64,000 nucleotides of DNA from Bacteroidota bacterium (GTDB lineage Bacteria; Bacteroidota; Bacteroidia; Bacteroidales; UBA4417): NCBI GenBank assembly GCA_022711175.1, contig JAKLFM010000012.1:1-64000 (forward strand). Reading direction: 5' to 3'. The notes under the pieces were generated by a model. That model saw only the letters and a list, made by a program, of their open reading frames with translations, did no database searches and was not told the origin of the DNA. Made by a program: the position numbers and the translations under genes. Positions 1 through 64,000 of this stretch are shown piece after piece. Position 1 is the first letter of the stretch. Every line of letters starts with the position of its first letter.

Positions 1-728
1 GCCGACGGAATCAAAGGATTGCCTTCAGCAAAGGAGTAAACCTGGGCACTCTTCAAAGTGAGTTTATCGGCTTTCTCTTCGCGGGCGAAAGCTCTAATAC
101 CAGGCATCTGGTGTTCGTTGTAGCCGGTAACCAGGAACTGAAGTTCAACCAGCGGGTTCTTTTTGGCCGCATTTTTTCTGGCGGCGATGATATTCCTGAT
201 TCCCTGTTTTACCGTATCTAAGTTGCCGCCCTTCCGGTACTGCTCATATGTCTGCTGGTCGGTGCCGTCGATGGAAATGATAAGTTTGTCGAGCCCTGAT
301 GCAACGAGTGATTTTGCTGTTTCTTCATCCAGGAAATGACCGTTGGTTGAAGTGGCCACATACATGTTGTGTTTTTTTGCAAGCTTCACCATTTCGGCAA
401 ACTGCTTGTTCAATAAGGGCTCTCCCTGGAAATAAAGCGTGAGGTAAACCAGGTGAGGACTCAATTCGTTGATCATTTTGCTGAAGTTCTCCACCGACAG
501 GTTCCCGGTGGGGCGGGTAAAGTTCCGCAGCCCTGATGGGCACTCCGGGCAGCGTAGGTTGCAGGAGGTGGTAGGTTCGATAGATGCCGACCACGGCAGC
601 CCGGCCATTACCGGGCGTTTCAGCACAATGCTCAGCAGGTAGCTGCCTTCGTTTAGAAGCAGGTTAAACCACCTGCCGCGGTGGAGAAGGGAATGGGAGA
701 GGGAGGATATGGTAGAAAAGGAAGGCAA
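1..728 (-). CDS. Radical SAM protein, SPASM-type (partial, C-terminus outside window)
   Basis: The reverse strand is open from a stop at 744-746 to the window edge. It carries the radical SAM signature CNLRCPEC (CxxxCxxC) after the stretch SASIEPTT, followed by LTLYFQGEPLLN and ISIDGTDQQTYEQY, which are typical of SPASM-type radical SAM proteins that bind a 4Fe-4S cluster and S-adenosylmethionine. About 240 residues are visible and the C-terminal SPASM cysteines lie beyond position 1. The start is unsure. TTG at 728 keeps the natural-looking segment before the cluster motif, while the first ATG at 608 would leave few residues before it. The substrate cannot be told; related Bacteroidota proteins are often linked to peptide or envelope modification. 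The family call is firm, the function open. Confidence 0.85.
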   Translation of the reverse strand, partial: MPSFSTISSLSHSLLHRGRWFNLLLNEGSYLLSIVLKRPVMAGLPWSASIEPTTSCNLRCPECPSGLRNFTRPTGNLSVENFSKMINELSPHLVYLTLYFQGEPLLNKQFAEMVKLAKKHNMYVATSTNGHFLDEETAKSLVASGLDKLIISIDGTDQQTYEQYRKGGNLDTVKQGIRNIIAARKNAAKKNPLVELQFLVTGYNEHQMPGIRAFAREEKADKLTLKSAQVYSFAEGNPLIPS

Positions 729-967
729 AGGGTGAAAGTGAGATTAAGGTTAACGATCGAGGCTAAGCGCTGGCGGGCTCTTTTGGAAATTTGTCTTTCC
801 GGCCAGCACATTTTTCAATAAACGTACAATCTTTCTCCATACAACCATGGGCCCGATAGCGTTTTAGCCTTTATTACCAACAGTGTTTCTTTGAATTAAT
901 TTTCAAACTGTGTCGTCAGAGTGAAAACCTTTAATGTTTTTCTAGTGCATTTAATAAGTAAAAGAGC

Positions 968-1579
968 TTAGTCATAACCAATAATATATACGATAACTCC
1001 TTTATTCTTAAATTCAATAGCTCTCTGCTCACGGTCATTCTCTGTTATTTTATTTAATTGTTTCCTTGTGATTTCTGGATTATAGCTCAGGAAAAAGACG
1101 GAAAAAACTGACTCATCTATTTCAACCATTGCAAATGGATTTGTTTTCAGCTTGTCAATTTGTTCTTGTGTGAATACCGGCAAATCGTCAGCTCCATGAT
1201 ACCTTTTAGCTTTTTTATCAAGTTCTCGCACAGATTTCACTTTTCGATAATCCAGGTTTAACTTGCATTCTTCCTTTGTTGCAGCAAATTCATCAATAGA
1301 GTCATTCTTGATTATAAATATTTCTTTATAAAGTATGATTTTGCGTTCATATTTAAGGCTTTTATAGTATGGAATTAAACTTTCCGGGAATTTGTTTTGC
1401 CATTGCGTATATAATGAAACCTCGCCAAGCCAGGATTCATTCCATTCAATATAGCCACTAATGATTTCTCCGTTAGTCAACGTTATTTCTACTTTTCTAA
1501 GCTCCCAACAAGCTAGGCAGTCCGCCTGTGTAGTGTTGAAACCAATTAAAATTATGAGTAATGTCAAAAGTCGCCTCAT
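968..1579 (-). CDS. Secreted hypothetical protein
   Basis: This 203-residue protein has a clear signal peptide (MRRLLTLLIILIGFNTTQA), followed at once by two cysteines in DCLACWEL. A segment reading ITLTNGEIISGYIEW could be a small beta-rich fold. I do not recognise a family. It is visibly more AT-rich than its neighbours (Ile, Lys, Asn and Glu rich), which may mean a different origin. It is flanked by a radical SAM gene and an AI-2E permease gene on the same strand, with gaps too long to suggest tight coupling. Start at the ATG complementary to 1577-1579. It is probably a real exported protein because of the signal peptide and uninterrupted length, but its role is unknown. Confidence 0.6.
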   Translation of the reverse strand: MRRLLTLLIILIGFNTTQADCLACWELRKVEITLTNGEIISGYIEWNESWLGEVSLYTQWQNKFPESLIPYYKSLKYERKIILYKEIFIIKNDSIDEFAATKEECKLNLDYRKVKSVRELDKKAKRYHGADDLPVFTQEQIDKLKTNPFAMVEIDESVFSVFFLSYNPEITRKQLNKITENDREQRAIEFKNKGVIVYIIGYD

Positions 1580-1743
1580 TTTTAATTTTAATTTTCTGGT
1601 TGTTTTGATTTATTCTATGAACGGTTATTCTTTTCGAATTTTTCTGATTTAATATTGGTGGCAACTTATTCATATGTTCACTTCTATTATGATTACTGCC
1701 CATTTTAGGAAGATAAACGTACTTTTTACAAAAGTTACTCCCA

Positions 1744-2889
1744 TCACCCTTTCTTCTCTGTATCCAGCTTTTCCGTCAGCTTTTTCACCACCCTGAAATT
1801 GTTGAAGAATTCGCGGGCGATTACGCGCAGCACCGTGTAAGTGGGCACAGCAATCAGCATCCCGATGATGCCACCCAATGTTCCACCAATGATAATAGCA
1901 AAAAATATTTCCAGCGGGTGCGCTTTTACGCTGCTCGAATACACCCAGGGTTGGAACAGCGAGGTATCGAGTTCATGCACTACAATGAAAACGCCTGCAA
2001 TTTTCAGCAAAAGCGGCAGCAGCGTAGTGAAATCGCCGCTGGCCATGGCGGCTGTTAAACCGAGAATGAGGCCAAACGCTGTGCCAAGTATCGGTCCCAC
2101 ATAGGGAATTATGTTCATCAGCCCGCCAAAAAAGCCCAGCAGCAGGGCGTTGGGCACGCCAAGGATCAGCAAACCTATAGTTATAAGCGCCATACCGCCG
2201 AAGATTTCAATCGTCACTCCGATAAAATACCTGTGCAGCAGCATCTTGGAGTCTTTCAGCACTTTTTCGGTTGCTTTCAGGTGTTTTTCAGGCGGAACAG
2301 CCATCACCATGTTGCCGAAGAGTTTTTCGTCCTTGATGAAAAAGAACGCGATGAAGAGGATGGAGAAAATATCCACAAACAGCGAACCGGCTACTCCCAG
2401 CACTCCGTTGAGCAGGTTGCCCAGGCTGGTTATGTTCACCAGCGATTTGGCTTTTTCGGTAACGAAACCGGCAATGGTATCGCCTTCGGGTATAATGCCC
2501 AGTGAGGTAAGCTGCGTTTGCAGGTTGGCAAGCGGCCCTTCGAGCTGGCTCCTCAGTTGGTTGATGTCGATACGCGAAATAGTTTCGGCCTGCTGCAGTA
2601 TAAGCGGCACAAACACTATGAAAAGGGAGGAAAAGCATGCCAGCAGCAATACCAGTGCTATGACTGTGTTTATGCTATGCGGTATTCTGAATTTGCGGAT
2701 ATGGAACTTGTCAAGAAAGCGAACAATAGGCTGCCCGATGAACGAGATAGCTGCGGCGATGAGAATATAAACAAGAAGAAAAGAAAATCGCCAGAGCAGG
2801 TAAAACAACCCGGCAATGATCAATAAACCTATGATTATCTGTACGATACGCCGCGTGATGGCAGCAGTTGAATCATTATTCTCTTTCAT
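1744..2889 (-). CDS. AI-2E family transporter (PerM-like permease)
   Basis: The protein of about 381 residues shows the AI-2E/PerM (PF01594) pattern: two N-terminal hydrophobic segments (IIIGLLIIAGLFYLLW and ILIAAAISFIGQPIVRFLDK), a long amphipathic region, then several membrane segments including NIIPYVGPILGTAFGLILG, the family hallmark, and LEIFFAIIIGGTLGGIIGM. These inner-membrane proteins are exporters or permeases with varied or unknown substrates; a few export autoinducer-2 or work in Na+/H+ exchange. I chose the ATG at 2889 (MKENND...) because the 18 residues upstream from 2943 look non-genuine, and a -7 box lies at 2921-2928. The substrate is not predictable from the sequence. Confidence 0.88.
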   Translation of the reverse strand: MKENNDSTAAITRRIVQIIIGLLIIAGLFYLLWRFSFLLVYILIAAAISFIGQPIVRFLDKFHIRKFRIPHSINTVIALVLLLACFSSLFIVFVPLILQQAETISRIDINQLRSQLEGPLANLQTQLTSLGIIPEGDTIAGFVTEKAKSLVNITSLGNLLNGVLGVAGSLFVDIFSILFIAFFFIKDEKLFGNMVMAVPPEKHLKATEKVLKDSKMLLHRYFIGVTIEIFGGMALITIGLLILGVPNALLLGFFGGLMNIIPYVGPILGTAFGLILGLTAAMASGDFTTLLPLLLKIAGVFIVVHELDTSLFQPWVYSSSVKAHPLEIFFAIIIGGTLGGIIGMLIAVPTYTVLRVIAREFFNNFRVVKKLTEKLDTEKKG

Positions 2890-2920
2890 GGCAACATGAT
2901 CTGAATGAAGCATTTGTAAA

Positions 2921-2928
2921 CAAAAATA
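2921..2928 (-). promoter_or_regulatory. Bacteroidota -7 element (TATTTTTG)
   Basis: On the minus strand this reads TATTTTTG, matching the Bacteroidota -7 consensus TAnnTTTG, about 31 bases before the chosen start of the AI-2E-type permease gene. No good -33 TTTG was seen. Confidence 0.45.
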
Positions 2929-3034
2929 CTGAAATTGATGCACAGGCGCTAACTTTCACAGGGCAAAACTTAAGATAGCCCGCAGGAATAGGTCTCGGGA
3001 GTTTCTTACTTTTACAGGAGAAAAGCATTTTGAT

Positions 3035-4463
<1,429 letters not shown>

Positions 4464-4477
<14 letters not shown>

Positions 4478-5222
4478 TATAAAGAAGCTGTTGGCTGATT
4501 TCAAAACCAGCGGCAATAATATTCCTGGTATTTTCAACTATTGCGATTACTGGTGTGAGCGATGTCCATTCACATCGCGGTGCTCGAATTTCCAGGTAGG
4601 TGAAATGCTGGATGAGCACCAGGCTTCAAAGGACTTGAAAAACAAGGAGTTCTGGATCAATTATGCCAATTTGCTCGCAGCAACCTTCGAATTTATCCGT
4701 GATAAGATGGCTGAATCGGGTTTTGACATCATGACGCTTCCAACTGTCGAAGAAAGGGAACAGATGGATAAGGACGATGCAGAAACCGAAAACGACCCCC
4801 TTTCAATAGAGGCCCATGAATATATGAAAGCCTGTCACGACTGGTGTGAAGTACATTTCGACGAGCAGGAGAAAATTCTGAAATCCCGTAAACTGGCAGA
4901 ACTGACTATAAACCATGCTATCGAAGACGCTTTTAGTGTTGTCACCTGGTATAGTACGCTCATTCCTGCTAAGATTTCACGGGCTCTGATCAAGCCGCTT
5001 ACCGGCGAAGTTGTTGAAAAACAGGATGCTGATGGTTCAGCCAAGGTGGCTTTATCAGGAATTGACCGGTCAATTGCGGCTTATACAGTTCTCTACGAAC
5101 ATCTATCAGAATATGAGGATGATATACTGAGGTTTCTGGTTACTTTATCCAGACTCAAAGAGATGGTTTTGGCCCGTTTTCCGGATGCGCCGGCTTATCA
5201 TCGCCCGGGTTTTGATGATTGA
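4464..5222 (+). CDS. Conserved hypothetical protein with N-terminal Cys cluster
   Basis: Starting at GTG 4464 gives a 252-residue protein beginning VKKADIKKLL. An earlier ATG at 4353 would lie deep inside the decarboxylase gene and adds a low-complexity, unlikely N-terminus. The notable feature is a compact cluster, YCDYWCERCPFTSRC (around residues 20-35), with four cysteines that could bind zinc or an iron-sulfur cluster. The rest is helical and charged with no membrane segment, including MKACHDWCEVHFDEQEK. I recall this type of Cys motif in uncharacterised Bacteroidota proteins but know no function. The overlap with the decarboxylase gene suggests co-translation. Confidence 0.7.
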
Positions 5223-5301
5223 GCATTCCGGAATGCTACCATACAATCGGATCACAGAAATATATTATTAACGCAGGTAGCCAACTAACGGTTTATTTTG
5301 C

Positions 5302-5309
5302 TATATTTG
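5302..5309 (+). promoter_or_regulatory. Bacteroidota -7 element (TATATTTG)
   Basis: TATATTTG fits TAnnTTTG and lies 52 bases before the ATG of the SPFH gene at 5362, in an AT-rich gap. It is the likely promoter of that gene. Confidence 0.5.
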
Positions 5310-5361
5310 TCAAAACAGAATACCGATTTCAACCTTTTGTAAAACAAAATAAATTTAAACC

Positions 5362-6258
5362 ATGCAAAACATCTGGACAATCCTTATTATTCTCGTAATC
5401 CTGATTTTCTTTTCGGGAATACGTATCGTCAGGCCTACGCACAGGGCACTTGTTGAACGTTTCGGTAAATACCACCATTTTGCAATGCCCGGTTTCAACT
5501 GGATCATTCCTCTGGGTATCGATAAAATGTACAAAATCAACATTACTGAAAAAATGATTAATGCCGATCCGCAGGAAATCATTACCAACGACAACCTGAA
5601 TGCACGGGTTGATGCGCAGGTTTATTTCAAGATCAAGCCCGACGAGGATAGCGTTAAAAATTCGCAGTACAACGTTAACAGCATTGAATACCAGATTGTT
5701 AACCTTGCACGTACTACGTTGCGTAACATTATCGGCACGCTTACCTTGAAATCAGCCAACAGCGAGCGTGGCAAAATTAATAAAGAACTGCACACCACAC
5801 TTTTCGAAGAAACCAAAAGCTGGGGTATCGAAATTGTCCGTACAGAGCTGAAGGAAATTGATCCTCCCAAGGATGTGCAGGAAACCATGAACAAGATCGT
5901 GAAAGCTGAAAATGAGAAAATTGCAGCCATTGACTTTGCAACAGCTACCGAAACCAAGGCTGATGGTGAAAAGCGTGCTGAAATCCGTAAAGCTGAAGGT
6001 ATAAAACAGGCTGCCATCCTGCGTGCCGAAGGCGAAGCCCAGGCCATTGCCCTGGTTAACGAAGCCGCTGAAAAGTATTTCGTTGGTAACGCACAGTTAC
6101 TCAGGAGGATACAGGCTCTCGAAACATCGTTGATGAATAACGCTAAAATCGTGGTACCAACAGGTTCCGACCTGGTAAATGTTTTAGGAGAGATGGGTGG
6201 CATACTGCCGATAAAGAGCAAACCGGAAGGCGAAACACCGGCAATGAACAAATTTTAG
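5362..6258 (+). CDS. SPFH/band 7 domain membrane protein (prohibitin/stomatin-like)
   Basis: The protein has 298 residues. An N-terminal membrane anchor (IWTILIILVILIFFSGI) is followed by a classic band 7 domain: RPTHRALVERFGKYHHFAMPG, NLNARVDAQVYFKI, then LKEIDPPKDVQETMN. A long Ala/Glu/Lys-rich helix comes next (about 190-250), with EGIKQAAILRAEGEAQAIAL, the typical stomatin coiled coil. Such proteins form large ring or cage assemblies at the inner membrane and act as scaffolds, often with a NfeD-type protease, but no NfeD gene is adjacent. It has its own -7 box upstream and a palindromic repeat just after the stop that could end the transcript. Confidence 0.92.
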   Translation: MQNIWTILIILVILIFFSGIRIVRPTHRALVERFGKYHHFAMPGFNWIIPLGIDKMYKINITEKMINADPQEIITNDNLNARVDAQVYFKIKPDEDSVKNSQYNVNSIEYQIVNLARTTLRNIIGTLTLKSANSERGKINKELHTTLFEETKSWGIEIVRTELKEIDPPKDVQETMNKIVKAENEKIAAIDFATATETKADGEKRAEIRKAEGIKQAAILRAEGEAQAIALVNEAAEKYFVGNAQLLRRIQALETSLMNNAKIVVPTGSDLVNVLGEMGGILPIKSKPEGETPAMNKF

Positions 6259-6278
6259 TTCATAATGGTTCAACCTTC

Positions 6279-6311
6279 AACCCTGTCAGAGTTTTGAACT
6301 CTGACAGGGTT
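6279..6311. repeat. Palindromic intergenic repeat (CCCTGTCAG family), perfect 15-bp arms
   Basis: Arms AACCCTGTCAGAGTT (6279-6293) and AACTCTGACAGGGTT (6297-6311) are perfect inverted copies around a TTG loop, followed by a T-rich run. It sits 20 bases after the stop of the SPFH gene. Related copies occur at 26934-26966 and, decayed, at 27051-27090. It may act as a transcription terminator as well as being a dispersed repeat. Confidence 0.85.
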
Positions 6312-6454
6312 TTATTTATTTAGGAGTGTGTTTAAATGATTGAAAAACAGTATATTGGAATGTAGGAATGGATAGAATCATGAAATGTCTGATTCTTTCA
6401 GATAATCAATAACTTGTCTGACCCCAAACAACCTTTACCCTTAAACAGTTGATT

Positions 6455-7054
6455 ATGTCGCAGCAACAATGGGATTCACGCTATTCGGCAGAGGAATACA
6501 TTTATGGTATTGAGCCGAATGAGTATCTGAGGTACTTTCTTGATTCACGGAAACCCGGTCGTATTTTGTTTCCGGCGGAAGGCGAAGGACGCAATGCCGT
6601 ATATGCTGCTTCGCTGGGATGGCAGGTTGATGCATTTGACCAAAGCGAAGCCGGCAGGCAAAAAGCGTTGAAACTGGCAGCTATGAAAGGAGTTAGCATT
6701 AATTACGGGCTCATTTCACTTGAAGACTGGCAACCCGACAGCAATATATATGATGCTGTTGCCCTCGTTTTCGTCCACCTTGAACCGGCTTTTCGGGTCG
6801 AAGTACATCGGAAAGCTATTAAAGCATTAAAATCTGGCGGTTTTATTATAGTGGAAGCGTTTACGAAAAACCAGTTCCCCCGGACAAGCGGTGGCCCGAA
6901 AAACCTTGATCTGCTGTTCGATGCCGGTGTAATAAAGAATGATTTCGCAGCATTAAAGTGTATCGATTTTGCTGAAACACAGGTCGAACTCAACGAAGGG
7001 TTACTACACCGGGGATTGGCTGATGTTGTGAGGTTAATAGCCATGAAACAATAA
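6455..7054 (+). CDS. Class I SAM-dependent methyltransferase (TehB/thiopurine-type)
   Basis: The 199-residue protein begins MSQQQWDSRYSAEEYIYG, matching a family of small methyltransferases related to TehB and thiopurine methyltransferase (WDxRYxxxEYxYGxxPN). Motif I is present as LFPAEGEGRNAVYAASLGW (about 34-52), followed by VDAFDQSE as the acidic ribose-binding position, and ALVFVHLEP as the motif IV region. It lacks the CxxC/SPxC-type substrate residues that would name a substrate. I chose ATG 6455; a TTG six bases upstream would add only two residues. Cytoplasmic, probably modifying a small toxic molecule, but this is inference from relatives. Confidence 0.85.
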   Translation: MSQQQWDSRYSAEEYIYGIEPNEYLRYFLDSRKPGRILFPAEGEGRNAVYAASLGWQVDAFDQSEAGRQKALKLAAMKGVSINYGLISLEDWQPDSNIYDAVALVFVHLEPAFRVEVHRKAIKALKSGGFIIVEAFTKNQFPRTSGGPKNLDLLFDAGVIKNDFAALKCIDFAETQVELNEGLLHRGLADVVRLIAMKQ

Positions 7055-7081
7055 TTTTGGAAATAGATGACACGGCTGGTA

Positions 7082-8896
7082 TCAGTTCATAATCCGCTCT
7101 TTTACTGATACTTTGCCTTTAATATCGTAAGGTTTCTTGTCAATGCTCCAGAGATAAATTTTGAATGAACGGGCATTCTCAGGCAGTTTGCCTAACAGCA
7201 GTGTGTTACAGAACCTTTGGCCATTCCCCGAAAAATCAAAACACAGCCAGTCGAGCTGAATGTATTCGTAAATAAGCGATTGGTGTGAAATATCGTTGAT
7301 GTCGGCGACAATACGTGATGTGAATGGTTCTTCGGCCGATTTTACCAGCACATCAAGGTCAACCTGCAGGATTTTTCCTGCCCAATCGCGGGCATCGCCT
7401 TCGGCAAGCATATAGAATTCACGGTCACAATTTCGAGATTCAGGCGGATTAAAAGCAGCAATTTCTTGTATTTCAGGTGCTTTTTTAAGCCTGAGCAGAT
7501 GCCTGCCCGAGTTGGCATCAAATGCAATGGTATCATAAAGCTTCTGCCAACCGGGAACCTCGCTTATTTTTACTATCTGGTAATCAGCCAGGTAGCTAGG
7601 ATATGTTGTGAAGTAAACAGGATTAACATGAGTGTTGCGTTCATAACCCATAAAATTCCAGACAAGTATCCTTAAACCATGTGCAGCAACAGTCGGTGGC
7701 GGGCTGCCAGGCTTTGAATCATGCATGATCAGGTCATAGAACCTTTCTGGAATTACATCATTTTTATACCAGACAGAATACGAGGTATTTAAGAATATTA
7801 CAAGGTGCAAAGGAACCAGCAACAAAGGCAAAGCAAACAACGCATAGCTCTTTTTCCGCCTGATAGAAGCGAGTTCGTCAAGCGAGAAGGTCAGTGCCGG
7901 GATAGCCAGCAAATACAAATAACTCCCGATCCGGTCATCAGGATAATTGATATGAAAAATCCGTCCGAGAACGATAATTGTCAGTAGGCTGCCAAAAAGT
8001 AAACACACGAAAACCGGGGCTGGTCGGTATATGAAAATCCTCAATTTTCTGCTAACCAGCAAAACGGCTCCGAAAGCCAGCGCGGTAGCAATGAAAAGAA
8101 CAGCCGGGATAATATCGGGGTATGGCCCAGAGGTCTCAAAAAGGTATCCGAACAACGTTCGGATGGTCACTTTCCACATACCGGCACTGCTGCCTGCTAC
8201 CAGCCCCTGGTGTTGCTTGATGTATAAAACCTGTGCCAGAATGAAAAGCAACGGCAACACTCCCGCCACAATGATTGCAATGATTGACTTCCCATTCAAG
8301 GGCTTGTCAGCCAGGATTTTTAAAACCACAAGCAGAATCATGAGCGCAAAAACATTGATTAATGCGAGATTGGCAAGGCATCCGCCAAATATCGTGAGCA
8401 ACGAAAACACCAGATATTTGTAATGCGGCTCCTTAAACCATCTGATAAGAAAATATATACTTAGCAGAAGCAAACTCAGCGACATACCATAGCCACGCGA
8501 AAGAGCAAGGAATTCAACAAGATGCAAACAACAGGAAACAGCAAGAAAGGTGATAATCCGCAGCAGTCGCGATTCAAGCAATGAACAAATCTTATAAAGT
8601 GAAAAAAGAAATACCGGTATAAACAAAAGGTTTGGCAGCCTCAGCGCCCAGGGTTGAGCACCAAAAACACTGAAGGAAATCCAGGTTAGAAATGAATTGA
8701 GAAAATGATTATTGGTATCGGCTGAGGTAAAAAACGGGTTGAACTTCCCGCTTTGCACGTAATAGAAAAAAGTTGCCAGTTCATCATGGGCCATTTGTAC
8801 TTTTACGGCTCTGGCAATCAATAAAATACAAACAAACAGGGAAACGAGCAGATAGAAAATTATTTCAGGGTTTACCCGTGATTTTACTCTTTGCAT
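7082..8896 (-). CDS. Polytopic membrane protein, GT-C glycosyltransferase-like
   Basis: This 604-residue protein has about ten hydrophobic segments over residues 10-375, then a soluble C-terminal domain. The first outside loop carries HDELATFFYY and later SADTNNHFLNSFL. An acidic pair after the first membrane segment is the usual catalytic feature of GT-C enzymes such as ArnT and PMT (GT39/GT83), which transfer sugars from lipid-linked donors outside the membrane. The overall design fits that class, but I cannot assign donor or acceptor. It stands alone on this strand, between a methyltransferase gene that runs towards it and a divergent dipeptidase gene. A -7 box is at 8972-8979. Confidence 0.65.
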   Translation of the reverse strand: MQRVKSRVNPEIIFYLLVSLFVCILLIARAVKVQMAHDELATFFYYVQSGKFNPFFTSADTNNHFLNSFLTWISFSVFGAQPWALRLPNLLFIPVFLFSLYKICSLLESRLLRIITFLAVSCCLHLVEFLALSRGYGMSLSLLLLSIYFLIRWFKEPHYKYLVFSLLTIFGGCLANLALINVFALMILLVVLKILADKPLNGKSIIAIIVAGVLPLLFILAQVLYIKQHQGLVAGSSAGMWKVTIRTLFGYLFETSGPYPDIIPAVLFIATALAFGAVLLVSRKLRIFIYRPAPVFVCLLFGSLLTIIVLGRIFHINYPDDRIGSYLYLLAIPALTFSLDELASIRRKKSYALFALPLLLVPLHLVIFLNTSYSVWYKNDVIPERFYDLIMHDSKPGSPPPTVAAHGLRILVWNFMGYERNTHVNPVYFTTYPSYLADYQIVKISEVPGWQKLYDTIAFDANSGRHLLRLKKAPEIQEIAAFNPPESRNCDREFYMLAEGDARDWAGKILQVDLDVLVKSAEEPFTSRIVADINDISHQSLIYEYIQLDWLCFDFSGNGQRFCNTLLLGKLPENARSFKIYLWSIDKKPYDIKGKVSVKERIMN

Positions 8897-8971
8897 AGGG
8901 CATAATATTTATTTTGGAATCAGCAATATCCTCTAATTCACAGGTTATATCTGCAAACACAACCTTTATAG

Positions 8972-8979
8972 CAAATATA
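8972..8979 (-). promoter_or_regulatory. Bacteroidota -7 element (TATATTTG)
   Basis: On the minus strand this reads TATATTTG (TAnnTTTG), about 75 bases before the start of the GT-C-like gene. It lies back to back with the dipeptidase promoter candidate at 9002-9009. Confidence 0.4.
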
Positions 8980-9001
8980 GTTTTTAACCGTTTCAAATCA
9001 T

Positions 9002-9009
9002 TAATTTTG
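9002..9009 (+). promoter_or_regulatory. Bacteroidota -7 element (TAATTTTG)
   Basis: TAATTTTG lies 18 bases before the chosen ATG (9028) of the dipeptidase gene. Its position supports that start rather than the longer reading from 8914. Confidence 0.5.
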
Positions 9010-9027
9010 TTTTTCTCTTTTCATAGG

Positions 9028-10242
9028 ATGAAACATCTCTCAGCATTTATACTCATTGTTCTGGCATTGAATACTATAGCCGGAAATCCCGATGTGCACC
9101 TGAAGAAAAAGGCCGCACGAATTCATCGGTCAGCTATAACCATTGATTCGCATGTTGATACGCCTCTCAATCTCATGGATAAAGGGTTTGACCTTACGGT
9201 TGATAATTCGGATCTCGGAAAAACCAAACTCGATTTTATTCGAATGCAGCAGGGAGGTTTGGATGCAGCTTTCTTCGCAGTTTTCATCAGCCAGGGGCCT
9301 CGTACGGCCGAAGGAAACCTCAAGGCTGAAAAGCATGCCGTTCAAATATTCGATTCAATTCATTCAGTTCTCAACCGGCATCCGGCTATAGCAGGCCTGG
9401 CGCTTACTCCTGCCGACTGCCGCCGCCTCGAAAAGCAGGGCAAGAGGGCAGTTTTTTTAGGTGTCGAAAATGGTTATCCTGTTGGAAGAAGCATCAGTAA
9501 TATTCAGCGTTTTTATGACCTCGGTGCCCGGTATATTACCCTGTGTCATACACGAAACAACGATATTTGCACAAGCGCCAACGATACCAACAATCTGGAG
9601 AAAGGTCTCACCGATTTTGGCCGACAGGTGGTGGCTGAGATGAACCGGCTGGGGATGATGGTGGATGTTTCACATATCTCTGATAAATCGTTTTATGATG
9701 TACTGAGCTATACCACGGCGCCGGTTATAGCCTCTCACAGTTGTTCGCGCACACTTTGCGATAATCCGCGCAACCTCACCGACGATATGCTGCGCGCACT
9801 TGCCCGTAACGGGGGAGTAGTTCAGATGTGCATTTTGAGCGCCTATGTAAAAACTCCGCCTCCAAATCCCGAGCGCGATTCGGCTCGCAATGCCCTCCGG
9901 GTGAAATACCGGAATTTCGACGATCTGACCGAAACCGAATGGGAACAGGCACGCAGGGACTGGGACCTGATGGATGAACTTTACCCGCAGCAATTAGCCA
10001 CTGTTCAGGATGTTTGCGATCATATTGACCACATGGTGCAGGTTGCCGGAATTAATCACGTTGGTATCGGCACCGATTTTGACGGTGGTGGCGGGGTAAG
10101 TGGTTGCCAGGATGTGTCAGAAATGGGCAACATCACTCTGGAACTGGTAAAACGCGGATACACTGGCCGAGAAATCAGAAAAATATGGGGAGGGAATCTT
10201 ATGCGGGTGATGAAAACTGTTGCTCAAAAAGCTGCAATCTGA
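9028..10242 (+). CDS. Membrane dipeptidase, peptidase family M19
   Basis: The 404-residue protein begins with a signal peptide (MKHLSAFILIVLALNTIAG), so it is exported. The M19 (renal dipeptidase) metal site is complete: DSHVDTP supplies the His-x-Asp pair, FLGVENGYPVG the bridging glutamate, VDVSHISD and IASHSCSR two histidines, and GIGTDFDGG the final aspartate. These zinc enzymes hydrolyse dipeptides, some also D-amino-acid dipeptides from cell-wall turnover. Start ATG 9028 is favoured by the signal peptide and by the promoter box just upstream; a TTG at 8914 would precede the promoter. The next gene begins 25 bases downstream, so the two may share a transcript. Confidence 0.93.
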   Translation: MKHLSAFILIVLALNTIAGNPDVHLKKKAARIHRSAITIDSHVDTPLNLMDKGFDLTVDNSDLGKTKLDFIRMQQGGLDAAFFAVFISQGPRTAEGNLKAEKHAVQIFDSIHSVLNRHPAIAGLALTPADCRRLEKQGKRAVFLGVENGYPVGRSISNIQRFYDLGARYITLCHTRNNDICTSANDTNNLEKGLTDFGRQVVAEMNRLGMMVDVSHISDKSFYDVLSYTTAPVIASHSCSRTLCDNPRNLTDDMLRALARNGGVVQMCILSAYVKTPPPNPERDSARNALRVKYRNFDDLTETEWEQARRDWDLMDELYPQQLATVQDVCDHIDHMVQVAGINHVGIGTDFDGGGGVSGCQDVSEMGNITLELVKRGYTGREIRKIWGGNLMRVMKTVAQKAAI

Positions 10243-10267
10243 CTTTTCTCATGATGAATTATTCGCT

Positions 10268-10966
10268 ATGATTCAGGTAGTTATTGTTAGAATTGCTGAT
10301 TACAGTACCGAAGCACAAACGGTTCATAGTCTCACAAGCACTCTGCCGCTGCCTGTTCAAAGTAAACTAGGTAAGATCTCGAACCCGGTAAACAGAACCC
10401 GGTCAGCAATAGGTGAATTGCTTTCGAGCTGGGCACTCTCCAGGTTTAAAGGAATTAAACCCGGTGAAGCTGTAATCTCGTACGGAAAAAACGGTAAACC
10501 TTTTCTCGAAAGCCACCCCGATATCCATTTCAATATTTCGCATTCGGGCGAATATGTTGTATGCGCTGTTGCTGACCATGAAGTTGGAATTGATGTTGAG
10601 CGTGTAAGAGCCTATAACCATAGGGTAGCCGAAAGGTTCTTCTCAAAAGCCGAACTCGCCGACCTGGAGGCACTCGAAGGTGAAAACCGGCTGAACTACT
10701 TCTTCGTTTTATGGACAATTAAGGAAAGCTATCTGAAAGCGCTGGGGCGAGGCCTCACCAAAAGCCTTAGTTCTTTTACTGTTGCAGGCAATGGCGACGG
10801 GTACTATATCAGTGAAAATTCTGAAACCTTAAATTATTCTGTCAAAAGTCTGGTACTCCCCGGTGGTTATTACCTTGCAGTCTGCATTAAAGGATTTTCA
10901 GCAGAAGTATTGGTAAATAGTATTACCTTGTCCGAAATTTCGGAACATTTATCCGCCGGAATTTGA
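10268..10966 (+). CDS. 4'-phosphopantetheinyl transferase, Sfp type
   Basis: This 232-residue protein carries the two conserved motifs of Sfp/AcpT-type transferases: VGIDVERV (about residues 107-114; the aspartate and glutamate bind magnesium) and LWTIKESYLKALGRGL. The upstream FNISHSGEY segment is also typical. It would move the phosphopantetheine arm from coenzyme A to a carrier protein in the cytoplasm. The length fits the Sfp class rather than the short AcpS class. ATG 10268 was chosen; a TTG at 10220 inside the dipeptidase gene would add 16 unlikely residues. No polyketide or peptide synthase is nearby, so the target is probably the fatty-acid carrier protein or a distant cluster. Confidence 0.92.
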   Translation: MIQVVIVRIADYSTEAQTVHSLTSTLPLPVQSKLGKISNPVNRTRSAIGELLSSWALSRFKGIKPGEAVISYGKNGKPFLESHPDIHFNISHSGEYVVCAVADHEVGIDVERVRAYNHRVAERFFSKAELADLEALEGENRLNYFFVLWTIKESYLKALGRGLTKSLSSFTVAGNGDGYYISENSETLNYSVKSLVLPGGYYLAVCIKGFSAEVLVNSITLSEISEHLSAGI

Positions 10967-11003
10967 AGTCCTGGTTATTGTAAAATTAAACCATCTGAAT
11001 GTC

Positions 11004-11888
11004 ATGACGAGAAATGTTGCACTGGCATTATCAGGAGGAGGTGCACGAGGAATTGCCCACATTGGCGTTATTGAAGAACTGCAGCAGCGCGGTTTCAATA
11101 TTACTTCAATAGCAGGAACTTCGATGGGGGCGCTCATTGGTGGTATTTATGCCAAAGGCAATTTGGCCGAATTTAAGGAGTGGCTTCTATCCATTACCCG
11201 CATGGAGATTATCAGGTTCCTCGACCTTACCACCGCCAAAGGGGGAATGGTGAAAGGGGAGAAGATAGTACAGGCCATCAGTCATTTTGTGGGCGATATG
11301 CGCATCGAGGATCTTAGTATTCCGTATGCCGCTGTTGCCGTTGATCTCAAAAGACACGAGGAGATCATCTATACTCGGGGCAACCTTATGGAGGCCATCA
11401 GGGCATCAATATCAATCCCGACAGTCTTTCTGCCGGTGCGCAAAGGCGATTCGCTGCTGGTTGACGGTGGTGTGCTGAACCCTTTGCCAATAAACAGGGT
11501 ACAACGCATAAAAGGTGATATACTTGTGGCTGTGAATGTAAATGCAAATATTCCTTTCGAACTTCAGCCTCCAAATCCCGAACATACCGAATTCGAAAAA
11601 GGATATCACAAGGTACTGGAAATATTGAACTCCCGGTGGTCGGAAATGATACATTCGGGCAGGAAGAAGGATTTAAAAAATGAAAAAGCTGCTGGATTGT
11701 TCGATGTGATAGCCGAGAGTATAAACCTGATGCAGGACCGGCTGATGCGCGATGCCATCCTGGAACATAAACCCGAAATTCTTATCGAGGTTTCGAACCA
11801 TATGTCAACCATATTCGACTTCTACAAAGCCGAAATGATCATAGAAGAAGGGAGAAAAGCCGCAGCAAAGGCTCTATCCGGGTTCTGA
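11004..11888 (+). CDS. Patatin-like phospholipase (RssA-like)
   Basis: The 294-residue protein begins with the patatin fold directly. The oxyanion hole is LSGGGARGIAHIG (about 9-21), the serine nucleophile lies in IAGTSMGALIG (about 37-47), and the catalytic aspartate in LVDGGVLNPLP (about 152-162). There is no signal peptide, so it is probably a cytoplasmic or membrane-associated lipid acyl hydrolase. It resembles the short RssA/YchK type more than outer-membrane fused patatins. It follows the phosphopantetheinyl transferase gene by 37 bases on the same strand and may be co-transcribed. Its natural substrate is unknown. Confidence 0.92.
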   Translation: MTRNVALALSGGGARGIAHIGVIEELQQRGFNITSIAGTSMGALIGGIYAKGNLAEFKEWLLSITRMEIIRFLDLTTAKGGMVKGEKIVQAISHFVGDMRIEDLSIPYAAVAVDLKRHEEIIYTRGNLMEAIRASISIPTVFLPVRKGDSLLVDGGVLNPLPINRVQRIKGDILVAVNVNANIPFELQPPNPEHTEFEKGYHKVLEILNSRWSEMIHSGRKKDLKNEKAAGLFDVIAESINLMQDRLMRDAILEHKPEILIEVSNHMSTIFDFYKAEMIIEEGRKAAAKALSGF

Positions 11889-11903
11889 AATTGAAATATG
11901 GCC

Positions 11904-11930
11904 AGCTTTTTGCATAATGCAAGTAAAGCT
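11904..11930. terminator. Imperfect hairpin between convergent genes
   Basis: AGCTTT-TTGCAT pairs with ATGCAA-GT-AAAGCT through 12 base pairs with a two-base bulge, 15 bases after the patatin stop. The T-run is missing, so termination is only a suggestion. Confidence 0.3.
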
Positions 11931-12005
11931 GTAGAAAATCTAAATCAGATGATTGGATTCGAATCTCATCCGTCCGTCAAACAGAACAGCAAGTGGTTGT
12001 ATCGG

Positions 12006-12611
12006 TTATTTCCGCCTCAGCAATATGTTGTAGAGTAGTTCCCGGGCCCTGAAAAGTCTCACTTTTACTGTACTTTCGGGCATACCGAGTTGCGAGGCAA
12101 TTTCTTCGATTGATTTTTCCTCAAAGTAAAACTGTTGAATCAACTCTCGATAGTGAGGTTTAAGCGTTTCCACAATTTTCCGCAGTTGCCGCGCCTGTTG
12201 TTTTGATATCAGCACCTCTTCGGGCCCGGGACCCGGGCTTGGGATTTCGGAGGGATGCATGAGTGGTTCATCAATGGCTTCAGCGTTGTCCTCAGTTTCT
12301 TTTCCATTATCCTTGTGGAGGCGCCGGAGGTGATCAATGCAGTTGTTCATGCCTATCCTGAAGAGCCAGGTGCTAAATGCAAACTGAGGCGTATATTGAT
12401 CAAGCTTGTTGAATGCCCTGCTGAAAGCCTCCATGGTAAGGTCGTCGGCATCACTGGCATCGCCGGTCATGTTGAGCAGCGTGGCGTATAAAGATTCATA
12501 ATTGTTGGCCAGCAACTCGGCATATGCCTTACGGTCGCCGGTCTCAAGTGCCCGTTTCACTAATTTCTGGTCGCGCAGGGCTTTATCGGTAGGAGTTGGT
12601 GTTATCTCCAT
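12006..12611 (-). CDS. RNA polymerase sigma factor, ECF subfamily
   Basis: This 201-residue sigma factor has region 2 (DADDLTMEAFSRAFNKL and FSTWLFRIGMNNCIDHLRR) and region 4 (IEEIASQLGMPESTVKVRLFRARELL in sequence order), joined by an acidic, proline-rich linker (about 105-135) with PSEIPSPGPGPEE. The last feature resembles SigE-like ECF factors of Bacteroidota. No anti-sigma gene is adjacent. Its start overlaps the end of the upstream glycosyltransferase gene by 10 bases, so the two are translationally coupled and probably in one operon. What it controls cannot be read here. Confidence 0.93.
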   Translation of the reverse strand: MEITPTPTDKALRDQKLVKRALETGDRKAYAELLANNYESLYATLLNMTGDASDADDLTMEAFSRAFNKLDQYTPQFAFSTWLFRIGMNNCIDHLRRLHKDNGKETEDNAEAIDEPLMHPSEIPSPGPGPEEVLISKQQARQLRKIVETLKPHYRELIQQFYFEEKSIEEIASQLGMPESTVKVRLFRARELLYNILLRRK

Positions 12612-13738
12612 TTCGGCGGCTTATAAAACGAGTTGGTCAGCACCAGCACAGGTGTGAGCAGTAGCATGAAAATCTCGAAAAACGGAACCATGAATAGGAA
12701 TTCTTTTTCAGCTAAACGTCGCATAATCTTTTGAACGATAAATAGTTGCGAAAGTATTCTGAATGCTGCCAATCCAATCACAATGTAAGGCATATACCAC
12801 ATAACCAGCAGAAAAATGGTAATAGCATAAAAAAGAAATTGCGTGATTCCGTTTAGCGCCAGCAGGAACCGATGTCCCATTTTGTAATGAACACCTGAAG
12901 TGAGATGGCGCCTTTTCTGTCGCACCCACAACCTGAAACTTGTCTTGGGTACCGACAATGTGTGGCTGTCCTTACGCAATTCCACGCGCGTATTCTTTGC
13001 CGTTGCTGCCTTATTTATAAATAAATCGTCGTCGCCGGTGCGTATGCGGTAATGCGAAATGAAACCGTTATTCCTGTAAAACAACGATTTGCGATAGGCA
13101 AGATTCCTTCCAACGCCCATATAGGGTACTCCGGCTAAAGCAAAACCCATATACTGCATGGCTATACGTAAAGTGTCGAACCTGATGAACCTGTTGAGCA
13201 GGTTGTTCTTGCGTTCGTAAGCACCGTAGCCCAGCACTATTTCGGTTCCGAAAGTAAAGTTGGAAGCCATTTTTCTCAACCAGTCATTGCTGCGAGGTTT
13301 ACAATCGGCATCGGTGAAGAGGCAGATATCATGCTGTGCCGACTTAATCCCGATCGAAAGTGGAAATTTTTTACCTGTGAAAAAATTCAGGTCAGCCGGC
13401 AGGTTTACAATTTTTAGATGCGGATACTCTTTCGACAAATCTTCGAGCAGGTAGTGCGAATCGTCTTCCGATGCATGATTCACAACCACCACTTCATAGT
13501 TTGCATAATCCTGCTGAAGAAAAAGAGGCAGATTATCCCTGAGGTTGTAATACTCGTCGCGGGCACAAATGATTACCGAAACAGGCTCGTCCTTGCGGAT
13601 GAAATCGTTTTTCTGTTTGAAGAAGGCAACGCGGGCAAAAAAGCCCCAGTAAAAGATAAGTTGAATAACAACAGTGATCGCCAGCAAACTCAACAAAAGA
13701 AACATTAACGGTTGCTGCGAATAGTACTCGATAAGCAT
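12602..13738 (-). CDS. Membrane-bound glycosyltransferase family 2
   Basis: The 378-residue protein starts with a membrane segment (PLMFLLLSLLAITVVIQLIF) and continues into a GT2 GT-A domain: VSVIICARDEYYNLRDNL, the DxD-type motif LFTDADCKP (about 130-138), RTGDDDLFINKA and VRQKRRHLTSG, which resembles the QxxRW acceptor motif. Three hydrophobic segments close the C-terminus. This arrangement suits processive or lipid-directed sugar transfer at the inner membrane. The ATG at 13738 is preferred over a TTG at 13759 because a -7 box sits at 13757-13764. It is overlapped by the downstream sigma factor gene. Product unknown. Confidence 0.88.
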   Translation of the reverse strand: MLIEYYSQQPLMFLLLSLLAITVVIQLIFYWGFFARVAFFKQKNDFIRKDEPVSVIICARDEYYNLRDNLPLFLQQDYANYEVVVVNHASEDDSHYLLEDLSKEYPHLKIVNLPADLNFFTGKKFPLSIGIKSAQHDICLFTDADCKPRSNDWLRKMASNFTFGTEIVLGYGAYERKNNLLNRFIRFDTLRIAMQYMGFALAGVPYMGVGRNLAYRKSLFYRNNGFISHYRIRTGDDDLFINKAATAKNTRVELRKDSHTLSVPKTSFRLWVRQKRRHLTSGVHYKMGHRFLLALNGITQFLFYAITIFLLVMWYMPYIVIGLAAFRILSQLFIVQKIMRRLAEKEFLFMVPFFEIFMLLLTPVLVLTNSFYKPPKWR

Positions 13739-13756
13739 AGAAGCGTGATTGGATAA

Positions 13757-13764
13757 CAAAAGTA
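13757..13764 (-). promoter_or_regulatory. Bacteroidota -7 element (TACTTTTG)
   Basis: Minus strand TACTTTTG lies about 18 bases before the chosen GT2 start at 13738. With the plus-strand box at 13789-13796 it forms a compact divergent promoter pair. Confidence 0.5.
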
Positions 13765-13788
13765 TTTATTCTGATATGAATTAAGCGC

Positions 13789-13796
13789 TATCTTTG
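13789..13796 (+). promoter_or_regulatory. Bacteroidota -7 element (TATCTTTG)
   Basis: TATCTTTG fits TAnnTTTG and lies 111 bases before tgt, pointing away from the GT2 promoter. It would give tgt a leader of about 105 bases. Confidence 0.45.
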
Positions 13797-13907
13797 GAAA
13801 AAGTTTATAACAGGTTTTAGGTTTTCTAAGTATTTGATGTACAATGCTTTATTTCCAAGCCTGAATTCTGCTGTTAATCTTGTCAGGAATAAATACTATG
13901 CTGTTTC

Positions 13908-15038
13908 ATGCATTTTGAAATAAAGGCCCGCGATACTGGTTCATCTGCCCGCCGCGGACAAATTACCACCGGTCACGGCATTATTGATACACCGGCATTT
14001 ATGCCTGTTGGCACAGCCGGTACAGTAAAAGCCGTGCATTTTCGTGAACTTCGCGACGACATCAAAGCTCAGATAATTCTCGGCAATACTTATCACCTTT
14101 TCCTGCGTCCGGGGCTCAACACCATTGAACAAGCCGGCGGCATTCATAAATTCAATGGCTGGAACGGACCCATGTTGACCGACAGCGGAGGCTACCAGGT
14201 GTATTCGCTTGCCGAGCGCCGCAAACTGCAAAACGACGGTGTGATTTTTCATTCGCACATTGACGGAAGCCGGCACACCTTTACTCCCGAAATAGTGGTT
14301 GATATCCAGCGCAGTATTGGCGCCGATATCATCATGGCTTTTGATGAATGCACGCCATATCCGTGCGATTACAATTATGCAAAACGATCAATGGCCCTAA
14401 CCCACCAATGGCTTGACAGGTGCATGATACAATTTCGCACCACCGAACTTCGTTATGGCTACCAGCAATCGCTTTTTCCGATCGTTCAGGGCAGTGTTTA
14501 CCGTGACCTGCGCATACAATCGGCCGAAGAAATTGCCGGTTATAATGCCGATGGCAATGCAATCGGCGGACTTTCGGTTGGCGAACCTGTTGAACAGTTG
14601 TATGAGATGACGGAACTAGTATGCGGCATATTACCAGCCGATCGTCCGCGCTATCTCATGGGAGTTGGTACGCCGGCCAATATACTGGAAAGCATCGCTC
14701 TCGGCATTGATATGTTCGACTGTGTAATGCCTACGCGGAACGGGCGAAACGGAATGCTTTTTACCGGTGAAGGCATTATCAATATTAAAAACGAAAAATG
14801 GAAAGCTGATTTTTCACCCATTGATGAAGCAGGAACCACATATGTTGATAGTGAATACTCAAAAGCCTACCTAAGGCATTTATTTACGGCAGGCGAAATG
14901 CTTGGCCCAATGATTGCCAGTATTCACAACCTGGCATTCTACCAGTGGCTCGTCCGCGAAGCTCGTCATCACATCGAAACCGGTGATTACAGCACCTGGA
15001 AGGACATGATGGTGAAAAAAGTGACAAGAAGAATTTAA
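13908..15038 (+). CDS. tgt: Queuine/preQ1 tRNA-guanine transglycosylase
   Basis: This 376-residue enzyme swaps guanine 34 for preQ1 in tRNAs with GUN anticodons. The substrate loop is LTDSGGYQVYSL (about 88-99), the nucleophilic and base-binding aspartates are in MAFDECTPYP and FDCVMPTRNGRNG, and GGLSVGEP is conserved. Oddly, where most bacterial Tgt proteins have a CxCxxC zinc site before AYLxHL, this one reads EAGTTYVDSEYSKAYLRHL with no cysteine; only the later histidine of IHNL remains. I think such loss is common in Bacteroidota relatives, but this is from memory. The fold and catalytic core look complete. The LptF/G gene follows 65 bases downstream. Confidence 0.95.
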   Translation: MHFEIKARDTGSSARRGQITTGHGIIDTPAFMPVGTAGTVKAVHFRELRDDIKAQIILGNTYHLFLRPGLNTIEQAGGIHKFNGWNGPMLTDSGGYQVYSLAERRKLQNDGVIFHSHIDGSRHTFTPEIVVDIQRSIGADIIMAFDECTPYPCDYNYAKRSMALTHQWLDRCMIQFRTTELRYGYQQSLFPIVQGSVYRDLRIQSAEEIAGYNADGNAIGGLSVGEPVEQLYEMTELVCGILPADRPRYLMGVGTPANILESIALGIDMFDCVMPTRNGRNGMLFTGEGIINIKNEKWKADFSPIDEAGTTYVDSEYSKAYLRHLFTAGEMLGPMIASIHNLAFYQWLVREARHHIETGDYSTWKDMMVKKVTRRI

Positions 15039-15103
15039 GGAGAATTCATAAAGGCCATATTAACCTAAATCCATTTCCTAATCCATTATTCAACCACAAC
15101 AGT

Positions 15104-16207
15104 TTGCTGCTCAAGAAGATTGACATATACATCATAAAAAAGTTCCTCGGGACTTTTTTTTACTCCATTCTTTTGCTGGCAGTAATTATCATCATCTTCG
15201 ATATTTCGGAACGTATTGACGATTTCCTCGAAAAAGATGCGCCGTTAAAAGCTATCATATTCGACTATTACCTGAACTTTTTACCCTATTTCGTGAACAT
15301 GTTCAGCGCTTTGTTCACCTTCATTGCGGTGGTGTTTTTTACCTCACGCATGGCTGCAAACACCGAAATCATTGCAATACTCAACAGTGGTGTGAGCTTT
15401 TGGCGGATGCTCAGGCCTTATCTCATTTCGGCTGTAATACTTACCATGTTGTCGTTTGTTTTGATGAATTATATTATTCCGCATACCAACCGTTCGATGC
15501 GCGAATTTGAAAAACGGTATATAAAGAACCCTTTCAGGGTGAAAGACAACAATATACATATGCAAATGGACAATGAAACATTTATATATGTTGAAAGCTA
15601 TAACAATGTGGCAAATGTGGGGTACAGGTTCACGATGGAGAAAATTGACAGTATTGGTTTGCAATTTCGGTTTACATCGGATATGATTTCCTGGGATAGT
15701 ATTGGCGACAAATGGAAATGCAGCAATTATACAATGAGGTTTCTGGGCGGATTGCAGGAGAAACTCATCAGGGGGCGCTCTATTGATACAAACTTCAGTG
15801 CAAAGGGCAATGCTGCGCTGTTCAGTCCTTCGGATTTTGTAATTGATATTGAAGATGCCAAGATTATGACTTACAGGCAGTTGAGTGACTATATAAAACG
15901 TGAAAAGCAACGGGGAAATCCAATAGTAGCAAAATTTGAGGTGGAGAAGTTCAAACGTATTGCATTCCCGTTTGCAAATATCATTCTCACTTTCATTGGA
16001 GTTGCACTATCAAGCCGAAAAGTAAGGGGCGGTATTGGCTTGAATCTTGGCCTGGGAATAGCAATAAGCTTTACTTATATCCTGCTTCTACAGGTTACAT
16101 CAACGTTTGCCATTTTTGGCAACCTGCGACCGGCGCTTGCTTTATGGATACCGAACCTCATATACGGAGTTGTTGCTCTGGTACTTCTCTTGAAAGCGCC
16201 AAAATAG
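15104..16207 (+). CDS. LptF/LptG family permease (YjgP/YjgQ)
   Basis: The 367-residue protein opens with KKIDIYIIKKFLGTFFYSIL, the classic first helix of LptF/LptG. It has three N-terminal membrane segments, a soluble periplasmic beta-jellyroll region (about 130-265), and three C-terminal segments containing FPFANIILTFIGVALSSRK. In the LptB2FG complex these subunits extract lipopolysaccharide from the inner membrane. LptF cannot be told from LptG here. No ATG exists near the N-terminus. The best start is TTG 15104, which gives MLLKKIDIY. It follows tgt on the same strand and a shared transcript is likely. Confidence 0.92.
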   Translation: MLLKKIDIYIIKKFLGTFFYSILLLAVIIIIFDISERIDDFLEKDAPLKAIIFDYYLNFLPYFVNMFSALFTFIAVVFFTSRMAANTEIIAILNSGVSFWRMLRPYLISAVILTMLSFVLMNYIIPHTNRSMREFEKRYIKNPFRVKDNNIHMQMDNETFIYVESYNNVANVGYRFTMEKIDSIGLQFRFTSDMISWDSIGDKWKCSNYTMRFLGGLQEKLIRGRSIDTNFSAKGNAALFSPSDFVIDIEDAKIMTYRQLSDYIKREKQRGNPIVAKFEVEKFKRIAFPFANIILTFIGVALSSRKVRGGIGLNLGLGIAISFTYILLLQVTSTFAIFGNLRPALALWIPNLIYGVVALVLLLKAPK

Positions 16208-16219
16208 GCTGGCAGTATG

Positions 16220-17032
16220 TTATAACTGTCCCTGCCACACAAAGCATGCACTAAACAAGTCCTTTATTTCAGCCTGTTGCCGAAATATTCCATATACCGC
16301 TGATCCGCTTCCGCTCATGGCAGCATAAAGGGCGCCTGCATCGAGCAGTTGTTGCTTGATCAGGTCAATTTCAGGGTGCCTGGTAAAAACCGATTCCTCA
16401 AAATCGTTCATCAACACTTTCAGCCACCCGGCAATTGGTTTGTGTATGATATCGCCGGGGTGCAAATCTTTTACCTTTGGCGTCACACCCGAGTAGGCTT
16501 CTGCCGTGGAGATATGCACTTCGGGTTTCACAATGACAAGATAAAGCCCAGAAAGGTTAAGGTTAATGGGTTCGGTAATCTCTCCCCGCCCGGTAGCCAA
16601 CGAAGGTCGGTTAGTGATAAAAAAAGGGCAATCCATGCCTAATTTGACGGCTAAAGCTTCAAGTTCAATGTCACTGAGCCTGAGACGAAACAATTGGTTC
16701 AGGGCTTTTAGCGTGAAGGCGGCATCGGCCGAACCACCTCCCAAACCGGCACCGGCAGGTATTATTTTATGGAGGTGAAGTCTCACCGGTCCGATGTTAT
16801 ATGCCTCAGCCAGCAGTTTCCAGGCTTTAAAGCAGAGGTTTTCTTCTTCTGCTCCTGGAAGCTGTATCCCGCTGAAGGTAAATTCATTGTACCCTGATGC
16901 GGATGGCAATACCTCAAGAACATCACAAAGCGGAACCGGGTACATCACAGTTTCAAGGGTATGGTAACCACTTGGCAATTTGCCGGTTATCGATAATCCC
17001 AGGTTTATTTTGCAGTTGGGGAAGCTTATCAT
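16220..17032 (-). CDS. ispE: 4-diphosphocytidyl-2-C-methyl-D-erythritol kinase
   Basis: This 270-residue GHMP kinase catalyses the ATP-dependent step four of the MEP isoprenoid pathway. It begins MISFPNCKINLGLSITGKL, then GYHTLETVMYPVPLCD, as in IspE. The ATP loop is PAGAGLGGGSADAAF (about 92-106). MDCPFFI and the C-terminal AAMSGSGSAVYGIF complete the pattern. ATG 17032 was chosen because the longer reading from 17101 adds 23 residues unlike the family. It is convergent with the LptF/G gene, only 12 bases apart, with no clear terminator between. The presence of IspE indicates the MEP rather than the mevalonate route. Confidence 0.95.
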   Translation of the reverse strand: MISFPNCKINLGLSITGKLPSGYHTLETVMYPVPLCDVLEVLPSASGYNEFTFSGIQLPGAEEENLCFKAWKLLAEAYNIGPVRLHLHKIIPAGAGLGGGSADAAFTLKALNQLFRLRLSDIELEALAVKLGMDCPFFITNRPSLATGRGEITEPINLNLSGLYLVIVKPEVHISTAEAYSGVTPKVKDLHPGDIIHKPIAGWLKVLMNDFEESVFTRHPEIDLIKQQLLDAGALYAAMSGSGSAVYGIFRQQAEIKDLFSACFVWQGQL

Positions 17033-17244
17033 TTTGCAAATATCGGTGCACGAATTTAAACTGTTTTTAACAACAGGTGAAGAGAGAATAAATCTGATCA
17101 TATAAAGAGCTGGAAAATAAAAAGTATGACCAATCGTTTAAACAGAGATTAAACTTATGGCTTCTTAGTGCGTCTTATTTTCACAAGGTTATCGGCACGA
17201 CGTCATCAATATATTTCACGAAATCATAAAACAACAATAACATC

Positions 17245-18183
17245 ATGAAAACCACTCATTTAATCAAAACTTCTGCGATGCTGCTTGCCCTGGCAGCAAT
17301 TTCAATTACCGGTTGTAAAAAGGACAACAATCAGGACGAAACCGTTGATACGACTCCAATGCAGCAACTTGCTGTTGACCAGAACAACATGGAAATGAGC
17401 ATTGATGAAGCCACCCGCGACATTGACGGAGTGTTTGCATCAGAGCTCAAGAGCACAGCTTTCGATCATAAAATGCCCTGCAATGTCACTATTGACTCAG
17501 TTTCAGTTAACAACGATACCATAACAGTATTGCTGGTTTATAATGGATTAAACTGCAAAGGCAACCTTAACCGAACAGGTAAAATCGAACTAAAGCGTAA
17601 AATTGGTCAGCGCTGGGGCATCCCCAACAGCTCACTGTCTGCCAGATTTATTGATTATACTGTAACCCGCGTTTCGAACGGCAAATCGTTGACCTTAAAC
17701 GGAAATAAGCTGTTCAGGAATGTTACCGGAGGGTTTGTATTCCTGGTTGGAACACTACAGGATTCCGTCACGTTTGAGACTACCGCTACCTTGCAGGCCG
17801 TATTTGACAACGGCAGTACCCGAAACTGGAATGTGGCCCGCTGCACCACATTCACAGGAAACCAGGACACCCTGCAATTGAGCATCACGGGATTTGGTGC
17901 CAGCGGTACCTACAGTAACCTGGTTATGTGGGGAACCAACCGCGAATCAAATGAATTTTTTACCAGCATAACAACACCTGTCGTTCATAAAGAACTGTGC
18001 GACTGGGATCCATGCTCAGGTGTGAAAGTACATGTTGTTCCGGCCGCATCCGTTTCGACCACTGTAACTTTCGGTTATGATGATAATAATCAGCCTGTTA
18101 CAGGCGATGACTGTCCTACCCGCTTTCGGACTGACTGGGTTAAAAACGGGCAGTCGGGTACAGTTTATCAGCCATTGCCATAA
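17245..18183 (+). CDS. Secreted lipoprotein, unknown function
   Basis: The 312-residue protein starts with a lipoprotein signal (MKTTHLIKTSAMLLALAAIS then ITGCKKDNN), so the cysteine at about residue 24 should be lipidated. The mature part is acidic at first and then beta-rich, with repeated short stretches such as GKIELKRKIGQRWG and TLQAVFDNGSTRNWNVARC, and several cysteines in the last third (CDWDPCSGVK, GDDCPTR). I recognise no family. It has its own gene unit between ispE (divergent) and DUF190 (convergent) and ends in a strong terminator hairpin. Probably an envelope lipoprotein of unknown role. Confidence 0.8.
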   Translation: MKTTHLIKTSAMLLALAAISITGCKKDNNQDETVDTTPMQQLAVDQNNMEMSIDEATRDIDGVFASELKSTAFDHKMPCNVTIDSVSVNNDTITVLLVYNGLNCKGNLNRTGKIELKRKIGQRWGIPNSSLSARFIDYTVTRVSNGKSLTLNGNKLFRNVTGGFVFLVGTLQDSVTFETTATLQAVFDNGSTRNWNVARCTTFTGNQDTLQLSITGFGASGTYSNLVMWGTNRESNEFFTSITTPVVHKELCDWDPCSGVKVHVVPAASVSTTVTFGYDDNNQPVTGDDCPTRFRTDWVKNGQSGTVYQPLP

Positions 18184-18204
18184 AGTTTCGAACTCCTGAT
18201 ATTG

Positions 18205-18234
18205 AAAAGCAGCCTTGAAAAGCTGCTTTTTTTT
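18205..18234 (+). terminator. Rho-independent terminator after the lipoprotein gene
   Basis: AAAAGCAGC (18205-18213) and GCTGCTTTT (18222-18230) form a 9-bp stem with an 8-base loop, followed by an unbroken T-run to 18234. Confidence 0.85.
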
Positions 18235-18280
18235 GTGTAATTCCTTGGATATCCTGTAAATTGTATGCTTTGAAGTTTTG

Positions 18281-18646
18281 TCAACCGAATAGCTTCTTTT
18301 TACTGCCTTGTTTCTGAAGAACAATATTGGCTTTTTCTACGGTAATCATACAGCCGTAAGGTAGTTTTTCGAACCATGGAAGAATCTTTTCAGTGAATTT
18401 TTCAATTTTTTCTGCTTCATCCACAATTTCAATAACAAGTGGCAGTTTTTCGGTAATTTCCCAAAATCTGGCCGAATGTATTTTACTGCTCGAACCATAG
18501 CCCATCACCCCTTTAAGTACTGTAGCACCGGCTAGGCCGTAACGCTTTGCGGTAAAAACAATGGTCTCAGATAATGAAGTATGCCTGAACTTATCGGTAT
18601 TGCTGATAAAAATCCGTAAGAGTTTAGCTTCGCCTTTTATTTCCAT
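18281..18646 (-). CDS. DUF190 family protein (PII-like fold), CrcB partner
   Basis: The 121-residue protein matches DUF190: GEAKLLRIFISNTDKF, then LSETIVFTAKRYGLAGATVL, KGVMGYGSSSKIHSA and LPLVIEIVDEAEKIEKF. These small proteins have a PII-like ferredoxin fold and often sit beside CrcB genes; their job is not established, and a regulatory role for fluoride export is a common guess. Here it starts two bases before the crcB stop signal ends on the same strand (18649), so both form an operon with crcB first. No membrane segment is present, so it is cytoplasmic. Confidence 0.9.
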   Translation of the reverse strand: MEIKGEAKLLRIFISNTDKFRHTSLSETIVFTAKRYGLAGATVLKGVMGYGSSSKIHSARFWEITEKLPLVIEIVDEAEKIEKFTEKILPWFEKLPYGCMITVEKANIVLQKQGSKKKLFG

Positions 18647-18648
18647 GA

Positions 18649-19026
18649 TTAGAACATTTTTGTGATCATGTTGCCGAAATAAGTTGCCAGTATGCCTATA
18701 AAAACGCTCAGCGATGAGTACAATGCAAACTGGAGAATATTACCGTCGCGCAACAAGGCCAGGTTTTCGTTGGTAAAAGTTGAAAAGGTGGTAAAACCGC
18801 CGCAAAACCCAACGGTGAGAAACATTCTGAGACCTGCGTCAGCCAGATTGCCGCGTTCGGTCAGGCCGTAGATGATGCCAATGAGAAAGCAACCCAAGAT
18901 GTTTACAATGAAAGTTCCGTAAGGAAACGCCGAGAGCACAGCACTTTGCACAAAACGCGAAACCAGGAAACGCGATATACCGCCAATGAAACTTCCCGTC
19001 CCGATAAGTAAAAGTATCCTGGTCAT
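18649..19026 (-). CDS. crcB: Fluoride ion channel CrcB/Fluc
   Basis: This 125-residue protein has four membrane segments in the Fluc pattern: GTGSFIGGISRFLVSRFVQ at the N-terminus, FPYGTFIVNILGCFLIG with the conserved Asn, and LTVGFCGGFTTFSTFTNE, which carries the phenylalanine box and sodium-binding turn. Fluc channels work as dual-topology dimers that let fluoride leave the cytoplasm. The DUF190 gene follows directly. The gap to the upstream acyl-CoA ligase gene is only 36 bases, too short for a fluoride riboswitch, so expression is probably shared with that gene. Confidence 0.95.
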   Translation of the reverse strand: MTRILLLIGTGSFIGGISRFLVSRFVQSAVLSAFPYGTFIVNILGCFLIGIIYGLTERGNLADAGLRMFLTVGFCGGFTTFSTFTNENLALLRDGNILQFALYSSLSVFIGILATYFGNMITKMF

Positions 19027-19062
19027 TTCAGAAGAATGAATCGTTTTAATCCTATATAAAAA

Positions 19063-20976
19063 TCATTGGTTCAAAAGCTTACGCATTGATTCCATGTTGT
19101 GCTGGTTGTAGATGTCTTTCCCGTCGGGGGTGTACATAAATGCAATACGCTGACTGTAAAAGGCTGTAATTTTGCCGCGAACCATTTTCAGAGTGGAGTT
19201 CATCATGTGGTTATTTTCAGTAAAAGGCTCATTCAGGATGCCAATGGCAGATGGTAACCAGCGCTGCGGGAACATACTTTCGTAATGGCCTTTGGTGCGA
19301 TACATCTGAAGTTCACGATCTAATTTGTTCAATGCCAGCTTGATGCCTTCATCGGAGGTTGCTTCCAGGTTTTTATGTTTGAGGTATCGCAGGAGTGTCT
19401 CACGATTTGGCACCACCAGGCAAATGGTGTATGGATTCTGGTTGTTGTGCAACATGCACTGATCAATGAATTTTGATTGTGCAATAAAGGCTTCCTCCAT
19501 ACCTTCGGGACTGTATTTTTCACCGTCGTCGGCAATTAGGAGGCTCTTAAACCTACCGAGCACATAAAGGAAGCCATCCTTATCCATATATCCGAGGTCG
19601 CCGGTATGCAGCCAGCCGTTGCGAATGGCTTCGGCAGTAGCTTCGGGATTTTTCCAGTAACCGAGCATCACATTATCCCCTTTAATAACGATTTCACCTT
19701 TTTCACCAACGGGGAGCGCATTGCCCTTGTCATCGCAGATTTTCAGGTCCATATACTTAACCAGGTAGCCCGACGAACCGAGTTTGTGCCTGGTTTTTGA
19801 ATTCGACGATATGGTAGGTGAAGCTTCGGTAAGTCCGTAACCCTGGAACATGGGAATGCCAATGGCATAGAAAAACCGCTGCAATTCAATGTCGAGCAAA
19901 GCTCCTCCGCCGACAAAAAACTCAAGGCGGCCGCCAAAAGCTTCGCGCACTTTTTTGAAGAGAATTTTGTCGTATAGCCAGATCAGCGGCTTATAGAGGA
20001 AAGTTAATCCTTTACCTTTTGTAAACCCGTCGCCGTTGTATTTGTAAGAGATTTTTAACGCATGTTTGAAAAGCGAAGCAATAAGTTTTCCTTTTTCGCG
20101 GATGCTCTTCTCGATGTTTTTTCTGAAATTCCCGGCCAGCGAGGGCACACTCATCAGCAGATGGGGCCTTACCTCCTTGATATTGACAGGTATATTTTTA
20201 ATGGTGTCAAGTCCTGATTTACCCCCGTAAACCGAAGCAAGTGAAGCACCCATTCCCATAAAGCAATAAATGCCGCAGGTGTGTGCAAACGCATGATCCC
20301 AGGGCAGAATAAGCAGTGTGACATAGTCAGGAGGAATGTCCATCAGGGTGTACGACTGCTTTACATTGGAAATATAATTGTTATGAGAAAGCACTATTCC
20401 TTTCGGATCGGCTGTGGTACCCGAGGTGTAACAAATATTCGCCGGATCATCGGGCTTTATAGCATTCCTGATAGTGTGGAATACACCGGCCGACGTCTCA
20501 AGGAACTTATCGCCCATTTGTTTTACTGCCCCGAAATCAATTTCTTTTGCTGGATCAACAGCACCGCCGTCGAGCAGGATCAGTTTTTCAACGTCAGGCA
20601 ACTCGGGCCATGCCTTCCTGATTTTATCAGCCTGCCTGGCTGAAGCTATGACCAACCGGGAACCTGAATGTCCCACCCGGTAGCGGATTTCTGATGTTTC
20701 GGTGAGTTTGATCGAAATCGGTACATTGATGGCCCCCGTGAACAATACTCCCAGTTCGGCAATTACCCAGTCATTCCGTCCTTCGGCAATAAGCGTAATC
20801 CTGTCGCCTCTTTTTATGCCCAGGGCCATGAGCCCGGCAGCAAAACGGTGAACCTCCCTGCGTACTTCAGTATAAGTCATTGATCCATACTGTCCGTCCG
20901 ATTTTTCCCTGAGATAAGCATTATCAGGATATTTATTTACACTTTCTTCGAAAAACTGAGGAATGGTTTGGCTCAT
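19063..20976 (-). CDS. Long-chain fatty acid-CoA ligase (AMP-dependent synthetase)
   Basis: The 637-residue adenylate-forming enzyme has the ATP/AMP motif CYTSGTTADPKGIVLSHNN (about 181-199), the second motif FQGYGLTEASPTIS, and the hinge region NGWLHTGDLGYMDKDGFLYVLG. The length and the C-terminal insertion match long-chain acyl-CoA synthetases (FadD/FAA type), which activate fatty acids with ATP and CoA. It is soluble or membrane-associated. It is first in a possible operon with crcB and DUF190, a combination that is probably positional rather than functional. Exact chain-length preference is unknown. Confidence 0.92.
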   Translation of the reverse strand: MSQTIPQFFEESVNKYPDNAYLREKSDGQYGSMTYTEVRREVHRFAAGLMALGIKRGDRITLIAEGRNDWVIAELGVLFTGAINVPISIKLTETSEIRYRVGHSGSRLVIASARQADKIRKAWPELPDVEKLILLDGGAVDPAKEIDFGAVKQMGDKFLETSAGVFHTIRNAIKPDDPANICYTSGTTADPKGIVLSHNNYISNVKQSYTLMDIPPDYVTLLILPWDHAFAHTCGIYCFMGMGASLASVYGGKSGLDTIKNIPVNIKEVRPHLLMSVPSLAGNFRKNIEKSIREKGKLIASLFKHALKISYKYNGDGFTKGKGLTFLYKPLIWLYDKILFKKVREAFGGRLEFFVGGGALLDIELQRFFYAIGIPMFQGYGLTEASPTISSNSKTRHKLGSSGYLVKYMDLKICDDKGNALPVGEKGEIVIKGDNVMLGYWKNPEATAEAIRNGWLHTGDLGYMDKDGFLYVLGRFKSLLIADDGEKYSPEGMEEAFIAQSKFIDQCMLHNNQNPYTICLVVPNRETLLRYLKHKNLEATSDEGIKLALNKLDRELQMYRTKGHYESMFPQRWLPSAIGILNEPFTENNHMMNSTLKMVRGKITAFYSQRIAFMYTPDGKDIYNQHNMESMRKLLNQ

Positions 20977-21027
20977 GGTTTATTGTTTTTGAATTGTTCA
21001 GTTTTGTAGTCTTATAGCAGCAAGTAG

Positions 21028-21684
21028 CTACATTTCCAGCATCTGATCGGATGGATAGATGGTTGTGCCTGCTTTGTCGGATTTTGCCGTTTTGATCATC
21101 GCCCTGGCTATGGCTTCAGCTTTTATGGGACGGTATTTTTTCAAGGGCCCTGAAAACATGAATGCGATGGCACCTGCTGCTTTTTGGGCAAACAGCTCCC
21201 CTAAACGGAACTCGCTACGCTTCCCCAGGATAAGCGAAGGCCTGAAAATATGCTTTTCGCTCATGGGTAAATCCGAAACCGTATTTTCCATTTCACCTTT
21301 CACACGGTTGTAAAAAATACGCGATCGGGCATCAGCTCCCATTGCGCTGACAACCAGGAATCTGCGTGCACCTGATTTTATGGCATACTTTGCAAGATTT
21401 ACGACATAATCGTGGTCAACAAGTCGAAATGCCTGCTGTGAGCCGGCTTTTTTTATGGTCGTTCCTAAGGTACAGTAAACATCATCAATTTTGAATGGCA
21501 CTGTAACAGTATCAAGTTGCCCGAAATCAACAATGCATTGTTCCAGGGCGGGATGATTTATGTCGATGGCTTTTCTGCCGAAAAGGATCACCCGCTCATA
21601 CAGGTCGTCAGCTAAAAGTTGATTCAGTAGTTTTTGCCCAACAAGGCCGCTGGCCCCGGCAACAATGGCGGTACGCTTATCCAT
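21028..21684 (-). CDS. NAD(P)-binding Rossmann protein (YraR/HTATIP2-like)
   Basis: This 218-residue protein is an atypical short-chain dehydrogenase. The cofactor loop is AIVAGASGLVGQKLLNQLL (about 6-24), followed by DDVYCTLGTTIKKAGS, VDHDYVVNLAKYA and RRFLVVSAMGADA, then FYNRVKGEME, which carries the YxxxK-like residues. These match the YraR/HTATIP2 (TIP30) group, whose substrates are unknown. It follows a -7 box at 21716-21723 and lies 51 bases before the acyl-CoA ligase gene on the same strand, so lipid metabolism is possible but unproven. Confidence 0.85.
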   Translation of the reverse strand: MDKRTAIVAGASGLVGQKLLNQLLADDLYERVILFGRKAIDINHPALEQCIVDFGQLDTVTVPFKIDDVYCTLGTTIKKAGSQQAFRLVDHDYVVNLAKYAIKSGARRFLVVSAMGADARSRIFYNRVKGEMENTVSDLPMSEKHIFRPSLILGKRSEFRLGELFAQKAAGAIAFMFSGPLKKYRPIKAEAIARAMIKTAKSDKAGTTIYPSDQMLEM

Positions 21685-21715
21685 TTATGAATGTAAATGA
21701 TTATGTTGGCTAAGG

Positions 21716-21723
21716 CAAATATA
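21716..21723 (-). promoter_or_regulatory. Bacteroidota -7 element (TATATTTG)
   Basis: Minus strand TATATTTG lies 31 bases before the NAD(P)-binding protein gene. It could drive that gene and, by read-through, the acyl-CoA ligase, crcB and DUF190 genes. Confidence 0.45.
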
Positions 21724-21867
21724 GCCCTGTTTTTAAATATTCCTCCAATAAAATATTGAGCGGTATTATATTTGATTTGATCGGATTTCGTAAAAATCAG
21801 TTAAACAGTAACATACAAATTGGTTGGGACCGAGTTCACCATTCATTTCGGGAAGTAATAAAATTGT

Positions 21868-21875
21868 TACCTTTG
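21868..21875 (+). promoter_or_regulatory. Bacteroidota -7 element (TACCTTTG)
   Basis: TACCTTTG fits TAnnTTTG and lies 20 bases before the ATG of the GH3-family gene, a typical spacing in this window. Confidence 0.5.
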
Positions 21876-21895
21876 ATATTTAAGCAAATTGCCAG

Positions 21896-23413
21896 ATGCC
21901 AATTATCAACTCAGTGATTTCATGGTTTATACGAAAGCGTATTCACCAGATTGAGCTTTTTATGAAGTATCCGCAGGAAGTACAGAGTGAGTGGTTCGAA
22001 CGGCTCGTGTATGAAGCCCGCGATACTGAATGGGGGAAGAAATTCGATTACCGCGGTATCGAAACCGTTGAGCAGTTCAGGAACCGCGTTCCGGTGAATG
22101 ATTATAACAGCCTCAAACCTTATATTGACAGGCTGCGACAGGGAGAACAAAACCTGCTGTGGCCTTCCGAAGTAAAATGGTTCGCCAAGAGCTCGGGCAC
22201 AACCAGCGATAAAAGCAAATTCATTCCCGTAACCGAAGAAGCGCTTGATACCTGTCATTTCAAAGGAGGAAAGGACCTGCTCTCGATTTACTGCAACAAC
22301 AATCCCAATACACGCATTTTCAACGGTAAATGGCTGGCTTTGGGCGGCAATCTCACAACCGATAATATCGAAGCTGAGACCTATCACGGCGATGTTTCAG
22401 CCATCATCATGGAAAATCTTCCTTCATGGGTTCAGCTTATCCGCACTCCCGATCTTAACATTGCGTTGATGAGCGAATGGGAATCAAAAATTGAGCGTAT
22501 CGCTATGGTTACCCGTGACGAGGATGTGGTGAATATTACCGGCGTACCTTCGTGGTTACTGGTATTATTACGAAGAGTACTCGAATTGACCGGAAAATCA
22601 TCAATTGCTGATGTATGGCCTAATCTTGAACTTTTTGTGCATGGCGGGGTGAGTTTTGCTCCCTATCGTGAACAGTACCGAAGGCTGTGTCCGCCAGGCA
22701 TGCATTACATAGAAACATACAATGCCAGTGAAGGTTTTTTCGGCATACAGGACACTCTCGGTTCCGACGAAATGTTGCTGATGCTCGATTATGGCATTTT
22801 CTACGAATTTATTCCGGCGACCGAAATCGGTAAAAGCAACCCCTCCACTATCACGCTCAGCCAGGTGGAAGCCGGTGTGAATTATGCACTCGTAATCAGC
22901 ACAAATGCAGGCCTTTGGCGATATGCTATTGGCGACACCATCATGTTTACATCAACCAGTCCTTATCGTTTCAGAATAACAGGCCGGACTAAAAATTTTA
23001 TCAATGCTTTTGGTGAAGAGCTGATCATTGACAATGCCGAAAAAGCGCTGGCCATAGCCTGCGAAAAGTCGTCATCCATTGTAAGTGAATATACAGCTGC
23101 CCCGGTGTATTTTGGTGAAAACCAGCAAGGTGCTCATGAGTGGCTCATTGAATTTGAAACCCCACCCGAAAACCTTGAGTACTTCGCTGAGTTGTTCGAT
23201 AATGCGCTGAAATCTCTTAATTCAGACTATGAAGCCAAGCGTTATCACAACATGATCCTGCAAATGCCGCAGGTGCATTCGGTTCCGAAAGGCACATTTT
23301 ACCAGTGGATGCGCGACAGGGGCAGGCTCGGAGGCCAGAATAAAGTGCCACGCCTTTCGAACGAAAGGAAATATATTGACGAACTGCTCGAAAGGATTTC
23401 GAAAAACAAATAA
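21896..23413 (+). CDS. GH3 auxin-responsive promoter family protein (acyl-adenylate-forming)
   Basis: The 505-residue protein matches the GH3 family. The ATP motif reads FAKSSGTTSDKSKFIPVTEE (about 101-120), the second motif YIETYNASEGFFGIQ, and the hinge FRITGRTKNFINAFGEELI, with the C-terminal domain following. Plant GH3 enzymes join amino acids to acyl acids such as auxin and jasmonate after adenylation. Bacterial homologues in Bacteroidota are common, but their substrates are not known. It is preceded by its own -7 box and followed at 105 bases by a deoxynucleoside kinase gene. No auxin-related gene is nearby, so plant-hormone chemistry should not be assumed. Confidence 0.92.
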   Translation: MPIINSVISWFIRKRIHQIELFMKYPQEVQSEWFERLVYEARDTEWGKKFDYRGIETVEQFRNRVPVNDYNSLKPYIDRLRQGEQNLLWPSEVKWFAKSSGTTSDKSKFIPVTEEALDTCHFKGGKDLLSIYCNNNPNTRIFNGKWLALGGNLTTDNIEAETYHGDVSAIIMENLPSWVQLIRTPDLNIALMSEWESKIERIAMVTRDEDVVNITGVPSWLLVLLRRVLELTGKSSIADVWPNLELFVHGGVSFAPYREQYRRLCPPGMHYIETYNASEGFFGIQDTLGSDEMLLMLDYGIFYEFIPATEIGKSNPSTITLSQVEAGVNYALVISTNAGLWRYAIGDTIMFTSTSPYRFRITGRTKNFINAFGEELIIDNAEKALAIACEKSSSIVSEYTAAPVYFGENQQGAHEWLIEFETPPENLEYFAELFDNALKSLNSDYEAKRYHNMILQMPQVHSVPKGTFYQWMRDRGRLGGQNKVPRLSNERKYIDELLERISKNK

Positions 23414-23518
23414 TTACGATAAATTTGCTTAGCAAATCCGGTATAAACATTAACTTTCAACTAATTAAAATAGTTGCGGATTCCAGATTTAAGTAATTAA
23501 AATACAGATAGATACATT

Positions 23519-24133
23519 ATGCACATAGCGATAGCCGGTAATATTGGATCGGGGAAAACAACCCTTACAGGACTTTTGTCAAAGCATTTCGGGTGGTTGC
23601 CCAATTACGAAGATGTTGATACAAATCCTTACCTCAGCAGCTTTTATGAAGATATGCAGCGGTGGTCGTTTAACCTGCAGATCTATTTTCTCAACAGCCG
23701 CATACGGCAAATTGTTGAGATCAGAAAAAGTGGCAAAAACGTGGTACAGGACCGCACAGTTTATGAAGATGCACACATTTTCGCGGCTAACCTGCATGCC
23801 ATGAACCTCATGACTACCCGCGATTTCGATAATTATCGCTCTTTGTTCGAACTGATGACATCGCTCATTCAGCCCCCCGACCTGCTTATTTACCTGAGGG
23901 CCGATGTTTCATCGCTGGTGCGGAATATCCAGAAACGCGGTCGCGAATATGAAGCTTCCATACGTCTCGATTACCTGAACAACCTGAATGAGCGCTATGA
24001 GAACTGGATTGACGGTTACAATTTCGGCAAGCTGCTGATTTTTGACGTTGACAATATTGATTTTATCAACAACCGCGAAGACCTCGGTCAAATCATCGAG
24101 AAAATACAGGCCGAACTGCACGGGCTGTTTTAA
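23519..24133 (+). CDS. Deoxynucleoside kinase (dAK/dGK type), copy 1
   Basis: This 204-residue kinase starts MHIAIAGNIGSGKTTLTGLL, a P-loop. It has the ERS/DRT-type motif VVQDRTVYEDAHIFA (about 76-90) and an arginine-rich lid, RNIQKRGREYEASI. These match the deoxyadenosine/deoxyguanosine kinase family, which phosphorylates salvaged deoxynucleosides with ATP or GTP. A second member lies at 46952-47596; the two differ clearly in sequence, so one may prefer dAdo and the other dGuo or dCyd. The gap upstream has no clear promoter, and it may be read with the GH3 gene. Confidence 0.9.
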   Translation: MHIAIAGNIGSGKTTLTGLLSKHFGWLPNYEDVDTNPYLSSFYEDMQRWSFNLQIYFLNSRIRQIVEIRKSGKNVVQDRTVYEDAHIFAANLHAMNLMTTRDFDNYRSLFELMTSLIQPPDLLIYLRADVSSLVRNIQKRGREYEASIRLDYLNNLNERYENWIDGYNFGKLLIFDVDNIDFINNREDLGQIIEKIQAELHGLF

Positions 24134-24241
24134 GGTTAATGGTTGCCTGGTGAGTAGTTAATTGAAAATGATTATCGGAGAATTCTAATAGACAGATAGA
24201 CTGTTCATTACAAACTATTTTTAATTCCTGATAGCCCCTCA

Positions 24242-26755
24242 CTATGCAGGGTCTATATCAAGTACCACCCTCACTCCGCTATATTCAGGATTTGCAGCCA
24301 GCACCTTTACTGCTTTCAAGAGTTCTTCCTTGGCTTTGGGCAGTGGAATTCCTTTTTCGAGTTTGAGCAAAATATTTTTAAGGTAGAAATTACGAATCCT
24401 TGAAACCAATGGGTATTCAGGACCGAGGATGCGTTTGCCGAAAACCTGGCGAAGCAATCTAGCCAATTCGGCAGCTGCTTTATTTGTGCGGTCAGCATTA
24501 GAATGTTTTACAGTTATTGTAATCAGCCGACAATATGGTGGATAGATAAATCGTTTCCGTTCAGTAAGTTGAGCTGTAAACATAGCCTGGTAATCATGCT
24601 TCAGGACGAAGCGTAATACATCATTTGCAACATTATATGCCTGTATCAGCACTTTACCCTGCTTGTTCTTTCTGCCCGACCGGCCGCTTACTTGTGCCAT
24701 AAGCTGGAAACCTCGTTCAGCCGATCGAAAATCAGGATAGGAGAGGAGGTTATCAGCGTTGAGAATGCCAACCAGACTCACATTATCGAAGTCGAGGCCT
24801 TTGGTAACCATTTGAGTGCCAACAAGTATATCGATGCGGCGTTCTTCAAAATCGGAGATTATCTTTTGATATGAATATTTCGAGCGGGTGCTGTCGAGGT
24901 CCATCCGCACAATGTGCGCCTGCGGAAAGAAAACAGCAAGTTCTTCTTCGATTTTTTCGGTTCCGAAACCTTTCATCATCATACCTGTGTGGCCGCATTC
25001 AGGACACTGCCCCGGCACCTGCGTTGAAAATCCGCAGTAATGGCAGCGCAGCATGTTCTGTTTCTTGTGATAAACCAACGAAACGTCGCAATTAACGCAA
25101 TGTGGTGTCCAGTGGCAACTGCTGCAATCAAGGTAGAGTGAAAATCCGCGCCGGTTTTGAAAAAGAATCACCTGTTCTGAATTATCCAGGGCTTTTTGAA
25201 CAGCTTCAAGCAGCGTTTCTGAAAATATTGACTTCATCCGCTTGTTCCGGTGCTCTTCCTTCAAGTCAACAAGCTGGATTTCAGGCATCAGCAAATTGCC
25301 GAAACGTTCCGGTAGTTCTGCAAGCCCGTATTTACCGGCAGTAGCGTTGTAATAACTCTCGACGGAGGGTGTGGCTGAGCCCAGCAGCACACTGGCATTG
25401 TGAAGCGAAGCAAGGAAAATGGCCGAGTCGCGGGCGTTATAACGGGGTGCGGGGTCGTATTGCTTGTACGATGGGTCATGCTCTTCGTCCACAATTACCA
25501 GGCCCAGGTTACTGTACGGCAAAAACAAGGCCGATCGCGCACCGAGAATCACATCAAACTTCACAACCTGTTTATCATGTTCAATGAATAATTCGGTGCC
25601 GATTGCCTGATGCTGCGCAACATTTTTCCAGATTTCAACCCGTTCGTTTTCGTCGTAACGCGAATGATAGACGCCAACCCTTGGCCCGAAATATTTGCGT
25701 AAGCGGTTAATAATCTGTGCTGTGAGAGCGATTTCAGGAAGCAGGTAAAGCACCTGTTTGCCCTGTTCGATCGTCTCACGGATCAGATTAATGTACAATT
25801 CGGTTTTACCGCTCGATGTTACACCGTGGAGCAGAACAACATTTTTATCGTTAAACTCTTTCCGGATTTGCGAAAGTGCATCAGTCTGCTGGTTGTTCAG
25901 GGTAATGGTTTCATTTCCGGCTCTCACCTGCGGGTCCCAGAGCCGGCTTACCTGCTTTTCTTCAACCTTCAGAATGCCTTTTTTCTCAAGTGCTTTAAGT
26001 TGAGCGGCTCCCTGGGGGAATCTTTTCAGAAGTTCCGTTTTTGTAACGGGGCGTTTTTCGGCGGTAAGACACTGCGAAAGGTGAATGTATTCGATAAGTA
26101 CTTGCAGTTGTTTTTCAGCCCGTTTCTGCAGATCCTCGTAAACTTTCTTTAGCTGCTCTTCCGCGGTAAAATCCTCACCCAGGCTTACATAACACTCGGT
26201 TTTTGGTTTATAGCGCTCCTGTAGTTGTTCCTCGGTTACAATCAGCCCTTTTTCAATCATGGTATTGATAACCGGGATGATGCGTGCCTGTTCGATGGTG
26301 CGGGAGGCTTCGCTCAGCGTCATGGAGCCGCATTCCTGCAGGGCGGTGATGAGCATGTACTCTTTTTCACGAAGGGTGTCAGGGTCAATCACAGCATCGC
26401 GGTTGAGCATAATCTTCGACTCGCTGGCAAGTTTGAGTGCCGATGGCAGCGCCGCATTCATCACTTCGCCGGGAGTGCAGCAGTAATAAGCGGCCATCCA
26501 TTCCCAAAATCGGAATTGTGTTTCGTTCACCAACGGCTGCACATCCAGCACCGAGAGTACATACTTAGGCTGTACCGGTGGAGGCGTTTCAGTTATTTCG
26601 CGGATAAGCGCTGTGTATATCCTTTTCTGCCCGAACTGTACCACCACTCTTTTGCCCACGGCTACCGATTCGTTCAGCTCATAGGGCACGCGGTAGGTAA
26701 AGTACCCGGCCACAGGCAATGGCAGCAAAACATTAACAAACAGGGTGGTACGCAT
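24242..26755 (-). CDS. priA: Primosomal protein N' (replication restart helicase)
   Basis: PriA of 837 residues is slightly longer than the E. coli enzyme. It binds stalled forks and reloads the replisome. Helicase motif I is LLHGVTSSGKTELYINL (about 305-321), the Walker B box is IVDEEHDPSYKQYD, and GSATPSVES is motif III. Eight cysteines in four CxxC pairs (CSSC, CVNC, CHYC, CPEC; about 555-600) form the zinc region. Motifs IV-VI follow as VGTQMVTKGLDFDNVSLVG and QVSGRSGRKNKQG. The N-terminal DNA-binding domain starts VNVLLPLPVAGYFTYRVPYE. It stands alone, with a 376-base repeat-containing gap upstream. Confidence 0.97.
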   Translation of the reverse strand: MRTTLFVNVLLPLPVAGYFTYRVPYELNESVAVGKRVVVQFGQKRIYTALIREITETPPPVQPKYVLSVLDVQPLVNETQFRFWEWMAAYYCCTPGEVMNAALPSALKLASESKIMLNRDAVIDPDTLREKEYMLITALQECGSMTLSEASRTIEQARIIPVINTMIEKGLIVTEEQLQERYKPKTECYVSLGEDFTAEEQLKKVYEDLQKRAEKQLQVLIEYIHLSQCLTAEKRPVTKTELLKRFPQGAAQLKALEKKGILKVEEKQVSRLWDPQVRAGNETITLNNQQTDALSQIRKEFNDKNVVLLHGVTSSGKTELYINLIRETIEQGKQVLYLLPEIALTAQIINRLRKYFGPRVGVYHSRYDENERVEIWKNVAQHQAIGTELFIEHDKQVVKFDVILGARSALFLPYSNLGLVIVDEEHDPSYKQYDPAPRYNARDSAIFLASLHNASVLLGSATPSVESYYNATAGKYGLAELPERFGNLLMPEIQLVDLKEEHRNKRMKSIFSETLLEAVQKALDNSEQVILFQNRRGFSLYLDCSSCHWTPHCVNCDVSLVYHKKQNMLRCHYCGFSTQVPGQCPECGHTGMMMKGFGTEKIEEELAVFFPQAHIVRMDLDSTRSKYSYQKIISDFEERRIDILVGTQMVTKGLDFDNVSLVGILNADNLLSYPDFRSAERGFQLMAQVSGRSGRKNKQGKVLIQAYNVANDVLRFVLKHDYQAMFTAQLTERKRFIYPPYCRLITITVKHSNADRTNKAAAELARLLRQVFGKRILGPEYPLVSRIRNFYLKNILLKLEKGIPLPKAKEELLKAVKVLAANPEYSGVRVVLDIDPA

Positions 26756-26930
26756 GAAAAGTGGGTTTTAGCAGCGCACGACGAAGGTAAGGATTTTGAG
26801 CATTTTCATGATGGAATAAGGTTAAAAGGGAAATAGTTAATGGCCAGAAGAGTTGATGTAGTTGTAAGTAATCCTCAAAAACTGGAAAATGGCTTTACAA
26901 TCGAAAATGATATGAAAATATGATGAAATC

Positions 26931-26970
26931 AAAAACCCTGTCAGGGTTTCAAACCCTGACAGGGTTGGGT
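26931..26970. repeat. Palindromic intergenic repeat (CCCTGTCAG family), perfect 16-bp arms
   Basis: Arms AACCCTGTCAGGGTTT (26934-26949) and AAACCCTGACAGGGTT (26951-26966) are inverted copies around one C. Each arm is itself nearly palindromic (CCCTG-T-CAGGG), so the element could form a cruciform. Followed by GGGT. Confidence 0.9.
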
Positions 26971-27050
26971 ATTCCAAAAACTAATAAGCACAAGGTTTTG
27001 AGCAACAGATGCTGTATTGCTAGTATCACAATATCAGGATTTTCTTCTGT

Positions 27051-27090
27051 AAAAACCCTGTCAGGATTAAACTTTGGTCACAGTTGGGTC
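27051..27090. repeat. Decayed copy of the palindromic repeat
   Basis: It starts with AAAAACCCTGTCAGG, exactly as the copy 120 bases upstream. The second arm has changed (CACAGTTGGGT versus CAGGGTTGGGT), so the hairpin is mostly lost. Confidence 0.6.
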
Positions 27091-27131
27091 AAATTCACTT
27101 TATTTCAACCGCTGAAAGCCTAAAACAAAAT

Positions 27132-29234
27132 TTAATCTCCCATCTCCTCCCACTTGTCGGCTGCACCTTTGTCCTTGGTATCGGGTTTTTCCTGAGGTTT
27201 GGGCGGTTTTACCAGTCTTGTTGAACGCGGCCGTTTCTGCTTTTGCGATGGTTCGAATTTCTCTTCTTTCTTTGGCCGGTCGCTTCTTTCAACCCTTTTC
27301 TTCGGTTCAGGCCTTTCGCGCGGTGTCCATTGCTCTATCTCGCGATGCTCTTTGGTTTCATAATGTCGGCGCGGACGGTCGTCATTATCTTTGAAACGGG
27401 GTTTTCCTGTCCGTTCCGGTTGGTCGGCAGGGCGATCTGTCGATCGGTCGGAATAGAGCTTTTTCCGTTCGTCCTTTTTATTGGTATAAATCCTGCGTCC
27501 GGTTTCATCGGTTTGGTAAGGGAGTTTGTCCGACGATCGCGTGTCGCGCGATTTTTCATCATCGGTACGATTGTCGCGCCTGGGCTTGTCAAAACGTGGC
27601 TTTCCCGGCTTTTCCCGGTCGTTCCATGAACGTTTATTATCATTTGGCCGTTCGTCATCGCGGCTTCTGTGAGCAGGCTTCCCGTCGCGTTTTTCTTCGC
27701 GCTTCCAGGGTTTGTCCTCGCGGTTTCGGTCACCATAAGGTTTTCGTTCCGAAGCTTTTTCTTCGCGCTTCCAGGGTTTATCCTCGCGGTTTCGGTCACC
27801 ATAAGGTTTTCGTTCCGAAGGTTTTTCATCACGTTTCCAGGGTTTATCGTCCTGGTTTCTGTCGGTATATCGCCTTCTTTCATATGGTTTGCCAGTTTCA
27901 GGACGGTCGTTGCCATAACCCGGCTTTGGCTTACGATCTTCGCGTCGGCCAGGTCTCTTATCAAAACTTTCCCGCTCTTTTCTTTCACCAGGTTCCGAAT
28001 CATATGTGAAATCTTTCCGGCGTGGAGGCCTTGAGACATGATCCTCACCTGCTTCGTTGGCAAATTTTTTCGAGCCCCGATACAATTCAAACTTCTCGAA
28101 CTTGCATTCCAGCGGGCCATTCCAAACTTCAAATTTGTTTGTTGGTTTGAGCCCGATAAATTTAATGGCCGTCTGGTCGGAACTTATGATCCAGGCGGTA
28201 TAGCCGGTAAACGACTGTTTCAGGGCATCACCGATACTCCTGTAAAGGCCGATGATGTCGTTGGTACGGATTCGCTCTCCGTAAGGCGGGTTCATCACAA
28301 TGATGCCCGGCTCATTTTCAGGCGGTTGTACATCGGCAAACGCTGACACGCTGAGTTGAATGTCCTTATGAAGCCGTGCCGATTTCACGTTGGCATGCGC
28401 TGCTGACAGGTTTTTCGACGATATATCGCTCCCGATGATCTTAAACTCGAATTCTGTTTGTTCATCAAGGGCTTCTTCTTTCACGGTTTCCCATAGTTCC
28501 GCATCAAAGTCGTTCCATCGTTCAAATCCGAATTCCTTGCGGTACATCCCCGGCGGGAAATTGTTGGCAATAAGTGCTGCTTCGATGAGCAAAGTTCCTG
28601 AACCGCACATGGGATCGATAAAGTTAGATTTTTTGTCCCAGCCTGTCAGTAAAACCAGTCCGGCTGCCAGCACTTCACTCATTGGGGCTTCGGCATTCGA
28701 AACTCGGTACCCGCGTTTATGCAGCGATGCGCCGGAACTGTCGGCAAGCACATCACACTGGTTACCGTTGATATGGATACTGATGCGGAAATCAGGATTA
28801 TCAGTATCAACCGAAGGCCGGCGGCCGTTGTTCTGCGCACGGAAACGATCACAAACAGCATCCTTTGTTCTTAATGCAACAAAATGAGAATGTGTGAGTT
28901 CCGAATCAGTAACAACTGCGTCAACTGCTAAGGTGCTTGTTACCTTCAGATGGTTTTCCCAGACGAAATCGTAAATATTGCGGTAAAGATCGTCCTCATC
29001 GGTAAGCTGGAAAGAGTACAGCGGAACGAGGATGCGCAAGGCGGTACGCAGGCTGTAATTGGCACGGTACAACAGTTTTTTGTCGCCTTCAAAGCTTACT
29101 GCCCTGTGGAGTTTCTGAACATTTTGAGCCCCAAGGGCAATGAGTTCGCCGGCAAGCACATATTCGAGGCCGGCAATGGTTTTCGCAACAAAGGTTTGTG
29201 GCGAAGGATTTTCGTTTTCGCTGAAATTATTCAA
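27132..29234 (-). CDS. RlmL-like 23S rRNA guanine-N2 methyltransferase with long charged tail
   Basis: The 700-residue protein has two parts. Residues 1 to about 395 form a THUMP domain plus Rossmann methyltransferase (FVAKTIAGLEYVLAGELIAL, FIDPMCGSGTLLIEAALIA, IVMNPPYGERI), as in RlmL, which makes m2G2445 of 23S rRNA. From about 400 onwards the sequence is almost only Lys, Arg, Glu, Asp, Pro and Gly, with tandem copies of a 22-residue unit beginning KPWKR. This tail must be disordered and could bind RNA, as in DEAD-box helicases. No ATG fits; the start is TTG 29234, just after an in-frame stop. The tail is not part of the usual enzyme. Confidence 0.88.
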   Translation of the reverse strand: MNNFSENENPSPQTFVAKTIAGLEYVLAGELIALGAQNVQKLHRAVSFEGDKKLLYRANYSLRTALRILVPLYSFQLTDEDDLYRNIYDFVWENHLKVTSTLAVDAVVTDSELTHSHFVALRTKDAVCDRFRAQNNGRRPSVDTDNPDFRISIHINGNQCDVLADSSGASLHKRGYRVSNAEAPMSEVLAAGLVLLTGWDKKSNFIDPMCGSGTLLIEAALIANNFPPGMYRKEFGFERWNDFDAELWETVKEEALDEQTEFEFKIIGSDISSKNLSAAHANVKSARLHKDIQLSVSAFADVQPPENEPGIIVMNPPYGERIRTNDIIGLYRSIGDALKQSFTGYTAWIISSDQTAIKFIGLKPTNKFEVWNGPLECKFEKFELYRGSKKFANEAGEDHVSRPPRRKDFTYDSEPGERKERESFDKRPGRREDRKPKPGYGNDRPETGKPYERRRYTDRNQDDKPWKRDEKPSERKPYGDRNREDKPWKREEKASERKPYGDRNREDKPWKREEKRDGKPAHRSRDDERPNDNKRSWNDREKPGKPRFDKPRRDNRTDDEKSRDTRSSDKLPYQTDETGRRIYTNKKDERKKLYSDRSTDRPADQPERTGKPRFKDNDDRPRRHYETKEHREIEQWTPRERPEPKKRVERSDRPKKEEKFEPSQKQKRPRSTRLVKPPKPQEKPDTKDKGAADKWEEMGD
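27690..27850 (-). repeat. 66-bp tandem repeat coding for the charged tail
   Basis: Within the RlmL-like gene, a 66-base unit repeats with its copies starting at 27705, 27771 and 27837 (plus-strand anchor CCAGGGTTT). It codes for KPWKRxEKxSERKPYGDRNRED. Two copies are near-identical, the outer ones decayed. The reading frame is kept because 66 is a multiple of three. Confidence 0.9.
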
Positions 29235-29272
29235 AGGACGAGGATTTGTAGTCGTTATTTATTTGGCAAAGC

Positions 29273-29650
29273 CTATATTTTCGCCAGGAATCGTTCAATG
29301 TCAACAATAAACCTGGTGTGAGTGCCTGAACCGATAAGAGTGTCATTTTCATATGCTTCCACGCTAAAAAGCAGTTGCCTGCCTTCAATATGGGTTAGAA
29401 CAGACTTAAAACTGACCGGTTTTCCGGGTTTTGTTGCTTTTATGTGACTCACATGAACTTCAGTGCCAACGGTGGTATGGCCATCAGGCAGAAAAGATGC
29501 CACACTATCCATTGCGGTTTTCTCCATCAAAGCAATCATCGCCGGTGTAGCGAATACACCTATTGCACCTGATCCATAAGCAGTTGCAAGCATCGCTTCA
29601 GTAACCGTAATCTTATGGAAGCCTTCAATGCCGGGAACAAAATCATTCAT
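29273..29650 (-). CDS. Thioesterase, FlK-like hot-dog fold
   Basis: This 125-residue protein resembles fluoroacetyl-CoA thioesterase FlK and related hot-dog proteins: FATPAMIALMEKTAMDSV, HTTVGTEVHVSHIKATKPGK with the catalytic Thr/Glu/His region, and LLFSVEAYENDTLIGSGTH. Such enzymes hydrolyse acyl-CoA esters. Most relatives are uncharacterised, so a general acyl-CoA clean-up role is the safest statement. It overlaps the end of the OsmC gene by eight bases (29643-29650), so the two are translationally coupled, with OsmC first. Confidence 0.85.
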   Translation of the reverse strand: MNDFVPGIEGFHKITVTEAMLATAYGSGAIGVFATPAMIALMEKTAMDSVASFLPDGHTTVGTEVHVSHIKATKPGKPVSFKSVLTHIEGRQLLFSVEAYENDTLIGSGTHTRFIVDIERFLAKI

Positions 29651-30062
29651 GGGAACCCGGAAAATTGAGAATGAGCGTTTGTTTCAGGTCAGGGTGGAGG
29701 CTCAGCCTTACGGGACAGGTGTCGGCCGTGCGGCGAATTATTTGTTTCTGTTTTTCGGTATATTCAATCGGAGGGAAATTCATTTCAATGATCACTTCAG
29801 CAACACGACGAGGGTTTTCGGCCATTATTTTTGTTACCGAGATTTCGGTGCCGTCAACATTAAAACCGTGTGTTTTTGCTGAAATACCAATCACGGTCAT
29901 TGCACAGGCTCCAAGCGATGTTGCAAGCAAATCGGTAGGTGAAAACGCTTCGCCCTTTCCCTGGTTATCAACAGGCGCATCGGTAATGATCTCCGAACCG
30001 GAACGTACATGTTTGGCGCGGGTTCGCAAGTCGCCGGTGTAAAGGATGGTCGATGTAGGCAT
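29643..30062 (-). CDS. OsmC family peroxide-reducing protein
   Basis: The 139-residue protein begins MPTSTILYTGDLRTRAKH. It has the OsmC/YhfA pattern: FSPTDLLATSLGACAMTVIG (about 50-69) with the first redox cysteine and RRTADTCPVRLSLHP (about 111-125) with the second. These proteins reduce organic peroxides in the cytoplasm. ATG 30062 was chosen because it matches the usual family start; the longer reading from 30116 adds an unrelated N-terminus. A -7 box at 30082-30089 lies just upstream and agrees with this. The downstream thioesterase gene overlaps it. Confidence 0.9.
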   Translation of the reverse strand: MPTSTILYTGDLRTRAKHVRSGSEIITDAPVDNQGKGEAFSPTDLLATSLGACAMTVIGISAKTHGFNVDGTEISVTKIMAENPRRVAEVIIEMNFPPIEYTEKQKQIIRRTADTCPVRLSLHPDLKQTLILNFPGSHE

Positions 30063-30081
30063 AACAATGAATTTCAGCCTG

Positions 30082-30089
30082 CAAAGGTA
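30082..30089 (-). promoter_or_regulatory. Bacteroidota -7 element (TACCTTTG)
   Basis: Minus strand TACCTTTG lies about 19 bases before the OsmC start at 30062. It supports the shorter start and drives the OsmC-thioesterase pair. Confidence 0.5.
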
Positions 30090-30257
30090 CTGAATTATGA
30101 AGTCCGGAACGCGCATTCAGACTGAAAGGCATTGATGGATTATTAATTCTGAGTTCTAACCTCACTTTATCATTTGTTTATAGAAATTTAATATTTGTCA
30201 TTTCCCGGCGTTTGTTAACAACTTGTTAATCAAGCTGTCGAATTCTCACGAAGTGAC

Positions 30258-30265
30258 TATCTTTG
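30258..30265 (+). promoter_or_regulatory. Bacteroidota -7 element (TATCTTTG) next to ATG
   Basis: TATCTTTG ends only four bases before the ATG at 30270 of the sensor kinase gene. If used, transcription would begin at about the ATG, giving a leaderless or nearly leaderless message. Confidence 0.45.
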
Positions 30266-30269
30266 AAGC

Positions 30270-31559
30270 ATGAAACGCAACACTTTCCTGATCATCGTTA
30301 TATTATCGGCCATTGCGCTTGCCGGGGTGGTTTTTATCCAGTTTTTCTGGATCAGGAATGCATTGCAATTACAGGAAGATCAGTTCGACAACAAAGTAAA
30401 ACTGGCACTCAAAGGGGTGGTTAACGATTTGTACGAATGCAAAAACGACACCTGCACTTTCAGGCGCTTGTGCATGGGCGAGTGCGCCAATATCCATGGT
30501 TTTGAACCTGAAAATATAAGCCGTAGGTTACTCGACTCGCTTGTAACGACCGAATTCAGCAGCATGAATCTCGCCCAGCCCTATATTTATGGAATCTTTC
30601 ACCATAAAAGCCGTGAGGTTATTATCATCAGCGATACATTATACTCCCGGCAACTGGTTGATAGCCAGCACCGTTCATCACTTTCGTGCATATACAGCTG
30701 TAACGATTATTTCCTGGGAGCCATATTTCCGATGGAGCATACCATCGCACTGCGAAATATACTTTGGTGGCTTATCCTGTGTTTTCTCCTTATCGGGATG
30801 CTTGTTTTCGGTTTCAGCTTTACTATTCATTCGTTCCTGAAACAGAAACGCCTTTCAGAAATGAAAAGCGACTTTGTGAACAACATGACCCACGAATTTA
30901 AAACTCCGATCGCTACCATCTCATTAGCCAGCGAGATGTTAAAGAAACCTGCCGTTTTGGCTTCACAACCAAAGGCAACTAAGTATGCTTCAATTATTTA
31001 CGATGAGAACCAGCGGCTTAAAAACCAGGTGGATCATGTGTTGCAAATAGCAGTTCTCGACAAGCAGGAATATAGTCTTAAAAAAGAAGACTTTGATCTG
31101 CACGAGATGATACACCAGGTAGCCGATAATTTTACCATTATCATCAAAGACCGTAAAGGCAAACTTGATATTTTGACTGATGCCATTAATCCGGTAATCA
31201 CGGCTGATAAGATGCACATCAGGAATATTCTGCTCAACCTGCTCGACAATGCTAACAAATACTCACCACAGTCTCCGCTCATTACGGTTGTAACCAGGAA
31301 TGTAACGGGCGGTATTATGCTATCAGTCGAAGATCAGGGAATTGGTATAAGTCACGAAAACCAGAAACACATCTTCAGGAAATTATACCGCATACACACC
31401 GGCGATGTTCACGATGTGAAGGGATTTGGCCTTGGTCTTTATTACGTGAAAATCATGGCTGAAGCCCATGGCGGACATGTAAAAGTAAAGAGTGAACCAG
31501 GCAAAGGCAGCCGTTTTGATGTATTCCTGCCCATTGAAGCCCCAATCAAAAATCATTGA
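30270..31559 (+). CDS. Sensor histidine kinase (RprX-like)
   Basis: The 429-residue kinase has a membrane segment at about 7-28, a periplasmic domain with five cysteines (ECKNDTCTFRRLCMGEC), and a second membrane segment (IPLIGMLVFGFSF-like, about 170-192). The phospho-acceptor His is in NNMTHEFKTPIATISLASEM (about 207-226). The ATPase boxes are NILLNLLDNANKYS, VEDQGIGIS and GFGLGLYYVKIMAEAHGG. The response regulator starts four bases after the stop. The layout resembles RprX/RprY of Bacteroides, a likeness from memory. The signal is unknown; the periplasmic cysteines could respond to redox state. Confidence 0.93.
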   Translation: MKRNTFLIIVILSAIALAGVVFIQFFWIRNALQLQEDQFDNKVKLALKGVVNDLYECKNDTCTFRRLCMGECANIHGFEPENISRRLLDSLVTTEFSSMNLAQPYIYGIFHHKSREVIIISDTLYSRQLVDSQHRSSLSCIYSCNDYFLGAIFPMEHTIALRNILWWLILCFLLIGMLVFGFSFTIHSFLKQKRLSEMKSDFVNNMTHEFKTPIATISLASEMLKKPAVLASQPKATKYASIIYDENQRLKNQVDHVLQIAVLDKQEYSLKKEDFDLHEMIHQVADNFTIIIKDRKGKLDILTDAINPVITADKMHIRNILLNLLDNANKYSPQSPLITVVTRNVTGGIMLSVEDQGIGISHENQKHIFRKLYRIHTGDVHDVKGFGLGLYYVKIMAEAHGGHVKVKSEPGKGSRFDVFLPIEAPIKNH

Positions 31560-31563
31560 AAGT

Positions 31564-32256
31564 ATGCAGCAAAAAGCTAATATTCTGCTGGTTGAGGATG
31601 ACCCGAACCTGAGTGACGTACTAACCGATTTTCTCGAAATGCTGGGTTACTCGGTTGTACTGGCTCCCGATGGGAACAAGGGACTTGAAGCATTTGGTAA
31701 ATCAAATTTCGACTTGCTTATACTCGATGTTATGCTCCCTGTGATGGATGGTTTTTCGCTTGCCAGCGAAATAAGGAAGAGCAATGTGGCGGTTCCTATC
31801 ATTTTCCTCACGGCACGAGGCCAGATGGAAGACCGTATTACTGGTTTTAAAGCCGGATGCGACGACTACATCGCCAAACCCTTCAGCAGCGAAGAACTCA
31901 GTCTGCGAATCGAAGCGATCCTGCGGCGCTGCCGCCTTAAGAACCAAACTGCTCTTGAAGTGTATAAACTTGGTTCACTTACATTTGATCCGGCAAACTT
32001 TGAACTACGAAAAGGTAGCGAACGCATTAATCTTACCCCAAAAGAAGCTGCGCTGCTGCTGGTTCTGTGTGAGAATAAAAACAGCCTGCTCACCCGCGAA
32101 AAAGCCTTGAAAGAAGTTTGGGGCGATGACGATTATTTTATCGGCCGCAGCATGGATGTTTTTATTACCAAATTGCGCAAATACCTCAAAAACGAACCTG
32201 AGGTCGCTATTGTAAATGTTCACGGTACAGGATTCAGGCTCGAAGTGAAAGAATAA
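31564..32256 (+). CDS. DNA-binding response regulator, OmpR family (RprY-like)
   Basis: This 230-residue regulator has a receiver domain (ILLVEDDPNLSDVLTDFLEM; phospho-acceptor Asp in LILDVMLPVMDG at about residue 54; the conserved Thr in FLTARGQ and Lys in YIAKPFSSEEL) and a C-terminal winged helix (LTPKEAALLLVLCE, DVFITKLRKYLK, NVHGTGFRLEV). The ATG at 31564 begins MQQKANILLVEDD; a reading from 31492 would extend into the kinase gene. It is the cognate partner of the preceding kinase. No target site could be identified. Confidence 0.95.
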   Translation: MQQKANILLVEDDPNLSDVLTDFLEMLGYSVVLAPDGNKGLEAFGKSNFDLLILDVMLPVMDGFSLASEIRKSNVAVPIIFLTARGQMEDRITGFKAGCDDYIAKPFSSEELSLRIEAILRRCRLKNQTALEVYKLGSLTFDPANFELRKGSERINLTPKEAALLLVLCENKNSLLTREKALKEVWGDDDYFIGRSMDVFITKLRKYLKNEPEVAIVNVHGTGFRLEVKE

Positions 32257-32380
32257 CTGCGCGGTGCTATCTTTCAGGAAACTGTCAGTTATAGATGGTC
32301 AGCAGTTTTAGCACAAATCTATAGTTGTTGCTTCTTTCCTTTATTTTATAAATGAAAACCACCAGGAAATATAGTAAACC

Positions 32381-32707
32381 ATGACCATACAGCAAGCGCA
32401 GGAAACAGTAGATCAATGGATTAAGACAACAGGCGTAAGGTATTTCAACGAGTTGACCAATACCGCCATCTTAATGGAAGAGGTCGGGGAAGTTGCACGA
32501 ATCATGGCAAGGCGCTATGGTGAACAATCGGAAAAGGAATCGGATAAGTCAGCCAACCTTGCCGACGAAATGGCCGATGTGCTCTTTGTACTCATCTGCC
32601 TGGCCAACCAAACTGGTGTTGACCTCACCGAAGCCTTGATTAAGAATCTGGAAAAGAAAACGTTGCGCGATTCAGCGCGGCATCTTAATAACTCCAAACT
32701 CAGGTAG
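32381..32707 (+). CDS. MazG-like nucleotide pyrophosphohydrolase
   Basis: The 108-residue protein is a small all-alpha NTP pyrophosphohydrolase with the MazG magnesium motif: MEEVGEVARIMARR (about 28-41, ExxE) and LADEMADVLFVLICLANQ (about 62-79, ExxD). These enzymes remove unusual nucleoside triphosphates. The C-terminus overlaps the end of the convergent CHAD gene by eight bases. It stands 124 bases after the response regulator with no clear promoter between, so part of its expression may be read-through. Confidence 0.9.
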   Translation: MTIQQAQETVDQWIKTTGVRYFNELTNTAILMEEVGEVARIMARRYGEQSEKESDKSANLADEMADVLFVLICLANQTGVDLTEALIKNLEKKTLRDSARHLNNSKLR

Positions 32708-33539
32708 CCTGTGCAGCGTTAAACTGCCTGAACAATTCCAGTATCTGTCTTCTGAACATCTCAATATCAATGGTTACAGCGCCATTGAGCGTAAGTATGT
32801 CACTAACCGCAGAATTGCTCTTTTTCTGCTTCCGGCCAATATACCTGCCAATGGTTTCCCTGAAAACCGTTAAGTCATGCCACCGCCCAAGCTGGATTTC
32901 GGTTAACCGGAGTTCAGCAATAGCTAAACTAAATGGTTCGAAACAGACATCGTTTTCACTCAATGCCGAAACCATATACCGGAGTTGCTTCAATTGTATC
33001 CTGATCTTGTGCATATCGCTGTCGCTGTCAACCGTTTGGATAATCTTTTTTAATTTCATCAGCCTTTTTTCGAGCAGTTTTGTTGCCTGGAGGCGAAAGG
33101 CTTCATCAGGCGATTGTTTCAGCAGGTTGTGATTCAGTTTTTTGAAAGGTTTTTCAGCTATATAACGGCCATACGAAGCAAATCCTGAATGAAACTTCTT
33201 AAAAGCTGACTGCTCGGCTTTTCGCAAAAAGTACTGAAAATCAGTTGCTTCAAAATTAAGTTCCGACTGGTAATAATTAAAAAGGATTACCTGTACTTGT
33301 GCATCACGAAGCTGACCGGCAAGTTTAAAAAGGGCCCGCAGTTTTGCTAATTGTTCCCGGTTTTCGTAGCTGCCTTCGGGTAAAAAGTACTCGAGAAGTT
33401 TACTTATAGCCCTGAATTTCTTAATGCTTACCCGCAATTGATGCACCGATTCGGCCTCGGCACGTTCAACGCAGAGGCTAAGGTAATGCCCGATATTCCT
33501 GTGTTGCAGAAGGCAGTAATCGAGGAGCAGTTTTTCCAT
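32700..33539 (-). CDS. CHAD domain protein
   Basis: This 279-residue protein consists of one CHAD domain, built of two four-helix repeats with conserved His/Arg/Lys: VHQLRVSIKKFRAISKLLEY (about 33-52) and MHKIRIQLKQLRYMVSALSE (about 180-199). CHAD domains bind polyphosphate. No CYTH (triphosphate hydrolase) domain is fused, in contrast to many relatives. Its start is 112 bases from the divergent DUF5686 gene, and it ends overlapping the MazG-like gene. A -7 box at 33602-33609 may drive it. Cytoplasmic. A role at polyphosphate granules is a family inference. Confidence 0.88.
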   Translation of the reverse strand: MEKLLLDYCLLQHRNIGHYLSLCVERAEAESVHQLRVSIKKFRAISKLLEYFLPEGSYENREQLAKLRALFKLAGQLRDAQVQVILFNYYQSELNFEATDFQYFLRKAEQSAFKKFHSGFASYGRYIAEKPFKKLNHNLLKQSPDEAFRLQATKLLEKRLMKLKKIIQTVDSDSDMHKIRIQLKQLRYMVSALSENDVCFEPFSLAIAELRLTEIQLGRWHDLTVFRETIGRYIGRKQKKSNSAVSDILTLNGAVTIDIEMFRRQILELFRQFNAAQAT

Positions 33540-33601
33540 TACGATTAAGAGTCGTGTTCAGATTTTATTCAGATTCATCAACTTTTACCGCTGTAATTCT
33601 G

Positions 33602-33609
33602 CAAAGCTA
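33602..33609 (-). promoter_or_regulatory. Bacteroidota -7 element (TAGCTTTG)
   Basis: Minus strand TAGCTTTG lies about 62 bases before the CHAD gene. Confidence 0.4.
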
Positions 33610-33650
33610 TTATAGAATCCTATTGTTTAACTTAGCCGTTTAAAATCAGG

Positions 33651-36155
33651 ATGATTTTTATACTTATGCGATTTCGTTTTTCATCATCTGCCGGTTCTGT
33701 TCTCTTATTCAGTTGTGTACTCTTTGTGTCGCAAAGCTCATTGGCACAAGTGTTTACGATTAAAGGAAAAGTTCTCGACTCCGAAACTACTGCTCCTCTG
33801 GCTTTTGTAAATATTATTGCCAACGATGGTCCGAATGGCGCCTGCACTGATATTGACGGCAAGTTCGTATTGCATTCCACACAACCGGTAAGGGTACTGA
33901 AACTTACCTACGTTGGTTATCAATCAAAACAAGTGCAGTTGGATTCATTGACATCTGACAAACTCATCAGGCTTAAGAAAACCGAAGTCGAACTGCAGGA
34001 AGTTGTTATCAGGCCGGGCATCAACCCGGCACACCGCATCATCAGGCAGGTGCTCGAAAACAGGAATATCAACGACCACGAGAAGATGGAGTCGTTTTCA
34101 TACACTTCCTATGAAAAAACCACTTTCGGCCCCGAAAACGACAGCCTGCCCTTGATTGACAGCCTTGCTGCCGACACGACTTATGCAAAAATGAGGGCAT
34201 TTTTCGAAAGGCAGCATTTGTTTATGATGGAAAGCGTTGTGGAGCGCAGGTTTATGTACCCTGATAAAAATTATAACAATGTGATTGCTTCGCGTGTATC
34301 GGGCATGGGCGACCCGCTTTTCGTGTTCCTGATGTCGCAGCTGCAGTCAACCTCGTTCTATAAGGAAATCATCAAAATCGCTGATAAAGAATATATTAAC
34401 CCGATCAGTAACGGTACTTTCTCAAAATATTATTTCGAAATCCAGGATACGCTCATTGAACCGCACCCTTACGATTCAACATTCATTATTTCGTTCAGGC
34501 CGCTGCTGAATACGAATTTCGATGGGCTGAAAGGTGTAGTTTCCATCTCTACCAACAATTATGCAATCCGCAATATTATTGCCGAACCCGCACGAAACCA
34601 GACCACTTTTACAATCAAAATTCAGCAACTCTATGATTACGTGCAGGATGAACACTGGTTTCCTCTGCAGCTAAACACTGATCTCATCTTTAAAGCGGCT
34701 ATTGGACCAAGAAGTATTGAATTTGGTGTTGGTCAGGGCAATCCCGATTCAACCCGCACCGATCTTGTGGGCAGGGGTAAAAGTTACATCTCGAATATCG
34801 TGCTGAACCCGCAGCTTAAACCAAACCGTTTCGGCTTTATTGAAGTGGATGTGCAACCCGATGCTTACCGCCAGAAAGATGAAACCTGGAACAGGTACCG
34901 CATTGATCCGCTCACTCCCCGCGATACCATGACGTATCATGTTATTGACAGCCTTGGGCGAAAAGAGGGTTTTGATGATATCGGAAAAAAGTTTGATGCG
35001 CTGGCAAAAGGTGTGTTGTCAGCCGGCCCGCTTGATTTTGAGCTCAACCGATTTCTTAAAGGCAACAGCCACGAAGGGATCAGAATTGGAACCGGCTTGC
35101 ATACCAACGACCTGTTCTCAAAATTTGTAAGTATCGGCGGATATGGTGCTTATGGATTCAATGACCGCAAGTTTAAATATGGAGGTAATATTTCGTTCAA
35201 TATCAACAGGTTTCGCGAAATGTCACTTAAGTTTTCGCTAAAAGATGATGTTGCCGAGCCCGGCATTCAGAACATTTTCGCCTTGGAGCAGGGTGTGCTA
35301 AAGCCTGAAACTTACCGGGCTATATATGTAATAAATATGGACCACCTGATTGAACAAGAGGCTGCTTTTACCGGACGCTTATTCAATTACCTGAAATATA
35401 CCGCCGCGTTTTCGCGCTCATTCCGTAAACCTCTATATGATTATGGTTATCAGGTGGCATCGGGCGAAAATATTGCCGTTTACCGCGATGAGTTCACTTT
35501 TGCCGAAGCCTCGCTTACTCTCCGTTATGCTTACGGCGAGAAGTTTATAAAAAATGCAAGATCACTCATCTCGTTAGGAACTTCCTATCCCGAAATCTGG
35601 TTCAATTACAGCCGCGGCCTTACCATTGCGGGTGGAGAATATGCCTATAACCGATTTGATGCTAAAATATCTAAGACATTTACAATCAAATATATAGGAA
35701 AAGCATCTGTTGCACTTGCCGGTGGATTGCTCGACCGCTCTCAACCCTATGTTAACCTTTACAATTCGCTGGGTAGCTACCGGCCCTTCGGTTTATGGTC
35801 GCCTAACAGTTTCGCCACCATGCGTATAAATGAATTCTCAGCCGACAGGTTTACCGCCGTTTTTCTTACACATGATTTCGGTAAGCTACTGTTCAGATCG
35901 AAGCATTTTAATCCGGTTCCAATTCTTGTCACAAACATCGGATTTGGAAGCCTGGGAAATTCATCAGAACATAATAAAATGAATGTCAGCGACTTCCGAA
36001 GAGGGTATTTCGAGTCAGGACTTGTTATCGACAAACTTATAAACCTTGGAGTAACAGGCCTCGGTATTGGCGCATTTTATCGCTACGGGCCCTATTCCTT
36101 TAACTCGTTCAGGGAAAACCTGGCCCTGAAAATCGCTATTTCGTTCGTATTTTAG
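33651..36155 (+). CDS. DUF5686 outer-membrane protein with carboxypeptidase-regulatory-like N-terminus
   Basis: This 834-residue protein has a signal peptide (to SQSSLAQ), then a carboxypeptidase D regulatory-like beta domain (FTIKGKVLDSETTAPLAFVN; about 33-110) ending in KKTEVELQEVVIRPG. The rest is a DUF5686 region rich in Tyr, Phe and Asn in alternating patterns and ends in AISFVF with a C-terminal aromatic, as in outer-membrane beta barrels. It resembles TonB-dependent receptors at the N-terminus, but no plug domain is clear. These proteins are typical of Bacteroidota and their function is unknown. It stands alone, divergent from the CHAD gene. Confidence 0.88.
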   Translation: MIFILMRFRFSSSAGSVLLFSCVLFVSQSSLAQVFTIKGKVLDSETTAPLAFVNIIANDGPNGACTDIDGKFVLHSTQPVRVLKLTYVGYQSKQVQLDSLTSDKLIRLKKTEVELQEVVIRPGINPAHRIIRQVLENRNINDHEKMESFSYTSYEKTTFGPENDSLPLIDSLAADTTYAKMRAFFERQHLFMMESVVERRFMYPDKNYNNVIASRVSGMGDPLFVFLMSQLQSTSFYKEIIKIADKEYINPISNGTFSKYYFEIQDTLIEPHPYDSTFIISFRPLLNTNFDGLKGVVSISTNNYAIRNIIAEPARNQTTFTIKIQQLYDYVQDEHWFPLQLNTDLIFKAAIGPRSIEFGVGQGNPDSTRTDLVGRGKSYISNIVLNPQLKPNRFGFIEVDVQPDAYRQKDETWNRYRIDPLTPRDTMTYHVIDSLGRKEGFDDIGKKFDALAKGVLSAGPLDFELNRFLKGNSHEGIRIGTGLHTNDLFSKFVSIGGYGAYGFNDRKFKYGGNISFNINRFREMSLKFSLKDDVAEPGIQNIFALEQGVLKPETYRAIYVINMDHLIEQEAAFTGRLFNYLKYTAAFSRSFRKPLYDYGYQVASGENIAVYRDEFTFAEASLTLRYAYGEKFIKNARSLISLGTSYPEIWFNYSRGLTIAGGEYAYNRFDAKISKTFTIKYIGKASVALAGGLLDRSQPYVNLYNSLGSYRPFGLWSPNSFATMRINEFSADRFTAVFLTHDFGKLLFRSKHFNPVPILVTNIGFGSLGNSSEHNKMNVSDFRRGYFESGLVIDKLINLGVTGLGIGAFYRYGPYSFNSFRENLALKIAISFVF

Positions 36156-36211
36156 CCGCAACAGAAAGAAATTCCTTCCAATCCGACTGTTATCGACCCG
36201 TAAGGATTCCT

Positions 36212-36219
36212 TAGCTTTG
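36212..36219 (+). promoter_or_regulatory. Bacteroidota -7 element (TAGCTTTG)
   Basis: TAGCTTTG lies 43 bases before the chosen ATG of the urocanate hydratase gene (36263). Confidence 0.5.
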
Positions 36220-36262
36220 TGAACAGAATTGAAGATTAATAATGATTCATAAATAGTTGATT

Positions 36263-38269
36263 ATGAATACAAATGAATTTCAGAAAGCCATACTTCAGGG
36301 AATTCCCGACCAGCTTCCCGAAGTGCAGCCTTACGAACCTGACGTGAACCACGCTCCGGTGCGTAAAGATATACTTACAACTGCCGAGAAAAAGCTGGCA
36401 ATAAGGAATGCGCTGAGATATTTCAATAAAAAGCACCACCCAATTCTGGCAGCTGAATTTGCTGAAGAATTGAAAAAATACGGCCGCATATACATGTATC
36501 GTTTCCGGCCGCAATATCCAATGTTTGCAAGGCCCGTGGATCAATACCCTGCTAAATGCAGGCAGGCTGCTGCTATCATGCTTATGATCCAGAATAACCT
36601 TGATCCTGCCGTGGCCCAGCATCCGCACGAGCTTATTACATACGGTGGCAACGGTGCTGTTTTTCAAAACTGGGCACAATACCTGCTTACCATGCAGTAC
36701 CTGGCCGAAATGACGGATGAACAAACACTTGTGATGTATTCCGGCCATCCCCTGGGACTGTTTCCCTCGCACAAAGAAGCTCCACGCGTTGTGGTTACTA
36801 ATGGAATGGTCATCCCCAATTATTCAAAACCTGACGACTGGGAGCGTTTCAATGCCCTCGGAGTTTCGCAGTACGGGCAAATGACGGCCGGTTCTTACAT
36901 GTACATCGGTCCGCAGGGAATAGTACATGGCACAACCATTACGGTGATGAATGCCGGGCGCAAGATTCTGAAAAAGGGCGATTCGCTTGCCGGTAAGTTG
37001 TTTGTTTCATCGGGACTTGGCGGTATGTCGGGTGCCCAGCCCAAAGCAGCGGTTATTGCCGGCGCAGTAGGAGTAATAGCCGAAATTAATCCAAAAGCTG
37101 TGCAGACACGTCATTCGCAAGGCTGGGTTGATGAAGTGTATGATAATCTTGATCAATTGATTGCAAGGATTCGGGGTGCCAAAGCCGGCAAAGAAATTGT
37201 ATCATTAGCCTACCAGGGCAATATTGTGGATTTGTGGGAACGGCTGGCCATCGAGGATATCAGCGTTGAATTGGGCTCCGATCAAACATCGCTGCACAAT
37301 CCCTGGGCAGGCGGGTATTATCCTGCCGGGATGAACCTTGAAAAATCACAGGAATTGATGGCCAAAGATCCTGACAAGTTTAGGGAAAAAGTGCAGGAAT
37401 CACTCAGGAGGCAGGTTGCAGCCATCAATAAACTCACTGTGCGCGGCATGTATTTTTTTGATTACGGAAATGCATTTTTACTCGAATCGTCGCGCGCTGG
37501 TGCCGATATTTTGAATCACGACGGAACTTTCCGATATCCATCGTACGTTCAGGACATCATGGGACCCATGTGTTTCGATTACGGATTTGGCCCATTCCGC
37601 TGGGTATGTGCTTCGGGCAATCCTGCTGACCTCGATCTTACTGACAGCCTAGCAATGAACGTACTTGAAAAACTGGCTGCCGAATCACCGGTTGAAATTA
37701 TGCAGCAAATGCACGATAACATCCGCTGGATAAGCGAAGCGAAACAAAACAAGCTGGTTGTCGGATCGCAGGCACGCATTCTCTATGCTGATGCAACAGG
37801 GCGTATCAGGATAGCCTCTGCTTTCAACGAGGCTATCCGAAATGGTCAGTTAAAAGGTCCTGTTGTGTTGGGGCGCGACCATCACGACGTTTCTGGAACC
37901 GATTCGCCATACCGCGAAACTTCGAACATCTACGACGGTTCATCTTTTACCGCTGATATGGCCATTCAGAATGTGATAGGCGATAGTTTCAGGGGAGCTA
38001 CCTGGGTTTCAATTCACAATGGCGGTGGTGTCGGCTGGGGTGAAGTTATCAACGGCGGTTTCGGTATGCTGCTCGATGGCAGCGCCGATGCTGACAGACG
38101 GCTGAAATCAATGTTGTTCTGGGATGTTAACAACGGCATTTCGCGCAGGAGCTGGGCCAGGAATTCCGGCGCCAGGTTTGCCATTGAACGTGCCATGCAA
38201 CATGAACCCGGATTAAAGGTCACACTCCCCAACCTTGCTGACGACAGCCTGTTGGAAAATCTGTTCTGA
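36263..38269 (+). CDS. hutU: Urocanate hydratase (long form)
   Basis: The 668-residue protein matches urocanase, the NAD-dependent second enzyme of histidine breakdown, converting urocanate to imidazolonepropionate. Recognisable blocks are LITYGGNGAVFQNWAQYLLT, MYSGHPLGLFPS, VSSGLGGMSGAQPKAAVIAG (NAD-binding) and GPFRWVCASGNPADL. At about 668 residues it is longer than the usual 550-560 bacterial enzyme and closer to the long, eukaryote-like form. ATG 36263 was chosen over a TTG six bases before. The other hut genes (hutH, hutI, ftcD) are not in this window, so it is an isolated member of the pathway here. Confidence 0.95.
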   Translation: MNTNEFQKAILQGIPDQLPEVQPYEPDVNHAPVRKDILTTAEKKLAIRNALRYFNKKHHPILAAEFAEELKKYGRIYMYRFRPQYPMFARPVDQYPAKCRQAAAIMLMIQNNLDPAVAQHPHELITYGGNGAVFQNWAQYLLTMQYLAEMTDEQTLVMYSGHPLGLFPSHKEAPRVVVTNGMVIPNYSKPDDWERFNALGVSQYGQMTAGSYMYIGPQGIVHGTTITVMNAGRKILKKGDSLAGKLFVSSGLGGMSGAQPKAAVIAGAVGVIAEINPKAVQTRHSQGWVDEVYDNLDQLIARIRGAKAGKEIVSLAYQGNIVDLWERLAIEDISVELGSDQTSLHNPWAGGYYPAGMNLEKSQELMAKDPDKFREKVQESLRRQVAAINKLTVRGMYFFDYGNAFLLESSRAGADILNHDGTFRYPSYVQDIMGPMCFDYGFGPFRWVCASGNPADLDLTDSLAMNVLEKLAAESPVEIMQQMHDNIRWISEAKQNKLVVGSQARILYADATGRIRIASAFNEAIRNGQLKGPVVLGRDHHDVSGTDSPYRETSNIYDGSSFTADMAIQNVIGDSFRGATWVSIHNGGGVGWGEVINGGFGMLLDGSADADRRLKSMLFWDVNNGISRRSWARNSGARFAIERAMQHEPGLKVTLPNLADDSLLENLF

Positions 38270-38313
38270 GATCTGATTCAGCTTATAAAGTTTCCGCAAT
38301 AACCCGAAATAAA

Positions 38314-39987
38314 TTAACGGGCCACGGTGACTTTCAGATTTTGGCTCTTTTCACCGTTCAGAATCCTGACATTATATAGCCCCGAAGGCAACTTGCTGAA
38401 ATCGAGTGCGATATCGTGTTGTCCGGAGCCGTATTGTTTCAGAGGCAGGTTGATTACCTTGTTCCCCAGTAGGTCAAATACCTCAATGCTGATAATTTCG
38501 GGTTTATCACAAGTATATGACAGTGTGGTGATACCGCTCACCGGATTAGGATAAATGCTTGCCTTGCCTATGCTTTTCAAAGCTGGAACTCCTACTCCCG
38601 ATTGAGAATAAAACTGTGTGCTTTCTGATGCTCCAAACTGGTTGTTAAATTCAATGAGTGTGGTTCCGCTGCTTATACGATAATAACCGGCTCCATTTGA
38701 ACAGCAAAGTCCGTTGCCGCCTGCATCATAGATAGTAAACACATAGCAGGTGCCAAAATCAAGAGGAACTTCTTGGGTGTAAATAGTGGCCGAACCGGAA
38801 TACGGGCCGCCCGATGCAATAACATTACCGTCAGCTTCGGCAATTGACCAGGTTGTTTCTTCAGGGTTGTTGTCGGTTTTAATTTTTACCGTAGCAGTAG
38901 TACCGGCTTGAATTGCAGATGTAAATGTGTAGTGGAGGGTATCGTTTTTCGGATATTCATCGTTTACAGCGTTGGTGCTGCTGGCATAAAGCACAAAGTC
39001 GTTGTTGTTTTTAAGTGTGAACGCGGCAGGCGGCAATTGAAAGGTGGTTTTGCCGAGAAAGCCGAGATTACCGTTCCAAACGTAGTCCACAAGAGTACCG
39101 TTAGCGCCGTATTGCAGCACCAGGCTGGTGAGCGGTGATGAACCATTGTTGCGGATTGTCACAACCGGCGAAATGCTGTTATTACAGTATGTTGGCGTCA
39201 CATTTGTCAGCTTCATCAGCTCAACATCGTTGGCATAAATACCCTGAATAGGAGTGGCCGATGTATTGGCTGACTGCAGGATAGCCGCATTCTGGTTATT
39301 CTGGATAAAGCCTACAACGCTAAGTTCATCGTTGTTATAAACATTGGCAAGTTTCCAGCTTTGTTCAATAATGAAGTAATCCCCGTTGGTGAAATTTGAA
39401 GCAAGTGTCGTTCCATCTTCATCGGGCAGCATTTTTTTCATCACGTTGTAAAAATCTTTCTCCCCGTTGGTGCCGGGTGCAGTATTAAAGTGAATGTGCT
39501 TTTCAATCACAACACAATGCGCAGCCAATGAGCCAGAAGCGTCGCCGGTAGCTTTGCCAAGCATGGTTACATAAATCGAATCATTGCCCGGCGACAACTG
39601 CTGGTTGATTTTCAGTTCAAAAGGCGAAGTAACCGCATACCGGTTGTTGATCATGGTTTGAGTGACGCTGGCCGGTGATCCGTGAAATGCATTTCCGTCC
39701 ATCACACAATCGGGATAACCGGGTACATCATAGTATGAACCCCTTGCGCTTGACTCGGAAGGGTTGTGCAGGTACATTGGGTCGTACCCGTAACTACTCT
39801 GGTATTTAATGGATGTACACTTACTGGTATTGGCATTTAACAGCGCCTGAAAAGCAGGGTTGTAAACACCGCACCAATAACACGAGGCGCTTGTAAATTC
39901 CTCAAAAAGGACAAGGCGCTGCGATTGGCCAAACATATATGCACAACTTAAAACCATTAAGGCTGAGAGGGTAAGCTTCTTTATCAT
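38314..39987 (-). CDS. Omp28-like thioredoxin-fold protein with T9SS sorting domain
   Basis: The protein of about 557 residues has a signal peptide (MIKKLTLSALMVLSCAYMFG), then a thioredoxin-like Omp28 region (LVLFEEFTSASCYWCGVYNP; about 25-44) with a CxxC motif. The middle part is beta-rich, and the C-terminus is a type IX secretion sorting domain (ASIYPNPVSGITTLSY, then FDLLGNKV, SGLYNVRI and the final KVTVAR). It is thus exported by T9SS to the cell surface. The CxxC suggests thiol exchange, though most Omp28 relatives have no known activity. The ATG at 39999 is an alternative start giving MTIN first. It ends 45 bases from convergent hutU. Confidence 0.85.
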   Translation of the reverse strand: MIKKLTLSALMVLSCAYMFGQSQRLVLFEEFTSASCYWCGVYNPAFQALLNANTSKCTSIKYQSSYGYDPMYLHNPSESSARGSYYDVPGYPDCVMDGNAFHGSPASVTQTMINNRYAVTSPFELKINQQLSPGNDSIYVTMLGKATGDASGSLAAHCVVIEKHIHFNTAPGTNGEKDFYNVMKKMLPDEDGTTLASNFTNGDYFIIEQSWKLANVYNNDELSVVGFIQNNQNAAILQSANTSATPIQGIYANDVELMKLTNVTPTYCNNSISPVVTIRNNGSSPLTSLVLQYGANGTLVDYVWNGNLGFLGKTTFQLPPAAFTLKNNNDFVLYASSTNAVNDEYPKNDTLHYTFTSAIQAGTTATVKIKTDNNPEETTWSIAEADGNVIASGGPYSGSATIYTQEVPLDFGTCYVFTIYDAGGNGLCCSNGAGYYRISSGTTLIEFNNQFGASESTQFYSQSGVGVPALKSIGKASIYPNPVSGITTLSYTCDKPEIISIEVFDLLGNKVINLPLKQYGSGQHDIALDFSKLPSGLYNVRILNGEKSQNLKVTVAR

Positions 39988-40124
39988 ATTGATTGTCATT
40001 TATTTACATTTCTATTACGCTACAAAGGTCGGAAATATTATTATTCAGCCTTACGAATGGTATTAAAGCCGGCCAACTTTTTAAAATATTTACAGAAGCA
40101 ACCGGGCCGCAATTTAAAAATGCT

Positions 40125-40132
40125 TACTTTTG
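40125..40132 (+). promoter_or_regulatory. Bacteroidota -7 element (TACTTTTG)
   Basis: TACTTTTG lies 79 bases before the chosen ATG (40212) of the duplicated-domain T9SS protein gene. Confidence 0.45.
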
Positions 40133-40211
40133 ATGTCGTAAGTGAGGATTTTTGAAGTTGTCTTTAAAACTAAAGCACTGTAATACAATAACTTTCACTA
40201 AACATAGCCCT

Positions 40212-41336
40212 ATGAAGAAACTCTTACTCTCATTTGCCTTTATTGTCGGGTACATGCTTGTATCAGGTCAAAATGAACTGGATATATTTTACCAGGGTAG
40301 GGTTGTAAACAACTCCACCATAACTGTTTATGGAAACATATTTGATGATGTGGTTGTTTGCGCAATGGCAGTTGGTAACAACACAGCATCTACACTGAAT
40401 GTTTTTGTACGAAGGGTAATTATCCGGGAAGTTCCCGGATCAAGTTGCCTGATGTGCTTTGGTGATTATTGTTATCCCCCGCAAACCGATACAACCAGGT
40501 TTCCGGCAACATTGGAAGCAGGAGCAGTCAACGAATCATTCCTGGGCGACTATTCCCCGGCAGGTACCCGCGGTGTTACCACAGTCACATATGAGTTTTT
40601 TGATGATGTTACCCTCGACCATCGCGTTGCAGCAGAAGTCACAGTGAATTATCATACCTCGGGCGATTTTTCAATCCTGATGGGTGATACCACGGTTATC
40701 AATAATTCAACATTGGTTCAGTTTACCTCCGATATACAGGTTGTTCAACTTGAGCAGCAGCTTAGGGTAGTGAACAATACTGATCAAACCGAGGAAATTT
40801 ATGTGCGCCGAATCATTAATCAGGAAGTTCAGGGTTCTGAAAACCTGTTTTGCTTTGGTACAAACTGTTATCCCCCTTCGGCTGATACTTCGCTGAATAG
40901 CTTTGAAATTTACCCGGGTACTATCGATAGTTCCTTCAAGGCCGATTATTCACCCAATGGCAACGCCGGCAAAACCTCCATCACATATGAATTTTTTAAT
41001 ATGGCCGACGGCCGTGCCGAAATTCGCGAATCGGTTACTGTAATTTTTAATCTGAGTGGCGTAGGTATTAACGAACCGACCGCGCTTTTAAACGCAGCAT
41101 ATCCAAATCCGGCTTCTTCATTTGTACTCATCGGGTTCGATAAGCAGGCAGTTAGTAACACCGCGGCTATTGTGATCAGGAATATGGCAGGCCAAACTGT
41201 GACACAGGCGTCACTGGACAGTTTTTCAGGTAAAGCAATAATTGATGTATCGGGCTTACCGAATGGAATGTATGCTTATTCGCTTATTGATTCAGGCAGG
41301 ATTATTGCCACGCGTAAACTTATTGTTCAGCATTGA
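40212..41336 (+). CDS. Secreted T9SS protein with two internal repeats
   Basis: The 374-residue protein begins with a signal peptide (MKKLLLSFAFIVGYMLVSG). Two related domains of about 125 residues follow. Each carries VVNN/VINN near its start, an arginine-rich RRVI or RRII strand with EV, a CFG-(x)2-CYPP cysteine pair and a DYSPxGxxGxTxxTYEFF block. Then comes a T9SS C-terminal sorting domain (AAYPNPASSFVLIGF to RKLIVQH). So it is a surface or released protein; the paired cysteines probably form a disulfide in each domain. No known family was recognised. ATG 40212 is chosen since the upstream codons from 40152 do not resemble a signal peptide. Confidence 0.85.
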   Translation: MKKLLLSFAFIVGYMLVSGQNELDIFYQGRVVNNSTITVYGNIFDDVVVCAMAVGNNTASTLNVFVRRVIIREVPGSSCLMCFGDYCYPPQTDTTRFPATLEAGAVNESFLGDYSPAGTRGVTTVTYEFFDDVTLDHRVAAEVTVNYHTSGDFSILMGDTTVINNSTLVQFTSDIQVVQLEQQLRVVNNTDQTEEIYVRRIINQEVQGSENLFCFGTNCYPPSADTSLNSFEIYPGTIDSSFKADYSPNGNAGKTSITYEFFNMADGRAEIRESVTVIFNLSGVGINEPTALLNAAYPNPASSFVLIGFDKQAVSNTAAIVIRNMAGQTVTQASLDSFSGKAIIDVSGLPNGMYAYSLIDSGRIIATRKLIVQH

Positions 41337-41363
41337 TTTGCCGGCAAGGTTAAACCAAATAAT

Positions 41364-41399
41364 AAAAAAGCCTTCGGTTCTCAATCCGAAGGCTTTTTT
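41364..41399. terminator. Bidirectional rho-independent terminator
   Basis: A perfect 14-bp stem (AAAAAAGCCTTCGG 41364-41377 with CCGAAGGCTTTTTT 41386-41399) around an 8-base loop has A/T-runs on both sides. It lies between the convergent T9SS gene and metK and can end both. Confidence 0.92.
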
Positions 41400-41418
41400 G
41401 TTACAGGTATTCAGGGTT

Positions 41419-42756
41419 TTATAACCCGAATTCCTTCCTGATTTTTTCAACATAATCGGTTTTTTCCCAGGCGAAAAATTCCACCTTTTTATAATAATGA
41501 TCTACGCCGTCAACTTTTTCGGTGCGGGTAATACCGTTGGTGTAATACACTTCCACTTCCTTTTCAAAATGATCGCGGCCAAAATGCCCGTACGATGCAG
41601 TTGCTTCAAAAACAGGGTTCTTGAGCCCAAATCGTTTCACGATGGCATAAGGACGAAGGTCGAATAAACTCTTCACTTTTTCGGCAATTTCACCGTCAGT
41701 AAGTTTACGCCCTGCAGCATCTTTTACCTTGGCGGTGTTATACGTGTTTACATAGAAGCCTACCGGCTGTGCAACACCAATGGCATATGCAACCTGAACA
41801 AGCACTTCGTCGGCAACGCCTGCTGCAACAAGGTTTTTAGCGATATGTCGGGCTGCATAAGCCGCCGAACGGTCAACTTTTGAAGAATCTTTTCCTGAAA
41901 AAGCACCACCGCCATGAGCACCCTTGCCTCCGTATGTGTCGACAATAATTTTGCGACCGGTGAGCCCGGTGTCACCATGAGGCCCGCCTATCACGAATTT
42001 TCCTGTCGGATTTACATGAAGTGTTGTATTTCCGGTGAAAAGCTTACGTACATGCGCCGGCAGCAGGCGTTTAACACGTGGTATGAGTATTTTCTCGACA
42101 TCAGCTTTTATTGCTTCCTGCATGGCTTTTTCAGCTTTTTCATGTGCTTTCCTGGTGTCATCTTCCGGAAGCACAAATTCATCATGCTGGGTCGAAATCA
42201 CAAGTGTATCAATGCGAACAGGTTTATTTCGGTCGTTATATTCAACGGTTACCTGGCTTTTGGCGTCCGGGCGAAGGTATTTCATCTTTTTACCTTCACG
42301 ACGAATGGCAGCAAGCTCCTGCAGCAGTATGTGAGCCAGTTCCACGGGTAGTGGCATCAGGCTGTCAGTTTCACGGTTGGCATAGCCAAACATCATTCCC
42401 TGGTCGCCGGCACCCTGTTCTTCGGGTTTACCTTGTTCAACGCCCTGAAAAATATCATCACTTTGTTCATGTATGGTGGAGATCACACCGCATGAGTTGT
42501 TGTCGAAACGATATTCAGCCTTGGTGTAGCCGATTTTTTCGATGGTACGGCGAACCACTTTCTGAATATCAACATAGCCTTTGGTGCGTACTTCGCCGCT
42601 ACACATGGTAAGGCCTGTGGTTACGAGTGTTTCGCATGCCACTTTTGAATCGGGGTCAAAACGCAGGAATTCGTCCAGCAATGCGTCCGAAATCTGGTCG
42701 GCTACTTTATCGGGATGACCTTCCGATACACTTTCTGATGTAAATAAATATCCCAT
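41419..42756 (-). CDS. metK: S-adenosylmethionine synthetase
   Basis: The 445-residue enzyme makes SAM from methionine and ATP. Motifs are [20 protein letters not shown] (about 5-24, the ATP-binding hexapeptide region), [32 protein letters not shown] and [20 protein letters not shown]. It is about 60 residues longer than the 384-residue E. coli enzyme. The extra residues are spread over insertions (for example [20 protein letters not shown]) as in other Bacteroidota. The transcript carries a SAM-II-type riboswitch in its leader, so it should be repressed by its own product. It ends in a shared terminator. Confidence 0.97.
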
Positions 42757-42811
42757 CTCTGGTTGTTTAGAGGTTAAAACTAAAATACGTGAGTGGCTGA
42801 TTGATCAGGAA

Positions 42812-42866
42812 AATATTGCTTTAGCATTTTTTCGTGTGGTTGCAATCAATCAAATCTTTCCACGTG
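42812..42866 (-). promoter_or_regulatory. SAM-II-type riboswitch upstream of metK
   Basis: On the minus strand the leader shows the conserved SAM-II pseudoknot parts in order: GTGG (42863-42860), GATTTG (42856-42851), loop ATTG (42850-42847), TTGCA, then CCAC (42839-42836) closing P1, a run of A, GCTAAA (42825-42820), and CAAT (42818-42815), which can pair with the loop ATTG to form P2. These match the published SAM-II order and spacing (GAUUUG, UUGCA, GCUAAA). It lies about 60 bases before metK. Call by recognition; a covariance search was not possible. Confidence 0.85.
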
Positions 42867-42876
42867 TTGCTGCCTG

Positions 42877-42884
42877 CAAAAGTA
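42877..42884 (-). promoter_or_regulatory. Bacteroidota -7 element (TACTTTTG) of metK
   Basis: Minus strand TACTTTTG lies just upstream of the riboswitch, so that transcription would begin near 42871 and include the whole aptamer. Confidence 0.55.
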
Positions 42885-42993
42885 GGCAAAATTTCATTAC
42901 TGATATTTCAGAAGAACCTAATTATCTTGATCGAAATTAGCGAGTCATGCTTTGGCATACATGGTTAGAATATTATCAATATGATGCTTCAGG

Positions 42994-43905
42994 CTATTTA
43001 TCGCGGGTAAGCTGCTGAAACACATCCTCGAGCTTTTGTTCTTCGCGGTGAAGCGAGAGTAAGGTTAAATTGTGATCAACGGCAAATTTGTTGATCAGGG
43101 GCCGGATGTCATCGCCTTCATGCGAAATAATTTTCCAGGTGTTGTTGCCCGATTTTGAGGCTTTGATAACACCGGGAATGGCTTTTATTAGTTTCTCATC
43201 AATGGTTTTTTCAAATTCCACGGTGATAACATCACGGGTTTTGAGTGTCGAGAGGCTTGAAGTGCTGTCGTCGGCAACTATCCTGCCCTGGTGAATGATA
43301 ATTGCCCTGTCGCAAACAGCTTCAACTTCCTGCATGATATGCGTTGAAAGCATTACCGTTTTTTCGCGCCCTATTTCTTTAACAAGATTCCTGATTTCAA
43401 CAAGCTGGTTTGGGTCGAGCCCAGATGTGGGTTCGTCAAGTATCAGAACCTCAGGGTCATGCACCAGAGCCTGGGCTAAACCCACACGTTGCCTGTATCC
43501 TTTCGACAAAGTGCCGATCTTTTTGTTTTGTTCAATTCCCAAACCGGTTATGCCAATAATCTCACCAACACGCTTCCGGCTTTCGCGCCCCAGTTTATGG
43601 ATACCGGCAATAAACATAAGGTATTCCTTTACATACATTTCGAGGTATAGCGGGTTATTTTCGGGCAGGTAACCAACTCTCGTTTTTACTTCGTCAGCAT
43701 GAATCATAACATCGAGGCCATCAACAAACGCATGCCCCGACGTTGGTGGAATGAAACAGGTGATGATTTTCATTAGCGTTGATTTGCCGGCTCCGTTTGG
43801 GCCAAGCAGCCCCACTACTTCACCTTTCCTTATATCGAACGTAACTTTGTCGAGAACCAGTTGTGTTCCATATGTTTTAGTGATGCCATTCGCATTTATT
43901 GACAT
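42994..43905 (-). CDS. gldA: ABC transporter ATP-binding protein, GldA-like
   Basis: The 303-residue ATPase has Walker A LLGPNGAGKSTLMKI (about 33-47), the signature LSKGYRQRVGLAQAL, Walker B LILDEPTSGLDP and a conserved His in MLSTHIMQEVE. Sequence, length and the start MSINANGITKTYG resemble GldA, which with the GldF and GldG membrane proteins is needed for gliding in Flavobacterium. GldF and GldG are not next to it in this window, and the adjacent membrane protein (43978-44685) is not like them, so the partner is uncertain. It is preceded by a -7 box at 43925-43932. The symbol rests on similarity only. Confidence 0.8.
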   Translation of the reverse strand: MSINANGITKTYGTQLVLDKVTFDIRKGEVVGLLGPNGAGKSTLMKIITCFIPPTSGHAFVDGLDVMIHADEVKTRVGYLPENNPLYLEMYVKEYLMFIAGIHKLGRESRKRVGEIIGITGLGIEQNKKIGTLSKGYRQRVGLAQALVHDPEVLILDEPTSGLDPNQLVEIRNLVKEIGREKTVMLSTHIMQEVEAVCDRAIIIHQGRIVADDSTSSLSTLKTRDVITVEFEKTIDEKLIKAIPGVIKASKSGNNTWKIISHEGDDIRPLINKFAVDHNLTLLSLHREEQKLEDVFQQLTRDK

Positions 43906-43924
43906 AATTATTCTGTTTTCGCAG

Positions 43925-43932
43925 CAAAAGTA
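43925..43932 (-). promoter_or_regulatory. Bacteroidota -7 element (TACTTTTG)
   Basis: Minus strand TACTTTTG lies 19 bases before the GldA-like gene, so that gene has its own promoter and need not depend on the upstream membrane-protein gene. Confidence 0.5.
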
Positions 43933-43977
43933 TAAAAACTCATGATGGGAATATCCGGCTGAAACAATCCGGGTTTG

Positions 43978-44685
43978 TTATTCTGCGCCCTGGCGGCGTG
44001 CAATAAATACAACGGCGATCATGTGCAGTATTACTCCGGGAATAAAAATTTCCCATGAGAACCTTACGGGTATGTATTTCCCGGCAAATGCAAGTATTTC
44101 GCTTTGCTTTAATGGATTCAACAACGCACCAAACGAAAAAGTGCTGGTAATAAACTGTGTGTATTCTATTGTATATGAAACAATTACTACCAACGAACCG
44201 GCAATTAGCAGCAACCATTCAACTGGTTTAATTATAAAAATATTCCATTTACCTGACTTCCTGATCAGCAGCCATGCGAGGAGAATCATCGTGAGCGAAT
44301 TGATAAGCGGCGCCAGCACCGGGCCAACCCAGGTTGTGGGGATGAGAAACAGAATATCCCAGGTAAAAAGCGATTCAGGCCACTGAATGAGCCACTTGAG
44401 AAATAAATAGTAAAAAATATCCCAGATTGCGAAAGAATAAATAAACCATCCGAATTTTTCAGCGAATGTCCTGCCGGCCAATATACCTATGGCGACAAGC
44501 ATTACAACTGTGGCAGCTTCGCGCATCAATTCAATACCAATCATAGCGGGTTCCATCATCTTCAAAGGGAAGCCAAACCCTTCGGGGTAGTAAATTCTCC
44601 TTAAGTAGATTACTACGATACATTCGAAAAGACCCATCGCAACAGAAAACAGGGTAATCCAGAAATACAATGCTCTCTTTTTCAT
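43978..44685 (-). CDS. Polytopic membrane protein, unknown function
   Basis: This 235-residue protein has about six membrane segments, including ALYFWITLFSVAMGLFECIV at the N-terminus, ATVVMLVAIGILAG, FLIPTTWVGPVLAPLINSLT and WLLLIAGSLVVIVSYTIEYT. The WDIFYYLFLKWLIQWPES segment is rich in aromatics. It resembles a group of uncharacterised inner-membrane proteins of similar size, and no catalytic motif is obvious. It lies 72 bases upstream of the GldA-like gene on the same strand, but a promoter in between argues against strict coupling. Function unknown. Confidence 0.75.
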   Translation of the reverse strand: MKKRALYFWITLFSVAMGLFECIVVIYLRRIYYPEGFGFPLKMMEPAMIGIELMREAATVVMLVAIGILAGRTFAEKFGWFIYSFAIWDIFYYLFLKWLIQWPESLFTWDILFLIPTTWVGPVLAPLINSLTMILLAWLLIRKSGKWNIFIIKPVEWLLLIAGSLVVIVSYTIEYTQFITSTFSFGALLNPLKQSEILAFAGKYIPVRFSWEIFIPGVILHMIAVVFIARRQGAE

Positions 44686-44835
44686 ACTGATAAATTGATA
44701 TAAATTTACAAATCATCTGCATTGTCCGTTTTATGACTCAAACAGTTTTAAAGATACTTAAGAAGTTACTTTAAATTACAGATATTCAGTCACATAATAT
44801 TTATTTCAAGTGATCTTTCAGACTAAAGAAATTAT

Positions 44836-44843
44836 TAATTTTG
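44836..44843 (+). promoter_or_regulatory. Bacteroidota -7 element (TAATTTTG)
   Basis: TAATTTTG lies 21 bases before the trxB ATG and fits TAnnTTTG exactly. Confidence 0.55.
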
Positions 44844-44864
44844 CACCCTTTATTTTAATGCCAA

Positions 44865-45806
44865 ATGAGTACTGAACCCGAAAAAACTAAATGCCTGATT
44901 ATAGGATCAGGGCCTGCCGGTTACACTGCTGCCATATATGCTGCACGTGCCGATCTTAAACCGGTTATATACACCGGCCTTCAAATGGGCGGACAACTTA
45001 CTACTACCACAGAAGTGGATAACTTCCCCGGTTACCCCGAAGGAACAAAAGGGCCTGATTTGATGGATGATATGCGTCGTCAGGCTGAACGTTTTGGCAC
45101 CGATATCCGTTTCGGAATTATTTCGGAGGTTGATTTCAGCAGCAGGCCGTTTAAAGTAACAACCGATGATGGAAAAAAAATATTGGCCGATACAGTGATT
45201 GTTGCAACAGGAGCCACAGCCCGCTGGCTTGGCCTTGAATCGGAAACCCGTTACAATGGCCATGGCGTTTCGGCCTGTGCTACCTGTGATGGATTCTTCT
45301 ACCGTGGCCTCGATATTGCCGTGGTTGGCGGTGGCGATACCGCATGCGAAGAGGCATCGTACCTGGCTAAACTCGGCCGAAAAGTGTATATGATTGTTCG
45401 CCGCGACGAACTGCGTGCTTCCAAAGCTATGCAACATCGCGTAATGACTGCTCCCAACATTGAAATCCTCTGGAATTCATCAACCAGGGAAATTTTAGGT
45501 GATGGTAAAGTTGTTACAGGTGCTCTCATCGGAAACAACAAAACTGGCGAACTTCGCCAGATTGAAATACAGGGATTTTTTGTGGCTATCGGCCATCAGC
45601 CCAATACCGAAGTTTTCAAAGGCCAGCTAGACCTTGATGAAATGGGTTATATCAGAACTGTTCCCGGAACTACCCGCACCAGTGTCGAAGGCGTTTTTGC
45701 TGCCGGCGATGTGCAGGATCATGTTTACAGGCAGGCAATTACTGCTGCCGGAACCGGTTGTATGGCAGCTATTGAAGCCGAAAGGTGGCTTGCTGTGCAG
45801 GAATAG
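44865..45806 (+). CDS. trxB: Thioredoxin-disulfide reductase
   Basis: The 313-residue flavoenzyme passes electrons from NADPH to thioredoxin. It has the FAD motif CLIIGSGPAGYTAAIYAARA, the redox-active pair in ACATCDGFF (about 143-151), the NADPH-binding AVVGGGDTACEEASYLAKLG and the second FAD-binding AAGDVQD. The start ATG 44865 follows a -7 box. It is a single-gene unit with a terminator at 45830-45859 shared with the convergent histidine kinase gene. Confidence 0.96.
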   Translation: MSTEPEKTKCLIIGSGPAGYTAAIYAARADLKPVIYTGLQMGGQLTTTTEVDNFPGYPEGTKGPDLMDDMRRQAERFGTDIRFGIISEVDFSSRPFKVTTDDGKKILADTVIVATGATARWLGLESETRYNGHGVSACATCDGFFYRGLDIAVVGGGDTACEEASYLAKLGRKVYMIVRRDELRASKAMQHRVMTAPNIEILWNSSTREILGDGKVVTGALIGNNKTGELRQIEIQGFFVAIGHQPNTEVFKGQLDLDEMGYIRTVPGTTRTSVEGVFAAGDVQDHVYRQAITAAGTGCMAAIEAERWLAVQE

Positions 45807-45829
45807 TAACAATACAAACAATATTGATG

Positions 45830-45859
45830 AAAAGGTTGCAGAAATCGCAGCCTTTTTTT
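45830..45859. terminator. Terminator hairpin between trxB and a histidine kinase gene
   Basis: AAAAGGTTGC (45830-45839) pairs with GCAGCC and a T-run (45847-45859) with one G-U pair. The T-run overlaps the stop codon of the convergent kinase gene. The minus strand also ends in TTTT after the stem. Confidence 0.75.
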
Positions 45860-46802
45860 ACGCTTTTTTGTACGGTATTTCAAACCAGAATGTGGAGCCT
45901 TTGCCGGGTTCACTCTCAGCCCACATGCGTCCGCCCATCAATTCAACAAATTTCTGGGCAACAGTAAGTCCTAATCCTAACCCGCCGTATTGCCTGGTTT
46001 GAGTTTCGTCAACCTGCCTGAACTGCTGAAACATGATGTCGAGCTTATCTTTTGTAAAACCTATGCCTTCATCCTTCACAAAGAACTCAATCTTCGAATC
46101 TTTGCCAAAGCGATAACCGGTATCAATATATCCTTCGTCAGAGTATTTCAAGGCATTCTCAATCAGGTTGTTGAGTGTACGTTTCAGCATATACTCATCC
46201 GTCCTTATTGCAAAATCGTTATCCTTATTGCCTTTTTGTATCCTGAACTGAATTATTTCCTTGCCAAGATTCGATTTTTCGAGGTTAAACCAGGACTGCA
46301 GCGCTCCAAGCAATTCGTTAACCTTTACCGGACTTTCCTGCGTTTGCGTAATTTGTGATTCAACCTGTGCAATATCAAAAATGTCGTTGATCAGTTCGAG
46401 CAACGAATCAACATTACGGTTGATGATAGAAGCGTATTTGACTTTATCGGTATCAGGCAGTGTATTGTTGGCAATTAAACCACAAAATCCCATAATGGCA
46501 TTGAGGGGGGTCCTGATTTCGTGCGACATGTTGCAGAGGAATGCCGATTTGAGCCTGTCAGATTCACCTGCCTGCTGGCGAACTATATGAATTTCTTCCT
46601 TCATTCGCTCAATTTCATCAATCAGGGCTTCATTTTCCTTTGCAAGTGACCTTAATTTCGATTGTTGCTTTAAGTAGGCATATATCAATCCTGCCACAAG
46701 CAATAACATTGCGGCAAGTAACAGTATGAGCAACAACAGCCAACCGTTTACTGGTGTAACAGCACCTGTTTGGGCGATGATATTAATGAACAGCAAGCAC
46801 AT
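45858..46802 (-). CDS. Orphan sensor histidine kinase
   Basis: The 314-residue kinase has one hydrophobic anchor (GWLLLLILLLAAMLLLVAGL, about 20-39), a short coiled coil (about 45-75) and a HisKA/HATPase core: the phospho-acceptor His in FLCNMSHEIRTPLNAIMG, the N box LKRTLNNLIENALKYSDEG, and FFVKDEGIGFTKD and GGLGLGLTVAQKFVELMGGR. There is almost no periplasmic sensor domain and no receiver, so input may come through partners or the membrane. No response regulator gene is adjacent. The long leader has a -7 box at 46867-46874. It is convergent with trxB. Confidence 0.9.
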   Translation of the reverse strand: MCLLFINIIAQTGAVTPVNGWLLLLILLLAAMLLLVAGLIYAYLKQQSKLRSLAKENEALIDEIERMKEEIHIVRQQAGESDRLKSAFLCNMSHEIRTPLNAIMGFCGLIANNTLPDTDKVKYASIINRNVDSLLELINDIFDIAQVESQITQTQESPVKVNELLGALQSWFNLEKSNLGKEIIQFRIQKGNKDNDFAIRTDEYMLKRTLNNLIENALKYSDEGYIDTGYRFGKDSKIEFFVKDEGIGFTKDKLDIMFQQFRQVDETQTRQYGGLGLGLTVAQKFVELMGGRMWAESEPGKGSTFWFEIPYKKA

Positions 46803-46866
46803 TGCGTGTGAATAACATTTGACCGATCAGTATGGTTATTGGCAACATGTATCTTTTAACCGGAAG

Positions 46867-46874
46867 CAAACCTA
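46867..46874 (-). promoter_or_regulatory. Bacteroidota -7 element (TAGGTTTG)
   Basis: Minus strand TAGGTTTG lies 64 bases before the orphan histidine kinase gene. Confidence 0.4.
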
Positions 46875-46951
46875 CATAAATTTTGAGTTCACTATTCATT
46901 TGGCTTTCGGTTATGAATGAGCAAATGTCAGTATGCTGTTAGCAACGGATA

Positions 46952-47596
46952 TTAGGGTTTAATCCGGTGAACGCCAACCGCATATTGTGAGAGGATTATC
47001 TCTTTAAGCTTAGGGTAATCGCCGGGGTTTTCAACAAAATCGATATCATTGGTATCAACAATAACGATTCGCATCTCCTGCTGCTGCCTGATGTATTCAA
47101 GGTATCCTTCCTGTATTTTTTGAAGGTATTCGTCAGCTATTTTTTGTTCATACGACCGGCCGCGTTTGCGAATATTTGCCTGCAGCCTGTCGATGGATGA
47201 ATACAGGTAAACAAGTAGTTCGGGTTTTGGCAAAACGGAGTCAATAATGCCAAAAAGCTTTGAGTATAGGATGTATTCATCGTTGTTTAGAGTCTTGCGG
47301 GCAAAAATCAGCGATTTGTGAATAAAGTAGTCGGCAATGGTGAATGGGCTGAACAGATCATGGCTACCAACGCCTTTTTTTAGTTGCTGAAATCGGTCGG
47401 CCAGGAACGACAGTTCAAGCGGGAACGCATATCTTTCCTGGTCTTCATAAAATTTTGGCAGGAATGAATTATCTTCAAATTGTTCGAGTATGAGCCGTGC
47501 GCCGGTTTCAACTGAAAGCCTGGTGGCAAGCGATGTTTTTCCTGCACCAATATTCCCTTCAATGGCAATGTATTTATAATGGTACGATTCCCGCAT
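46952..47596 (-). CDS. Deoxynucleoside kinase (dAK/dGK type), copy 2
   Basis: This 214-residue kinase starts MRESYHYKYIAIEGNIGAGK, with the P-loop completing as TSLATRLS. The lid is ANIRKRGRSYEQKI, as in copy 1 at 23519-24133, and YYIRQQQEMRIVIVDTND-like C-terminal sequence follows (EYIRQQQEMRIVIVD). It phosphorylates deoxynucleosides for salvage. I chose ATG 47596, one base after the folK stop, instead of 47686 inside folK, because the family begins close to the P-loop. folK and this gene form a tight pair, and in some Bacteroidota they are adjacent or fused. Confidence 0.9.
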   Translation of the reverse strand: MRESYHYKYIAIEGNIGAGKTSLATRLSVETGARLILEQFEDNSFLPKFYEDQERYAFPLELSFLADRFQQLKKGVGSHDLFSPFTIADYFIHKSLIFARKTLNNDEYILYSKLFGIIDSVLPKPELLVYLYSSIDRLQANIRKRGRSYEQKIADEYLQKIQEGYLEYIRQQQEMRIVIVDTNDIDFVENPGDYPKLKEIILSQYAVGVHRIKP

Positions 47597-47597
47597 A

Positions 47598-48134
47598 TTA
47601 CTCTGTTGTTTTTTTGTTCCCTGACAGATAGAGCGAAATCTCTGCGGCACTTTTCCAAAGAGTGATTGTAGAATTGTCAGGAACACTGATCAGTAATTCA
47701 GAGGTGCTTTTTTTTAGTGAGGGATGTATGAATTCAGGGGCAATCTCAGCAAGTGGCACCAGCACAAACTTCCTAAGGTGCAACCGGGGGTGAGGAATCT
47801 GAACCTGATGGTTATTAATAACCTGCCGCCCATAATATAGGATGTCGATGTCAATGACTCGTGGTTCGTATTGCAGGATGTTGCGTTTACGGCCCATCTG
47901 CTTTTCAATGTCGATGATAACTTTCATGAGTTGACCGGGCCGTAACGAAGTTTGCATCACAAGTACCTGGTTTAAAAAATTCGTTGACGTGCTGAAACCC
48001 CAGGGCTCAGTCTCGAATACAGATGAATGTATCGTGACGATACCGGCTTTCTCAACAAGTAGTTCGCGCGCCTGGTTCAATGCTCCGTAACGGTCGCCAA
48101 TATTGCTACCAACTGACAGATAAGTAATGATCAT
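47598..48134 (-). CDS. folK: 2-amino-4-hydroxy-6-hydroxymethyldihydropteridine pyrophosphokinase
   Basis: The 178-residue enzyme transfers pyrophosphate from ATP to hydroxymethyl-dihydropterin in folate synthesis. It starts MIITYLSVGSNIGDRYGAL, with FETEPWGFSTSTNFLNQVLV, then MGRKRN, PRVIDIDILYYG (the magnesium-binding DxD) and IPHPRLHLRKFVLVPLAEIA. This is a complete HPPK signature. It is upstream of deoxynucleoside kinase copy 2 with a one-base gap. A -7 box at 48148-48155 precedes it. Confidence 0.95.
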   Translation of the reverse strand: MIITYLSVGSNIGDRYGALNQARELLVEKAGIVTIHSSVFETEPWGFSTSTNFLNQVLVMQTSLRPGQLMKVIIDIEKQMGRKRNILQYEPRVIDIDILYYGRQVINNHQVQIPHPRLHLRKFVLVPLAEIAPEFIHPSLKKSTSELLISVPDNSTITLWKSAAEISLYLSGNKKTTE

Positions 48135-48147
48135 AATAACTCCGATT

Positions 48148-48155
48148 CAAATTTA
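48148..48155 (-). promoter_or_regulatory. Bacteroidota -7 element (TAAATTTG)
   Basis: Minus strand TAAATTTG lies 13 bases before the folK start, so the leader would be very short. Confidence 0.45.
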
Positions 48156-48267
48156 CTGAAAGCCTACCGTATAATTTACTGATCGATGGATAGCATTATT
48201 AAATTTTATCAACAGCATTCTATATTCCGATATTTTTGATGTCCTTGACGAAAAGCTGTCAGCATTG

Positions 48268-48275
48268 TAACTTTG
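48268..48275 (+). promoter_or_regulatory. Bacteroidota -7 element (TAACTTTG) of sppA
   Basis: TAACTTTG lies 47 bases before sppA. A TTGACG stretch at about 48245-48250 is spaced like a -33/-35 element. Confidence 0.5.
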
Positions 48276-48322
48276 TCACTGCTTAAGCGTCTAAAAACAC
48301 ACAAACCCCAATAACCCCATTT

Positions 48323-50092
48323 ATGAAACAATTTTTTAAGATGATGTTCGCATCCATGCTTGGTTTTTTCCTTGCATGTGTGCTTGTGTCTTTAATCTTC
48401 ATTGGAATTGTAGCTTCGGCTCTTTCCTTCACTAAGAAACAGGAGGTAGTTGTGCCTGATAAGACGATTCTGCAACTCACCCTTGAAGAGCCGTTTCACG
48501 ACCGCTCATCGGATGATCCCATGTCATACATAAATTTCAACAACCTCAGCGCCGGTAAACCAATGGGTCTTACCGAAATTCTTGAGACACTGAAGAATGC
48601 ATCATCAGACGAAAAAGTGAGCGGTATGCTCCTCGATTTGAGCGAAATTCCTGTCAGCATTGCCACCATTGAAGAAATCCGTAATGCTCTGATTGATTTT
48701 AAAAAATCAGGAAAGTTCATTGTCAGCTATTCCGAGAATTATAACCAAAAAGCTTATTACCTCGCTTCCGTTGCGGATAAAATCTACCTGAATCCTGCTG
48801 GTAGTATGGAGTTTAAAGGCCTCACGGGACAGGTCATGTTTTTTAAAGGCTTACTTGAAAAACTGGATGTTGAACCGCAGGTAATCAGGCACGGTAAATT
48901 CAAAAGCGCTGTTGAGCCGTTTATCCTCGACAAAATGAGCGAACCCAGCAAGGAACAAACGCTATCGTATGTTTCAGCCATCTGGAACCATATGCTTGAC
49001 CAGATTTCTAAAGCGAGAAAAATTTCAACAACCGAACTTGTAGCTATTGCCGACAATCATAGAATAGGGAAGCCTGAAGATGCTGTTGACAATAGCCTGG
49101 TTGACAAACTCATGTATAAAGACCAGCTGCTTGATGAACTTAAAAACCGCGTTGGGAGCAAGACAGTCAAGGATATGAGTATTATGAAACTTGCAAAATA
49201 CCAGGATGCGCCAAAATCAGAAAAACACGAGGCCGGTAAGGACCGTATAGCGGTAATTTATGCCGAGGGCAATATTATAAGCGGCCAGGGTGACGACCAG
49301 TCCATTGGTTCTGAGCGAATTTCAAAAGCTATTCGCAAAGCCCGTACCGACGAAAAAATTAAAGCTATTGTTTTACGCGTAAATTCACCCGGCGGTAGTG
49401 CCCTGGCAAGCGATGTGATCTGGCGCGAAATGAGCCTGGCAAAGAAAGTGAAACCGGTGGTGGTTTCGATGGGCGACCTGGCAGCATCAGGTGGTTATTA
49501 CATTTCATGCGCTGCCAATAAGATTTTTGCAAGCCCAAATACACTCACCGGTTCAATCGGGGTATTCGGCATTGTGCCAAACATGCAGAAATTCTTCAAC
49601 AATAATCTTGGCATAACATTCGACGAGGTTAAAACCAACCCATATTCCGATTATATTCCTACCATGCGCCCGATGACGGAGGCCGAAAAGAACTTCCTTA
49701 CTGCCGATATAGAAAATATTTATTCCACTTTTCTGAACCATGTTTCGGAAGGCAGGAAAATGCCGGTTGCATCGGTTGACAGTATCGGACAGGGAAGGGT
49801 ATGGAGCGGCATTGATGCCAAACGGATCGGACTTATTGATGAATTTGGCGGTTTACAGGCAGCTGTTGATGAAGCTGCAAAACTGGCAAAGGTTGAGAAA
49901 TACCGCATTGTGAAACTGCCCGAACAGAAAGATGCCATGACTCAGATCATTGAGGCATTGAGTGGCGACCAGTCAGCTAAAGTCCTCAAGAAAGAAATGG
50001 GCACTGTATATCCTTACCTTAGATATCTGCAAACCATGAGTCATATGGAAGGTGTTCAGGCGCTTATGCCATTTGAAATCACCATCCGTTAA
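48323..50092 (+). CDS. sppA: Signal peptide peptidase SppA, 67-kDa type
   Basis: The 589-residue inner-membrane protease has an N-terminal anchor (MLGFFLACVLVSLIFIGIVA) and two tandem ClpP-like domains. The N-terminal domain holds the general-base lysine in VADKIYLNPAG (about 150-160), and the C-terminal domain holds the nucleophilic serine in LAASGGYYISCAANKI (about 388-403) with TLTGSIGVFG. This Ser/Lys dyad is split between the two halves, as in E. coli SppA. It degrades leftover signal peptides. It is monocistronic, with its own promoter box and a perfect palindromic terminator. Confidence 0.95.
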   Translation: MKQFFKMMFASMLGFFLACVLVSLIFIGIVASALSFTKKQEVVVPDKTILQLTLEEPFHDRSSDDPMSYINFNNLSAGKPMGLTEILETLKNASSDEKVSGMLLDLSEIPVSIATIEEIRNALIDFKKSGKFIVSYSENYNQKAYYLASVADKIYLNPAGSMEFKGLTGQVMFFKGLLEKLDVEPQVIRHGKFKSAVEPFILDKMSEPSKEQTLSYVSAIWNHMLDQISKARKISTTELVAIADNHRIGKPEDAVDNSLVDKLMYKDQLLDELKNRVGSKTVKDMSIMKLAKYQDAPKSEKHEAGKDRIAVIYAEGNIISGQGDDQSIGSERISKAIRKARTDEKIKAIVLRVNSPGGSALASDVIWREMSLAKKVKPVVVSMGDLAASGGYYISCAANKIFASPNTLTGSIGVFGIVPNMQKFFNNNLGITFDEVKTNPYSDYIPTMRPMTEAEKNFLTADIENIYSTFLNHVSEGRKMPVASVDSIGQGRVWSGIDAKRIGLIDEFGGLQAAVDEAAKLAKVEKYRIVKLPEQKDAMTQIIEALSGDQSAKVLKKEMGTVYPYLRYLQTMSHMEGVQALMPFEITIR

Positions 50093-50137
50093 CCAACTGG
50101 TTGCGAGACTGACTTTACTATTAAATACCATAAATAT

Positions 50138-50167
50138 AAAAGCCGGAATCAATTGATTCCGGCTTTT
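50138..50167. terminator. Bidirectional terminator between sppA and PFOR
   Basis: A 30-base perfect palindrome from AAAAGCCGGAATC to GATTCCGGCTTTT (50138-50167) has A and T runs at its ends, so it can end both the convergent sppA and PFOR transcripts. Confidence 0.9.
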
Positions 50168-50201
50168 CTCATATTAGCTGTAGATTCCTGAAAATCAGCG
50201 A

Positions 50202-53741
<3,540 letters not shown>

Positions 53742-53788
53742 TTATGTTGACTTAGGAATTTTTTTTAAAAAGTTCTGAAAAAACGGTG

Positions 53789-53796
53789 CAAAATTA
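53789..53796 (-). promoter_or_regulatory. Bacteroidota -7 element (TAATTTTG) of PFOR
   Basis: Minus strand TAATTTTG lies about 59 bases before the PFOR start. It is the best promoter candidate for the gene. Confidence 0.5.
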
Positions 53797-54061
53797 CCTA
53801 TTATAATAAAGCAATATCAGGATTGAAGCCCGTAAATCTCCCTGAAATCCTTTATTTAAAATGATTATGAATTAATTGAACAGCCATTGATACTTCATCA
53901 TTTGAAGCCTGCTGTTGATCATGTCCGGCTTCAGCCCAACTCGAAAGCAAATCCCGAACAATCAGAAATATGACATGAAATGACGGAGAATACAAATTTG
54001 ATTTATCTTTAAACTTAAAATCATTCTGATGGTTTACACTAATCAATCAAAATATTCAACC

Positions 54062-54068
54062 AAGGAGG
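54062..54068 (+). promoter_or_regulatory. Strong Shine-Dalgarno site
   Basis: AAGGAGG lies four bases before the ATG of the DHOD-like gene. Such a perfect site is rare in this window, where other starts lack one, so it helps fix this start. Confidence 0.85.
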
Positions 54069-54072
54069 CTTT

Positions 54073-55071
54073 ATGATCAATCTTACAACACGTTTTATGG
54101 GCATTGAGCTCAAAAATCCTATTATCGCCGGCGCCAGCAATATGTCGGCCGACTTACAAATGCTAAAACGGATAGAACAAGCCGGAGCGGCAGCGGTGGT
54201 TTTCAAGTCGCTGTTTGAAGAGCAGATTCATCTTGAGAGTGCACAAATGGAAGAGTCAATGTATGAAGTCGGTGAGTTTAATGCTGAAATGACTTCGCTC
54301 TTTCCAAAGCTTAAGCATGCCGGCCCTCAGGAATATCTTGCCAATATTAGCAAAGCAAAGAATACGCTATCAATACCAGTTTTTGCAAGCCTGAACTGTG
54401 TTGAAAACGATACCTGGGCCGAGTATGCCCGGCTCATTGAAAAAGCCGGCGCTGACGGACTCGAACTTAATTTCTTTGCCATTCCGGGCAACTTTGAAAA
54501 CGATGGGCGTTCAATAGAGGAGCACCAGCTCGAAATTCTTAAACAGGTTAAAGCAAAGGTCACTTTCCCTGTAAGTGTTAAACTGAGTGCTATGTACACC
54601 AATCCACTGAATGTGATAAGCAAAATGGTAAAAGCTGGGGCAAACGGAGTTGTGCTTTTCAATCGTTTGTTTGAACCTGATATCAACATATCGGATATGA
54701 AGCATTTTGCCCCTTTCAACCTCAGCCATGAACATGATTACCGCCAGGCTTTGCGTTTTGCCGGGCTGCTCTACAGGCAGGTAGATGCTTCGATCTGTTC
54801 AAATACTGGTATTTATTCAGGCAACGATGTTATTAAGATGCTTCTGTCAGGCGCCGATTGCGTTCAGGTAGTGAGTGTGCTTTACAAGCATAAGCCTGAG
54901 ATTATAGCCACAATGCTCGGCGAAATTGAATCATGGATGGAAAGCCATAAATACAGTTCGCCGGATGATTTCAGGGGTAAGCTGTCAAAAGCTAATGTTA
55001 AGGATCCGTTTATTTATAAGCGCGCCCAGTATATCGATTTAATCCTCGGTTCAGAGCAATTCTTTAAATAG
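54073..55071 (+). CDS. Dihydroorotate dehydrogenase-like flavoprotein
   Basis: The 332-residue protein begins TTRFMGIELKNPIIAGASNM and has the TIM-barrel pattern of class 1 dihydroorotate dehydrogenases (FASLNCVENDTWAEYARLIE, DGLELNFF, VSVKLSAMY, GANGVVLFNRL, GADCVQVVSVLYKH). It lacks the classic ANPS active-site region of pyrimidine enzymes, which matches the DHOD-like proteins found next to PFOR in many anaerobes. Its reaction is not established. It may be an FMN-dependent oxidoreductase coupled to fermentative electron flow. The start is fixed by the strong ribosome site. It ends in a good terminator. Confidence 0.88.
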   Translation: MINLTTRFMGIELKNPIIAGASNMSADLQMLKRIEQAGAAAVVFKSLFEEQIHLESAQMEESMYEVGEFNAEMTSLFPKLKHAGPQEYLANISKAKNTLSIPVFASLNCVENDTWAEYARLIEKAGADGLELNFFAIPGNFENDGRSIEEHQLEILKQVKAKVTFPVSVKLSAMYTNPLNVISKMVKAGANGVVLFNRLFEPDINISDMKHFAPFNLSHEHDYRQALRFAGLLYRQVDASICSNTGIYSGNDVIKMLLSGADCVQVVSVLYKHKPEIIATMLGEIESWMESHKYSSPDDFRGKLSKANVKDPFIYKRAQYIDLILGSEQFFK

Positions 55072-55097
55072 GGTATAAAACAGGTCCATAATAAATT

Positions 55098-55122
55098 ACC
55101 AGGCCGCCAGGCCTGGTTTTTT
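55098..55122 (+). terminator. Terminator after the DHOD-like gene
   Basis: ACCAGGC (55098-55104) and GCCTGGT (55111-55117) form a stem with a 6-base loop, followed by TTTTTT. Confidence 0.85.
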
Positions 55123-55127
55123 AATGT

Positions 55128-55159
55128 AAAAAAAAGCCGGCTTGGGGGGAAGCCGGCTT
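55128..55159 (-). terminator. Terminator after the anti-sigma operon
   Basis: On the minus strand AAGCCGGCTT (55159-55150) and its inverted copy (55143-55134) flank a C6 loop and are followed by a run of T. It ends the sigma/anti-sigma transcript. Confidence 0.85.
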
Positions 55160-55183
55160 AATCAGGGGAATTTGGGGAATTGA

Positions 55184-55933
55184 TTAGTTCTTCGAGATTT
55201 TTTTGAGTAATGTTAGTGCTTCCTGCTGATGGAAATTGTTTTCATTATCAGCTATCTTTTGCAATTGGATTCTGGCTTTTTCAACCTGGTTTGATTTGAG
55301 GAAGCAAAGGCTCAGATACCATTCGGCATGTTCAACATACAGATTATTATTGTCTTTCAATATCATTTCAAAGGCATTCGCTGCTTTTGTGTAATTTTTG
55401 GTTTCGATGGAAGATATTCCGTAATAAAACCAAACGGCCATATTAGATTGATCCTTCACGAGTATTTTGCCGAACATCCATGCAGCCATTGTAAAATCTT
55501 TTTCCTGGAATTTGATGATGGCTTCAACAAGATTGGCGTCGCCCGAACGGGTAACATCCAGAACATTTTCGGCTGAATAATACTGGTTAAACAAGGCATC
55601 GTTTGAGTTGCGGCCGGGAACGGTAAACAATAGCGTGGCACCAATGGCCAGCATGATGATTGCAGAGGCTGCCACCATGTACCAACGGCGTGAGTTCATT
55701 ACATACACCGGTTTTTCGGCAGCGACTTTATTGGCTTCATACAAATTGGTTACTTTCTGGCGCAGGTCGAGAATATCATCGCGCTTCAAAGCATTATCAA
55801 TCTGAACTGAAAATCGAAATTCGGCAGCCAATTCTTTATTGACAGCCAGTTCTTTAGCAAAATTTTCTTCTTCAACAGGAGTCATCTCCTTGCTGAGAAA
55901 CTGCTCAATACTTGCGGAATGTTTAAATTTCAT
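55184..55933 (-). CDS. Membrane anti-sigma-like protein with TPR repeats
   Basis: The 249-residue protein is encoded right after the ECF sigma gene, with five bases between, as anti-sigma genes are. The N-terminal part (1-80) is charged and helical, beginning HSASIEQFLSKEMTPVEEE, and would be cytoplasmic. A membrane segment is at about 86-106 (YMVAASAIIMLAIGATLLF). The rest (about 125-249) consists of TPR-like repeats (AAWMFGKILVKDQSNMAVWF, YYGISSIETKNYTKAANAFE) and should be periplasmic. No zinc-binding HxxxCxxC anti-sigma motif was seen. So this is an anti-sigma candidate by position and topology, not by motif. Confidence 0.78.
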   Translation of the reverse strand: MKFKHSASIEQFLSKEMTPVEEENFAKELAVNKELAAEFRFSVQIDNALKRDDILDLRQKVTNLYEANKVAAEKPVYVMNSRRWYMVAASAIIMLAIGATLLFTVPGRNSNDALFNQYYSAENVLDVTRSGDANLVEAIIKFQEKDFTMAAWMFGKILVKDQSNMAVWFYYGISSIETKNYTKAANAFEMILKDNNNLYVEHAEWYLSLCFLKSNQVEKARIQLQKIADNENNFHQQEALTLLKKISKN

Positions 55934-55938
55934 AATGG

Positions 55939-56517
55939 TTAATTATTAAAAAATTTCTGGCATCTGGGGTCATCTGCAATTCGTTTCTTTAGTTCTTCTT
56001 TACACATGTATTTGCGGGTTTTTGCATATTTTTCGGTTTTGAAACCCATAATATTACCAATTTCACGAAGCGAAACATCTTTCATAAATAGCCTGAGTAT
56101 CTTCTGGCAATCTTCGCTCAGGGTTAGGAAGTGAATTTGTACCAGGCGATGCAATTCAACCTCTTGGCTCGATATTTCATGCTTAATGTCATTGGGCAGG
56201 TCGATGTAGTCTTCAACGTCACTTATTTTGTCAAGCACATTTTTACGCTTGTTAAGCTTTTGCAGCCACAGGTTCCTGCAAACCGAATACATGTAAGTTT
56301 TAAAAGAACTGGTAAGCGTGAGCTGGTTATCGGTTATTTTTTTGTAAATGATGATTAATCCATCCTGAAATATATCCTCAGCGTCTTCATCAGACCCTGA
56401 GTTTTCATTCACCAGGTACTTAATAATAGGAAAGTACTCCCGGTAAACGAAGTTGATAATGTAATCGCTTCGCAGCCTTAAGCCCTCTACGATCGCTTCA
56501 TCAGAATAGTGGATCAT
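55939..56517 (-). CDS. ECF RNA polymerase sigma factor with own bipartite promoter
   Basis: The 192-residue sigma factor has region 2 (DAEDIFQDGLIIIYKKI, SFKTYMYSVCRNLWLQKLNK; about 45-95) and region 4 (CQKILRLFMKDVSLREIGNI, then MGFKTEKYAKTRKYMCKEEL; about 140-180). The acidic start MIHYSDEAIVEGLRLRSD is like other ECF factors of this phylum. It is followed by a TPR anti-sigma candidate. A TATTACC-N13-TGGATAA motif ends 12 bases before the ATG, and the same motif stands before the divergent T9SS gene. I infer that this factor drives both promoters, including its own. Confidence 0.9.
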   Translation of the reverse strand: MIHYSDEAIVEGLRLRSDYIINFVYREYFPIIKYLVNENSGSDEDAEDIFQDGLIIIYKKITDNQLTLTSSFKTYMYSVCRNLWLQKLNKRKNVLDKISDVEDYIDLPNDIKHEISSQEVELHRLVQIHFLTLSEDCQKILRLFMKDVSLREIGNIMGFKTEKYAKTRKYMCKEELKKRIADDPRCQKFFNN

Positions 56518-56529
56518 TTACGCTGTATA

Positions 56530-56556
56530 TTATCCAGATTTCGAAAAAAGGTAATA
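56530..56556 (-). promoter_or_regulatory. Bipartite ECF-type promoter motif in front of the sigma gene
   Basis: On the minus strand TATTACC (56556-56550) and TGGATAA (56536-56530) are 13 bases apart. The motif ends 12 bases before the sigma gene ATG. It is repeated on the plus strand at 56747-56773 with exactly the same spacing. Confidence 0.8.
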
Positions 56557-56746
56557 CCATTTTGTGATTTTTTTTTAGTTTTTTCCATTGCGCCTAAATG
56601 ATTGAAAATCAAGATCATCGCGAACTTATTAACAAAAACATCACTAATGTTAATAACCTTCAACAAAATTGGTAATATTTTCTCACTAAAATCCTTTTTT
56701 GAGTGCTTAACGAGAGTGATTTAGGTTAAAAAATGTCATGATGTGC

Positions 56747-56773
56747 TATTACCTTTTTATTACAGGTGGATAA
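56747..56773 (+). promoter_or_regulatory. Bipartite ECF-type promoter motif in front of the T9SS dockerin gene
   Basis: TATTACC (56747-56753) and TGGATAA (56767-56773), 13 bases apart, are identical in sequence and spacing to the minus-strand motif at 56530-56556. Both halves follow one strand direction, towards the dockerin gene. Confidence 0.8.
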
Positions 56774-56959
56774 ATTAATGTCAACAAAACAAATTTATCT
56801 TTAGTTGGCCGATGTAAACAACAAATAATGAGGTATTTACAATTGTCTGCGATAATCAAAACCAATACTAAAACATAAATGATTAAATAGTATAACTTAC
56901 CGCAAATAAATCAAGTACAAAAAAAATTGCCACACCAAACCAAAAAAAACTCTGTCGCT

Positions 56960-58177
56960 ATGAAAAAGATTTACTTCACTCTGCTTGTTTCCTTTTTGAT
57001 TATTACCGGAACAGCATCAGCAACCAACATCAGCGGTACAATGCTTTACCTCAACAATCCGGAATACTATCTGCCCGGAGTGGTTGTAAGCCTCAAAGCA
57101 CTTCCTAACGGAACAACTACTACCTGTATAACCGACAGCCTTGGCCATTATAGTTTCACAAATGTTGCGGCTGGCAGTTACAGACTGTCTGCCTCAACCG
57201 ATATGAGCGGATACCAAATCGGGTGGGAATCGGCCTGGATGGTACTTGCCTACCTGTGCGGACAAACCCAGCTAACCCCAATACAGTTTTTGGCTGCGGA
57301 TGTTAATGGAAATGGTAAGGTAAAACTAAATGACCTGGCTCTGATCATCAATCACTTGTTGTTTGGAGCTCCTTTTCCTGTTGGTGAATGGGTTTTTGAA
57401 TCATACGATTTTACTGTCAACGGAAGTAAAGATCAGCCGGGTGGTATGAGCGGCGCTTCGGCCGGCGACTTAACCGGCGTATTTATACCAACATCACGCT
57501 CACTGGAAGCATTCCCTGTGGAACATAATACTCAGGTTGCCGCTTCGGCTGACGAAGAGTTTACTCTTGACCTCGTGACCCGCGAAAATCTTAGCCTTAC
57601 TGCCGCCGGGCTTACCTTTAACTTTCCGGCAGAACTCGTAAATATTGAATCAGCCGAATTTGCAACCAGTGACTATCAGTATGTTGTTGAAGGGAATCAG
57701 CTTAAACTTGTCTGGTACGGCAGCAACGAATCACCGCTCGAACTCGAAGCCGGTTCAAAACTGGCCACTTTGCATTGCCGCGCAACATCTGCATTCGGCC
57801 CCGGCTCCCAGGTGAATATTGAGATGGATAACAACTCGAGCCTCGCAGGAGCCAATTTCACAAAGATCACAGGCGCTAAACTCACTATTCCGGCGATTAC
57901 TTATGCCGTTCCAAGTCTCCGAATCAGTAATTATCCCAATCCATGTGTGGGATCAACCACCCTTAATTATTACCAGCCCGAGGACGGAAAAACCACTCTA
58001 AGAATCTTCTCTTACAACGGTCAACTCGTTCATTCAATGCCATTATCAGGCAGCAAAGGTTACCATCAGGTTGAAATTGATGCTACACGCTGGCAGCCAG
58101 GAAATTATATCTGCAAAATTCAATGTGATGGCATTCAGAAATATAGCGAGTCTCACATCATTATCAAGACCAACTAA
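56960..58177 (+). CDS. T9SS-secreted protein with dockerin-like and cohesin-like modules
   Basis: The 405-residue protein has a signal peptide (MKKIYFTLLVSFLIITGTAS), a carboxypeptidase-regulatory-like domain (about 25-95; ITDSLGHYSFTNVAAGSYRL), and a dockerin-type loop DVNGNGKVKLNDLALIINHL (about 113-132) with Ca-binding positions D-x-N-G-N-G-x-V-x-x-x-D. A beta domain (about 190-315) resembles a cohesin fold (AGLTFNFPAELVNIESAEF). The end is a T9SS sorting domain (RISNYPNPCVGSTTLNYY to IIIKTN). So it is exported across the outer membrane. ATG 56960 is preferred because the residues from 56927 precede the signal peptide. It is followed by a terminator. Confidence 0.85.
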   Translation: MKKIYFTLLVSFLIITGTASATNISGTMLYLNNPEYYLPGVVVSLKALPNGTTTTCITDSLGHYSFTNVAAGSYRLSASTDMSGYQIGWESAWMVLAYLCGQTQLTPIQFLAADVNGNGKVKLNDLALIINHLLFGAPFPVGEWVFESYDFTVNGSKDQPGGMSGASAGDLTGVFIPTSRSLEAFPVEHNTQVAASADEEFTLDLVTRENLSLTAAGLTFNFPAELVNIESAEFATSDYQYVVEGNQLKLVWYGSNESPLELEAGSKLATLHCRATSAFGPGSQVNIEMDNNSSLAGANFTKITGAKLTIPAITYAVPSLRISNYPNPCVGSTTLNYYQPEDGKTTLRIFSYNGQLVHSMPLSGSKGYHQVEIDATRWQPGNYICKIQCDGIQKYSESHIIIKTN

Positions 58178-58203
58178 AGTCTTGTAATATTTGGTTATGT
58201 GGT

Positions 58204-58233
58204 AAAAGGGAAGCTAATTTGCTTCCCTTTTTT
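58204..58233 (+). terminator. Terminator between the dockerin gene and the CHAT gene
   Basis: AAAAGGGAAGC (58204-58214) and GCTTCCCTTTT (58221-58231) make an 11-bp stem around TAATTT, followed by T to 58233. It separates the two genes into units or attenuates read-through. Confidence 0.88.
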
Positions 58234-58251
58234 AATTCCTTCCTTTTGTTG

Positions 58252-58259
58252 TATATTTG
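58252..58259 (+). promoter_or_regulatory. Bacteroidota -7 element (TATATTTG) of the CHAT gene
   Basis: TATATTTG lies 32 bases before the chosen ATG of the CHAT gene, after the terminator. The CHAT gene therefore has a housekeeping-type promoter of its own and no visible ECF-type motif. Confidence 0.5.
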
Positions 58260-58291
58260 TCAGAATTCTCCGTGTTTACAAATCTTGCAGT

Positions 58292-61200
58292 ATGCAGCAA
58301 AGGCCTATCACCGGCAAACAGTTTGTTACACTGCTTAATAAAGTTTTTCTTCTTTTAACATTAGCTGCAGTCATCCTTGCCTCAAGCATGAGTTGCAGCA
58401 GGAAACACAGCCAGGGAGAAGTGGTCGTGAGTGGTACGAATTGCCAACTGGGTGACAAGTACCTGCAACAAGCTATGTTCGACAGCTCGCTTGTTTATTT
58501 CCGCAAAGCAATTGATGAAGGACTTGGTAATGCTGATTGGGATGTATGGTACAGGGGAATAGCTGGCACAATTGACAGTTACAGGGCAAAAGGTAATTTT
58601 GAAGAAGCCCTGAAGCTCGCGGAGGAAGCCCAGTCTTTGGCATCATCGCGGATTGACACTACCGGCAGTATATATGCAGGACTATTGCATAAGAAGGCGC
58701 TTCTGATCACTGATAAGCAGAACTATCAGCAATCGATAGCATTACTCGAAAAATCAATATCGCTTCGCAACAAAGATGTAGAAAAAGCAGATACGGCTAT
58801 TGCTTTGTCATACAATGCCTTAGGCATAAATTATCTGTATCTAGGTTCCTACGATAAGGCGCTTGAGAATTACTCCGCTGCGCTGGATTTATACAAAGGC
58901 AGGCAGGTAAAAACTGCCGATCTTGCTATGATAAATCAAAATATCGGAATTGTTTATGCAATTACCGGCGATTACGACAACGCCAATAAATATTTTCACG
59001 AATCCCTCACAATCAATCAGCAACTGATCAGCCAGGATGATCCCAAACTGGCGGTTATTTATGTGAACTACGGACGCTATTATTCCCTTATCGGCAACGA
59101 CCGCGAAGCCCTGGTGATGTACGAAAAAGCTGAGAATATCTTTAAGCAAAAACAAGAGACCAATGCAAACACTGTAGCCTCACTTTATCACAACATTGGT
59201 AATATTTATGCCAACAACGCCGACTACGATAAAGCACTTCTCTATTTTAACAAAGCCCTGTCGTTGTATAAATCGCTTACATCGGACGGTGAGCAGAAAA
59301 TTCCGGCCATCCTCTCAAACATTGGATTTATTTACGAAAAGGAAGGAAACTACAAACTGGCACTCGAAAACTATCTGCTATCGGTTGAAAAAGGTAAAAA
59401 TTCGCAGAACGCAGTAATTATTTATCGAAATCTAGCTAACCTGTATTCACTTACTGAAAATCCTGCCGATGCTGCTGTGTATTTTGAATTGGCTCTTGAT
59501 GAAAGCGTAGCTCAATACGGCAACAACCATCCTGAAACCGCCCTTACACTGCTCAAATATGGCGAGTTTCTGTCAATATCAGGAAATAACGCGGAAGCGG
59601 TCGCGTTTTTAGAAAAAGGATTGAATATCTATCTGGAGCTGTTCGGTAATAAAAACCCGGATGTCGCCTCGGCATACAAGTTTATCGGTAATCATTACAC
59701 AAGGACAAAAGATTACGAAAAAGCCCTTTCATGCTTCCAGCGATCGTTAATTGCCGGTTTTACCGATTTTAACAGTATGAAAGCCAGCGATAATCCAATG
59801 ATTTTGAAAAAGGATATCAGTTATTCCATGCTGAACTCCCTCACGGGAAAAGCCAACGCGCTCAAATACCTTTACGAAAGGCACCCCGACAATACTGATT
59901 ACCTCATTGCCAGCGCCAGTGCTTACGAAACTTCGGTGGCGCTTATAGAGATGCTCAGGTCAAGTTACCAGACAGAAGAAAGTAAAATGATGATTGCCGG
60001 TAACGAAGGCAATACGTTTCATGAAGCCATACAGGTAAATGCCGAATTATCAGCGCTTTTACACCAGCAAAAATATCTCGAAAAGGCACTCATCCTTTCC
60101 GAAAAAAGTAAATCGGCCATTTTGCTTTCAAACATCCGGAACCTGGAAGCCAGGCAGGTAGGAAAAATTCCTGATAAACTCCGGGATTTTGAAAGCGGAA
60201 TAAAAGAAGAAATCGGCCTTTACGAAAAACTTATTTACGACGAAAAATCAAAAGCCAACAACGATAACAGGAAGATTGACCTTTGGAATAATAAACTGTT
60301 CGAGTTATACAAAAAACACGACAGTCTGATAACAGTTTTTGAACGTGATTATCCTGATTATTATAAAATCAAATACGACAATTCGGTACTTGACCTGGTT
60401 GATATTCAAAAGAAACTTTCAGATAATCAAACGGTTATTGAGTACTCAGTGAATGATACTTCCACAATATATGCGTTCATTATTGAGAAGCAAAGTATCA
60501 GGCTGCAGATAATCAAAACCGGGAAGCAATTCTACAACGACATTGACATCATTACAGGCCAGATGTCGGGGAAATCATTCAATAATTATAGTGAAGAAGA
60601 TTTCAATGCATTTGTGCGCGCTTCCAACAGGTTGTATCAATCGCTCATTCCGGCTGAGGTGTCACAGCAATTGCCCGAGAACCTTATTATCATTCCTGAT
60701 GGCGAACTTGGCTACATTTCGTTCGACATCTTGTTAACCGACAGCCTTCATGAAAAAAATAACGGTTATCGCAATCTCCCATATTTGATCAGGAAATGCG
60801 CCATCAATTATGCTCCATCAGCTACCATGCTGTTTGGCCAACTTAGCAGCCGCGAAAAAACAGGCACAAATATTCTGGCTTTTGCCCCGTCATACGATAA
60901 CCTTAAAAATTTACCGGTTAACCAGTTGATGAACAGGCAATCGGCACAAACAATACTGTTGCCTATCCCCGGAGCCCAAATAGAGGTTAATAATCTCAGA
61001 AATGATTACCGATGCAAGGTGTTCGAAGGCAATAAAGCCACCAGGGATAATTTTAAAAAATATTCAGGCAATTATGGCATCCTCCACCTGGCGATGCACA
61101 CGCTCATTGATGATGAGAACCCTCTTTATTCAAAACTGGTTTTCTACAGGGATTCAAAAGATGCTGAAGCAAGCCTTCTAAACACATACGAACTTTTTAA

Positions 61201-61633
61201 TATGCAGTTAAATGCCCAACTGGCAGTACTCAGCGCATGCAATACGGGCAAAGGCAAACTCATCAATGGTGAAGGTATTCTCAGTTTATCGCGGGGATTC
61301 TTTTATGCCGGCGTACCCAGTGTTATCATGACCTTGTGGGCAGTTGAGGACCGATCGGGAGCCGATCTTATGACATCGTTTTACAAATATTTGTCGGAGG
61401 GCAAAGCCAAGGATGACGCATTAAGACTTGCAAAACTTGATTATCTCAGGTCATCCGACCAGATAAGATCCCATCCGCATTTTTGGGCTGCCTATCTAAG
61501 CATTGGCAACACTGTTCCTCTGGAACATATCAATAAACCGGTTTCCAAATGGTTATACATAACCGGTGCCATAATTCTTTTTTCATTGATTGCAACAATT
61601 ATCAGGATACGACTGCAGCGAAGGCAACATTAA
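58292..61633 (+). CDS. TPR-CHAT protease-like lipoprotein
   Basis: The 1113-residue protein has an N-terminal lipoprotein signal ending VILASSMSC, many TPR repeats (about 45-510; for example YLGSYDKALENYSAALDLYK), a helical linker, and a C-terminal CHAT domain (about 790-1085). The catalytic His lies in ILHLAMHTLIDDENPLYS and the Cys in LAVLSACNTGKGKL, so the caspase-like dyad is intact. GEGILSLSRGFFYAGVPSVI and HPHFWAAYLSIGN complete the domain. A membrane segment (WLYITGAIILFSLIATIIR) comes near the end. If the signal is used, the TPR and CHAT parts face the periplasm. ATG 58292 is chosen over 58199, which precedes the terminator and promoter. Confidence 0.9.
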   Translation: MQQRPITGKQFVTLLNKVFLLLTLAAVILASSMSCSRKHSQGEVVVSGTNCQLGDKYLQQAMFDSSLVYFRKAIDEGLGNADWDVWYRGIAGTIDSYRAKGNFEEALKLAEEAQSLASSRIDTTGSIYAGLLHKKALLITDKQNYQQSIALLEKSISLRNKDVEKADTAIALSYNALGINYLYLGSYDKALENYSAALDLYKGRQVKTADLAMINQNIGIVYAITGDYDNANKYFHESLTINQQLISQDDPKLAVIYVNYGRYYSLIGNDREALVMYEKAENIFKQKQETNANTVASLYHNIGNIYANNADYDKALLYFNKALSLYKSLTSDGEQKIPAILSNIGFIYEKEGNYKLALENYLLSVEKGKNSQNAVIIYRNLANLYSLTENPADAAVYFELALDESVAQYGNNHPETALTLLKYGEFLSISGNNAEAVAFLEKGLNIYLELFGNKNPDVASAYKFIGNHYTRTKDYEKALSCFQRSLIAGFTDFNSMKASDNPMILKKDISYSMLNSLTGKANALKYLYERHPDNTDYLIASASAYETSVALIEMLRSSYQTEESKMMIAGNEGNTFHEAIQVNAELSALLHQQKYLEKALILSEKSKSAILLSNIRNLEARQVGKIPDKLRDFESGIKEEIGLYEKLIYDEKSKANNDNRKIDLWNNKLFELYKKHDSLITVFERDYPDYYKIKYDNSVLDLVDIQKKLSDNQTVIEYSVNDTSTIYAFIIEKQSIRLQIIKTGKQFYNDIDIITGQMSGKSFNNYSEEDFNAFVRASNRLYQSLIPAEVSQQLPENLIIIPDGELGYISFDILLTDSLHEKNNGYRNLPYLIRKCAINYAPSATMLFGQLSSREKTGTNILAFAPSYDNLKNLPVNQLMNRQSAQTILLPIPGAQIEVNNLRNDYRCKVFEGNKATRDNFKKYSGNYGILHLAMHTLIDDENPLYSKLVFYRDSKDAEASLLNTYELFNMQLNAQLAVLSACNTGKGKLINGEGILSLSRGFFYAGVPSVIMTLWAVEDRSGADLMTSFYKYLSEGKAKDDALRLAKLDYLRSSDQIRSHPHFWAAYLSIGNTVPLEHINKPVSKWLYITGAIILFSLIATIIRIRLQRRQH

Positions 61634-61659
61634 GAGGAGTGCAGCCCGAGTCCAAATTT

Positions 61660-61667
61660 CTATCTTT
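61660..61667 (+). promoter_or_regulatory. Bacteroidota -7 element (TATCTTTG) of mutS2
   Basis: TATCTTTG lies only 13 bases before the GTG start of mutS2, so the message would have a leader of just a few bases. Confidence 0.5.
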
Positions 61668-61680
61668 GCATAAAAAAATC

Positions 61681-64000
61681 AGTGATATATCCCGGTAATT
61701 TTGAGGAAAAGATAGGTTTTGATGTTTTGCGCAACCTGTTGATGCAAAAATGTCTTGGCGAAGCCGGAAGAAAACGGGTACAGGAAATATCATTTTCTAG
61801 TGATTTTGATCTGATCAAACAGAAACTATCGCTGCTGGGCGAGTTTCGCGAAATGCTCATTACGGTGCCGGGTTTTCCGATGTCGGATTACGATGACCTG
61901 GATAATGAGCTTGCAAGAATACGAACCGCGGGTACGTACATGTTTGCCGAAACCATCCTGCAACTGCGGCATTCACTCACTGTTACCGCCGAAATTCTGC
62001 ATTTTGTGCGTTCGACTGATGCAGCTTCTTTTCCTAACATTCTCCAATTATGTGATGGAATTTATGCTGATGAGAGGGTCTTGGCTGAGATTACCAGAAT
62101 AATGAATGATCACGGCGAAATTCGTGATACCGCATCTGAGAAATTATTTACAATCCGAAAGAGTATTGCCGGGCTTAAATCACAGATCGACCGCCGTATT
62201 GCCCAATCGCTGTCGCAGGCCAAAACACAGGGCTGGATAAGCGACGAAGCAAACATTACCATTCGCAACGGGAGGTTGGTAATACCGGTGCCCGCGGCCA
62301 ACAAAAAGCGTGTGAAAGGCTTCATTCACGATCAGTCGGCTACCGGTCAAACAGTGTATATTGAACCGGCCGAGGTCTTTGAAATGAATAATGATATCCG
62401 TCAGTTCGAATTGTCTGAACAACAGGAAATTATCCGAATCCTCACCCAATTTACTGATTTAATAAGACCTTCGATACCGCAACTCCTGGCGATGACTGAA
62501 TTTATCGGTCAGGTTGATTTCCTGAGAGCCTCCACAATGTTTGCACTCGAAACCGGTTCAGTTAAACCGCTCATTTCCGGAAATCAGGTTATCGATTGGA
62601 AAGATGCCCGACATCCTCTGCTGCTGCTTTCTCATAAACGCCAGAATAAGACTGTGGTCCCGCTTGATATCAGTTTGAACGGCGACAACAGAATTCTGGT
62701 GATTTCAGGGCCCAATGCAGGCGGCAAATCAGTTTGCCTAAAAACTGTCGGATTGCTGCAGTACATGCTTCAATGCGGGTTACTGATTCCGGTACGTGAA
62801 ACCAGTGAAGCAGGAATTTTCAGCAATATTTTCATTGATATTGGCGATCAGCAATCAATTGATAATGACCTGAGTACATACAGCAGTCATTTGATTAATG
62901 TTAAAAACCTCCTATCATTTGCCGGGAAAGAGACCTTGTTTCTTATTGATGAATTTGGAGCAGGTACCGAGCCACAGTCGGGAGGCGCCATCGCCGAAAC
63001 GGTTCTCGAACGGTTAAACGATCAAAAAGCGTACGGAGTTGTTACCACTCACTATGCGAACCTTAAAGTGCTGGCTGCAAAAAGCCCCGGCATGATTAAT
63101 GGCGCAATGATGTTCGATACCCGCAGAATGCAACCGCTTTTTAAGCTGGTGGCTGGCAAGCCGGGAAGTTCGTTTGCATTTGAAATTGCTGCGAATATTC
63201 AATTCCCCGGCGAGATTCTGTCAGCGGCCTCGGAAAAAGCAGGTACATCACAGCTCAATTACGATAAGCTGATGCAGGAACTTGAAAATGAGAGGATTGA
63301 AATTGCTCTAAAGGAGAAACAACTTCAGCGGGCTGATGAATTATTGGCTTCGATGATTAATAAATACAACACCCTGAACACCGAGCTTGAACATAAAAAA
63401 AAGCTGATAATTGAGAATGCCCGTTCCGAAGCCCAACGTATCATTGGTGAATCAAATACGCTGATCGAAAAAACCATAAGAGACATTAAGCAGGTGCAGG
63501 CCGAAAAAGCCAGGACAAGAAAGATACGGCTTGATATGCAAAGTAAAGCCGAGGAACTTATAATTCAGGGAGAGGATACAAAAACCCCTATCCCGGACAT
63601 TTATTCAGAAGATAATCATGAGGTTATAAAGAATGCTTCTCCCGACGTAGGTGATACAGTTAAAATCATAGGACAATCGGAAATAGGTAATATTGAGGAA
63701 CTTGGTGCAAATGAAGCATTGGTTGCTTTCAATACCGTTAAACTTCGGGTACCGTTAAGCAAGCTGGTCGTTCTCACCGGCGAGGGAAAACTGCGAGGTT
63801 CCGGTAAGCCATATGATTATAAATATCATAAAATAGTAAATGACATTAATGCGCGATTGGCTAATTTCAAATTAAGTATTGATGTGCGGGGCTATAGGGG
63901 CGAAGAAGCTGTGGCGCTAATTCAAAAATATATTGACGAAGCTATTTTACTGAATGTGTCCGAAGTAAGCATCCTCCACGGCAAAGGAAACGGTATTCTA
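61681..64000 (+). CDS. mutS2: DNA mismatch-like endonuclease MutS2 (partial, C-terminal end outside window)
   Basis: From GTG 61681 (IYPGNFEEKIGFDVLRNLL) the frame stays open to the window end for 773 residues. Walker A is SGPNAGGKSVCLKTVG (about 341-356), the ABC-like signature is DLSTYSSHL, and Walker B LFLIDEFGAGTEPQSGG. After a long coiled coil (about 530-640) the C-terminal Smr domain starts with LDVRGYRGEEAV and has the catalytic-type loop HGKGNGIL just before the end. MutS2 proteins lack the mismatch-binding N-terminal domain of MutS; relatives suppress recombination or rescue collided ribosomes. Only a few tens of residues should be missing. GTG is favoured because the family starts xIYPxxFExKIGF. 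Confidence 0.94.

Follow-up and report, generated by a model that had tools for sequence, protein, structure and literature searches.

Two copies of a bipartite motif, TATTACC-N13-TGGATAA, lie between the gene for an ECF sigma factor and a divergent gene for a secreted protein. Both copies are, with high probability, −35/−10 promoters read by that same sigma factor, which would then be autoregulated and would control both transcripts. Such was the original prediction, made from the 64-kb stretch of DNA considered here (the window). Computation alone now gives it strong support: the motif is conserved in front of orthologous sigma genes; the divergent copy recurs, and its core bases change together with those of the first copy; and the motif is linked to one clade of sigma factors.

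Table 1. Features of the sigma locus, in window coordinates
Feature	Position	Strand	Remarks
Putative anti-sigma factor, 249 aa	55184..55933	-	Helical cytoplasmic N-terminus, one transmembrane segment, TPR repeats
ECF sigma factor, 192 aa	55939..56517	-	Region 2 in Pfam; sigma70-ECF in NCBIfam
Predicted promoter copy 1, TATTACCTTTTTTCGAAATCTGGATAA	56530..56556	-	12 nt 5' of the sigma ATG
Lone TATTACC	56671..56677	-	Lacks conservation; not taken as a site
Predicted promoter copy 2, TATTACCTTTTTATTACAGGTGGATAA	56747..56773	+	186 nt 5' of the T9SS/dockerin ATG (56960)
Secreted protein	56960..58177	+	Carboxypeptidase-regulatory-like, dockerin I and T9SS type A sorting domains
TPR-CHAT caspase-like protein, 1113 aa	58292..61633	+	Presumed second gene of the divergent transcript

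Both copies lie at the positions and on the strands first assigned to them, and the spacer is 13 in each. No other exact match occurs in the window, as originally claimed, and the statement extends to the whole 3.61 Mb genome: with spacers of 12 to 14 allowed, the only two exact copies are those at the sigma locus. A first-order Markov model predicts about 0.0005 matches in 64 kb and 0.08 per genome (spacer 12–14); 100 shuffles of the window yielded none, and the reversed pattern, used as a control, was absent from the 3.61 Mb genome. A relaxed scan (up to three mismatches) was swamped by chance, with 540 matches versus 372 in the control. Alignment of the intergenic region from 12 genomes of the genus reveals two peaks of conservation, which are the two motifs. 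The lone TATTACC between them, once suggested as a further site, has no −10 half, is missing in 11 aligned relatives, and has been dropped.

The spacing is that of an ECF promoter: 16 nt separate TTAC from GATA, as is usual for such promoters. A T-tract follows the −35 half. The leader predicted from copy 1 is only about 3–6 nt long.

The adjacent gene encodes an ECF (group IV) sigma factor: it has regions 2 and 4 only, and scores above the cut-offs for PF04542 (35.5 bits; cut-off 24) and TIGR02937 (58.9 bits; cut-off 42.9). The top Foldseek match is sigma-E (1or7_A), with regions 2 and 4 matched separately. The source genome also carries a paralogous ECF sigma gene (L172:7751-8320; G000:C205), about 50% identical and without the motif. 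No TPR partner was recognised directly beside this paralogue before the contig ends, and some of its relatives have a housekeeping-like AACCTTTGC just 5' of the start. The two sigma factors could share targets.

Conservation was evaluated with sigma orthologues drawn from 16 genomes of the genus plus a genome collection. Among orthologues of at least 54% identity, all 32 distinct upstream sequences contain the motif, matching it at 15–17 of the 17 core bases, and the spacer is always exactly 13; as far as sequence evidence goes, this marks the site as an autoregulatory promoter. The consensus among relatives is GTATTACCTTTTT-N8-(T/C)GGATAA, again with a fixed spacer, and the sigma-gene sites carry about 49 bits of information across 37 columns. 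The gap between motif and sigma ATG is 10–13 nt in all but one of the 32. The exception is L083, with a gap of only 4 nt, where the message would be leaderless. In other Bacteroidales families, sigma genes with the motif were found down to 44% identity, and one further sigma clade has a degenerate form, GGTTACCTTTTT. A paralogous sigma clade of 46–52% identity, to which the gene on C205 of the source genome belongs, lacks the motif, matching only 7–12 of the 17 core bases. In four loci (L147, L154, L158, and L160) the sigma-TPR operon is tandemly duplicated, and the −35 half of the second copy is the variant TATCACC.

The second copy of the motif faces the dockerin/CHAT operon in most of the loci that have this operon. 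Within the genus, the distance between the two copies is mostly about 190–205 nt. When 800-nt stretches are shuffled, a chance match to 15 or more of the 17 core bases turns up in 0.06% of them. Several orthologous loci (L073, L075, and L079) lack a good divergent copy with a spacer of 13 in the 800 nt searched.

The two copies also vary together. In 31 two-copy loci, core-base agreement within a locus is 0.928, versus 0.903 when copies are re-paired, and none of 10,000 permutations reached as high a value. Spacer sequences, which serve as a control for mere relatedness, show no within-locus link in the same 31 loci (p 0.46). Specific variants are shared: the two copies of L084 both have CTGATTA, as do those of L087, and the two copies of L247 both have GTATTA. 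Core changes that are common to both copies, with spacers that are not, are expected if one protein reads both sites.

The motif goes with this sigma clade, in the sigma tree and also in a set of 393 genomes of the order. Within the genus, a refined motif was found in 13 of 16 genomes (36 matches, versus none in the reversed control). Two of the motif-free genomes, G006 and G014, lack both the sigma and the dockerin genes of this locus. Counting the third, G003, as sigma-free was rejected: its contig C9 starts within the dockerin gene, which leaves the locus incompletely assembled. Across the order, the strict motif occurs in 12 of the 393 genomes, and in 11 of these 12 a sigma orthologue with 57% identity or more is present; the one remaining match, in G062, sits inside an ORF. 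The association has a Fisher p of 2e-16, which is only nominal because the genomes are related. On the sigma tree, the motif label requires 3 changes, versus 17.8 in shuffles.

Could a different sigma factor read these promoters? ECF cascades exist, and the close paralogue on C205, or another ECF factor controlling this one, might be the reader. This is improbable, since the motif hardly occurs outside genomes that have this sigma locus, its presence follows this sigma factor's own tree, and changes in one copy of a locus are matched in the other; moreover, G014 has the paralogue and lacks the motif. A still smaller probability attaches to the idea that the 27-base element is an operator, bound by an activator or a repressor and overlapping the promoter. 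Bipartite elements can indeed be operators, and conservation by itself does not prove a promoter. However, the two halves have no symmetry, the 13-base spacer is rigid, the element keeps one orientation towards the gene, and the TTAC-N16-GATA spacing is typical of ECF promoters; nor did the conserved locus show a transcription factor gene.

The short distance between the sigma copy and the ATG, 4–13 nt, would also suit a translation or RNA element, with the divergent copy a coincidence. This is the least probable reading, and very nearly negligible: divergent copies are improbable by chance, and the element is also located some 190 nt upstream of the divergent gene, 41–53 nt from the start of a response regulator gene, and some 70 nt upstream of a DUF5916 gene. 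Together, the conservation, the co-variation, and the linkage to one sigma clade strongly support the autoregulated promoter.

Additional targets were predicted by running a profile of the sigma-gene sites (model R1) over the genomes of the genus. The clearest is a gene for a receiver-only response regulator located between rpoD and pyrG. The motif lies 41–53 nt upstream in 9 of 13 such loci, and these sites score 15–32 bits, compared with at most 8 among 800 shuffled stretches; the other 4 genes of the 13 lack it. The source genome is among the nine (site C168:10838-10864; gene L164:7396-7785, G000:C168). In five genomes, not including the source genome, the motif precedes a gene for a CBM9/DUF5916 protein. 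It also precedes a hybrid histidine kinase gene in G007 (L151:9978-10004) and a second TPR gene in G002. A half-decayed motif is present in G008 (L215:819-840), where the hybrid histidine kinase gene is absent from the corresponding place. A site of doubtful significance in the source genome, C190:60076-60106, scores 22.7 bits against the profile and lies more than 700 nt 5' of the nearest plausible gene on its strand, a small lipoprotein gene.

The sigma factor's operon partner, in the loci examined, is a TPR membrane protein. This protein is probably an anti-sigma factor. The role of brake is suggested by its place in the operon, by its helical cytoplasmic N-terminus, and by a natural fusion: in one lineage, the sigma factor and the TPR protein are joined in frame as a single 448-aa ORF (L163:3146-4492, on the contig of L085 in G055). 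An AlphaFold model of this fusion shows four confident helices (pLDDT about 90). The anti-sigma-like region is not confidently placed on the sigma domains in the fusion models (pTM 0.56 and 0.52). The N-terminal region of the TPR protein has no meaningful Pfam match up to an E-value of 10, and Foldseek searches with the fusion models returned TPR proteins and then sigma factors, with no anti-sigma chain among the matches listed. Given the low pTM and the lack of an anti-sigma family match, the anti-sigma role is one that we infer.

The CHAT protein encoded by the divergent operon has a lipoprotein-type N-terminus, a His936/Cys983 dyad, and a C-terminal hydrophobic helix. Its CHAT domain (PF12770) scores 202 bits. 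Among 25 CHAT proteins compared, the His and Cys motifs are invariant in all, and most share the lipoprotein-type N-terminus and the C-terminal hydrophobic helix. Having both the domain and the catalytic His and Cys, the protein is a putative peptidase. A MutS2-like gene lies 3' of the CHAT gene, and the gene order of the locus recurs in relatives. The locus is also present in MAGs of Lentimicrobium.

These observations suggest a regulatory circuit. The TPR membrane protein would hold the sigma factor at the inner membrane. Once free, the sigma factor would transcribe its own operon (sigma factor and TPR membrane protein) as well as the divergent T9SS/dockerin and CHAT genes; starting both transcripts would constitute positive feedback. 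It would also read the receiver-only response regulator gene beside rpoD. Release might come from the periplasm-facing, caspase-like CHAT protein, or a partner, cleaving or binding the TPR protein. That the CHAT protein activates the sigma factor by acting on the TPR protein is drawn from analogy with Csx29, and is a tentative suggestion.

It is likewise possible, if rather doubtful, that the locus represents a Bacteroidales-wide module: a TPR membrane anti-sigma factor of an undescribed class; the ECF sigma factor that it would restrain; and, facing the periplasm, a TPR-CHAT protease of the same regulon that would cleave the anti-sigma factor. The module would be an envelope counterpart of the CRISPR-associated CASP system, with a dedicated promoter code and the receiver-only response regulator beside rpoD as a further target. 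Searches of the open-licence literature turned up no description of the promoter code or of the module. The results provide a concrete promoter code for a Bacteroidales ECF sigma clade, along with a few candidate regulon genes open to direct testing.

An ECF factor that is autoregulated and paired with a membrane anti-sigma factor is a familiar kind of system. As in the sigma-E/RseA and SigW/RsiW pairs, the sigma gene here would drive its own operon, and the next gene encodes a single-pass membrane protein; the sigma domains match those of sigma-E and SigW, and the core halves are likewise 16 nt apart. Unlike these pairs, the locus has other bases at −35 and −10, a TPR sensor domain, and no recognised anti-sigma domain family. 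The predicted promoter does not show the −35 AAC and −10 CGT boxes of the AAC/CGT type of ECF promoter, its consensus being TTACC(T)n and GGATAA. Most ECF promoters have a CGT box at −10, to which the −10 half here is dissimilar. The SM6 promoters of Flavobacterium psychrophilum have a conserved CGT box at −10 (PMC9723704), whereas the motif here has GGATAA. In one survey, just 6% of the ECF factors in Bacteroidetes had a class I anti-sigma domain encoded next to them (PMC7406223); the TPR membrane protein may represent one of the missing classes.

Other known systems share different parts of the locus. In Porphyromonas gingivalis, SigP/PorXY also ties an ECF sigma factor to T9SS genes or cargo, and PorA, a T9SS-sorted surface protein, feeds back on the pathway (PMC7712824). 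ECF54 genes are reported to have CHAT, subtilase, and carboxypeptidase genes nearby, and control by proteolysis has been proposed (PMC8999054); by its description, that group resembles the present locus in its neighbouring CHAT gene. ECF54 was proposed to act without an anti-sigma factor (PMC8999054), whereas a probable one is present in the operon here.

A parallel to the CHAT arrangement comes from type III-E CRISPR systems, in which Csx29 cleaves the sigma inhibitor Csx30 (PMC10028731). No Cas7-11 gene was seen among the ORFs at 50–64 kb of the window. As in the CASP module (Csx29, a TPR-CHAT protein; Csx30; and CASP-sigma), a TPR-CHAT protein, a putative sigma inhibitor, and an ECF sigma factor are encoded together, and predicted sigma-dependent motifs lie within the locus (PMC10028731). 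The lipoprotein-type N-terminus and the C-terminal hydrophobic helix set the CHAT protein here apart from its CASP counterpart, and cleavage by it is hypothetical. The linked CHAT gene may mark an envelope relative of the CRISPR-associated protease and sigma factor module, and offers a setting in which to test the role of CHAT proteins in bacteria.
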